DNA of 33,739 nucleotides. It comes from a virus. The notes beneath the pieces are model-generated. The model had not been told where the DNA came from. It made no database searches and was given only the letters and a program-made list of their open reading frames with translations. Where the stretch lies: the IMG/VR virus record IMGVR_UViG_3300016457_000480, positions 1-33,739 of that record; one strand, written 5' to 3'. Made by a program: the position numbers and the translations under genes. Shown here piece by piece: positions 1 through 33,739 of this stretch (its first letter is position 1; each line of letters starts with the position of its first letter).

Positions 1-79
1 CAGTGTTTGGAATATCTACTTGCTCTACTAATAACCTTTTATACCTTATAATCCGTTCTTGCATTTTGGTCGTTTTCAT
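1..79 (-). CDS. Hypothetical protein, N-terminal part only
   Basis: Only the first 26 codons are in the window; the reading frame begins MKTTKMQERI and runs off the left edge open. The ATG overlaps the TGA of the upstream gene as ATGA, and a GAGAGG ribosome binding site lies just before it, so translation is probably coupled. The visible part is basic and not recognisable. I assign no function. Confidence 0.55.
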   Translation of the reverse strand, partial: MKTTKMQERIIRYKRLLVEQVDIPNT

Positions 80-327
80 TCCGGCCTCTCTTTTTCCATT
101 CCCCCGGAACAATCTTTCGGCATCTCAGGAGTATCCTCTTCATCGTGAATTTGAAGCATATGGTCAATCCATGTTTTTGCCATTCGAGTCATAAAAGTTA
201 CTTGCCATAGAGAATCTATTTTTATATCAGAAAACTCGATCCCTTCTGGCCATTGGCCTGTTTTCTGGAGATACCGATAAGCTTTGCAATGATCTATGTT
301 GTGGGGGTCAAACCAAACTTTACTCAT
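76..327 (-). CDS. Hypothetical phage protein, 83 aa
   Basis: This is the first gene after the promoter at 352-383 and has a clear AAGGAAATT ribosome binding site before its ATG. The product is small and acidic at its C-terminus (EEDTPE), with two Trp residues in the middle and no transmembrane segment or known motif I can see. Its stop overlaps the start of the next gene. It heads a new transcription unit running out of the left edge of the window. Function unknown. Confidence 0.6.
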   Translation of the reverse strand: MSKVWFDPHNIDHCKAYRYLQKTGQWPEGIEFSDIKIDSLWQVTFMTRMAKTWIDHMLQIHDEEDTPEMPKDCSGGMEKERPE

Positions 328-351
328 TTTTCAATTTCCTTATTTATCTAT

Positions 352-383
352 ATTATACAAAAGTAGGCCTGAAAATTTAAAGG
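352..383 (-). promoter_or_regulatory. Phage-type promoter
   Basis: On the minus strand this reads CTTTAAATTTT, an 18-bp gap after TTTAAA, then TATAAT preceded by TTTG. The same arrangement occurs at seven other intergenic sites in the window, always upstream of a first gene. It overlaps the last codons of the endonuclease VII-like gene and drives the 83-aa gene. The -10 box is a good sigma-70 match; the -35 region is not TTGACA. Confidence 0.75.
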
Positions 384-889
384 AACTTTTCTATTTTTTT
401 GAGTAGTTCCTCAAATTCTTTTGTTATCTTGCCACTCTTTGGAAATTCAGGGAGTTTTGTTCTTCTTGGATACATTTCAAAATAGTGCTTGCAAATTTTA
501 TTGTACTGTCTTTTTCCAAGCTTCTTGGCAGGTGGTCGTTCACTGGGGTGGACATATTTAGGTTCCATAATGGGATCTTCGATATATTCAGCTACGTTTC
601 TTAATAATTCCGGTAACTCAATAAATTTGGCCAGTCCATATCTTTTATATAATCGGACAATTTTACCTTCAAATGTGTTTGCATTTCGGTGAAGGACACC
701 ACGGAGTAAACCTTTCCCATCTTCTCCAATTGTTTCTGTTTTTGTCCGATGCTTATGATCAAATACAGCGTCTTTGTATAAAATCGGTTGTTTTAATATA
801 GGACAACATTTATTTTGGTTAAGCCATTGCTTTTTTCGTAGGCGTGCAAACATTGACCACGTGATTGTTTTATATTTATCTGGTTTCAT
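377..889 (-). CDS. Endonuclease VII-like Holliday junction resolvase
   Basis: Family members (phage T4 gp49 type) cleave branched DNA such as Holliday junctions during recombination and packaging. The product has the His-Me finger core: a Cys pair in NKCCPI near the N-terminus, DHKHRTKT as the DH-H catalytic segment, then RGVLHRNANTFEGKI corresponding to the RGlLC-x-x-CN part, where the usual second cysteine pair is replaced by His and Ala. A loss of zinc ligands is therefore possible. I chose the ATG at 889, next to the upstream TGA; a TTG at 949 with an AAGGA site would add 20 residues and overlap the upstream gene by 58 bases. It lies at the end of the recombination cluster (RecA-like, exonuclease), which suits a role in recombination-dependent replication. 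Confidence 0.72.
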   Translation of the reverse strand: MKPDKYKTITWSMFARLRKKQWLNQNKCCPILKQPILYKDAVFDHKHRTKTETIGEDGKGLLRGVLHRNANTFEGKIVRLYKRYGLAKFIELPELLRNVAEYIEDPIMEPKYVHPSERPPAKKLGKRQYNKICKHYFEMYPRRTKLPEFPKSGKITKEFEELLKKIEKFL

Positions 890-890
890 T

Positions 891-1133
891 TCAAACAAAA
901 TTTGGGCTGATTTTGATAATATTTCTTGTAATGGATTCTCCGGGACCAAGAAGGATCCTTAAATCATTTCCAAATTTGTTGGATGTGTCTAAGTCCACTA
1001 TTATCGTCCCAGACGAATTGGAAAAACTGACCATCCCTTGCCATTCTTCCCCTCTTGTAAAATCTCCAAGTACTTTTCCATCCATAGTAATTTGGTATTT
1101 ATTTATTTGTTTTATTGTTACTGTTGAATTCAT
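891..1133 (-). CDS. Hypothetical protein, 80 aa
   Basis: The start is the ATG at 1133, which follows a strong GGGAGGAAG site and overlaps the end of the exonuclease gene by four bases; an upstream in-frame start would overlap more. The product is predicted to be mostly beta-strand (alternating hydrophobic residues, TVTIKQINKYQITMDGKV) and has no cysteines or membrane segments. It sits between the exonuclease and the endonuclease VII-like gene in a tight operon. Function unknown. Confidence 0.6.
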   Translation of the reverse strand: MNSTVTIKQINKYQITMDGKVLGDFTRGEEWQGMVSFSNSSGTIIVDLDTSNKFGNDLRILLGPGESITRNIIKISPNFV

Positions 1134-1981
1134 GTCTTCCTCCCAAAATACAAATTCCAATCATCGAGTTTCGTAGAATCATTGCGTAAGTGCGAGAATC
1201 CTAAAGCGTCACATAATTTTACAAGCTCATCTCTGTTAAAACCAGATTGTTTAATTTCTGGTAATTTAGTTCCTGGTAAGGGTAATCGTACAAGCCAATC
1301 ATTGCGTTTATATAATGCCTCAGTTCCATATTTTTTGATGTCTTGATATTTCTTACTTTCTGGTTTTAATCTACCTGTTAAATACTTGGCGGCTGTAATT
1401 TCTCCAATTCCTTTTATCCCAGGAACAGTATCACTATTACAACCGGCAATTGTTTTCACTTTTATCCACTGTTTAGGAGTTACTCCATATTCAGTAAATA
1501 GATCATCTTTAGTAATGATTCGATTTTCCCCTGGATTGTAAATTATACAGGAACTATCAAGAAGTTGTAAAAAATCATTATCAGAGGATACTATTATAAA
1601 CCTGGATTGAATATCTGTTTGCGCAATCTTTGCAATTAAATCATCGGTTTCATATCCTATTTGCATATAATTATTGCAAAATCCAAGTTGTGGTAGTATT
1701 TCTTTTCTAAGTTCTTTAAATTGGATGAAGGCATCTGTCATATCTCGATCATCAGCTTTTCGTGGTCTGTTTTTATAGAAAGGATAGTGATGACGCCTAA
1801 TAGATTTTTTGCTGTCCCAACAAAAAACAATATTATCAGGATGAAGTGTTTCCCCTATAGTAAATAATTGATTGAGAAAACCGAAAATGACACCAACTGG
1901 TTTATCTTTGTATGACAAGCCACCAGTAGTATGCCATGCTTTGTAGCATAGATAATTAGAGTCAATGAGGACGGTTTTCAT
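1130..1981 (-). CDS. 5'-3' exonuclease (PolA N-terminal / FEN type)
   Basis: This enzyme would remove RNA primers and flaps during phage replication. The acidic metal-binding residues are visible in order: VLIDSN near residue 7, FCWDSKKSIRRHHYPFYKNRPRK (Asp followed by the basic arch region) near residue 55, YETDDLIA near 108, SSDNDFLQLL near 135, and the helix-hairpin-helix TVPGIKGIG near 188. Its 283 residues match a stand-alone phage exonuclease. Family A polymerases often carry this domain fused at the N-terminus; here it is a separate gene about 7.5 kb away from the polymerase. It begins two bases after the RecA-like gene, so the two are co-transcribed. Confidence 0.88.
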   Translation of the reverse strand: MKTVLIDSNYLCYKAWHTTGGLSYKDKPVGVIFGFLNQLFTIGETLHPDNIVFCWDSKKSIRRHHYPFYKNRPRKADDRDMTDAFIQFKELRKEILPQLGFCNNYMQIGYETDDLIAKIAQTDIQSRFIIVSSDNDFLQLLDSSCIIYNPGENRIITKDDLFTEYGVTPKQWIKVKTIAGCNSDTVPGIKGIGEITAAKYLTGRLKPESKKYQDIKKYGTEALYKRNDWLVRLPLPGTKLPEIKQSGFNRDELVKLCDALGFSHLRNDSTKLDDWNLYFGRKT

Positions 1982-1983
1982 AT

Positions 1984-3048
1984 TTACCTCCTCTTTTTTA
2001 CCCTATTTTGTTCGAATTTAGATTCAAGCACTTCCCATAAATTTATCGTTTCTTCTTTCAGTTCCTTTTCAAGTTCATTTTTTTCTACAACGCGTATTGC
2101 CTTATCCATACTGCTTGCAAGCTTTTTCCCATTGACTGCATAAACGGACGCAGACGTTTGTTCTTTAACGAATTGTAAATTAGCTCTGATATCATCGATG
2201 CCATAATCGAAAATAATGCAAATTGGTGCTTTGTGATATGGTTTCCATACGGTTGATTTATATATTTCGACGTTAGTTTTTATCCCGACAATTCTTGTAA
2301 CTTTCCTGCTTTTTTCTTTCCCGACATCGATTTCCTTTTTTATCTTGAATGGATTTCCTTTAGATACACGTAAACGCAGACTTGCGTAAAATCCAATCGC
2401 CTGTCCACCAGGGGAACTGAATTTTTCTTCAAAGGCACCTGCCCCTACATTTGCTCTAAGTTGATTGGAACAACACAACAAAAATTCTTTTTCTGCAATA
2501 ACTCGACAAGTTTTTCGCAGTTCTTGACTAAACAATTTTGCCCGTCGAGAATATTCATCTTTTTTATCTTCCAGTTCTAAATCTGAAGCTAATGCGGCAA
2601 GAGAATCCGCGAATACTCCGTGTATTTTATCCGGTGGCGTTGGATTCCAAGATCTGATTGGTTTAAATATTTCTGGGGGGGTATTTGGTCGGGAATAATC
2701 CTTCTCTTTCAATTCCAAATCAAATAATCTGGCAAATGTTTTATCCAATCTTCCTTCAGGATCGTGGAACTTAATTTTGCCCCCTAAGCGTTGTACACAT
2801 CCGGCTAATTCGCAAAGTAATACAGTTTTTCCTGTGCTCGAAGGGCCAAAGATTTCAACGAAAATACCAGCGGGGATTCCACCTCCTCTAATACGTCCCC
2901 CTGAAATGGCAAGATCTAATAATGTGGAACCTGTCGAAATTACTTTGGTATCCGATCCATTATATTTTTTAGCGTTTTCTATTTTCTTGATTGAATGTTC
3001 TTTTATCTGATTAGCTAATTGGTGAATATTTGGTTTTCCACGTTGCAT
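1984..3048 (-). CDS. RecA/UvsX-like recombinase
   Basis: The 354-residue product has a RecA-type ATPase core: Walker A GPSSTGKT at residues 68-75, the segment FHDPEGRLDKTFARLF after strand 3, a Walker B-like stretch GVFADSLAAL, and a loop LLCCSNQLRANVGAGAFEEKFSSPGG resembling the L2/allosteric region of RecA (xSNQxR...PGG). Such proteins load on ssDNA and drive strand exchange in phage recombination. The C-terminal 60 residues are charged. It lies between a 154-aa unknown gene and the 5'-3' exonuclease, close to a gp32-like ssDNA-binding protein, the usual partner set. I cannot tell RecA from UvsX lineage by eye. Confidence 0.88.
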   Translation of the reverse strand: MQRGKPNIHQLANQIKEHSIKKIENAKKYNGSDTKVISTGSTLLDLAISGGRIRGGGIPAGIFVEIFGPSSTGKTVLLCELAGCVQRLGGKIKFHDPEGRLDKTFARLFDLELKEKDYSRPNTPPEIFKPIRSWNPTPPDKIHGVFADSLAALASDLELEDKKDEYSRRAKLFSQELRKTCRVIAEKEFLLCCSNQLRANVGAGAFEEKFSSPGGQAIGFYASLRLRVSKGNPFKIKKEIDVGKEKSRKVTRIVGIKTNVEIYKSTVWKPYHKAPICIIFDYGIDDIRANLQFVKEQTSASVYAVNGKKLASSMDKAIRVVEKNELEKELKEETINLWEVLESKFEQNRVKKRR

Positions 3049-3057
3049 TATTCAATC

Positions 3058-3522
3058 CTATTTTACTTTTTCACTGTCATATATTCGCTTGGATGTTTGA
3101 TAGTGCTCCACAACAACTTGGCAAATGGGGTTAGTAGTTAAGTCTTGCGCTATTTGAAGTGCTTTTCTTCGTTGTTTCGGTGCTCCGTAATGAATAGTCT
3201 TTCCCTTCATTATGCTTTTCACTTGCCAAATATCGCATTTTCGTGCTTTAATCATTTCAATTTCTAATGTATTTTTAATACAATTTTTTATAAAGGGAGG
3301 ATCACATGTACGAAAAATCATTTTCGGTTTACGGGGTAATTGAGTGCACCAATAAAGGGTGATCCGGCCTTTTTGTTGTACAGTATGAATCCAGTTTTTT
3401 CTGCAAAATGCTTCTTTTTCCAGACACCATATTTTGAGTTCTTTTTCATTTCTGAAGACACGTGTTTTGCATTCAAAACAAGATATGCATTTATTTTGTT
3501 TTTTAAGTGACATTGGCCGCAT
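3058..3522 (-). CDS. Hypothetical cysteine-rich basic protein, 154 aa
   Basis: The product has an N-terminal CISCFECKTR motif that could bind metal and several further cysteines (CLEKEAFC, CTQLP, TCDPPF), with a strongly basic overall charge, so nucleic-acid binding is possible. The ATG at 3522 has an AGAGGCG site and overlaps the end of the upstream gene by 20 bases. No family recognised. Position next to the recombinase suggests a DNA-metabolism role, which is inference only. Confidence 0.6.
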   Translation of the reverse strand: MRPMSLKKQNKCISCFECKTRVFRNEKELKIWCLEKEAFCRKNWIHTVQQKGRITLYWCTQLPRKPKMIFRTCDPPFIKNCIKNTLEIEMIKARKCDIWQVKSIMKGKTIHYGAPKQRRKALQIAQDLTTNPICQVVVEHYQTSKRIYDSEKVK

Positions 3523-3913
3523 TCAATGCATTGCGCCTCTTGTTCATGTGAATAAGAGCGTCTATAATTTGCATAATTACTTCGCTACTTACTCCTTTTT
3601 TAGTTCTCAATTCATTTCTACATGCGACAATAAAAGCATGCCAATTTTTATATTTTCTCTGTTTTTTTGAAAGCGTTTGATCATCTATATAATGCCACAT
3701 TGCGTTTTTTGCAATTGTAGGAATCGATATTGAATTGGTTAATTCTGTTCTAGTTTTTTGTAGTAATTGACAAAGAATTTCTGTTTTGGAAACACCTCTA
3801 GTTAATGCGAGGAGAGCAAGTGTTTCAACAAGTGGTAAAGGCAGATACGCACCTACAAACGTATCTGCCCCCATTGGTTTTATTGTCCTCCTATTTCTTT
3901 TAGAGAATATCAT
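3503..3913 (-). CDS. Hypothetical protein, 136 aa, possible ribbon-helix-helix-like N-terminus
   Basis: The ATG at 3913 overlaps the stop of the ssDNA-binding protein gene as TAATG; a TTG six codons upstream is the alternative. The segment FVGAYLPLPLVETLALLALTRGVSKTEIL around residues 20-48 looks like a short strand followed by two helices, as in ribbon-helix-helix DNA-binding proteins, but this is a weak resemblance. The rest is basic and helical. No enzyme motif seen. Confidence 0.58.
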   Translation of the reverse strand: MIFSKRNRRTIKPMGADTFVGAYLPLPLVETLALLALTRGVSKTEILCQLLQKTRTELTNSISIPTIAKNAMWHYIDDQTLSKKQRKYKNWHAFIVACRNELRTKKGVSSEVIMQIIDALIHMNKRRNALNAANVT

Positions 3914-5064
3914 TATGTTGCTGCGATACAATCATCCCATTTTTCACAATCATCACACTCTTCATGACCGTCTGCTTCCCCCCAGTTGTGTCCGTATGGA
4001 CAAGTTGGATTGGAAGTATTTTCCTTTGCCATTTTTGATGGGGTTTCCTCTTCTTTTTCAGATTTAGAAGTTGTGTTTCCGCCGTGCAATTCTATAATAA
4101 CCGCATCTCGTAATTCATCTGTGTCATCATAATCTTCTGCGTCAAGTGTATCTAATTTAAATTCCTTGATTACCCCAGCGAGTTTCTTACGAGACATCTT
4201 TTTGATTGCATTTTCTGAAGGCAGTGTAATTGTTTTGGTTTCTTCTTTTGGTTCTTTCGTCTTTTTCTGTCGTTCACTTTTTGTTTCGGACTCATGCATG
4301 TTTTGTTCTTCTGAGGCTTTTGACATTTCGTCATCGGTATCTTCGTCATCCATTTCGAAGAACTTATTTTGTAATTCCTTGTATGTCTTTACATTGAGAA
4401 CCTTGTCCAAATTGATTGTGTCTTCTAAAATGCTTTCATCAAGATCATCCCTGGAATCAAAGTCAATTCGTTCCGTTTTGGCGAAAGGTTTTCCTCTTTC
4501 ACCAAAAGTTTCTGAAGCAAAGCGAATCCTTAAAGAGTGTCCACCTTCCAAATCAGCAAAAGTGAGAAATTCTTCATTTTCCGGATCATTCAATTCGGCA
4601 TCAAGTTGTTTTTGAAATAAGTAATAAGAACAGTCCCACACAAGGATTTTGCCCTTATCCGGTCCAGATAATGGTCGCACATTATAAAGTACACGATCTT
4701 TTGCCTTTAGTGCCTTTGTAATCTCTTCATCCGCATCTTTTGCTGTCAATAATGATTCTCTATGCTCACAAATGGGACACGGTTTCTTTATGGATCGCGG
4801 ACAAATTTCGATGTCCTTTTCAGCACCAACATCCCGATGAATTCGATAAGGACGTTTGTACCAATCGTCTCCCACTTCAAGTCTATCTGGATGTTTTGTA
4901 TCTGTTATGGTATATAACAATATGTCAATTTTACATCTTCCACCAGGTTCAGCAGTAAAATAATTTACACCTTGTGGAAGAGTGAGATAATTTCCTCCAC
5001 TTGCAGAGCGACGTGAATCATTCCTTACCTTGTCTTTCATGCTTTTTCGTTTCTTTTTTGCCAT
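3913..5064 (-). CDS. gp32-like single-stranded DNA-binding protein
   Basis: The 383-residue product resembles the T4 gp32 family that coats ssDNA during replication and recombination. The N-terminus is basic (MAKKKRKSMKDK), followed by a beta-rich core with the zinc-type motif CPRSIKKPCPICEHRE near residues 88-104 and the typical DRVLYNVRPLSGPDKGKI segment. The second half is a long acidic, low-complexity tail (DDEDTDDEMSKASEEQ and onward), as expected for the partner-binding C-terminal tail. The last 30 residues contain a Cys/His-rich piece, CPYGHNWGEADGHEECDDC, which may be a second small zinc site; that is unusual for gp32. An AGGAGAAG site precedes the ATG. Confidence 0.8.
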   Translation of the reverse strand: MAKKKRKSMKDKVRNDSRRSASGGNYLTLPQGVNYFTAEPGGRCKIDILLYTITDTKHPDRLEVGDDWYKRPYRIHRDVGAEKDIEICPRSIKKPCPICEHRESLLTAKDADEEITKALKAKDRVLYNVRPLSGPDKGKILVWDCSYYLFQKQLDAELNDPENEEFLTFADLEGGHSLRIRFASETFGERGKPFAKTERIDFDSRDDLDESILEDTINLDKVLNVKTYKELQNKFFEMDDEDTDDEMSKASEEQNMHESETKSERQKKTKEPKEETKTITLPSENAIKKMSRKKLAGVIKEFKLDTLDAEDYDDTDELRDAVIIELHGGNTTSKSEKEEETPSKMAKENTSNPTCPYGHNWGEADGHEECDDCEKWDDCIAAT

Positions 5065-5209
5065 GAGCTTTCTTCTCCTGTATTTTGTTATGTTCTTTAA
5101 TTAAAAATTGTTTAATTGCTTGAAGTGTCCCAAATGTAGCGATTTTACTAGCAAAATAAACCCAAACAAGTAAACCACTGAATAAGAGGAACCATTGCCA
5201 TCCACTCAT
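5018..5209 (-). CDS. Small membrane protein, 63 aa
   Basis: One hydrophobic segment at residues 4-30 (QWFLLFSGLLVWVYFASKIATF) would span the membrane, followed by a very basic tail (KAHGKKETKKHERQGK). The start overlaps the upstream stop as ATGA, and the end overlaps the gp32-like gene by 46 bases in another frame. Topology suggests a single-pass protein with a cytoplasmic basic tail. Holin or superinfection functions are possible but unsupported. Confidence 0.5.
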   Translation of the reverse strand: MSGWQWFLLFSGLLVWVYFASKIATFGTLQAIKQFLIKEHNKIQEKKAHGKKETKKHERQGKE

Positions 5210-5700
5210 TTTTTTCTTCTTCGCATAGCTTCTTTTACTTTTACATCAGCTTGTTCTCTTTGTCTTTTTACTTCTTGTTCTAAATTTCGGGGTACTTTTG
5301 GCCCCGCAAAATATTGTTGACCATGTAGATTGATTAAGTTTTCTAAAGATGCTTTCCGTTGGAACACAAAAAGATCCTTTCCTTGTTGAACCAAATCCGC
5401 TTCCAGTTGAGCATCAATCATTTCTGTCTTTGCTGCTTTGTATTGTTTGTGTGTACGATAATACGCCTCAATGTCATGGACGTTCGGTTTTGCTTTATTC
5501 ACACACCCTTCTGAATCTTTATTAACTTTTGCTATTAACTCAGAACGGATGGTTTTAAGATATTCTTCAGCTTGTCGTGCTTTCTTTCGTGCTTGATGTG
5601 CTAAATTGATATACTTCCATGCTAAATTTGCTTGATTTAGACATTCAATGTCTAACGCTTCACAATCTATGTGTAAGTCTTTTTCTATCTGATTTATCAT
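5206..5700 (-). CDS. Hypothetical helical protein, 164 aa
   Basis: The product is rich in Ala, Lys, Glu and Gln and looks almost entirely alpha-helical with coiled-coil character (NLAWKYINLAHQARKKARQAEEYLKTIRSELI). The C-terminus is very basic (KRQREQADVKVKEAMRRRKK). I take the ATG at 5700, which has a GGAAAA site; a TTG four codons upstream is possible. It is the first gene after the terminator at 5729-5778, so its own promoter should lie in the AT-rich leader, but I see no copy of the phage promoter there. Function unknown. Confidence 0.62.
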   Translation of the reverse strand: MINQIEKDLHIDCEALDIECLNQANLAWKYINLAHQARKKARQAEEYLKTIRSELIAKVNKDSEGCVNKAKPNVHDIEAYYRTHKQYKAAKTEMIDAQLEADLVQQGKDLFVFQRKASLENLINLHGQQYFAGPKVPRNLEQEVKRQREQADVKVKEAMRRRKK

Positions 5701-5728
5701 TATATTTTCCAATTGTATGTGTCTTATT

Positions 5729-5778
5729 TAAAAAAAAAGAAAAAGTGCCAGGGTGAAACTACCCTGTCTCACCCTGGC
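5729..5778 (-). terminator. Rho-independent terminator
   Basis: A perfect 10-bp stem (GCCAGGGTGA with TCACCCTGGC, 5747-5756 and 5769-5778, 12-base loop) is followed on the minus strand by ACTTTTTCTTTTTTTTT. This is the strongest terminator in the window and ends the transcript that carries the 251-aa gene and the permuted tRNA. Confidence 0.88.
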
Positions 5779-5783
5779 GATTC

Positions 5784-6063
5784 TTGGTTTATTGATTATC
5801 AGTCAAGACCAAATTTGAATGATTTTATTTTTCGTTGAATATTTACCTTCAGGATAATAGTCCATGCTCTACCATTGAGCTACTTGGCCATTGGATGTGT
5901 TCTCTAAGTTTTTATGGAGGCCAAGGAGGGACTTGAACCCTCAACCTTGGATTTATTTGAGTTAAATATCAATTACTTAATAACCTCACTTTATAAGTTT
6001 GGGACTTCAATATAATAAGTTTAAGCTTAATTTCTTGAACTGATCATCTGACCAACTCAAAAG
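5784..6063 (-). ncRNA. Structured RNA flanking the permuted tRNA (possible permuted intron-exon element)
   Basis: Sequences on the two sides of the tRNA halves are complementary over long range. The segment at 6048-6034 pairs with 5807-5794 (13 of 14 positions, one bulge, one mismatch); TTGATATTT near 5990 pairs with AAATATTCAA near 5840 (one bulge); TTGG at 6055-6052 can pair with CCAA at 5787-5784. GGACTT (6089-6084) and AAGTCC (6007-6002) form another helix. These would bring the tRNA halves together in the RNA. The total non-tRNA length is about that of a small group I intron, and the layout (3' part, exon 2, exon 1, 5' part) is that of a permuted intron-exon. I could not convincingly identify a group I core or a terminal G, so the intron class is inference. 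Confidence 0.45.
5857..5954 (-). tRNA. Circularly permuted tRNA gene (3' half precedes 5' half)
   Basis: In transcription order the 3' half comes first: anticodon-stem strand ATCCA, variable loop AGGTT, T arm GAGGG-TTCAAGT-CCCTC, acceptor strand CTTGGCC, discriminator T and encoded CCA (ending at 5915). After 25 bases comes the 5' half from 5889: acceptor GGCCAAG, TA, D arm GCTC-AATGGTA-GAGC, A, and TGGA leading into the anticodon loop. The acceptor strands pair perfectly over 7 bp and TGGA pairs with TCCA, so the halves belong to one tRNA. No normal order can be built from neighbouring sequence. U73 and the GGC start resemble bacterial tRNA-Cys, but the anticodon cannot be read because both loop ends are AT-rich. 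Joined directly, the loop would be CTATAAA or CTATTAA. Confidence 0.68.
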
Positions 6064-6097
6064 GTGAGAATAAGTATAAGTTTAAGTCCTAAAACTG

Positions 6098-6853
6098 CTA
6101 ACTATGTATAAAATCAAATATTTGTTGTCCTATGGATAGCCTTGTTACTTCCTGGTTATTTGCTCTTTGCCGTGCCTTTTTGATCGCGCGGAGCATCTTG
6201 TCAATATTACCCAAAAGCTTTGACTTCTCAGCCGGTGGGATCATGCCAGACCATCCTTCTTGTACATATTTGCCAACAGGCCGATCTTCGGACCATTCCC
6301 TGATCTGTGCTGGGTGTTCCTTTGTAGCAGGAACAATAATCTTCGATTGCACCATCTTTTCTGTTTTGTGTTTCGTAGTTGGATGTGCCGTTTTCCAGTA
6401 TCCTTCTCCTTTTTGTGGATCAGGTTGCCACTCTATGCCTGGCTGTAAGGTAGGAATAACATCGTAAATTTTTCGTAACTGCTTGAGCTGGTCTTCCATT
6501 GCCAGCAAAAAAGTCACAGGAACATCTGTTGCAAAAGTAGTACTGTCAATTACAATATCTGCTTTTGCCTTTTGATTGGCAGCCTCTTTCTGCAACTTAG
6601 CATCCCAAAACCTGACAAAAGACTTGGATACATAAGCAAGCTTTTTAGCGACAGTAGTTACGATCTCTTGCCGCTCTTCGCCCGCGGCCTCTTCTTCTTT
6701 TCGGGCATCATCAAACATCTCAAGCACTCTAATCCCGCCCTGGAAAAGATTTTGTTTCTTAGAAAAAACTGTAAGGGCCTCATCCCCTATTTTGGTTTTT
6801 TCTCCCTTCAAATCACCTTCAACGGCCAATAATTCGTGTAATTGTGGTGCCAT
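6098..6853 (-). CDS. Conserved phage protein of unknown function, 251 aa
   Basis: An AGGAGGAAG site precedes the ATG, which lies downstream of the promoter at 6904-6935. The product starts MAPQLHELLAVEGDLKG, a beginning I recognise from hypothetical proteins of diverse phages, without known function. It is helical in the first half (Glu/Ala/Lys rich), has a central segment around DSTTFATDVPVTFLLAMEDQLKQL, then an extended region rich in Pro/Trp (PGIEWQPDPQKGEGYWKTAHPT) and a helical basic C-terminus. No catalytic motif is clear. It is co-transcribed with the permuted tRNA downstream. Confidence 0.7.
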   Translation of the reverse strand: MAPQLHELLAVEGDLKGEKTKIGDEALTVFSKKQNLFQGGIRVLEMFDDARKEEEAAGEERQEIVTTVAKKLAYVSKSFVRFWDAKLQKEAANQKAKADIVIDSTTFATDVPVTFLLAMEDQLKQLRKIYDVIPTLQPGIEWQPDPQKGEGYWKTAHPTTKHKTEKMVQSKIIVPATKEHPAQIREWSEDRPVGKYVQEGWSGMIPPAEKSKLLGNIDKMLRAIKKARQRANNQEVTRLSIGQQIFDFIHS

Positions 6854-6903
6854 AATACTTCCTCCTAAGTTTAAGTTTAAGTATAAATGTTATTATTTAT
6901 TAT

Positions 6904-6935
6904 ATTATACAAAAACAAGCATAAAAATTTAAAGG
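6904..6935 (-). promoter_or_regulatory. Phage-type promoter
   Basis: CTTTAAATTTTTA followed by TGTATAATA with the same 18-bp spacing as the other copies, upstream of the 251-aa gene. Its 5' leader also contains tandem ACTTAA-type repeats (6868-6886). Confidence 0.75.
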
Positions 6936-6953
6936 CTGTTTTTATAAAATATT

Positions 6954-7892
6954 TTAAAATGGAACGTCTGTTTCTTCATCATGAATCACACGATAACAGG
7001 CAAATGTAAGTTGTGATCTTCCTCCATCGTAAAAATTGTCAATAAATTCTTCAAGAACATTATATGCGTATGGATTTCTACCATTAAGTAATACACTATT
7101 AGCATATCCTAAAACAGCACGTCTGATTCTTTCAGGATCTTCATTCTTTAATCCCTTTAGAATTTTACAAATTATGGACCAGTCTTTTTTCTGTAATAAG
7201 GCGCGACACAATTCAATTGTTTCACTGTGCGTTTCTGCACTTTGTTTTGCCGCTTTTAATCGTTGCTCTTCTGGCATAGCAATAATCGAATCCAATATTT
7301 GTAATGCCATACCGGGATGTCCCATACTATCCTGTGCGATTTGTTTACAAACATCCTTACCTAATTTTTCTACGCCTTCAGCTTTCTCTACTTTTTTAAG
7401 TAACCGAATAATCTCTTTATCTGTAATTGGTTGAACTTCGTGCAAAGAACATCGTCGTTTCAGTGTTATTTTTAATTTATTTGGTTCTGTGGTGCACAAA
7501 ATAAAATAAACGTGTTCTGGAGGTTCCTCTAATGCTTTGAGTAAACTCTCCTGCGCATTCGATGATAGCATATGGATCTCATCCATTAACCATACTCTTG
7601 TTTTTCCTTTCATTGGTCGATACCGCATCTTTTGCCTAATTTCACGCATGGCATCAACTCCGGTGTATTGCGCAGCATCAATTTCCGCCATATCATCGGG
7701 ATGACAATGAATTAACTCATCTGCTACAATTCTTCCAAATGTAGTTTTGCCACATCCACTTTCACCAACAAATAGAAAAACGTGCGGAATTTCATCTCTG
7801 TTGTCACGCATAGCGATCAAGGAATTGACAACATTTTCATTGCCCGACATGTTTTCAAGTTTAGTTGGTCTATATTTTGTTGCCAGACTCAT
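6954..7892 (-). CDS. DnaX-like clamp loader ATPase (gamma/tau type)
   Basis: This AAA+ ATPase would open and load the phage sliding clamp encoded at 19638-20657. Visible motifs: N-terminal MSLATKYRPTKLENMSG typical of DnaX/RFC small subunits, Walker A GESGCGKT at residues 43-50, Walker B VWLMDEIHML, sensor 1 FILCTTEPNKL, and the arginine-finger motif as KRRCSLHEV. At 312 residues it is shorter than bacterial DnaX and lacks the four-cysteine zinc module between Walker A and B. No other clamp loader subunit is seen, so it may work as a homo-oligomer or with host subunits. It has a good GAGG site. Confidence 0.88.
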   Translation of the reverse strand: MSLATKYRPTKLENMSGNENVVNSLIAMRDNRDEIPHVFLFVGESGCGKTTFGRIVADELIHCHPDDMAEIDAAQYTGVDAMREIRQKMRYRPMKGKTRVWLMDEIHMLSSNAQESLLKALEEPPEHVYFILCTTEPNKLKITLKRRCSLHEVQPITDKEIIRLLKKVEKAEGVEKLGKDVCKQIAQDSMGHPGMALQILDSIIAMPEEQRLKAAKQSAETHSETIELCRALLQKKDWSIICKILKGLKNEDPERIRRAVLGYANSVLLNGRNPYAYNVLEEFIDNFYDGGRSQLTFACYRVIHDEETDVPF

Positions 7893-7904
7893 ATTATTTC
7901 CTCT

Positions 7905-8351
7905 TTATTTTACCGGTGTGGGCGGTAGTAAGCTTATGATATCTTTGAATGCAGAATATTCTGGATTGAGTATGTCAAAGAAGTTTGCACAAAATACAAG
8001 ACCAGCAATTAAAGTTAGTATCATCAATATACTGTTTGCAGTAATCCAGATAGGTTCGTGGTTTTGATGATAAATGGAATAAGCATATCTCTTTTCTTTT
8101 TCTTGTTTCTCTCCGTTTTTGTAATAGTAAAGATTTTTGTCGTATTTGTTATCTTTTCTCCAAAATTTGATAGTTATTGACAAGAATATAATATTTACAG
8201 TGATAGCAGTTAGAAAAATGCCGAGGGATACAAAAGCATCAACAAATTGTTGTTTTATAAACCAAGGCCAAATTTGCTGAACGCCAATATTTAACTTGCG
8301 CGCGATCTTGTCTAAATAGGTTAGTATTGTCTGTAATTGTTCTTCATTCAT
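7905..8351 (-). CDS. Membrane protein with two transmembrane segments, 148 aa
   Basis: Hydrophobic segments near residues 38-62 (LGIFLTAITVNIIFLSITI) and 103-125 (SILMILTLIAGLVFCANFF) flank a charged, Lys/Tyr-rich loop (KDNKYDKNLYYYKNGEKQEKEKRY). There is no cleavable signal peptide. The start overlaps the 24-aa ORF upstream as ATGA. Function unknown; a two-span membrane protein in an early phage region could act in host takeover or exclusion, but nothing in the sequence decides this. Confidence 0.6.
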   Translation of the reverse strand: MNEEQLQTILTYLDKIARKLNIGVQQIWPWFIKQQFVDAFVSLGIFLTAITVNIIFLSITIKFWRKDNKYDKNLYYYKNGEKQEKEKRYAYSIYHQNHEPIWITANSILMILTLIAGLVFCANFFDILNPEYSAFKDIISLLPPTPVK

Positions 8352-8422
8352 TGTGAGTCTCCTTGTGCTAACATAACGGTTGCTGATACTTGCACATCAA
8401 TACTTTTTGTTTTATCTATCAT
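8348..8422 (-). CDS. Very small ORF, 24 aa
   Basis: A 24-codon frame (begins MIDKTKSIDV) with an AAAGGAAAT site in front of its ATG and an ATGA overlap with the downstream membrane-protein gene. It fills the only gap in this operon and its own 3' end contains the AAGGAG site for the next gene. It could be a real peptide or simply a leader that couples translation. Confidence 0.35.
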   Translation of the reverse strand: MIDKTKSIDVQVSATVMLAQGDSQ

Positions 8423-8435
8423 ATTATTTCCTTTT

Positions 8436-8648
8436 TCATAATGTTTTCGATAATTCTATTGCCTGTTTTTCAGTAAATCCCTGTTTTTTAAGTGCTAAAT
8501 ATTTTACTCGTGTAAGTTTCGCTGCTATTTTAAGATATTCCGTATAGAAAGAAAAACTATTATTTAACTTTTTTAATTCATCTCTCATTTTGTTTGGTTC
8601 TGGAATACCTGGGAGTAAACTAACTTTACCTTTTGTTTTATTTGTCAT
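8436..8648 (-). CDS. Hypothetical protein, 70 aa
   Basis: The ATG at 8648 is chosen because it follows a perfect AAAGGAGGTAAT site; a longer frame would read into the upstream gene. The product is basic and helical, ending in VKYLALKKQGFTEKQAIELSKTL, a short helix-turn-helix-like pair seen at the end of several phage small proteins. No known function. Confidence 0.6.
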   Translation of the reverse strand: MTNKTKGKVSLLPGIPEPNKMRDELKKLNNSFSFYTEYLKIAAKLTRVKYLALKKQGFTEKQAIELSKTL

Positions 8649-8649
8649 A

Positions 8650-8871
8650 TTACCTCCTTTCCAATGCAAGTTCGACTTTAACATTACCCATTCTATATTC
8701 CTTTATTGGGCGGTCAAAAGGAGTAGTTTCAACCAGGGAAATGTATATACTATTTGGCGAATACCCTGTTTGCGCTTTAAAGTCATTTATCAAAGAAGTG
8801 AGGGAATCAATAATTTTTATTTCCAATCTCTCTTTTTCTTTGAGTAATTCGTGTACCGTTATATCTTTCAT
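8650..8871 (-). CDS. Conserved small phage protein, 73 aa
   Basis: The frame is open upstream, but the ATG at 8871 is best: it follows GGAATGGAAA and avoids a long overlap with the upstream gene. The N-terminal helix (HELLKEKERLEIKIIDSLTSLINDF) followed by a beta hairpin (GYSPNSIYISLVE) is a layout typical of small phage proteins in DNA-metabolism regions. Function unknown. Its stop lies within the ribosome binding site of the next gene. Confidence 0.58.
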   Translation of the reverse strand: MKDITVHELLKEKERLEIKIIDSLTSLINDFKAQTGYSPNSIYISLVETTPFDRPIKEYRMGNVKVELALERR

Positions 8872-8884
8872 TTTCCATTCCGCT

Positions 8885-9451
8885 TTATTCAACTTCATAT
8901 CTTTGTATAACTTCGACTGGTTTTGGAATAACAACTTCCCCTTTGATGATAAACATATCTTGGGTATCCCAATCCCGTAAATATAATTCGTTTGCATGAT
9001 TCAAAAAAGTAGGTTCCCCGTGATATTCAGAAAGCATTTTTTTTAAATCTTCCACTGTTTTATATATCTCTACTGAACCCCCATCAGACCCTTGTATTAC
9101 AAAGTACATTTCATTTTCTCCTTTTCGCTTTGTCATGTTGAATAGAACTGCAGTAAGTTCAGTTAATGGTGCAAATGGAGCGGCGTTCCCAACAAATTCC
9201 ACGCCGCTTATTAAATTATCTTTTGTTCGTTTCCATTTAGTTATAAAAACATCACCAAATACTTCATTTAAACTAATGGCACAGCCATGCAGTGGCCCAC
9301 GATAAACCGCTTTCCCAGTTTTTAATGTTGATTTTGTTATAATTTGGGGATGTTCAAATTCAACGGCACCCGCCCATTCGAATAAAGAACTATTCTTTTG
9401 TATTCTCGCCCAACCTGATTGACATTTAATATCATCTATTTTTATTTTCAT
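8885..9451 (-). CDS. Hypothetical protein, 188 aa
   Basis: First gene downstream of the promoter at 9484-9515, with an AAGGAG site. The first half is mostly beta-strand with several Trp and Phe residues (GWARIQKNSSLFEWAGAVEF), the second half reads like a separate small domain (MYFVIQGSDGGSVEIYKTVEDLKKMLSEYHGEP). No family recognised and no catalytic motif evident. Confidence 0.62.
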   Translation of the reverse strand: MKIKIDDIKCQSGWARIQKNSSLFEWAGAVEFEHPQIITKSTLKTGKAVYRGPLHGCAISLNEVFGDVFITKWKRTKDNLISGVEFVGNAAPFAPLTELTAVLFNMTKRKGENEMYFVIQGSDGGSVEIYKTVEDLKKMLSEYHGEPTFLNHANELYLRDWDTQDMFIIKGEVVIPKPVEVIQRYEVE

Positions 9452-9483
9452 TTTATTTCTCCTTATTTCCTTTATTTATCTAT

Positions 9484-9515
9484 ATTATACAAAATTGCAC
9501 CTAAAAATTTAAAGG
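9484..9515 (-). promoter_or_regulatory. Phage-type promoter
   Basis: CTTTAAATTTTTAGG, 18-bp gap after TTTAAA, then TATAATATAG. It sits immediately after the stop of the DNA polymerase gene and serves the 188-aa gene and those below it. Confidence 0.78.
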
Positions 9516-9516
9516 C

Positions 9517-10902
9517 TCACTTAATTTCATAGTCTTCCATTTCATGCCAAGGTCGATCTACTGCGCAAAGTTCCGCATCTATTTTAAGTGGAACAATAAT
9601 CCACTTCCAAGCTTCAGGAAGTTCTTTACAAGCAATATGTTGGGTGAGTTTAAAGAATTCTTTTTTTTCCTCTGGTTGAATATCTGCTACGACTTCATCA
9701 TGAATCTGACCAATTGGCACGGTATCCCATTGTTCTGTTCGGTCTGTTAATTCAATAAAAGTCCATAGTAAACAGTGGAATGCAGTACCTTGAATTGGAT
9801 AATTAATAACTTGTTTTTTATTCATTATTCCACTACAACGAAATCCCGTTAGTAACTTTACATATCCCCTTTTTTCGTAATATTTCCATTGTTTCTTTTT
9901 CCATTTAGTATATGTTCTATATCGCACATTCCAAAAATCATCTTCTACATTTTTTACATGCTTAATAAATTTGTCTGAATTTTTAATATTTCCATGTTTA
10001 TCTAATCGAATAAGCCCTTTATCTTGTAAGTGAATCAACGCAGGAGTGCCATCTTTTAATGTGCCAAGTTTCGCCCATTGCAATAAATTTGGCACACAAT
10101 TACCATAATAATCACCATAGAATTCTGGAAAGATAAATCCATTTTTTCCGCCCTGTCGTAAATTAGCTTCTCCTGGATTATGTTTATCAAGACTATCCAA
10201 CATATAAATTTCTACAGCCATATCAAGATGCATATCGCCATGAACAGTATCATAAATTAGACGTTCATCTTGCGTATAACATCCGGCAATTCGTACTTCC
10301 ATAGATGAGAAATCAGCTGAACCTAATTGATGCCCTAATCTTGGATATATTGCGGAACGTACTATCTTCTTTATTTCTTTGTCCCGTTTGGGTTGATTAT
10401 GAAAATTCGGAGAATTTGAGCTGGAGCGAAAAGTTCTTACCAAATGTAATGGAAAAAATGGGTGTAACGTACCATTTACTTGTTCTCGTAAAAGCCCTTT
10501 TAAATAAGTATCTCTTGCTTTCATGTACTTCCGAACTTTTAAGAGATGCTTAATTTCTGGGAAATCGTTTGCTAAAACACTTAATACTTCATTATCTACA
10601 GAATTATTTCCCTTGCTGGTTAACTTTGATGATTTTAATTTCATCGTTTTAAAGAGTATCTTTCTGATTTGAAGATCTGAATTTATATTGCGTTTCACGC
10701 CGTATATTTTATTCCATAACTTTCCTGTTTTTGTTTTCCAAAAACGATTATGATGTTTATCAATTATACCAGTCAGTTCTTCAATCTTTTGTTTACAATA
10801 ATTGATATTTATCCGCATACCATTTTGACTGGCTTTCTGTAAAGCTAATTCACCTCTATGCATTAACATGTATGCATCTTTAGTTGTTGTTGTTATTTGC
10901 AT
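9517..10902 (-). CDS. Family A DNA polymerase, polymerase domain only
   Basis: Synthesises phage DNA. The 461-residue product contains the palm/fingers motifs of PolA: TFRSSSNSPNFHNQPKR near 157-173, motif A SADFSSMEVRI at 195-205, motif B region R249...K253-NGFIFPEFYG, and motif C QIHDEVVAD at 399-407. An insertion of about 80 residues rich in Lys and Trp (DKGLIRLDKHGNIKNSDKFI onward) lies between motifs B and C. There is no exonuclease domain: the 3'-5' exonuclease is encoded at 14596-15864 and the 5'-3' exonuclease at 1130-1981. It overlaps the upstream 86-aa gene by 10 bases. Confidence 0.92.
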   Translation of the reverse strand: MQITTTTKDAYMLMHRGELALQKASQNGMRININYCKQKIEELTGIIDKHHNRFWKTKTGKLWNKIYGVKRNINSDLQIRKILFKTMKLKSSKLTSKGNNSVDNEVLSVLANDFPEIKHLLKVRKYMKARDTYLKGLLREQVNGTLHPFFPLHLVRTFRSSSNSPNFHNQPKRDKEIKKIVRSAIYPRLGHQLGSADFSSMEVRIAGCYTQDERLIYDTVHGDMHLDMAVEIYMLDSLDKHNPGEANLRQGGKNGFIFPEFYGDYYGNCVPNLLQWAKLGTLKDGTPALIHLQDKGLIRLDKHGNIKNSDKFIKHVKNVEDDFWNVRYRTYTKWKKKQWKYYEKRGYVKLLTGFRCSGIMNKKQVINYPIQGTAFHCLLWTFIELTDRTEQWDTVPIGQIHDEVVADIQPEEKKEFFKLTQHIACKELPEAWKWIIVPLKIDAELCAVDRPWHEMEDYEIK

Positions 10903-11153
10903 ATTTTAATCCAACGATCTTTCTTCCATCTCCAAAGTTCAGTATCAGTCCCATCTTCATTAAATCTAATTATTCTGTCTCGGGAATTTCTTCCTACTAC
11001 TTCTAACATGTCTGTTTCGTTTGGAGAGGGGCCTCGCCACATTCCATATTCAACACCATCCTTATTTTTATGTTTAACTCCTATAGCATAACATACTTCT
11101 CGTTGAGGCGGCTTTGTGTCCTCGCGAATTTCGCTTGGCTGGTATTCTTCCAT
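10893..11153 (-). CDS. Hypothetical protein, 86 aa
   Basis: A small charged protein with Trp-rich C-terminal half (GTDTELWRWKKDRWIKICK), preceded by a GAGGT site that lies in the end of the upstream gene. Its stop overlaps the start of the polymerase gene, so the two are probably translationally coupled. Unknown function. Confidence 0.58.
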   Translation of the reverse strand: MEEYQPSEIREDTKPPQREVCYAIGVKHKNKDGVEYGMWRGPSPNETDMLEVVGRNSRDRIIRFNEDGTDTELWRWKKDRWIKICK

Positions 11154-11155
11154 AT

Positions 11156-11404
11156 TTATTTTACCTCACAAATAACTTGTTCCCGAATCGTTTGCCAATC
11201 AAAGTCAATTAAGTCACACCAATATTCAAAAGAGTCACTAAGAATCCATTTATATGCATGTTTCCAGTTAAGCAAATAAGAAGGAGAATTTCGTTTTTGT
11301 TTAATGTCTTCTAATGCTTGTGTAATCATAATAATAATCATTTTTCTACATCCAATTGCCTCATTATGTATTTTGGATTCTAAGCTTGTATGTTTCTTTT
11401 TCAT
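11156..11404 (-). CDS. Hypothetical protein, 82 aa
   Basis: Small helical protein (KMIIIMITQALEDIKQKRNSPSYLL, then several Trp residues). The start follows AAGGG, 20 bases below a large hairpin that contains an ACCTCCTTA bulge capable of pairing with such a site. No known family. Confidence 0.55.
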   Translation of the reverse strand: MKKKHTSLESKIHNEAIGCRKMIIIMITQALEDIKQKRNSPSYLLNWKHAYKWILSDSFEYWCDLIDFDWQTIREQVICEVK

Positions 11405-11422
11405 TTTAAATACCCTTATAAA

Positions 11423-11480
11423 ACTCCGCTCCTAATGTAAGGAGGTGGTGTAGGAGAGATACACCCATTAAGAGCGGAGT
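11423..11480 (-). ncRNA. Large structured hairpin with an anti-Shine-Dalgarno bulge
   Basis: Outer arms 11423-11437 and 11466-11480 pair over 15 bp; the one mismatch on the plus strand (C-A) becomes a G-U pair in minus-strand RNA, which points to a minus-strand transcript. An inner 6-bp stem (GGTGTA/TACACC) caps it. The only unpaired internal bases are a 9-base bulge at 11438-11446 that reads ACCTCCTTA in the transcript, identical to the 3' end of bacterial 16S rRNA. It begins six bases after the thyX stop. Only a short TTTT follows, so it may be a weak terminator or a regulatory structure. Confidence 0.6.
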
Positions 11481-11486
11481 GCGAGT

Positions 11487-13085
11487 TTATTTACTCAATG
11501 GGGTAAGATCCTCAAACATATTTGGGATAATATCCATTAATGTGTCCCATATAGTAAACGCAATGGGTCTAATTTGAGGATGGGCTTCCTTTGATCCACG
11601 CAATTTAATAAAATGTCTCCACTCTCTTAAATTCGCCGTCATTACAATTTCTGTTTTAAGACAATTTGGTAGAACTGATCTAGCAATTTGTGGAGAACAA
11701 CCTTTGTCTAAAAGGCTAAAGTAGGCATCTTCTGCATTTACACAAGCAATTCTCCATTCAACCGTTTGTTCATACGTCAAATTTGGAGGTTGAATAAAAG
11801 TACATTCGTTCCCGAACTTGTCTTTGCTATAATTACACCATCGTGTGCTATTATGCACAATAAATCCGTTTGCAACATAGTTATGATGTGGTGCCTTCAT
11901 TTCTAAATCATAAACAGGTTCCTTTCCAACTGCTGTTATTTTCGTGATTGTGTCAGGATGTGCCTTTTTCCCGATATACCATCCTCTATGTATCTTTTTA
12001 TGACAATTTATACAGAGTTTGAGCAAATTTTCTTTTTGGTTATTTTTATCATTTCCGTCTATATGACGCACTTCCAGCTTCTCAATACAACCACATAGTT
12101 CACAATGGGCCACTTCTTCTTTTTTGCGTAAGGCAATTCTGCGGGAAACCCCACCTTTCCAGTTACTGTTTTTATCTCCGTATAAATTATTATGGTGATT
12201 TCTTCGCAAAGAATCTGCTTGTGATCTGACAGAAGGATTCTCCTCTTCTTTTATTCCTTTATTCCATACTACTCTACCATTATTGTATTGTTCCAAAATA
12301 GTTTGCCTCATCTTTTCTATAGAGAAGGCAGTATGGTTTTTCGTGTATTTCTCTTTGTTTTTATCATTCATACGTTTTACGAATATTCCTAATGCTTTTA
12401 GTCTTCTTAAAACTGAAGAATAAGGGGCACTAAATGTACTCGCAATTTCTTGCGGGCTTTGTTTCTGCTGTAGATATAAATGTTTTAATTCATCATCAGG
12501 TATTTTTAATAGACAAGGACGTCCATTCACCATAATAGAATCACCAATACTTAGTTTGTTTAATGAAATAAAAGACCCGTTTGGTAATTGAAATTCATGG
12601 TTTGCGGTTGCTTTAATCCTATACCCAAGTGACGCGTGCACTTCATAAACAGGGGCAATTCCTTTGTAAAAGACAGATTGAATTTTGTTCCTTATAATAT
12701 TTCCCCTTTCATCACAGCTTCTCAAGCTAATTGTTTTATTATGCGTTTTTCCTTGGGGAGAAAAAGATCTATCAAACAATTGTTTGATAGTTTTATCTTT
12801 TCGCACTAATGTGTCTCCCGAAACACATTCCTGGGCGAAAGATGCAATCCTATGTCTTACAATTTCGTGAGTTATCCCACGGTCTGTTATTATTCGGAAA
12901 GAAGCACACGCATGCTCTAACATTGCATGATGCCCTGCTTTTCTCAATGCTTTAACAAACTTTCCTGCTGAGTCTTCCGTTATTTTGTCTTCAGATTTGT
13001 AACAAACTCTACCTGCCTTTTCTATTTGAATTTCGGGATCAATAGTACACCATAATAATTCTACACTTGGTTTTACGATTTTCAT
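11487..13085 (-). CDS. thyX: Flavin-dependent thymidylate synthase ThyX, interrupted by an intein
   Basis: ThyX makes dTMP from dUMP using FAD, NADPH and methylene-tetrahydrofolate. The N-extein (residues 1-86) holds the conserved HEIVRHRIASFAQE; the intein follows; the C-extein resumes STRWCNYSK and runs through NCLKTEIVMTANLREWRHFIKLR near the end, the other ThyX signature. Without the 326-residue intein the protein is about 206 residues, normal for ThyX. The intein splits the ThyX motif RHRxxSxxxxSxRW exactly before its second serine, so activity depends on splicing. AAAAGGAG precedes the start. Confidence 0.93.
   Translation of the reverse strand: MKIVKPSVELLWCTIDPEIQIEKAGRVCYKSEDKITEDSAGKFVKALRKAGHHAMLEHACASFRIITDRGITHEIVRHRIASFAQECVSGDTLVRKDKTIKQLFDRSFSPQGKTHNKTISLRSCDERGNIIRNKIQSVFYKGIAPVYEVHASLGYRIKATANHEFQLPNGSFISLNKLSIGDSIMVNGRPCLLKIPDDELKHLYLQQKQSPQEIASTFSAPYSSVLRRLKALGIFVKRMNDKNKEKYTKNHTAFSIEKMRQTILEQYNNGRVVWNKGIKEEENPSVRSQADSLRRNHHNNLYGDKNSNWKGGVSRRIALRKKEEVAHCELCGCIEKLEVRHIDGNDKNNQKENLLKLCINCHKKIHRGWYIGKKAHPDTITKITAVGKEPVYDLEMKAPHHNYVANGFIVHNSTRWCNYSKDKFGNECTFIQPPNLTYEQTVEWRIACVNAEDAYFSLLDKGCSPQIARSVLPNCLKTEIVMTANLREWRHFIKLRGSKEAHPQIRPIAFTIWDTLMDIIPNMFEDLTPLSK
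11850..12827 (-). other. Intein in ThyX with HNH homing endonuclease and helix-turn-helix
   Basis: The intein begins with Cys87 (CVSGDTLVRKD, splicing block A), ends GFIVHN, and the +1 residue is Ser. Block B-like YRIKATANHEFQL is present. Between the splicing blocks is a helix-turn-helix (QSPQEIASTFSAPYSSVLRRL) and an HNH nuclease with CELCGC, RHIDGNDKNN and CINCHKKIH (zinc pairs plus His-Asn-His). Length 326 residues, a full-size intein. All splice residues look intact. Confidence 0.92.
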
Positions 13086-13120
13086 GTAAATCTCCTTTTC
13101 ACTTTCCTTTATTGGTTTCC

Positions 13121-13333
13121 TTAAATTCTATGAGATCTATTCCGGCCTCTGCCGTCAGAGTCCATCGGCTGGTTAACCAATTTAAAATAATCTGCATAAG
13201 TTAATGGTTTCGGGCACGGCTCACAAGGAATTCTGCCTACCTGAACATCCATTATCGTTTTGCTTCTTGTTTTATATCCAAGCGAACAGTAATCGAAATT
13301 TAATGCTCGGCATCCATTACATGTCTTTTTCAT
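13121..13333 (-). CDS. Cysteine-rich small protein, 70 aa
   Basis: Begins MKKTCNGCRALNFDYCSLGYK, followed later by PCEPCPKP; the cysteine spacing suggests a small zinc-binding fold. The ATG at 13333 is preferred; a frame four codons longer overlaps the upstream gene further. Unknown function; a common type in phage genomes. Confidence 0.55.
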   Translation of the reverse strand: MKKTCNGCRALNFDYCSLGYKTRSKTIMDVQVGRIPCEPCPKPLTYADYFKLVNQPMDSDGRGRNRSHRI

Positions 13334-13541
13334 TTGTCTCACCATGTATTATTACATACTCATCCGGCAGATGAGCATACATTCGTTCATCTTCGAAACT
13401 GCTGTGTTCAGACTTGACAATATGTTCAACGGTTTCCACCCAGTCGCATGCCATCCACATAGGTTGGTCAAATAGGGCCATGCCTGCCTCCAGGTTCTGC
13501 GGGAGGGTTTTTAGTTTCTTTATCAACTCTTTAACTGTCAT
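13317..13541 (-). CDS. Conserved small phage protein, 74 aa
   Basis: Starts MTVKELIKKLKTLPQNLEAGMALFD, a beginning shared by many small phage proteins (MTVKELIxxLKxxPQ). A GAGGGATT site precedes the ATG. It overlaps the next gene by 17 bases. Function unknown. Confidence 0.62.
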   Translation of the reverse strand: MTVKELIKKLKTLPQNLEAGMALFDQPMWMACDWVETVEHIVKSEHSSFEDERMYAHLPDEYVIIHGETNEKDM

Positions 13542-13565
13542 TCTGTCGTTTAATCCCTCAGAGCA

Positions 13566-13826
13566 TTATAACCTTAGTGCAAAATTTTCTATTGTATACT
13601 CATTCCCGATATGCACTATTTTGTCCTCTAATATATTGTATAAACGATCTAAATCATTAGTGGTAAATGGGGCGGTTTTAGGATTAGCTCTTATACTAAC
13701 AAGTTTTGTAGCAGCCCAAATGAGATCATCCTTAATTTTGGCTTCTTTTTTAACTCCTTTAAGTTTCATAACCATTGCTATTTCTTGTTGTCTTGGTAAA
13801 TCATTTTCAATACAATAATCACACAT
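13566..13826 (-). CDS. Hypothetical protein, 86 aa
   Basis: Begins MCDYCIENDLPRQQEIAMVMKLKG and is helical. A GGGAAATGA sequence supports the start. The N-terminal CDYC pair may bind metal only if another ligand pair exists, which I do not see. No recognised family. Confidence 0.55.
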   Translation of the reverse strand: MCDYCIENDLPRQQEIAMVMKLKGVKKEAKIKDDLIWAATKLVSIRANPKTAPFTTNDLDRLYNILEDKIVHIGNEYTIENFALRL

Positions 13827-13857
13827 TTCATTTCCCTATAAACCTTTGAGCTTTTGG

Positions 13858-14040
13858 TCACCAAGCAGAACAGCTTTTTTCAGGACGTTGATATTCTAAC
13901 TCCTCAAGTGTCTCTCCGTCAGTAAATCTTACTATTGTCATGGGAAGCCGACCTTTTTCAGTTCTAGTATAGATTTCTTCTACATTATGCTTTTTGCATA
14001 CTGTAGCTAATTCACGTAGAAATAGAAAATAAGATGTCAT
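13858..14040 (-). CDS. Hypothetical protein, 60 aa
   Basis: The ATG at 14040 (MTSYFLFLREL) is chosen over an upstream one because a GAGGA site lies eight bases before it, inside the end of the upstream gene. The product is a small alpha/beta protein with TRTEKGRLPMTIVRFTDGE in the middle and CSAW at the end. Unknown function. Confidence 0.52.
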   Translation of the reverse strand: MTSYFLFLRELATVCKKHNVEEIYTRTEKGRLPMTIVRFTDGETLEELEYQRPEKSCSAW

Positions 14041-14045
14041 TATGA

Positions 14046-14381
14046 TTATCCTCGCAGATTGATCTTCTCCAGCACAATTTTCATTAATTCTTTGATAGTT
14101 TTTGTCCAAACAGGACTGAATTGTTGCTCAAGATTGATTCCAGAGTGCACTTCAATCTCTCCTGTTTTTAAGTATATCTCTGATGTTTGGTGCCCGGCAA
14201 TCATGAATGTTTCGCCATACGGATTACTTATTCGTCTAGCATTCGATTGCGTCGTAATCTCTTGTATAAATGGATTATGTATAATGTACGCTTCTTGAGT
14301 ACCGTCTGTATTGGAAGCGAGCAAAATTAATTGCTCACCTCCATCACCAAAGATTTTAAATGTAGAACAATTATACAACAT
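14046..14381 (-). CDS. Hypothetical protein, 111 aa
   Basis: I take the ATG at 14381, which overlaps the stop of the 59-aa gene by 11 bases and has a GGGAAAAGA site; the frame extends 17 codons further upstream. The product seems beta-rich in the middle (EQLILLASNTDGTQEAYIIHNPF) with a helical end (KTIKELMKIVLEKINLRG). No family recognised. Confidence 0.5.
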   Translation of the reverse strand: MLYNCSTFKIFGDGGEQLILLASNTDGTQEAYIIHNPFIQEITTQSNARRISNPYGETFMIAGHQTSEIYLKTGEIEVHSGINLEQQFSPVWTKTIKELMKIVLEKINLRG

Positions 14382-14550
14382 CGGACGTATCTTTTCCCAG
14401 TAACGTAGAGAATCGTTTCTTGAGTTCACCAAGAACTTTTTCTGCCATAGTTATTTCACGTAAACGTTCTTTGATAAGTCCAATTGCTTCTTCTCTGTCC
14501 TCGGATTCAATTTCTGCCTTTGCATCTTCAATCAATTCATTTAGTTTCAT
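14371..14550 (-). CDS. Small conserved phage protein, 59 aa
   Basis: A short acidic-basic helical protein beginning MKLNELIEDAKAEIESEDRE, with AAGGAG before the ATG. It is the first gene below the promoter at 14579-14609. The pattern (two amphipathic helices, AEKVLGELKKRF) is familiar from short phage proteins of unknown role and looks like a coiled-coil. Confidence 0.68.
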   Translation of the reverse strand: MKLNELIEDAKAEIESEDREEAIGLIKERLREITMAEKVLGELKKRFSTLLGKDTSDVV

Positions 14551-14578
14551 TTATTTTTCTCCTTTTTCTATTTATTAT

Positions 14579-14609
14579 ATTATACAAAATTCCACTTAAA
14601 AATTTAAAG
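14579..14609 (-). promoter_or_regulatory. Phage-type promoter
   Basis: CTTTAAATTTTTAAG and TATAATATAA with the common 18-bp spacing. It overlaps the last codons of the glycosylase-exonuclease gene and opens the unit that contains the small genes, thyX and polymerase. Confidence 0.76.
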
Positions 14610-15864
14610 TTTCTGCATACGAATTAAATCCCATCTGTTCCATTTGTAAAAGTGCTAATTTATATTGCCACAATGTATCATATCCACAGTAAGTAAGCAC
14701 CTCGTCCTCCCCGTATTTTTTAATAAACTCAAAAATTCTATTCACTGCATTTGCATTATTTTTTTCTACACCTTCTAAATATGGGGCAATGTGAGAATCG
14801 TAATCGCAAACCCCAAAATTCACATACGTTTGAAACTTCAATCCAGTAATTCCAGGACGATTATCAAGTATATGTGCAGCCTGCAAAGAATCCCACTTCC
14901 AATTTTTTATGATTGTTCTTAGTCGAACTTCTGCCCAAATATGTTCAAAAACCATATTATGCGCCATTTTACCAATGTGTGGGGCAATAAATAATTTTCG
15001 TATTTTATCTTTTACTTCCCTACTTTTTGGCAGCATAAACACATTACAATGATTTGGCGATGGGGCAATTGACATACAAACTAATCTATGCCCAATTGCG
15101 TGTGGCTTCAGTCCAGTCGTCTCGAAATCGATTGAAAGTAAATCTGTTGTTCTTCGTGTAAAATTTAATATATGGGATAACTCTTTTTCGTCTTTTATTA
15201 TATTGATCTGACTCTTTTTATTTTCTGGAAATGGGGCATCTAAACAATCCAACGCCCTCTTTAAGTCCTGTAAATATATTGTAATAATTGCTGGCATCTT
15301 TTCCGCCATTCGATTTACATAGGACGGGTGAAGTGCAGGACAAAGCCATGTTTTAAAGTCTTGATCTGGAATTGTCCAGCCTCTCCATTTTGTTATTCCC
15401 CCAAGATTCTTTTTCCAGCGGTGTCCAATAACAGACTTTACTGCCTCTCCACCTGCTAGAATAATCAATTTTGGTTTATATTGTTCAATCGCTTTTAGTA
15501 CTCGTTTTCTACAACAAGCAATTTCGTAGTCCGTTGGTTTTCTATTTGTACCATCTTCATCCACTGGACGACAATTCGTTGCATTCAAACTGACGCAATC
15601 TCTGAATAAATCAATTCCCAATGAAGCGAGTGAATCTTGCTTTCTTTTTCCTGCTTTCCCTTGCCAGGGCTTTCCTTTTCGATCTTCTTCTTCTCCGGGT
15701 GATTGGCCTATTATCATTATTCCCTTTTCGAATTTACCATAAGGTTTGATTTTCGGATGCAATAAATTTCGATAAAGTCCGCAAGAAGCACAAGACAATG
15801 GTTTTCCCGTCTTGTTTCCAGATGTGTCCTTAAATTTAGCTGCGTTAAAAAAGGTCTGAATCAT
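14596..15864 (-). CDS. Family 4-type uracil-DNA glycosylase fused to a DnaQ/PolA-type 3'-5' exonuclease
   Basis: Two domains in 422 residues. Residues about 20-205 are a uracil-DNA glycosylase-like domain: CASCGLY (first Fe-S cysteines, 25 and 28), GQSPGEEEDRKGKPWQGKAG (catalytic motif 1, 53-72), cysteines near 117 and 175, and CPALHPSYVNR (motif 2). Residues about 222-422 are the proofreading exonuclease: DFETTG (246-251), AHNMVFEHIW, WDSLQAAHILDN and YCGYDTLWQYKL give the DEDD-type acidic residues. The exonuclease matches the one normally in front of the PolA polymerase domain, which here lies about 4 kb away as its own gene. The fusion suggests coupling of uracil removal and proofreading. 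It starts with an ATGA overlap with the DUF1937 gene. Confidence 0.85.
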   Translation of the reverse strand: MIQTFFNAAKFKDTSGNKTGKPLSCASCGLYRNLLHPKIKPYGKFEKGIMIIGQSPGEEEDRKGKPWQGKAGKRKQDSLASLGIDLFRDCVSLNATNCRPVDEDGTNRKPTDYEIACCRKRVLKAIEQYKPKLIILAGGEAVKSVIGHRWKKNLGGITKWRGWTIPDQDFKTWLCPALHPSYVNRMAEKMPAIITIYLQDLKRALDCLDAPFPENKKSQINIIKDEKELSHILNFTRRTTDLLSIDFETTGLKPHAIGHRLVCMSIAPSPNHCNVFMLPKSREVKDKIRKLFIAPHIGKMAHNMVFEHIWAEVRLRTIIKNWKWDSLQAAHILDNRPGITGLKFQTYVNFGVCDYDSHIAPYLEGVEKNNANAVNRIFEFIKKYGEDEVLTYCGYDTLWQYKLALLQMEQMGFNSYAETLNF

Positions 15865-16190
15865 TTGTCTATAAAAAGAACTGGCTTATTTAAGGTTTTT
15901 GCAATCTCAATTTCTGCGTTTATGCCTTTGGATTCTTCCCATCCCAAAAGCTTCAAAATCCATATCTCGTCTACCCATTTGATATATTCAGTATCGTATT
16001 TCTTCCAAAATTTCCAGTCCTTTGGCAACGAACACTGAATTGCTATAGGATGATTGTGTATTATAGGGGAATAAACAAAATAACCTTGCTTCATTAATTC
16101 TCCTGCTTTTTTACAAACATCAATAAAACGCTGATGTCTAATTATTGCATCCTTATGTGTGTAAGGACTTGCTAGGTATACTTTCTTCAT
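15861..16190 (-). CDS. DUF1937 / nucleoside 2-deoxyribosyltransferase-like protein
   Basis: Begins MKKVYLASPYTHKDAIIRHQRF and contains GYFVYSPIIHNHPIA, DEIWILKLLGWEESKGINAEIEIA and KPVLFID. This is the pattern of DUF1937 and the related nucleoside deoxyribosyltransferase fold (xVYLASPYS ... Y/F-SPI ... W-SxG...E). Members may act on nucleosides or nucleotides; exact substrate unknown. At 109 residues it is a complete domain. The start codon directly follows the stop of the methyltransferase. Confidence 0.75.
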   Translation of the reverse strand: MKKVYLASPYTHKDAIIRHQRFIDVCKKAGELMKQGYFVYSPIIHNHPIAIQCSLPKDWKFWKKYDTEYIKWVDEIWILKLLGWEESKGINAEIEIAKTLNKPVLFIDK

Positions 16191-18275
16191 TTATATATTC
16201 AATTTTCTTTGTTCTTGTTTTTCAGCTTGTTTAAGATTTCGCACCATTATTCGATAATACGCTTTTTTTAATTCTATCCCAATAAATTTACGTTTCCTTC
16301 GGATTGTTTCATACCCCTCAGATCCAATACCACCGAATGGGGATAAAACAATATCTCCAGGATTTGTCCACAGTTCAAGACAACGTGCAATTACATCTAA
16401 TTGTAAAGGACAATTTTTAACAATCGCCCCTTCTGCTGTAAAAGATTCATCTTCATCGACACTAATATCCCAAACTTCTGATTTCCCTTTTTCTTCAATC
16501 TTTCTCACCTTTTTCCAGGCGCCATCTTCCCCAATCCAACCAGATTGTCGATATCCTTTTGAATTGCGAAATGCGAAAACCCAATCTTGAGAGGTATTAA
16601 CGATGCGGCCTTGAATTACACACTTTCCTTCAGGTCTTCCAGCATAAACACTTGCAACAAATCCTCTTGCCCTTTGAACTATCAACTCCATTCCAAGAAG
16701 AAGGGCGCGCGAGATCGACGAAGCAGTCCAACGATCACATTTTTTTACATAGTGCCCATCAGCAGAAAGATAACCAGACAAAAGAGATTCTGCCCCTTCT
16801 TGTGACAATGTAACAGCTTCTCCTGGAAGTTTCTTATTTGCAGCACCATTTCCACAACGATTGAGAACGTCTCTAACATCATGTCTAAGTTCCTTGAGCG
16901 CTATTTGACATGCAGTGTGTTTAGCTACATAACCAGCATGCTTTCCAAGACGTTTGATTAACGATTCAACCTCATCATAAGAGCAAGATATAAAAAATTG
17001 CCCCATTCCTCCTCGCTTCCCACTGCGGTGATGGCCTCCTCTATGTCCATCTCCAAGCCAACGTCCAACAATCCACCATTCATCAGATGTTAGAAGAGAA
17101 TTTTCTATCGGTGGCAATTTCAAATTTAGATAACCGCCTTTTGTATTGCGTGCTGGAACCCACATAGGATCATTTTTCATTGCAGAAGATTTTTCTTTAA
17201 ATGCACTCCCTTTCATTCCTGGCCATCGACCTTTTCCTATAGGGCTACGAAACCAAAACTCATGTTCAGGTGTAACCCGCAAATCAGCAACACCATGAGC
17301 ACATATTAAAATAATAGGTTTTATTCCATTGCATTTTTTCCCTGTAACAGCTCTCCATCTGCCTTTATGCGTTAATACAAAATCTCCAATTTCAATATTT
17401 TCAATTGGAACATATCCCTTTTGCCTTGTGAGAACTAACGCCCCAGAAGCCAAACATATATGTCTCTCATCATCCTTTTCACGGGCCTGTTTAATATTTA
17501 ATGTATTTCCTTGACGAATATCCATCCATACAGGGGAAGCGTATCGTTGCCATACATGATGACTATATTTATTTTTTGCTGGATTATCATTTTTCGGGTT
17601 TGATGGTTCCTCTCTTTCCCCTATGTATTCTTCAAATCCACGTCCATGCGGAATTGGTTCTGGATTGTTTCCTGGTTTTACTACCGAAATAATATAATCT
17701 GCCCCTCCTGCGCCACATCTTGTTGAATCTTTGCTGATTTGTTTATGGGCAAGTCTTAATGCTTTTGTTCTGACTGCTTCAAGCAAGGGATCTTTCCAAA
17801 TAGTAATTCTTGGCGAATGATAAATAAATCCCACTGCCTCAAACTTTCGAAGTAATTTTCCGGGGAAATCTTTTGCCCCCATATATCCGTCCCGTTCTTT
17901 CATAGCGGGAATATCAGAACAATGAAAACTCAGCACCCTTCCTGGTAATAGTACTCTATATAATTCTGGGATGAGAAATTCAAAATGATCATAGAACTCT
18001 TCATCTGTCGAATTCCCCATATCATGTGCAGATGCTGAATATGTAAAAAGAGAACTAAAAGGAGGGGAAAAGATCGAGTAATGAATTGAATTAGATGGAA
18101 TCCCTTTCAAAACTTCAACGCAATCCCCATGATAAGCGCTCCATTTATCCGTAATTACTTGATGAATAACTCTTGGGAGAAACCTATCCTTTTTTGATTT
18201 CTCGCTATATAATTTTGCTTTTGCTTCTTTTAGTCTTTGTTGATAGAATTCAATTTCGTTTATTATCTGATCCAT
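16191..18275 (-). CDS. Site-specific DNA methyltransferase (N6-adenine/N4-cytosine), interrupted by an intein
   Basis: The enzyme transfers a methyl group from S-adenosylmethionine to an exocyclic amine of DNA. Catalytic motif IV is SPPF at residues 70-73; the AdoMet motif I is SPFGGIGS near 645-652, after the intein. The order (catalytic motif first, AdoMet motif last) is that of beta-class enzymes. The N-extein ends DDERHI and the C-extein begins CPLQLDVIARCLELW, a strongly conserved stretch of this family. Without the 348-residue intein the protein is about 346 residues. It overlaps the SNF2-like helicase upstream, and no restriction endonuclease is seen, so host-restriction evasion or phage DNA marking is likely. 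Confidence 0.9.
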   Translation of the reverse strand: MDQIINEIEFYQQRLKEAKAKLYSEKSKKDRFLPRVIHQVITDKWSAYHGDCVEVLKGIPSNSIHYSIFSPPFSSLFTYSASAHDMGNSTDEEFYDHFEFLIPELYRVLLPGRVLSFHCSDIPAMKERDGYMGAKDFPGKLLRKFEAVGFIYHSPRITIWKDPLLEAVRTKALRLAHKQISKDSTRCGAGGADYIISVVKPGNNPEPIPHGRGFEEYIGEREEPSNPKNDNPAKNKYSHHVWQRYASPVWMDIRQGNTLNIKQAREKDDERHICLASGALVLTRQKGYVPIENIEIGDFVLTHKGRWRAVTGKKCNGIKPIILICAHGVADLRVTPEHEFWFRSPIGKGRWPGMKGSAFKEKSSAMKNDPMWVPARNTKGGYLNLKLPPIENSLLTSDEWWIVGRWLGDGHRGGHHRSGKRGGMGQFFISCSYDEVESLIKRLGKHAGYVAKHTACQIALKELRHDVRDVLNRCGNGAANKKLPGEAVTLSQEGAESLLSGYLSADGHYVKKCDRWTASSISRALLLGMELIVQRARGFVASVYAGRPEGKCVIQGRIVNTSQDWVFAFRNSKGYRQSGWIGEDGAWKKVRKIEEKGKSEVWDISVDEDESFTAEGAIVKNCPLQLDVIARCLELWTNPGDIVLSPFGGIGSEGYETIRRKRKFIGIELKKAYYRIMVRNLKQAEKQEQRKLNI
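16413..17456 (-). other. Intein in the DNA methyltransferase with LAGLIDADG endonuclease
   Basis: Starts Cys274 (CLASGALVLTRQKGYVPIENI), contains the block B-like segment DLRVTPEHEFWFR, and ends EGAIVKN before Cys +1. Both LAGLIDADG motifs are visible as WWIVGRWLGDGHRGG and LLSGYLSADGHY. The penultimate residue is Lys instead of the usual His; some inteins tolerate this but often splice more slowly. 348 residues. Confidence 0.9.
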
Positions 18276-19645
18276 TTAGGTAACTCCATATCAACTTCCG
18301 GTTTGTATTCAACAAATGTTCTTTTCGTTTGTTTTAGTTCTTTTTTTGTTAAATCTTTCGTATGTTTAACCATATTTTGAAGCATTAGTTGTGCTTGTTT
18401 GTCTTTGCGTTGAATATTTTTAAGAACACCCCCCTCTCGTTCTTCAATAAAAATATGAATTTCTACTTTCTTCTTTTGTCCAAATCTCCATATTCTACGA
18501 ACTGCTTGGTAGAACTGTTCCCACGAATCATTTAATCCAATAAAAGCGGCTTTATTGCATATTTGCCAATTTACTCCGAGTCCTGCTATTTTTGGTTTTG
18601 TTATGATCCTTTTTATATCACCCGCGGCAAATCCAAGCATTCTGTCAACCTTTGTTGCATTAGAGTGTTTGCCCGCTATTTCAATTGCCCCATCAATCTT
18701 TTTTGTCATGGCTGCGCTTTCCGCATTCAAATTACACCAACATACCCAGCTATCCTTTGTTTTATTGATCAAGTTCGAAGCTGCATTACTTCTAACTTCT
18801 ACTGTTTCTTGTCTGACTTTTCGCCTTTCGTTTAGATCACTTGCTGGCATTAAAAGCAGTCGATTTTTTGGTTTTACTCTTGATTTAAGAATGTGCTCAT
18901 GATATTCTATATCAGGAAGTAAAAAATCCTTATCCTCAAACCCAATGTCAGAGGGTTTACTTATCATAACTGCCCAAGACGATACCCATTTCCAAAATAT
19001 ATTATCCTTTACATGCCCTTTTAATCTCCAGGTTCCTGTATCTTTTGTATCATTAATGAAGAAAGTAGCCAACATCTCTGAACGTGTCATTACTCCTAAA
19101 AACTCTGAATGGTTACCTAATTCGATATAATCATTAGGAGCCGGGGTTGCTGTACAGGCAAGACGATATGGAGTGGTTTGAAATGCGTTTATTATTTCAT
19201 TTCTTGTAGTCCCCGCAAAATTTTTCAGAATTCCTGATTCATCCAGGACTACTCCAATAAATTTATTCAAATCAAACTTATGTAATTTTTCATAGTTAGT
19301 AATGTTAATCCCGTTACAAACATCTGAATGAGAAGTACAAAGATTCACTTTAATATCAAATTTTTCCCCTTCCCCACAAGTCTGTTCCGAAACAGCCAAT
19401 GGAGCTAATATTAAAACAGGCTCCTTTTCTTTTTTATGGGTTTGATTTGCCCATTCAAGTTGTTGAAGTGTTTTTCCAAGTCCACAACTTTCAAACAAAG
19501 CAGCTCTGCCTCTATGGATAGACCACTGTGTTATTACTTTTTGCCAATCAAAAAGGGCGGAGTTCAATTCTGATAATGAAATTTGAAATCCACTCTTTTG
19601 GTCAACAATTTGCTTCGTTTCAAGGAACTCTTTGTATTTATTCAT
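18263..19645 (-). CDS. SNF2-type superfamily 2 helicase/ATPase
   Basis: Translocates on or remodels DNA using ATP. Motifs: QKVITQWSIHRGRAALFESCGLGKT (Q-like region and Walker A, residues 53-59), PVLILAPLAVSEQT (Ia), VVLDESGILKNFAGTTR (motif II with DESG in place of DEAH), LACTATPAPNDYIELGN (III), and late motifs GLGVNWQICNKAAFIGL and QAVRRIWRFGQKKKV (V and VI, Q..R..R.GQ). Start taken at the ATG inside the end of the sliding-clamp gene; a TTG four codons earlier is the alternative. It overlaps the methyltransferase gene, as such helicases often do in phages. Confidence 0.86.
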   Translation of the reverse strand: MNKYKEFLETKQIVDQKSGFQISLSELNSALFDWQKVITQWSIHRGRAALFESCGLGKTLQQLEWANQTHKKEKEPVLILAPLAVSEQTCGEGEKFDIKVNLCTSHSDVCNGINITNYEKLHKFDLNKFIGVVLDESGILKNFAGTTRNEIINAFQTTPYRLACTATPAPNDYIELGNHSEFLGVMTRSEMLATFFINDTKDTGTWRLKGHVKDNIFWKWVSSWAVMISKPSDIGFEDKDFLLPDIEYHEHILKSRVKPKNRLLLMPASDLNERRKVRQETVEVRSNAASNLINKTKDSWVCWCNLNAESAAMTKKIDGAIEIAGKHSNATKVDRMLGFAAGDIKRIITKPKIAGLGVNWQICNKAAFIGLNDSWEQFYQAVRRIWRFGQKKKVEIHIFIEEREGGVLKNIQRKDKQAQLMLQNMVKHTKDLTKKELKQTKRTFVEYKPEVDMELPKWIR

Positions 19646-20657
19646 TACAAAGCACAATTGCGTGTTTAAACGCTTTACTGGAAAATAAAATTAGTTGTTC
19701 TCCTACCACACAAGCAGTGGTTTCCTTTAGTATTTGTTGTAGAAAAATGGGATTAATAACAAAATTGATTTCCTTTTTCACTGTGTTTGAAACACTCATC
19801 TTTTCTTTTATCCATCCAGAATCCCCTTGACCTGAAACAGTTAGTCTTTTCCCTTTAATATTAATTTGTACCTCTTGATCTAACGGGGTCTCTCTCTTTG
19901 CAAATATTTCTGAGCGTTCAAGCACTTCCCCCATTTCTGAAGGAAAGTGGATTTTTTCCCCTGAAACATTTAAATTTTCTTCACAAGCCTCTACTGGAAA
20001 CTCGCCTTCTATTGTTCTAAAGGAGAATAAAATTCCATCTTCCCCTTTAAAATGTATCCAATTTGGTTTTACTTGATAATGACTAAAATTGTACTTAACC
20101 AGCTCATTGATTATCGTTGCGGGAATAGAAAATCCCTGTTTTATTCCTGCAACGTTTGCTTTTGATATGCGATAACTATCTGAAGCATACACGGCTTCTT
20201 TCGATTCACTGCAATGTAAACAAGTCAGAATTGGACGGGACATATCTCTTGAAGCGGTAAACACACACAATTTTAAAGCAGAAAATAATTCTTTCGGTAC
20301 TTCCTCCCAATTATCGCCCATTTCGTCTATTTCATCTAAGGGAAGATTAATCTCACTTTGCAACTTAATTCCAGCAATGATTTTTTTGCCTGTAATCCGA
20401 ATTTCATTTTCCTCTTGAGTAAGTTCAATTTCATCATCTTTTTTTGTTTTGATTTTGTTTAGAAGTGAATAAAATTCTTCTGCGCGAACGGCCCCTTCAA
20501 TTCCAATATCAATAGGATATGAAACACTGATTTCATCATTGAAAGTAACAACTCGATTTTTCATAAAGGCAAAAGATGTTGATTGCTCAATTAGATCTTT
20601 ATGTGCAAGTCCTGGTTTTACAGCCTCAAGTGCTTTTAGTATTTCCTGTTTTTTCAT
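19638..20657 (-). CDS. DNA polymerase sliding clamp, DnaN-like
   Basis: The 339-residue product shows the three-repeat pattern of bacterial beta clamps: an N-terminal domain with SVSYPIDIGIEGAVRAEEFYSLLNKI, a middle domain (LKLCVFTASRDMSRPILTCLHCSESKEAVYASDSYRISKANV) and a third domain ending FINPIFLQQILKETT-like and QLILFSSKAFKHAIVLCNE. It would tether the phage polymerase to DNA and works with the clamp loader at 6954-7892. AAGGAAG precedes the ATG. Divergent, so identification rests on overall layout and the YASDSYRIS piece. Confidence 0.8.
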   Translation of the reverse strand: MKKQEILKALEAVKPGLAHKDLIEQSTSFAFMKNRVVTFNDEISVSYPIDIGIEGAVRAEEFYSLLNKIKTKKDDEIELTQEENEIRITGKKIIAGIKLQSEINLPLDEIDEMGDNWEEVPKELFSALKLCVFTASRDMSRPILTCLHCSESKEAVYASDSYRISKANVAGIKQGFSIPATIINELVKYNFSHYQVKPNWIHFKGEDGILFSFRTIEGEFPVEACEENLNVSGEKIHFPSEMGEVLERSEIFAKRETPLDQEVQINIKGKRLTVSGQGDSGWIKEKMSVSNTVKKEINFVINPIFLQQILKETTACVVGEQLILFSSKAFKHAIVLCNE

Positions 20658-20678
20658 TTTGATCTTCCTTATCTATTA

Positions 20679-20819
20679 TTATTTTCCAAGTAGCTTTTCT
20701 AAAAGGCAAAGTGGATATATATATATATCATAGTAAGATAAAAGCAAGTGAGAATGCTTACTTACAGTTTGTGTTAGTTTTAAACCATGTGATCCCAATC
20801 CTGCTAGATATATTTTCAT
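20679..20819 (-). CDS. Mini-ORF repeating the DpdA N-terminus, copy 3 (46 aa)
   Basis: Begins MKIYLAGLGSHGLK and contains HLLLSYYD, matching the MKIYLAG...LISYYH beginning of the DpdA-like protein. The ATG overlaps the stop of copy 2 as ATGA. After the motif the frame runs through TA-repeat sequence (DIYIYPLC), so the tail has no relation to DpdA. Could be a small functional protein or a decayed gene copy. Confidence 0.5.
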   Translation of the reverse strand: MKIYLAGLGSHGLKLTQTVSKHSHLLLSYYDIYIYPLCLLEKLLGK

Positions 20820-20974
20820 TGTTTCTCTTTCTGGACAGTTTTAAAAACATGATCACATTCAAATTGCTTTTTTATTATATGATAATAACTCAATAATCGT
20901 CTGGGAATATTTAACATTCCTCTCTCTCTCCATGCTTCATTTCCGGGAGCTGTCGTTGCTAAATAAATCTTCAT
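20816..20974 (-). CDS. Mini-ORF repeating the DpdA N-terminus, copy 2 (52 aa)
   Basis: Begins MKIYLATTAPGNEAW and contains RRLLSYYHIIKKQF, again the DpdA N-terminal pattern, with an AGGACA site upstream. It stops at residue 52, before the region of the catalytic DSGAFS motif of DpdA. It is followed by copy 3 with an ATGA overlap, which argues that translation is maintained. Confidence 0.55.
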   Translation of the reverse strand: MKIYLATTAPGNEAWRERGMLNIPRRLLSYYHIIKKQFECDHVFKTVQKEKQ

Positions 20975-21004
20975 TATTGTTTTGTCCTGTTTCGATATAT
21001 TTTA

Positions 21005-21127
21005 TCAACTGTTTCTCTCTCTCTCTCTTGTATGATAATAACTAAGAAGTCTTGAGAAAGCATTACTATTGGTTAAAGCATCCCCTTGACTTGGTTCAAG
21101 TAGCCATGTTGCCAGATATATTCTCAT
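21005..21127 (-). CDS. Mini-ORF repeating the DpdA N-terminus, copy 1 (40 aa)
   Basis: Begins MRIYLATWLLEPSQ and contains FSRLLSYYHTRER. Its ATG overlaps the dpdA stop (TAATG), so it is translated by coupling if real. The end is an RERER run encoded by a GA repeat. Homologous only to the first 30 or so residues of DpdA. Confidence 0.52.
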   Translation of the reverse strand: MRIYLATWLLEPSQGDALTNSNAFSRLLSYYHTRERERNS

Positions 21128-22158
21128 TAGAATAATGCTTTATTTCTATTCTTGTTTTTAAATGCCCAAGGCCACTTTGGCATCGATTTTTCAAGATCCA
21201 AAAAATAAATGACGTTTAATTCGTCTCGAAGTTGATACTGATTGGATATTCCTGGTTCTTGGATAATTTCTAATGAACGTTTACTATTTTTGTCTTTTGG
21301 TTTCTTCTTCGCCCAACGCTCATTTTCTTTAAGCACGTAAGATTGTTTGACTTGTGCAAATACAGACTTTCCTAATTTATATCCTTTTTCGTGGATATAG
21401 TTCAGAACAATCTGCTTTTGTATTGGGGAAAGTGTTTCTATGTGTTTTCCAGCTTCTTTTGTGTTTGGACTTCTATTTGAAACCGAGATCTTCCAAGAAT
21501 TTTCATTGTATATCCATTGTCCATTCTTGAAACGGGGAACGTAAATAGAACCCAATCTTCCTGTTACAACCCATGAAGTAGAATCAACAGAATACCAAGG
21601 ATAACGAAACATAAGTTGAAGGGAAGTGAGACCAAATCCATGTACTTTAACTTTAGGAATTCCGTTAGAACTACAAAGATAATTAGAGAACAAATTATCT
21701 AACCACAATATTAAATTTGTAGACGAGACAGGTACCATTCCGCCTAAAGCGATATATTTATATCCCCGCTTTAAGTACCGATTTAACCACTTTACAGGCT
21801 CTCCATAATGGAAAACGGGCAATGGAGAAAGGCATGCTCTTTCCATTATCATTTGGTTCTGCCATGTTCTCCTAACGTCTTTTATCGAATCTAAATTAGC
21901 ATGCACATCAATAACATTCTGATGTTTTTTAATAAAATTAATATAATCATAAATATCAATCTCAATTCCTTGTGACCATGCGGAAAAGGCGCCTGAGTCA
22001 AGAAATAAATCTACTTTTTTGTTTTTCATGAGAATTGTCCGCCATAAATGGAATCCAAATCCTTCGTTTTTCAAATGATAGTATGAAATTAAACGAGGAT
22101 GATCTATAGCAATATCCGTTTCTTTGTCGACGCTACTGCCCGCTAAATATATTTTCAC
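21127..22158 (-). CDS. dpdA: DpdA-like DNA 7-deazaguanine transglycosylase (TGT fold)
   Basis: DpdA enzymes exchange guanine in DNA for preQ0 by a tRNA-guanine transglycosylase-like reaction. The TGT-type signatures are visible: MKIYLAG start, VDLFLDSGAFSAW (nucleophile/general acid Asp region, 54-59), DVHANLDSI, YIALGGMVP, KVHGFGLTS and YSVDSTSWV. The start is GTG, overlapping the folE stop. At 343 residues with a basic C-terminus (KKKPKDKNSK) it fits phage DpdA proteins. Its position in one operon with queD, queE, queC and folE makes a DNA rather than tRNA substrate likely. The subtype cannot be decided by eye. Confidence 0.86.
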   Translation of the reverse strand: MKIYLAGSSVDKETDIAIDHPRLISYYHLKNEGFGFHLWRTILMKNKKVDLFLDSGAFSAWSQGIEIDIYDYINFIKKHQNVIDVHANLDSIKDVRRTWQNQMIMERACLSPLPVFHYGEPVKWLNRYLKRGYKYIALGGMVPVSSTNLILWLDNLFSNYLCSSNGIPKVKVHGFGLTSLQLMFRYPWYSVDSTSWVVTGRLGSIYVPRFKNGQWIYNENSWKISVSNRSPNTKEAGKHIETLSPIQKQIVLNYIHEKGYKLGKSVFAQVKQSYVLKENERWAKKKPKDKNSKRSLEIIQEPGISNQYQLRDELNVIYFLDLEKSMPKWPWAFKNKNRNKALF

Positions 22159-23024
22159 TTAACTAATCGCATCAATTCTTGTCTTGCTGCCCTTCCAGCA
22201 GAAGTATCTTCGATAAATACGCCTTTAAGACTAGAAGTAATCATTGTGGATTGCTGCTTAGCGATTCCTCTCATTCTCATGCACATATGAACCGCCTCAA
22301 TAATACATGCGGCTCCTTGTGGACGTAGATATCGCATCAAAGTATCTGTTACTTGTTCTCCAATTCGTTCTTGTATTTGCATTCGTCGAGCAAATACTTC
22401 TAACAGTCGTGCTAATTTAGAAATTCCGATTACTCGTTTACTTGGAATATAGGCGATGTGTGCTTTACCAAAAAATGGGAGCAAATGATGTTCACACATT
22501 GAAAAGAGTTCGATATTTTTAAGAAGAACAATTTGATCACATCCATCGGAATTAAATGTAGTGAATAACTTGTCAGGAGATTGTGCGTATCCAGCAAATA
22601 GCTCGTCCCAGGAACGAACGATACGATTTGGCGTTTCTTTGAGTCCTTCTCGTTCTGGATCTTCTCCAATGTATTGAATTTGCCGAACAATGTTATCTTG
22701 TATGGAATCCATGCCTTCAGGATGGTTCTTTTCCCATGGGAAAACAATCCAAGAAGAGTCCTTCATTTTTTGTTTGTTATAAAGACAAACAAATTTGGTG
22801 TTTGGAAATCTTTTCTTATATATTTCTTGAGTACGTCCAGAATCTATTAGATCATCTAATATCACATCTGCTTTAATTGGATCGTGGGTTACTTTTGCTC
22901 GTGTTAAAAATGCTGTAGCAATCATTCCCCCCTTTGGCACTCCATAAATGGTTATATTTGGTTGATCGAACCGTGTAAGAGATTGAAAGATTTGTTCCCA
23001 TGTTATGTTCGTTGTTTTATTCAT
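22155..23024 (-). CDS. folE: Phosphoribosyltransferase-like domain fused to GTP cyclohydrolase I
   Basis: Residues about 108-289 are GTP cyclohydrolase I, first step of preQ0 synthesis: IGEDPEREGLKETPNRIVRSW, FSMCEHHLLPFFGKAHIAYIP (zinc Cys and His), VIGISKLARLLEVFARRMQIQER, and AVHMCMRMRGIAKQQSTMITSS (second zinc Cys). Residues 1-100 are not part of GTP cyclohydrolase: they hold YGVPKGGMIATAF and ADVILDDLIDSGRT, the flexible loop and PRPP-binding loop of phosphoribosyltransferases. The fusion implies a purine-salvage or nucleobase-handling step linked to the pathway. Start and stop overlap the neighbouring genes by four bases. Confidence 0.9.
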   Translation of the reverse strand: MNKTTNITWEQIFQSLTRFDQPNITIYGVPKGGMIATAFLTRAKVTHDPIKADVILDDLIDSGRTQEIYKKRFPNTKFVCLYNKQKMKDSSWIVFPWEKNHPEGMDSIQDNIVRQIQYIGEDPEREGLKETPNRIVRSWDELFAGYAQSPDKLFTTFNSDGCDQIVLLKNIELFSMCEHHLLPFFGKAHIAYIPSKRVIGISKLARLLEVFARRMQIQERIGEQVTDTLMRYLRPQGAACIIEAVHMCMRMRGIAKQQSTMITSSLKGVFIEDTSAGRAARQELMRLVK

Positions 23025-23698
23025 TTAATAATTCCCTCATATAAGATTGGGTCTTCTTTCCCGTTTAGTTTGAATGCCTCCAACCGTTCAGTACATGCAC
23101 CACAATGACCACAAGCGAGCTCTTGTTCTTTATAACACGTCCGTGTCAAGTGGTATGGCACAGAAAGATCTAATCCAATTTTGACAATATCTGTCTTGGT
23201 TAAAAATAAGAATGGAGTATAAAGGTTATTAAGTTGTCCGTCGGTTGCTAATTCGATTGTTTTTTGCACAGAGGAAATAAAGTTAGGTCGACAGTCTGGA
23301 TATATGGCATGGTCTCCTTGGTGTACGGCAATACCAATTGTAGAAATGTCTCGCGAATTTGCTATTCCAGCTAAGATAGAAAGAAATATTAAATTACGTG
23401 CCGGAACAACAGTTTGGGACATGTTTTTATCTGTATAATAACCTTCAGGAATTTCCCCTCCTGATTTGAGAAGGGTTGAGTGAAATTCTTGCGTAATTCC
23501 ACTTATATCAATATGTTTAAGGGGAACTTTGTAATATTCTGCAATTTCAATGGACGCTTTATTTTCGTATTCGTTATGTTTCGATCCATAATAAAAAGAT
23601 ATGCAGAAGGGGGTTCCCCCTTCTGCGATGCATTGCGCCAACATAGTAGCACTATCCAAACCACCGGACAGTGCTACTATGATATTATTTGACGACAT
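23021..23698 (-). CDS. queC: 7-cyano-7-deazaguanine (preQ0) synthase QueC
   Basis: Converts 7-carboxy-7-deazaguanine to preQ0 with ATP and ammonia. The ATP pyrophosphatase P-loop SGGLDS is at residues 11-16, and the zinc motif CYKEQELACGHCGACTERLEAF is near the C-terminus. Length 225 residues, normal for QueC. The ATG at 23698 follows GAGGAAAAAG and overlaps the upstream gene by 14 bases; an in-frame start 24 codons upstream is unlikely. Confidence 0.95.
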   Translation of the reverse strand: MSSNNIIVALSGGLDSATMLAQCIAEGGTPFCISFYYGSKHNEYENKASIEIAEYYKVPLKHIDISGITQEFHSTLLKSGGEIPEGYYTDKNMSQTVVPARNLIFLSILAGIANSRDISTIGIAVHQGDHAIYPDCRPNFISSVQKTIELATDGQLNNLYTPFLFLTKTDIVKIGLDLSVPYHLTRTCYKEQELACGHCGACTERLEAFKLNGKEDPILYEGIIK

Positions 23699-24440
23699 AA
23701 TATTCTTTTTCCTCATTTTTAACAATCTGAAAGTCACTCTCTTTGTTGATCCGCGTTGGAACCTGTACATTAATCGTTTTTTTCATAGAATCTGGATTTC
23801 GTTCCGGAAATCTCTTTTCCAGTTCTTGCAAAATCCCCGCTTTGGAAATCGGCCCCTTTGTTTTGATTGTCTCTTTAATTGTTTTGATTACTCCTGGTCC
23901 TTTTTCTTTTTTATCCTTTTTCACTTTTTGTGTTGGTGCCACTCCTAATATCTTTAACATTTCCGCTTTGAGCAATCTTGGTCCGGTCAGTCCAACGAAT
24001 TCATCTAACTTTTTCTGAAGAGATTCGAATTCATCTTCCGCTTCAACAATTGCCTTTAAATCAACAAGCTTTCTGGTTTTTTGAACCATGTCGATAAGCG
24101 TAATTTTAGGATCCGTGTTTTCCATCTGCGGTTCTTCCGTTGTTTCTTGTTCCGTTCCTTCCTTGGGGGCATCGTTCCCAAACAAGGGGACCCCCAATTC
24201 CCTTAGTGTATTTTGAATCCCGACAATCTTTGCCTTCCGTTCTTCCAGTTCTTCCCCTTCCAATCCAGTTTCCGTTGAAAGAGAAAGTTCCTGTTCCCCA
24301 TCTACCAACAGATTTCCAGCTTCAAGTACCTTTTCTTTTAATTCGCTAGAAGGGGCTTTAACATTAATTGGTGGATTGGGGTCCAAGAAAAAGTTGAGTT
24401 CTTGCGCCGCGATTTCAAGTGCTTTTCTTTTTACTGCCAT
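23685..24440 (-). CDS. Conserved phage protein with C-terminal winged-helix-like segment, 251 aa
   Basis: The ATG at 24440 (MAVKRKALEIAAQELNFFLDPNPPI) has an AAAGGAG site. The first part is helical and acidic, similar in layout to phage proteins that start M-x-R-K-x-L-x-x-A-x-E-L-N. A charged linker (KVKKDKKEKG) leads to a C-terminal domain, TIKTKGPISKAGILQELEKRFPERNPDSMKKTINVQV, which resembles a winged helix, possibly for DNA binding. It sits inside the deazaguanine operon, between the 127-aa gene and queC. Function unknown. Confidence 0.66.
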   Translation of the reverse strand: MAVKRKALEIAAQELNFFLDPNPPINVKAPSSELKEKVLEAGNLLVDGEQELSLSTETGLEGEELEERKAKIVGIQNTLRELGVPLFGNDAPKEGTEQETTEEPQMENTDPKITLIDMVQKTRKLVDLKAIVEAEDEFESLQKKLDEFVGLTGPRLLKAEMLKILGVAPTQKVKKDKKEKGPGVIKTIKETIKTKGPISKAGILQELEKRFPERNPDSMKKTINVQVPTRINKESDFQIVKNEEKEYYVVK

Positions 24441-24460
24441 GATTAGACTCCTTTTTGTTA

Positions 24461-24844
24461 TTAACAATGTTGTTTTTCTGGGTTACCACGAAGGTCGTCC
24501 CCAAATTTATTAGAAAATCCAAATCCTGTTAAATGACTTAATTGATCTGCTTGAAGAATTTCGTTAAAAATTCTTGACAATACTCCTTTTCTGTTTTCAG
24601 GAAGTGTTTTAATCCTAATTAGAGAAATGGAAATAAATCTTGTAAATTGTCCGGAATTCTTGTATTTTTTTCTATCAAGTTTTCTTTCTTCACATAATTC
24701 TCGTACCATTTCATGTGAGGAAATGTAGAATTTTTGCAGACCATCCAATGACCAATACTTCAAATCTCGTGGGATTGTAAAAATTGCCGCGAGTACTACC
24801 TTTGGCGATTCGTCAATTAATGTTACTCCATTTATTTTCAACAT
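24461..24844 (-). CDS. Hypothetical protein, 127 aa
   Basis: First gene after the promoter at 24894-24924, with an AAGGGAATA site. The sequence contains VVLAAIFTIPRDLKYWSLDGLQKFYISSHEMVRELCEERKLDRKK, which reads as a small helical domain, and ends HLTGFGFSNKFGDDLRGNPEKQHC. No family recognised. Confidence 0.6.
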   Translation of the reverse strand: MLKINGVTLIDESPKVVLAAIFTIPRDLKYWSLDGLQKFYISSHEMVRELCEERKLDRKKYKNSGQFTRFISISLIRIKTLPENRKGVLSRIFNEILQADQLSHLTGFGFSNKFGDDLRGNPEKQHC

Positions 24845-24893
24845 CTTTTTATTCCCTTAAAATATCATTCAATTTTTTAACTTATCTACTTAT

Positions 24894-24924
24894 ATTATAC
24901 TAAATCACACTCAAAATTTAAAGG
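24894..24924 (-). promoter_or_regulatory. Phage-type promoter (17-bp variant)
   Basis: CTTTAAATTTTGAG and TATAATATAAG, the only copy with a 17-bp instead of 18-bp gap between TTTAAA and TATAAT. It lies just downstream of queE and gives the queC-folE-dpdA part of the cluster its own start. Confidence 0.72.
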
Positions 24925-24929
24925 AAAAT

Positions 24930-26501
24930 TCAACTTAATTTCAAAAATTTATGTAATTGAACATTAAATGTAATTTTGTGTATTATCGCAGGGAAGTTAA
25001 TTTCAAACGTGGTAATCGCCTGTTTCACCTGTTCTCCCGACTCTACGGACAAAGCATATCTCAACCAATTACTGCGGAGAATTTCTAATTTCCTTATTTT
25101 TGCGAGAGCAAATTTCAAATCATCGTTCGTTTTGAGTACGAATTTAATCCATGAATTTCTTGGACTTTGAACAAATTTGGTATCATTTATCATGAACTTG
25201 TCCATTTCTGAACTTGGCGTTTTGTAATCAAGGACCAGAGGAATATCTAACGGACAAATTTGACTTCCGTTCGTTTCAATTTGGAGAATACAATCTTTTT
25301 CATATTTAAGATGGTGAACAAGCTCACGAAGTTCAACGACCGATTGAAGTAAGGGTTCTCCTCCAGTTAGAACCACATTTTCATATTGTGGAATCTTTTG
25401 CGTTATCGCAAACACGCTCATTTCTTTCCCATTACCTAGACTTTGCACATGAGGTGTATCACAATTATGTACCCACATATAATCAATTAAATAACTGTTA
25501 TAAGGGAAGCAAGATAAATTATATACTTTCAATTTTGGTGGTCGTATAGAAGGTGATATATCGTATCGATTTATTTGTTTAATTTGTTGAACTCTGAATC
25601 CATTTTGGACTTGTAATAGCTCTTTTCCATCTTTCCTGTTTCCATTCCAAAAGTTGAAACCTACTTCATGTACTTTACCATGACATGAGTGGCAAAGAAT
25701 CTGTAAATTGGAAAGAGCATCGTCTTTTGGATTCCCATTTTTGTGGTGGACATTAAGATTTTTAATAGAAGAACAAAGTTCACAAACATGTAGCCCTTGT
25801 CTCACTTCTTGTTTGAGAACAGTGCAATTCTTTTTATTGATTGATTTCCCCCAATTTGGATTTTTCTGCCCTTTTTTTGATTTAGATATTAACTCTTTTG
25901 TACGCCTTCGGGTTTCTGGAAGCATTAAAGACCATGTATCCTTATAAATTCCTTGTTTCTTTTTCTGTTGTATTGTTAAAGATAGGGAAATTCCCATTTG
26001 TGCATAATCAGTATTGTTCGCACTCTTTCTAGCTACTTCAGGATCTTTCATAGGATTTCGAAATCCGCGCTTTGAAAAAGATATCTTATTTTGCGGTGTT
26101 CCATGCAATATCACATTCCCAACGCATAAATCACACGCTTTTATCAATCCTTTGGTCGTGAAAAAAGGATGTTCTCCTGTAACAAAATAAAGGTGGTCTT
26201 CTATTTTTATTTCGTACCAATTATCTACTTCTCTTGTTGTTACATTGATCACAGTCGTTTGAACAAGATTTCCGTGCGAGTCAAAGGTCATCAAATCATC
26301 TCCAACAACCACTTTTGGTAATTGTTTATTCGGATTCTTTGCAAGAACTATTCTTGGGATTCTTCTTCCTGATTTAACTCCAAAACACCACGCACAATTT
26401 AAATTACATCCCTGAAATCGAACAAAAGTAGTTATTGTTCCTTGTGGAATAATTCCCACTTCTCCACTTATTGATCGAAAGATTTCATTTACCTGCATCA
26501 T
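24930..26501 (-). CDS. queE: 7-carboxy-7-deazaguanine synthase QueE, interrupted by an intein
   Basis: Radical SAM enzyme that contracts 6-carboxytetrahydropterin to 7-carboxy-7-deazaguanine. The N-extein carries EIFRSISGEVGIIPQG and the first two cluster cysteines in GCNLNCAW; after the intein the C-extein resumes CDTPHVQ and then VLTGGEPLLQ, ILQIETNGS and LVLDYKTP, all QueE hallmarks. Removing the 308-residue intein leaves about 215 residues, the normal size. The third cysteine of the CX3CX2C motif is the +1 residue of the intein. It overlaps the queD gene by 17 bases. Confidence 0.94.
   Translation of the reverse strand: MMQVNEIFRSISGEVGIIPQGTITTFVRFQGCNLNCAWCFGVKSGRRIPRIVLAKNPNKQLPKVVVGDDLMTFDSHGNLVQTTVINVTTREVDNWYEIKIEDHLYFVTGEHPFFTTKGLIKACDLCVGNVILHGTPQNKISFSKRGFRNPMKDPEVARKSANNTDYAQMGISLSLTIQQKKKQGIYKDTWSLMLPETRRRTKELISKSKKGQKNPNWGKSINKKNCTVLKQEVRQGLHVCELCSSIKNLNVHHKNGNPKDDALSNLQILCHSCHGKVHEVGFNFWNGNRKDGKELLQVQNGFRVQQIKQINRYDISPSIRPPKLKVYNLSCFPYNSYLIDYMWVHNCDTPHVQSLGNGKEMSVFAITQKIPQYENVVLTGGEPLLQSVVELRELVHHLKYEKDCILQIETNGSQICPLDIPLVLDYKTPSSEMDKFMINDTKFVQSPRNSWIKFVLKTNDDLKFALAKIRKLEILRSNWLRYALSVESGEQVKQAITTFEINFPAIIHKITFNVQLHKFLKLS
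25464..26387 (-). other. Intein in QueE with HNH homing endonuclease
   Basis: Starts at Cys39 (CFGVKSGRRIPR), has the block B-like segment YFVTGEHPFFT and ends YMWVHN, followed by Cys +1. The endonuclease part has CELCSSIKNLNVHHKNGNPKDD and CHSCHGKVH, an HNH fold with two zinc cysteine pairs, and a preceding GQKNPNWGKS element. The nuclease resembles that of the ThyX intein. 308 residues; all splicing residues present. Confidence 0.92.
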
Positions 26502-26901
26502 TTATTCTCCATTCCGCCCATGAATTTGGACCTTCTGATATACGAATTCGAGTTACGTCTACAGGAGAGTTTGCTAATTTCCTAATTAGGTTACATAGAA
26601 AAAAATGAACTATATTTTCTACTGTGGGTTGTTCATATGAAAAAGCGTCGAGTTCGTTTAGGTATTGATGATCTAATTGATTTATCAATGACTGAACAAG
26701 CTGTTTGATTTTGGTGAAATCAATAATCATGTCCGGCCATTTGGTCCATTCATTATCTCTAAATGATTTGGATGTAATTTTTCTCTGAAACTCAATTTCC
26801 ATCTCCGCGTTATGTCCATGAACTCTTGCACATGGGCCATCATAGTTTGGTAAATGATGGGCATAACAAAAGTTGAACCTTTTTGTTACTGATAAACTCA
26901 T
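26485..26901 (-). CDS. queD: 6-carboxy-5,6,7,8-tetrahydropterin synthase QueD
   Basis: Second step of preQ0 synthesis, acting on the FolE product dihydroneopterin triphosphate. The zinc histidines and catalytic Cys lie in FCYAHHLPNYDGPCARVHGHNAEME (residues 11-35), and LDHQYLNEL and ISEGPNSWAEWR are the other family signatures. 138 residues is normal length. A TTGGAGAA site precedes the ATG. First gene of the deazaguanine cluster in transcription order, below the regulatory region at 26924-27022. Confidence 0.93.
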   Translation of the reverse strand: MSLSVTKRFNFCYAHHLPNYDGPCARVHGHNAEMEIEFQRKITSKSFRDNEWTKWPDMIIDFTKIKQLVQSLINQLDHQYLNELDAFSYEQPTVENIVHFFLCNLIRKLANSPVDVTRIRISEGPNSWAEWRINDAGK

Positions 26902-26923
26902 TTTAGTTTCTCCAACGAATTTT

Positions 26924-27022
26924 GATTATAATTGATTTTGAGGTGAACCTACACCTCTTTATATACCTTAAAAATTAAACGTCTTTATAAATGATTATAA
27001 GCCTGTTCTAAACGATTATAAG
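26924..27022 (-). promoter_or_regulatory. Putative promoter/operator region of the queD operon
   Basis: A 14-base direct repeat, TAAAYGATTATAAG (27009-27022 and 26988-27001, 13 of 14 identical), is spaced 21 bp, two helical turns; a third GATTATAA lies at 26924-26931. On the minus strand each repeat carries CTTATAATC, which could act as a -10 box. AAACG/CGTTT inverted repeats surround the first copy. The small HTH gene directly upstream is a candidate regulator. The standard phage promoter is absent here. Confidence 0.4.
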
Positions 27023-27027
27023 AACGT

Positions 27028-27243
27028 TTAAACCGTTTCTACATCCTTATTTAAAATTGTTCTACAAGACGCAAAGAATTCAATTAAATCCTTTTCAAAA
27101 TATAGTCTTGCTCTGGCGTTTATCCTGATAAATGGAAGACCCTTATATCGCATTCCTCCCAATTGATTTTTCGTCACGCCTAAAAAATTGATTACTTCAT
27201 CTTCTGTTAACACCCCTGCAAGCGGTTGGTAATTCTTTGACAT
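27028..27243 (-). CDS. Small helix-turn-helix DNA-binding protein, 71 aa
   Basis: The product reads LTEDEVINFLGVTKNQLGGMRYKGLPFIRINARARLYFEKDLIEFFAS, the layout of excisionase/MerR-like single-domain HTH proteins (HTH_17): recognition helix after LGVTKNQL, then the wing G-LPFIRIN-R-YF-KDLIEF. A TTAGGAGAAA site precedes the ATG. It may regulate the repeats just downstream or act as an excisionase-like factor; no integrase is seen in the window. Confidence 0.75.
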   Translation of the reverse strand: MSKNYQPLAGVLTEDEVINFLGVTKNQLGGMRYKGLPFIRINARARLYFEKDLIEFFASCRTILNKDVETV

Positions 27244-27485
27244 CTCTTTCTCCTAATTGGTGTGTTCACTTTTCTACGTCGTTGTAGTGTTTTTCCAGTT
27301 ATTGTGAATCCAACAAAATTGAGAAGTGACTTTGCTTTCACTGGATTCTTTTCCACCGCAATTTTATAAATGTGTTGCAACTCTGTAGGATCAGTAAAAA
27401 GTAGGACCTGTACGCAATTTGAGCAAATTGTGCCTGTTTCAGATTCCCCATTACATTCCTGATGACAAAATACGCAGGTAGCCAT
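27207..27485 (-). CDS. Zinc-ribbon-like small protein, 92 aa
   Basis: Begins MATCVFCHQECNGESETGTICSNCVQVL, with CxxC pairs that form a probable zinc ribbon. The C-terminus is basic (TGKTLQRRRKVNTPIRRKRCQRIT), suggesting nucleic-acid binding. AGAGGAG precedes the ATG. It overlaps the HTH gene by 37 bases and the small ORF upstream by 35. Confidence 0.62.
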   Translation of the reverse strand: MATCVFCHQECNGESETGTICSNCVQVLLFTDPTELQHIYKIAVEKNPVKAKSLLNFVGFTITGKTLQRRRKVNTPIRRKRCQRITNRLQGC

Positions 27486-27564
27486 TTTGTGTCTCCTCTG
27501 TCCACATGTCTTCTTTTTGTTCTTCTACATGGTCCATTACATCAATTCGTGCCGTTACTTTCAT
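27451..27564 (-). CDS. Small ORF, 37 aa
   Basis: First reading frame below the promoter at 27597-27628, with an AGGAG site eight bases from its ATG (MKVTARIDVMDHVEEQKEDM). Acidic; overlaps the start of the zinc-ribbon gene. Likely translated given its site and position, but too short for a functional guess. Confidence 0.5.
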   Translation of the reverse strand: MKVTARIDVMDHVEEQKEDMWTEETQNGYLRILSSGM

Positions 27565-27596
27565 AATTTTAATCTCCTATTTATTGCATTTATCGT

Positions 27597-27628
27597 ATTA
27601 TACAAAATCGTTGCTGAAAATTTAAAGG
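27597..27628 (-). promoter_or_regulatory. Phage-type promoter
   Basis: CTTTAAATTTTCAGC and TATAATACGAT with 18-bp spacing. It starts the unit of small regulatory genes, immediately below the terminator of the repeat-array operon. Confidence 0.76.
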
Positions 27629-27629
27629 G

Positions 27630-27658
27630 GATGAGCACCTCTATTAAAGGCGCCCACC
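27630..27658 (-). terminator. Probable terminator of the repeat-array operon
   Basis: In minus-strand RNA an 11-bp stem forms (GGTGGGCGCCT with AGGTGCTCATC, three G-U pairs, 7-base loop), which would be interrupted on the plus strand, so it belongs to the minus transcript. It lies six bases after the last repeat block. The tail is CCCTTTAAATTTT rather than a pure U run, and overlaps the next promoter. Confidence 0.55.
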
Positions 27659-27663
27659 AGATT

Positions 27664-27745
27664 TAGTTCACTCTCAGTCCTTGGATTTCTCTCAGCAAAT
27701 AGTTCACTCACGCCATATAGGTTTCTCACTTCCGTTAGTACTTAC
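27664..27745 (-). repeat. TIGR-like array 1 (2 units, 4 spacers)
   Basis: Five 10-bp blocks every 18 bp: three of the TAGTTCACTC type (27664, 27700, 27736) alternate with two of the TGGGTTTCTC type (27682 as TGGATTTCTC, 27718 as TAGGTTTCTC), separated by unique 8-bp spacers. In the transcript they read GAGTGAACTA and GAGAAACCCA. The block nearest the tasA stop codon is degenerate (TAGTACTTAC). The array lies just after tasA and before the terminator. Confidence 0.88.
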
Positions 27746-27749
27746 TCAC

Positions 27750-28691
27750 TTATTTTCCACTATGCACATGTCCTAACTTTTCTTCCGAATAAGGTGGCCG
27801 TACAGGTAATCCATCAATCGTTCTCCAATTTACATATAAGTCCGTAAGGAATTGTTTCATCATCTTCCTTATTGCGGCGGCACTCCTATGCGCTTTAGTA
27901 CAATCCTTCCAAGGTTTATACTCTATTTTACCACCGGCTTTCATTTCACGAGTAACTTTCTCGCTAATGTCATATACACCAAAGCGGCCAGCTAAATCAG
28001 GACGTTTCTTCATTTCTGCTTGATCTTTTCGGTACTTTTCCGGGACGTAGAAATTGTAGTAAATCTTTCCGTATTCGGAACCAACTGCTTTGAGAAACGC
28101 ACACGCCACCGTTCCATATAATGCTGTTCGCAATCTTTTATTATATGGACGTAAGAAACCAGGGGTTTGCTTATCCCCTCTTATCTCAGTGTTTGTTAGA
28201 ACAACATAGGAAATACTATTAACGCCATTCTTTTTACTATGTATTTCCTCAATAATTTCTCCCATTTCATTTTTATACTTTCCTTTTTCAACCCGCTTCT
28301 TTCCTATAACCATGCTCGGATTGTAACCTGCGTATTGCCACATTTTAGAAACGGTGGTTGCTTTTTCAATATCAAATTCGGCTAGACACCATCCAGCTCC
28401 TATTGTGCCGATTCCCTTTACATTTTTCAACCATTCATTCCATATAGGAAAGTTCTTCAGACATTCTTTTATCATGTCTTCAATTACGCCTTCCTGTTCT
28501 TTGGCATTCTGCGAGATCAGTTCAAGATTTTTCACATCTTTAGGAAGGATTGTTATATCGTGTAAGATCCCGCCTTTATCCTGTCCATTTGCCTTTTTTC
28601 CTCTTCGATTGTCCACAGTTTTCCTCATGTCCTGAAAAGACATTCTTTGTCTAACATACATTTTCAATGCGATTTGTAATGGTGTTAACAT
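27750..28691 (-). CDS. tasA: TasA-like Nop-domain protein (TIGR-associated; related to IS110 C-terminal domain)
   Basis: Tas proteins bind guide RNAs of TIGR arrays through a Nop domain related to box C/D snoRNP proteins and IS110 transposases. Here the helix-hairpin-helix core is VKGIGTIGAGWCLAEF (91-106) followed by SKMWQYAGYNP (115-125), then NKRLRTALYGTVACAFLKA (184-202), the pattern annotated as Transposase_20 in IS110 elements. A helical stretch (52-88) precedes it as in Nop coiled-coils. The conserved tail FLTDLYVNWRTIDGLPVRPPYSEEKLGH is also seen. No RuvC-like DEDD domain, no HNH and no catalytic serine module are present, so it is the nuclease-less form. Repeat arrays lie on both sides in the same operon. 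AAGGAG site before ATG. Function assignment is by homology pattern and context. Confidence 0.82.
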   Translation of the reverse strand: MLTPLQIALKMYVRQRMSFQDMRKTVDNRRGKKANGQDKGGILHDITILPKDVKNLELISQNAKEQEGVIEDMIKECLKNFPIWNEWLKNVKGIGTIGAGWCLAEFDIEKATTVSKMWQYAGYNPSMVIGKKRVEKGKYKNEMGEIIEEIHSKKNGVNSISYVVLTNTEIRGDKQTPGFLRPYNKRLRTALYGTVACAFLKAVGSEYGKIYYNFYVPEKYRKDQAEMKKRPDLAGRFGVYDISEKVTREMKAGGKIEYKPWKDCTKAHRSAAAIRKMMKQFLTDLYVNWRTIDGLPVRPPYSEEKLGHVHSGK

Positions 28692-28747
28692 TGTATAGCT
28701 CCTTTTCTTAGTTAGGGGTTAATGGATAGTTAATAGGTTCCTGTTTG

Positions 28748-28901
28748 TGACTCACTCATCTATTATGGGTTTCTCAGTTAATGTAGTTCACTCATTCTGC
28801 CTGGGTTTCTCACAAGGTTTAGTTCACTCAAACACCATGGATTTCTCTGAGTATTTAGTTCACTCACGGTAGATGGTTTTCTCGTGCCAGCTAGTATTTA
28901 T
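28748..28901 (-). repeat. TIGR-like array 2 (4 units, 8 spacers)
   Basis: Nine 10-bp blocks at exact 18-bp steps between the ParB-like gene and tasA. Odd blocks are TAGTTCACTC type (28748 degenerate, 28784, 28820, 28856, 28892 degenerate), even blocks TGGGTTTCTC type (28766, 28802, 28838, 28874, with third- or fourth-base variants). All eight 8-bp spacers differ. The first block in transcription order, next to the parB-like stop, reads ATAAATACTA, similar to the equivalent block of array 1. Confidence 0.9.
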
Positions 28902-28906
28902 TCATA

Positions 28907-29641
28907 TCATGCAGCGGCTTTCATCCGCTTTGCAAATTCCTTTTCCCATACTGCTGATTTCTTCTTGAACAGTTGCAAAGCCTCCATATTATCATTGGTG
29001 TATGCGACACAATCATTGTCATGCCAACGGCAACATTCAAAGAGCTTTTGCCGATAATCCGCACTTCGATCAAGTTTTAAATGTTCTTTGTATTGTACAG
29101 GATCTAGTGTTATTTCTTGTCCAATCTCTTTTGCCTTTCTAACTTCTGTTTCAAGTCCACGTTTTGCTGGGAATCTTTTTTCAATTACATTTCCCTGTTT
29201 TACGGATACTACTTTTATGTCTCCTGCTCTCCAGCAAGTGAGACGGTTTTCAGGAATATTGAATATTTCTGCAATTTCTTTATCTGACATTCCTGTCGTA
29301 ACCAGTTCATCAGCTATAAGTTTCCTGGAAATGCCGGTCAATGGATTTCCGCAAGTTGTGTTTTCAAGAGTGAATTGCTTTAGAATTTCTTGCCAATTCT
29401 TATATCTTCCAGTATTTACTTCGGTTTGATAATCAAGTGAATATTCTGCAAGCATTGCGGAGTATCGGTGATTGCCACTAACAATTTTATTGGTCTTTTC
29501 ATCAATTGTTATGAGTGGCATATTTGCCCCTACACGATATGCCTGCCGATACCTGCTCACGAATGCGGAATTCACTGGTCGAAGTTCCGTTAATCTTTTG
29601 TCAATCTGAATGTCTTTCAATGCGATTTTCTTTGACTTCAT
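28907..29641 (-). CDS. ParB-like nuclease-domain protein with helix-turn-helix
   Basis: The N-terminal domain shows the ParB/Srx fold signature IVSGNHRYSAM (GNHR at 56-59), with an N-terminal lead ALKDIQIDKRLTELRPV. Residues about 115-140 form a helix-turn-helix (GMSDKEIAEIFNIPENRLTCWRAG). A C-terminal domain with FECCRWHDNDCVAYTNDN follows. ParB-family proteins bind DNA and hydrolyse CTP, or act as nucleases or transcription factors in phages. Being flanked by arrays 2 and 3 in one transcript suggests a role with the guide RNA system, but this could be incidental. AAGGAG before the ATG. Confidence 0.78.
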   Translation of the reverse strand: MKSKKIALKDIQIDKRLTELRPVNSAFVSRYRQAYRVGANMPLITIDEKTNKIVSGNHRYSAMLAEYSLDYQTEVNTGRYKNWQEILKQFTLENTTCGNPLTGISRKLIADELVTTGMSDKEIAEIFNIPENRLTCWRAGDIKVVSVKQGNVIEKRFPAKRGLETEVRKAKEIGQEITLDPVQYKEHLKLDRSADYRQKLFECCRWHDNDCVAYTNDNMEALQLFKKKSAVWEKEFAKRMKAAA

Positions 29642-29691
29642 TTTTTTCTCCTTATCTTATTTTGTTTTTGTTTGATTTCCTGTTTAAAAAA

Positions 29692-29918
29692 TAAAACACT
29701 CGGACTTGATGGGCTTCTCGGTTCACCTAGTTCACTCCTGACGTTTGGGTTTCTCGCGGAACATAGTTCACTCACCTTCCTTGGGTTTCTCACAGTTTAC
29801 AGTTCACTCTTTGACCCTGGGTTTCTCGCAAATCTTAGTTCACTCTGGTTTTTTTGGGTGCCTCAAATCGCATGGTGAACTCGACATCTGTGGGTTTCTC
29901 TTATCTCATAGTTCACTT
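29692..29918 (-). repeat. TIGR-like array 3 (6 units, 12 spacers)
   Basis: Thirteen 10-bp blocks, TAGTTCACTC type alternating with TGGGTTTCTC type, each followed by a unique 8-bp spacer (one spacer, 29846-29854, is 9 bp). Seven blocks are of the first type and six of the second, so it begins and ends with the first type. This is the promoter-proximal array: transcription from 29950-29981 enters it 30 bases downstream, with no gene before it. Confidence 0.9.
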
Positions 29919-29949
29919 ATTTCAATTCCTCCTTTTTTCTATTTATTGT

Positions 29950-29981
29950 ATTATACAAATTAGCGCCATAAAATTTAAAGA
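29950..29981 (-). promoter_or_regulatory. Phage-type promoter of the TIGR-like operon
   Basis: CTTTAAATTTTATGG and TATAATACAATA with 18-bp spacing. The transcript leader contains an AAGGAGGAATTG ribosome-site-like sequence but no start codon follows; instead the first repeat block begins. Thus this promoter directly makes array RNA. Confidence 0.78.
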
Positions 29982-30035
29982 AAAATGCAATATTTTTTAA
30001 AAAAATAAATTCCCTAATAATATTCACCATTTAGC

Positions 30036-31589
30036 TTAGAAAAAACTTCCAAGGAACGGTCGCCCCATCCTCAAACATTGCAAAATATTGCAGACTTCCC
30101 GCTGGTCGAAGTGCCCTCTCCGCACTAAAATTTTGTTCAATCGCAGAATTCCCTTCACACGGTCCTCATCTTTTTGATTCATGCCAAAAAGGGCGGTAAC
30201 ATGTGCATTTTTCCGCTTATCCTCACTAAAATTCGTCCGATCAAGTAATCTTTTGGAATATCCACCAGCATCAGATTGAGTTGTATAAACAACAAGACAT
30301 TTATATTCCTGGGAAAGCCGACGACCGGCCTGCCAAATCTGGTTCGTTTTATCTCGCCGATCCAGTTTAAAGTCATCGGATTCCATTACATCTGGATAAT
30401 CAACTAACACGACCTTTGGAACATACCCTTTTTTCTTGTTCAAAATATCTAACTCTGTTCTAATGTCTTTCGGACGTAACATTCCACTTGGATAAACAAA
30501 TAAATCCAATTCTCGTTTATAACGCTTCTTGAATTTCTCCACCGCCAAGACAGCGTCCTGCCATGTCAATGGTTTTACTGACTTTCTCTTTTTATACCAC
30601 AATGCCCCCTTGAATCTGGGGGATGTGTTTTGTTCGGGATGAGTCGAACCAAAATGACAGGGTTTATATCTTGATGCTTCATTCACTAATTCCTTATATT
30701 CCTCGAATTTCTTCTCCCATATTTTTTTGAAATCCTCTTGTGCAAATACTGCATGTTCATTTTTCACTCTTCTTTTACATTTACCTAATTGATTATGTAC
30801 ACAATCCAGCACTGGGTAGTATAACTCGTTGCAGTAACACGGCATGTCACTGCGTTTTGTCAAGTAAATGCCTATTCGACAAAGCATATCTTCTTCTGTC
30901 ATATCCCCAACTTCAAATAACGCTACGTTCGATCCTTGCGTTATCGCACGCATAGCTAATTCTAACATAAAAAATGTTTTGCCTACTTTATCCGGTCCAA
31001 CGAATCCCACAAAAGCACGTTGGATCAATTGATCATTGAGAAAAGTTCCAAGGTCCCCTGGAAAGGTGATTAATGGGGTGCTTACAGATTCGAATGCTCT
31101 TCTGTATTTTTTTGGATCTGCATCTAATGGCTGTACTGCGGTACCTGTCAGTTTCTCAGGAGCATTGAAGGTTCCTATTGCAGCTTCTGCGTCTGTTATT
31201 TCCCCTTGTTCTGCTTGTGTTGTTATTTTTTCACTTAACTCGATAATCGCTCTTTGACGAAAGTATTTCTCTGTCTCGTCAAATAAATATTCGATATTAA
31301 ATTGCTCTGGATCAAAATCATCGGATAGATCTTCAAGGAGCTCTTCGATCCATTCAGCTTGATCCTTATCAAGTCCCTCTTGTAATTTTTGGAAGTAAAT
31401 GTCCTGAATGTGCTTCTGCGGTGCCCTTTCATACTTTTTGTAGTACTCCCAGCACCAAAGAGACAATGTTTTTGCGGTTCGACTTTGTAGGTACTTTGAT
31501 TGAAAAATATCTTCCAGTTGCTGTAAGTATGGGGTACTAACGATCATCCCCGTTAGCACGCGTCTCTCAATATATTGAGATTCAGACAT
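30036..31589 (-). CDS. DnaB-like replicative helicase
   Basis: Unwinds DNA ahead of the phage fork. An N-terminal helical region (residues 1-145) resembles the DnaB N-domain; the RecA-like motor has Walker A GPDKVGKT at 198-205, ALFEVGDMTEEDM (H1a region), and VPKVVLVDYPDVM (Walker B). An unusual insertion of about 120 residues between them contains cysteines (CYCNELYYPVLDCVHNQLGKC), a possible zinc site, and a Lys/Arg-rich stretch. The late part CLVVYTTQSDAGG (H3) is recognisable. 517 residues, larger than typical because of the insertion. Loader DnaC is encoded upstream. Confidence 0.84.
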   Translation of the reverse strand: MSESQYIERRVLTGMIVSTPYLQQLEDIFQSKYLQSRTAKTLSLWCWEYYKKYERAPQKHIQDIYFQKLQEGLDKDQAEWIEELLEDLSDDFDPEQFNIEYLFDETEKYFRQRAIIELSEKITTQAEQGEITDAEAAIGTFNAPEKLTGTAVQPLDADPKKYRRAFESVSTPLITFPGDLGTFLNDQLIQRAFVGFVGPDKVGKTFFMLELAMRAITQGSNVALFEVGDMTEEDMLCRIGIYLTKRSDMPCYCNELYYPVLDCVHNQLGKCKRRVKNEHAVFAQEDFKKIWEKKFEEYKELVNEASRYKPCHFGSTHPEQNTSPRFKGALWYKKRKSVKPLTWQDAVLAVEKFKKRYKRELDLFVYPSGMLRPKDIRTELDILNKKKGYVPKVVLVDYPDVMESDDFKLDRRDKTNQIWQAGRRLSQEYKCLVVYTTQSDAGGYSKRLLDRTNFSEDKRKNAHVTALFGMNQKDEDRVKGILRLNKILVRRGHFDQREVCNILQCLRMGRPFLGSFF

Positions 31590-31773
31590 TTGTAACAGCC
31601 ATCATTTTTCTCAGACGTCGCTGATCCTTTTGCCATCCCCTGTATCGTTTTTTATTTGTGAATCCTAATTGAGCCATTTCAATTTTTTCAGCTCTTCTTC
31701 TTGGATTAATTGCTTGCCCATCTAACATTTTTACTGACTGTTTATGTAGTTTTAATGGAAGTTCGTTTCTCAT
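31582..31773 (-). CDS. Small basic protein, 63 aa
   Basis: A Lys/Arg-rich protein (INPRRRAEKIEMAQLGFTNKKRYRGWQKDQRRLRKMM) with an AGGGGATT site, first below the promoter at 31800-31831 and overlapping the helicase start. Probably nucleic-acid binding by charge; family not known. Confidence 0.58.
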   Translation of the reverse strand: MRNELPLKLHKQSVKMLDGQAINPRRRAEKIEMAQLGFTNKKRYRGWQKDQRRLRKMMAVTNV

Positions 31774-31799
31774 TTTAATCCCCTATTTTAATTTAAAAT

Positions 31800-31831
31800 A
31801 TTATACAAATTCATGCCTAAAAATTTAAAGA
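31800..31831 (-). promoter_or_regulatory. Phage-type promoter
   Basis: CTTTAAATTTTTAGG and TATAATATTT with 18-bp spacing, between the DnaC-like gene and the small basic gene. It provides the helicase gene with a separate start. Confidence 0.76.
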
Positions 31832-31900
31832 ATAAATTTTACCATTTTGACCTGCTATTTTCTCTAATATGTCCTTTTGCCAAAAAAGGTTTCTTTGCGT

Positions 31901-32545
31901 TTACCCTCTTTTGTCTTCTCCACTCATTTTTACAAGTGTGCACATAGATCGAATTCTTGATGGAATTCGATCATCATCTAGTTTCTCCGCGAGATAATCC
32001 AACGTACGATTGGACGTAATTATTGTCTTTTTGTAATTGTTATAACGACTGTTAATGATTAGATACAATACAGAAAAGCTCCAGTCCGTAACCTTTTCAA
32101 CACCCAGATCATCTAACACAAGAAAATCAACTTCACTATATTTCTTAATGATGCTCCCTTCTGTCTCCTGTTCCTCATTATAATCCCTGGTTCTTTTTTG
32201 ATTGAATGTTTCACGAATATTGGACAATAGACCGGGAATTTCTACAAACAAACATCTTAAACTCTTGGCATAATAAGGATCATATTCGTTGTTTAAAACA
32301 TTAAGTTTCTTCATAGCATGTTTTGTATGTTTACTTTCGGACAGAAAATCAAGCATCAATTTAACTGCAATAAGTGTCTTTCCAGTTCCGGCATCACCAT
32401 GGAGATAAACACCATCATGTTCCATCAAATTGGAGATATCTATTTTACTTAATAGAGAACTTACTTCTTGACATTGTCGTTTTGGAACATCACAATATTC
32501 TAACAGAGAAACACAGTCTTTAATTCCAATCTTTTCAGTTTTCAT
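31901..32545 (-). CDS. DnaC/IstB-like helicase loader ATPase
   Basis: AAA+ protein that would load the phage helicase on ssDNA. Walker A GDAGTGKT at residues 50-57, Walker B VDFLVLDDLGVEKV, sensor-like TIITSNRTLDYL, and the arginine finger DDRIPSRIRSM. 214 residues is normal for phage DnaC. Start is the ATG at 32545, with an AAGGAG site; it overlaps the initiator gene by 11 bases. Adjacent initiator and helicase genes agree with the role. Confidence 0.88.
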   Translation of the reverse strand: MKTEKIGIKDCVSLLEYCDVPKRQCQEVSSLLSKIDISNLMEHDGVYLHGDAGTGKTLIAVKLMLDFLSESKHTKHAMKKLNVLNNEYDPYYAKSLRCLFVEIPGLLSNIRETFNQKRTRDYNEEQETEGSIIKKYSEVDFLVLDDLGVEKVTDWSFSVLYLIINSRYNNYKKTIITSNRTLDYLAEKLDDDRIPSRIRSMCTLVKMSGEDKRG

Positions 32546-33599
32546 CAATTACTCCTTTTTCAGAATCATAATTAATTACAGGTACATTGGCATACTTCCC
32601 AGGTTTTGGTTTTGCGTAGTTCCCATCCGCATAGAAATTTGGATTCTCCTTTGGCCCAAGTTTTTTCTTTTGTTCATCTGATACGAATGTGCGTAATTCA
32701 CTTGGATCATCTAACCAACGGCTGTTATTCAACCATGTAGTAGGCATTGGAATATATTTTGTGTTTTGCCACTGTTCAGATTTCTTCTGACGAATTATGG
32801 CGCCTTTTATTTGTCTCCAAGTAGGAACATCCCTATTTTTACTTCGGCATAATTTATTCCATTTTGTTTTGGCTGTACCTTTACTTCCTTGTCCACTATC
32901 CCTCTTTGGATATAATGTCCAGAATTCATCAAATTGTTTTGGTGTGATTTTTCCATTTAATTTTTTGGGTGGATTGGAAGGAGGGTTTTCTTTAGAGGAA
33001 ATATTTTGACCATTATTGAAAGAATTGAAAGGAAGATCTTTTGAATCCTCCAAATCATACGAAGAGGGGTTTAAATGGTTTTCTTTTAAATTAGTCTTTT
33101 TATTAATTGGTATTATTAAGCCAGGGTTTTCCATATGACGGTTAGCCATATCTGGGTTTTCCATACCTGGGTTTTCCGGATTATTTGTGTTTTTGAATGC
33201 AGGTTCAAATCCTTGTTTATCCAGTTGTTTCAGTGGTTTTTCCAAGTTGAAATTATTTGGAGAATTAGAATATGCCCAGAAAGAACCTATCCATTTTTTT
33301 GTTATCTTATCTCGATAACGCACCCGTAATAAGTATCCCATTTGTTCAAGTTCTTGTAATCCTGAATGCAATGCGTCAGGACCTTCTTTCATCATTTGTT
33401 GTAGAGAGGACATGTAACTTACCCAACCTTCTTGGTTTGATAATAATAAACAAAGTATTGCTTTTGCTTTCCCTGACATATCTGGTCGGCGAAGTAAATC
33501 ATTTGGGATTTGTGTAAAATTGTTGGTAATAGAAACATTGATAGCATCCGGGAGTCTGCATTTGTTTTGTTGTTCGTTTGTAGGTCTGTTTCTTTGCAT
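32535..33599 (-). CDS. Replication initiator-like protein with winged helix (DnaD/DnaT-type)
   Basis: The N-terminal 110 residues form a winged-helix domain: PNDLLRRPDMSGKAKAILCLLLSNQEGWVSYMSSLQQMM then a wing with GYLLRVRYRDKITKKWIGSFW. A low-complexity linker follows, with repeats of NPxM such as ENPGMENPDMANRHMENPG. The C-terminal domain FDEFWTLYPKRDSGQGSKGTAKTKWNKL...YIPMPTTWLNNSRWLDD is the pattern found at the end of phage initiators that recruit DnaC/DnaB. An AGGAATC site precedes the ATG. Confidence 0.8.
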   Translation of the reverse strand: MQRNRPTNEQQNKCRLPDAINVSITNNFTQIPNDLLRRPDMSGKAKAILCLLLSNQEGWVSYMSSLQQMMKEGPDALHSGLQELEQMGYLLRVRYRDKITKKWIGSFWAYSNSPNNFNLEKPLKQLDKQGFEPAFKNTNNPENPGMENPDMANRHMENPGLIIPINKKTNLKENHLNPSSYDLEDSKDLPFNSFNNGQNISSKENPPSNPPKKLNGKITPKQFDEFWTLYPKRDSGQGSKGTAKTKWNKLCRSKNRDVPTWRQIKGAIIRQKKSEQWQNTKYIPMPTTWLNNSRWLDDPSELRTFVSDEQKKKLGPKENPNFYADGNYAKPKPGKYANVPVINYDSEKGVIDEN

Positions 33600-33607
33600 T
33601 TTGATTC

Positions 33608-33739
33608 CTATATTCTACAATTTTCAAGTACGGAAGGATAAATATTTTCTTTTATTAATTCAATTTCTTGTGGGGGCAATTGAAACCATTCTGTATTATT
33701 TATTCGATATTTTTTATAGAATTTATGTAAGGTATTTTC
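33608..33739 (-). CDS. C-terminal end of an unidentified protein
   Basis: An open frame enters from the right edge and ends with TAG at 33608-33610, giving 43 residues (including NNTEWFQLPPQEIELIKENI). It is nine bases upstream of the initiator gene, in the same direction. No start is in the window and the fragment is too short to identify. Confidence 0.5.
   Translation of the reverse strand, partial: ENTLHKFYKKYRINNTEWFQLPPQEIELIKENIYPSVLENCRI

What the first reader, a model, noticed from the sequence alone, without database searches (positions are those of the whole stretch)
27630..29981. A phage TIGR-Tas-like RNA-guided locus: one operon interleaving three guide arrays with a TasA-like and a ParB-like gene
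Seen in the sequence: a promoter, then array 3, a ParB-like gene, array 2, a Nop/IS110-like HhH protein, array 1 and a hairpin terminator, all on one strand. The arrays have a 36-bp period of two different 10-bp blocks, each followed by a unique 8-bp spacer. Established knowledge: TIGR-Tas systems consist of tandem interspaced guide RNA arrays processed to 36-nt tigRNAs with two short spacers, plus a Tas protein with a Nop domain, sometimes fused to RuvC (TasR) or HNH (TasH). Here no nuclease domain is present, so this is a TasA type whose role is not obvious. Splitting the array over three intergenic gaps with a second gene inside is an arrangement I have not seen described.
Basis: partly seen in the sequence, partly recalled or inferred. 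Interest (0 to 1): 0.97.

Follow-up and report, generated by a model that had tools for sequence, protein, structure and literature searches.

The report
Phage TIGR-TasA operon with ParB gene
This phage fragment carries a complete copy of a recently described RNA-guided DNA-targeting system (TIGR-Tas, the nuclease-free TasA kind) in one operon with a ParB-like gene; it is a real and good example, but its kind and its split-array layout were already described in 2025, and what it targets is still unknown.

Summary
On the minus strand, two different 10-nt repeats alternate with 8-nt spacers in three intergenic gaps around two genes (about 12 guide units; no such unit in 100 shuffles). The 313-aa protein passes the curated cut-off of NCBIfam's TIGR-Tas model; its predicted fold best matches TasH, then TasR, then IS110-family recombinases; it has no HNH or RuvC domain, so it is a TasA. 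The 244-aa protein has a ParB fold. The ParB link clusters in one well-supported TasA clade and survives swaps of gene order. None of 874 guides has an exact match in its own contig, and matches on other contigs are not convincingly above controls, so targets are elsewhere or unsampled. ParB-bearing contigs show no ParA, so this is not an ordinary partition cassette. Most likely it binds DNA in trans without cutting, with ParB recruited to the target; the ParB step is inference. New member of a known kind.

The parts
29950..29979 (-). promoter-like site TTTAAA-18-TATAAT upstream of array I
   Evidence: 10 of 12 matches; not above chance for the region; a diverged copy lies at 27597-27626
29697..29918 (-). 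TIGR array I: 6 units, starts with edge AAGTGAACTA, ends with truncated edge GAGTG
28907..29641 (-). tasParB, 244 aa, ParB-like protein (ParB/Srx-type domain, HTH region, long C-terminal helix)
28753..28901 (-). TIGR array II: 4 units, begins 5 nt after the tasParB stop codon, ends with truncated edge GAGTG
27750..28691 (-). tasA, 313 aa, Nop/IS110-type RNA-binding protein without a nuclease domain
27656..27745 (-). TIGR array III: 2 units plus one spacer A, begins 4 nt after the tasA stop codon
27630..27658 (-). 13-bp hairpin closing array III (possible terminator, no proper T-run)

Best explanation
A TIGR-TasA-TasParB operon of a tailed phage. One minus-strand transcript would carry three dual-repeat arrays and two genes. 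The arrays would be cut within the edge repeats into about twelve 36-nt tigRNAs, each with two 8-nt spacers. A TasA dimer would bind one tigRNA and open a 16-bp DNA site, spacer A pairing with one strand and spacer B with the other. TasA has no nuclease, so the outcome is binding, not cutting. TasParB, a ParB-fold protein with an HTH region, would be recruited to or loaded at that site and help block or silence the bound DNA, which is most likely foreign DNA or the host chromosome, since the guides do not match the phage's own contig. Shown: the anatomy, the family, the lack of a nuclease, the conserved ParB link, and the lack of exact self-targets. Inferred from TasR, TasH and FpTasA work: processing and two-strand targeting. 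Inferred only: the role of TasParB and the identity of the target.
For: Array statistics. NCBIfam NF052498 TIGR_Tas at 122.2 bits against a cut-off of 100. Profile hits to TasH 21kl (E 9.7e-27) and TasR 9mty (2.5e-23). The predicted TasA fold matches TasH 9w04 (6e-10), TasR, then IS621/ISCro4. The predicted TasParB fold (pLDDT 93) matches ParB, Noc and KorB. ParB sits beside TasA in 31 IMG/VR loci, three of them near-copies, clusters on the TasA tree (5 changes against 18 in shuffles) and keeps its link in both gene orders (23 parB-tasA, 6 tasA-parB). No exact self-targets among 874 guides. TIGR mechanism, TasA-bound 36-nt RNAs and tasParB: PMC12045711.
Against: No RNA or binding data. No natural target was found: cross-contig matches exceed within-locus permutations only slightly, and other geometries rise too. 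The canonical ParB GERR motif reads GNHR here, so CTP-switch behaviour is not assured. A conserved operon partner could instead be a regulator of the operon.
Confidence: 0.6

Rival explanations
1. The guides act on the phage's own genome, to control its genes or to place ParB on its own DNA.
For: A 2-mismatch match to unit 10 lies between array II and tasA (28720-28735, minus strand).
Against: 0 exact self-matches among 874 guides; within one mismatch 3, against 3 to 9 in mispaired or wrong-geometry controls. The unit-10 match is at chance level. Contigs are fragments, so missing parts were not searched.
Confidence: 0.1
2. TasParB is a partition protein of a phage-plasmid, and TasA with its guides is an accessory of partition.
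For: ParB fold with HTH region and long C-terminal helix; few integrases on ParB-bearing contigs (2 of 18).
Against: No ParA-type ATPase (PF13614) on any of 30 ParB-bearing contigs, while the same search rings in all 14 control genomes. No self-targets.
Confidence: 0.08
3. TasParB is a transcriptional regulator of the operon (HTH binding near its promoter) and does not take part in targeting.
For: HTH-like weak profile hits and predicted HTH helices; co-operonic in both orders.
Against: Linkage kept through order swaps and across deep TasA divergence is stronger than I would expect of a local regulator; Faure et al. model TasA and TasParB as a complex (prediction only).
Confidence: 0.15
4. TasA bends guide-matched DNA as an aid to phage integration or recombination.
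For: Suggested by Faure et al. for TasA; tyrosine integrases on 5 of 6 ParB-lacking TasA contigs first tested.
Against: No tyrosine or serine integrase in this window; only 2 of 18 larger ParB-bearing contigs have a tyrosine integrase; most other ParB-lacking contigs have none.
Confidence: 0.05
5. A decaying remnant that no longer works.
For: Unit 2 is degenerate and array III is short.
Against: Both ORFs are intact and match over full length; most repeats are within one mismatch across three arrays while the spacers all differ.
Confidence: 0.02

Closest known systems
TIGR-TasA loci with tasParB (Faure et al. 2025, PMC12045711, fig. S14)
   Same: tasA and a parB-like gene in one operon; dual-repeat arrays upstream, downstream and between; 10-nt repeats; no nuclease; often in phages.
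   Different: Edge repeat GAGTGAACTA, not the common RAGCGAGCCA; its exact edge+loop unit is absent from other IMG/VR contigs; TasA at most 52% identical to sampled relatives.
TasH of Salicola phage CGphi29 (21kl, 9w04)
   Same: Nop-type fold, best structural match; phage-encoded dual-repeat array parsed beside it.
   Different: TasH has an N-terminal HNH domain and cuts DNA; this protein lacks it; no ParB partner found there.
TasR (9mty)
   Same: Same Nop-domain family by sequence and fold.
   Different: TasR has an N-terminal RuvC nuclease; this protein does not.
IS110-family RNA-guided recombinases (IS621, ISCro4)
   Same: Shared RNA-binding fold; weak Transposase_20 hit.
   Different: No DEDD/RuvC catalytic domain; arrays of short two-spacer guides instead of one bridge RNA.
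ParB / Noc / KorB
   Same: Fold of TasParB; ParB-like G-x-x-R motif.
   Different: No ParA found on these contigs; GERR motif altered; linked to tasA and guide arrays.

Membership tests
TIGR-Tas | Array of two alternating 8-12-nt repeats separated by short spacers | tested here: met
TIGR-Tas | Arrays bounded by truncated edge repeats, followed by a terminator | tested here: inconclusive
   Arrays I and II end in GAGTG; array III ends after a spacer A in a hairpin without a clear T-run
TIGR-Tas | Nop-domain Tas protein next to the array | tested here: met
   NF052498 122.2 bits, cut-off 100; fold matches TasH and TasR
TIGR-Tas | Array processed to 36-nt tigRNAs bound by Tas | not testable with these tools
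   needs RNA sequencing
TIGR-Tas | Guides direct binding to DNA by two-strand pairing | not testable with these tools
   needs a binding assay; no natural target found in silico
TasA subtype | No HNH or RuvC nuclease fused to the Nop domain | tested here: met
   No such Pfam hit; N-terminus is helical and aligns to the Nop part only
TasA-TasParB operon | ParB-like gene in operon with tasA and arrays around or between | tested here: met
   definition
TasA-TasParB operon | Head-to-head TasA dimer and C-terminal TasParB dimer | not tested
   only single chains were predicted here
IS110 RNA-guided transposase | DEDD/RuvC catalytic domain and bridge RNA | tested here: not met
   NF033542 at 17.7 bits against a cut-off of 140; no catalytic domain hit
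ParABS partition system | ParA ATPase encoded with ParB | tested here: not met
   0 of 30 ParB-bearing contigs; contigs are fragments
ParABS partition system | parS sites | not tested
   no search for a shared ParB binding site was made

The most novel reading that the evidence does not exclude
TasA acts as an RNA-programmed loader of a ParB-type protein: guides choose a site on rival or host DNA, and TasParB nucleates there and spreads, silencing or marking that DNA without cutting it.
Probability: 0.22. Interest if true: 0.85.

Novelty: new member of a known kind. Interest (0 to 1): 0.36.

Why it matters
The role of nuclease-free TasA systems is an open question. This locus and the 29 further ParB-linked loci gathered here show that, within one large TasA clade, the ParB partner is the rule and not the exception (30 of 37 tree rows). 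They also make two ideas about its role less likely: guiding on the phage's own DNA, and ordinary ParAB partition. If TasParB is loaded by guides, it would be a programmable way to silence DNA without cleavage.

Tried and rejected
Natural targets: the form spA + 0-2 nt + rc(spB), derived from the TasR cleavage pattern, was searched in the window, in 24 contigs (353 guides) and in about 70 contigs (874 guides), with mispaired spacers, other geometries and within-locus permutations as controls; no convincing excess. Three IMG/VR scans with guides of this window: unit 7 gave 1 hit against 4 for the reversed order; unit 5 gave 48 hits in unrelated contexts, several in glycine/serine-rich coding stretches, so not a target. 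The exact edge+loop repeat of this window was not found elsewhere in IMG/VR. A ParB-only scan of viral contigs found nothing with the single protein and could not run with the alignment. Integrase against ParB: striking in the first 24 contigs (2 of 18 against 5 of 6), but diluted when deeper ParB-lacking clades were added, so kept only as a lead. No Rfam family or tRNA in the window.

Full report
What is there. Between 27.63 and 29.98 kb, read on the minus strand, the order is: promoter-like site, array I, a 244-aa ORF, array II, a 313-aa ORF, array III, hairpin. Arrays are built of edge GAGTGAACTA, 8-nt spacer A, loop GAGAAACCCA, 8-nt spacer B. Nine edge+loop pairs lie within three mismatches of the consensus; 100 dinucleotide shuffles of the window gave none. 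Array I has six units, array II four, array III two and a half. Unit 2 is degenerate. Arrays I and II end in a truncated edge GAGTG, as described for TIGR arrays. The promoter scan is not above chance and the end hairpin lacks a clear T-run, although it folds well.

The 313-aa protein. It passes the curated cut-off of NCBIfam NF052498 (TIGR_Tas, 122.2 against 100 bits), while the IS110 model stays far below its own. Sequence and profile searches of solved structures give TasH and TasR as the only significant hits. The AlphaFold2 model (pLDDT 85) matches TasH 9w04 at 6e-10, then TasR 9mty, then IS621 and ISCro4. No HNH or RuvC domain is found, and the aligned part corresponds to the Nop portion of TasR and TasH. 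It is therefore a TasA, although the family model's title says endonuclease.

The 244-aa protein. Family models give only weak ParB hits, but the predicted fold (pLDDT 93) matches ParB, Noc and KorB. Sixteen aligned relatives keep a G-x-x-R-x-x-A motif in the place of the ParB GERR box, here GNHR. From my own knowledge, the E and middle R of GERR matter for CTP use in canonical ParB, so CTP switching is uncertain.

Relatives. Profile-based scans of IMG/VR gave 54 TasA loci. Thirty-one carry an adjacent ParB homologue (three are near-copies of others), as does a Spirochaetaceae MAG contig, giving 29 distinct loci besides the window. On a TasA tree of 55 rows, ParB carriers cluster: 30 of 37 rows in a clade with support 99/98, five label changes against 18 in shuffles. 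Gene order is parB-tasA in 23 loci and tasA-parB in 6, and many parB-tasA pairs overlap. Arrays parsed with strong scores lie in all three gaps in L004, L005, L007 and L089, and L008 and L012 show the same with a short third array, so the split layout of this window is common. Position 1 of edge and loop agrees within a locus in 58 of 65 contigs, as expected if both repeats bind a symmetric dimer; relatedness was not corrected for.

Literature. Faure et al. 2025 (PMC12045711) describe TIGR-Tas, show 36-nt tigRNAs bound to FpTasA, TasR and TasH, and two-strand DNA targeting by TasR and TasH. [quoted passage not shown] They state that targets and TasA function are unknown. This settles novelty: a new member of a described kind.

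Targets. From the reported 8-nt 3' overhangs and the cut position I derived the target form spA + 0-2 nt + rc(spB). None of 874 guides has an exact self-match outside the arrays; within one mismatch there are 3, against 3 to 9 in controls. Matches on other TasA contigs exceed within-locus permutations at gap 0 (91 against 66.8 +/- 9.1), but wrong geometries also rise (X gap 0: 80 against 62.9 +/- 8.3; Y gap 4: 81 against 67.8 +/- 7.9), so I do not claim targets. Direct scans of IMG/VR with two guides of the window gave nothing credible.

Mechanism. Best supported: nuclease-free, tigRNA-guided DNA binding in trans, with TasParB acting at or near the bound site. Against ordinary partition: no ParA (PF13614) on 30 ParB-bearing contigs, while the search rings in all 14 control genomes. 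Against self-control: no self-targets. The ParB step, guided loading and spreading, is my inference and is given a probability of 0.22.

Surroundings. The window is a 33.7-kb virus record carrying replication genes (replication initiation protein, DnaC-like loader, DnaB-like helicase, clamp loader, DNA polymerase) and a 7-deazaguanine (queuosine-type) gene set with a DpdA-like protein, as in tailed phages. No close DNA relative was found in the phage collection with the 16-33.7 kb part. No host could be assigned.

Noticed in passing
window 21127-26901 (minus strand): A 7-deazaguanine gene set: DpdA-like/TGT protein, GTP cyclohydrolase, QueC, QueE, QueD; the phage probably modifies its DNA with a 7-deazaguanine.
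   Followed up: partly
window 11487-13085, 16191-18275 and 24930-26501 (minus strand): Intein signals inside ThyX (intein N- and C-terminal motifs, HNH), an N6/N4 DNA methylase (Hint, LAGLIDADG), and possibly QueE (Hint-like plus NUMOD3/HNH): up to three inteins in one phage fragment.
   Followed up: partly
window 14596-15864 and 9517-10902 (minus strand): A family A DNA polymerase split into two ORFs 3.7 kb apart (UDG domain plus exonuclease part, and polymerase part) that cover adjoining stretches of the same PHROG profile.
   Followed up: no
window 27566-27627 and 29919-29980: A 62-nt stretch holding the promoter-like site is repeated (73% identical) before and after the operon, so the next downstream genes may share its control.
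   Followed up: no
TasA contigs G007, G010, G016, G021, G024, G025, G036, G049: Tyrosine integrases occur on 5 of 6 first-tested ParB-lacking TasA contigs but only 2 of 18 ParB-bearing ones; adding deeper ParB-lacking clades weakens this.
   Followed up: partly
L010 4814-8543 (contig G007) and L009 (contig G006): Two tasA copies in one locus, and array blocks that look duplicated with drifted spacers (e.g. AAAAACAC/TAACGCGC against AAAGGCAC/TAACGCGC), suggesting that arrays grow by segment duplication and divergence; one guide pair is shared by G006 and G007.
   Followed up: partly
L065-L080 (genome-contig hits): TIGR arrays on MAG contigs, six of 16 from Dehalococcoidia or Dehalococcoidales bins, others in CPR bacteria, archaea and a Spirochaetaceae bin with ParB-TasA; host or mis-binned phage was not decided.
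   Followed up: no
L110 (contig G051) 2675-6475: A very long set of TIGR-like arrays (about 180 repeat blocks in five runs) beside a divergent Tas gene.
   Followed up: no
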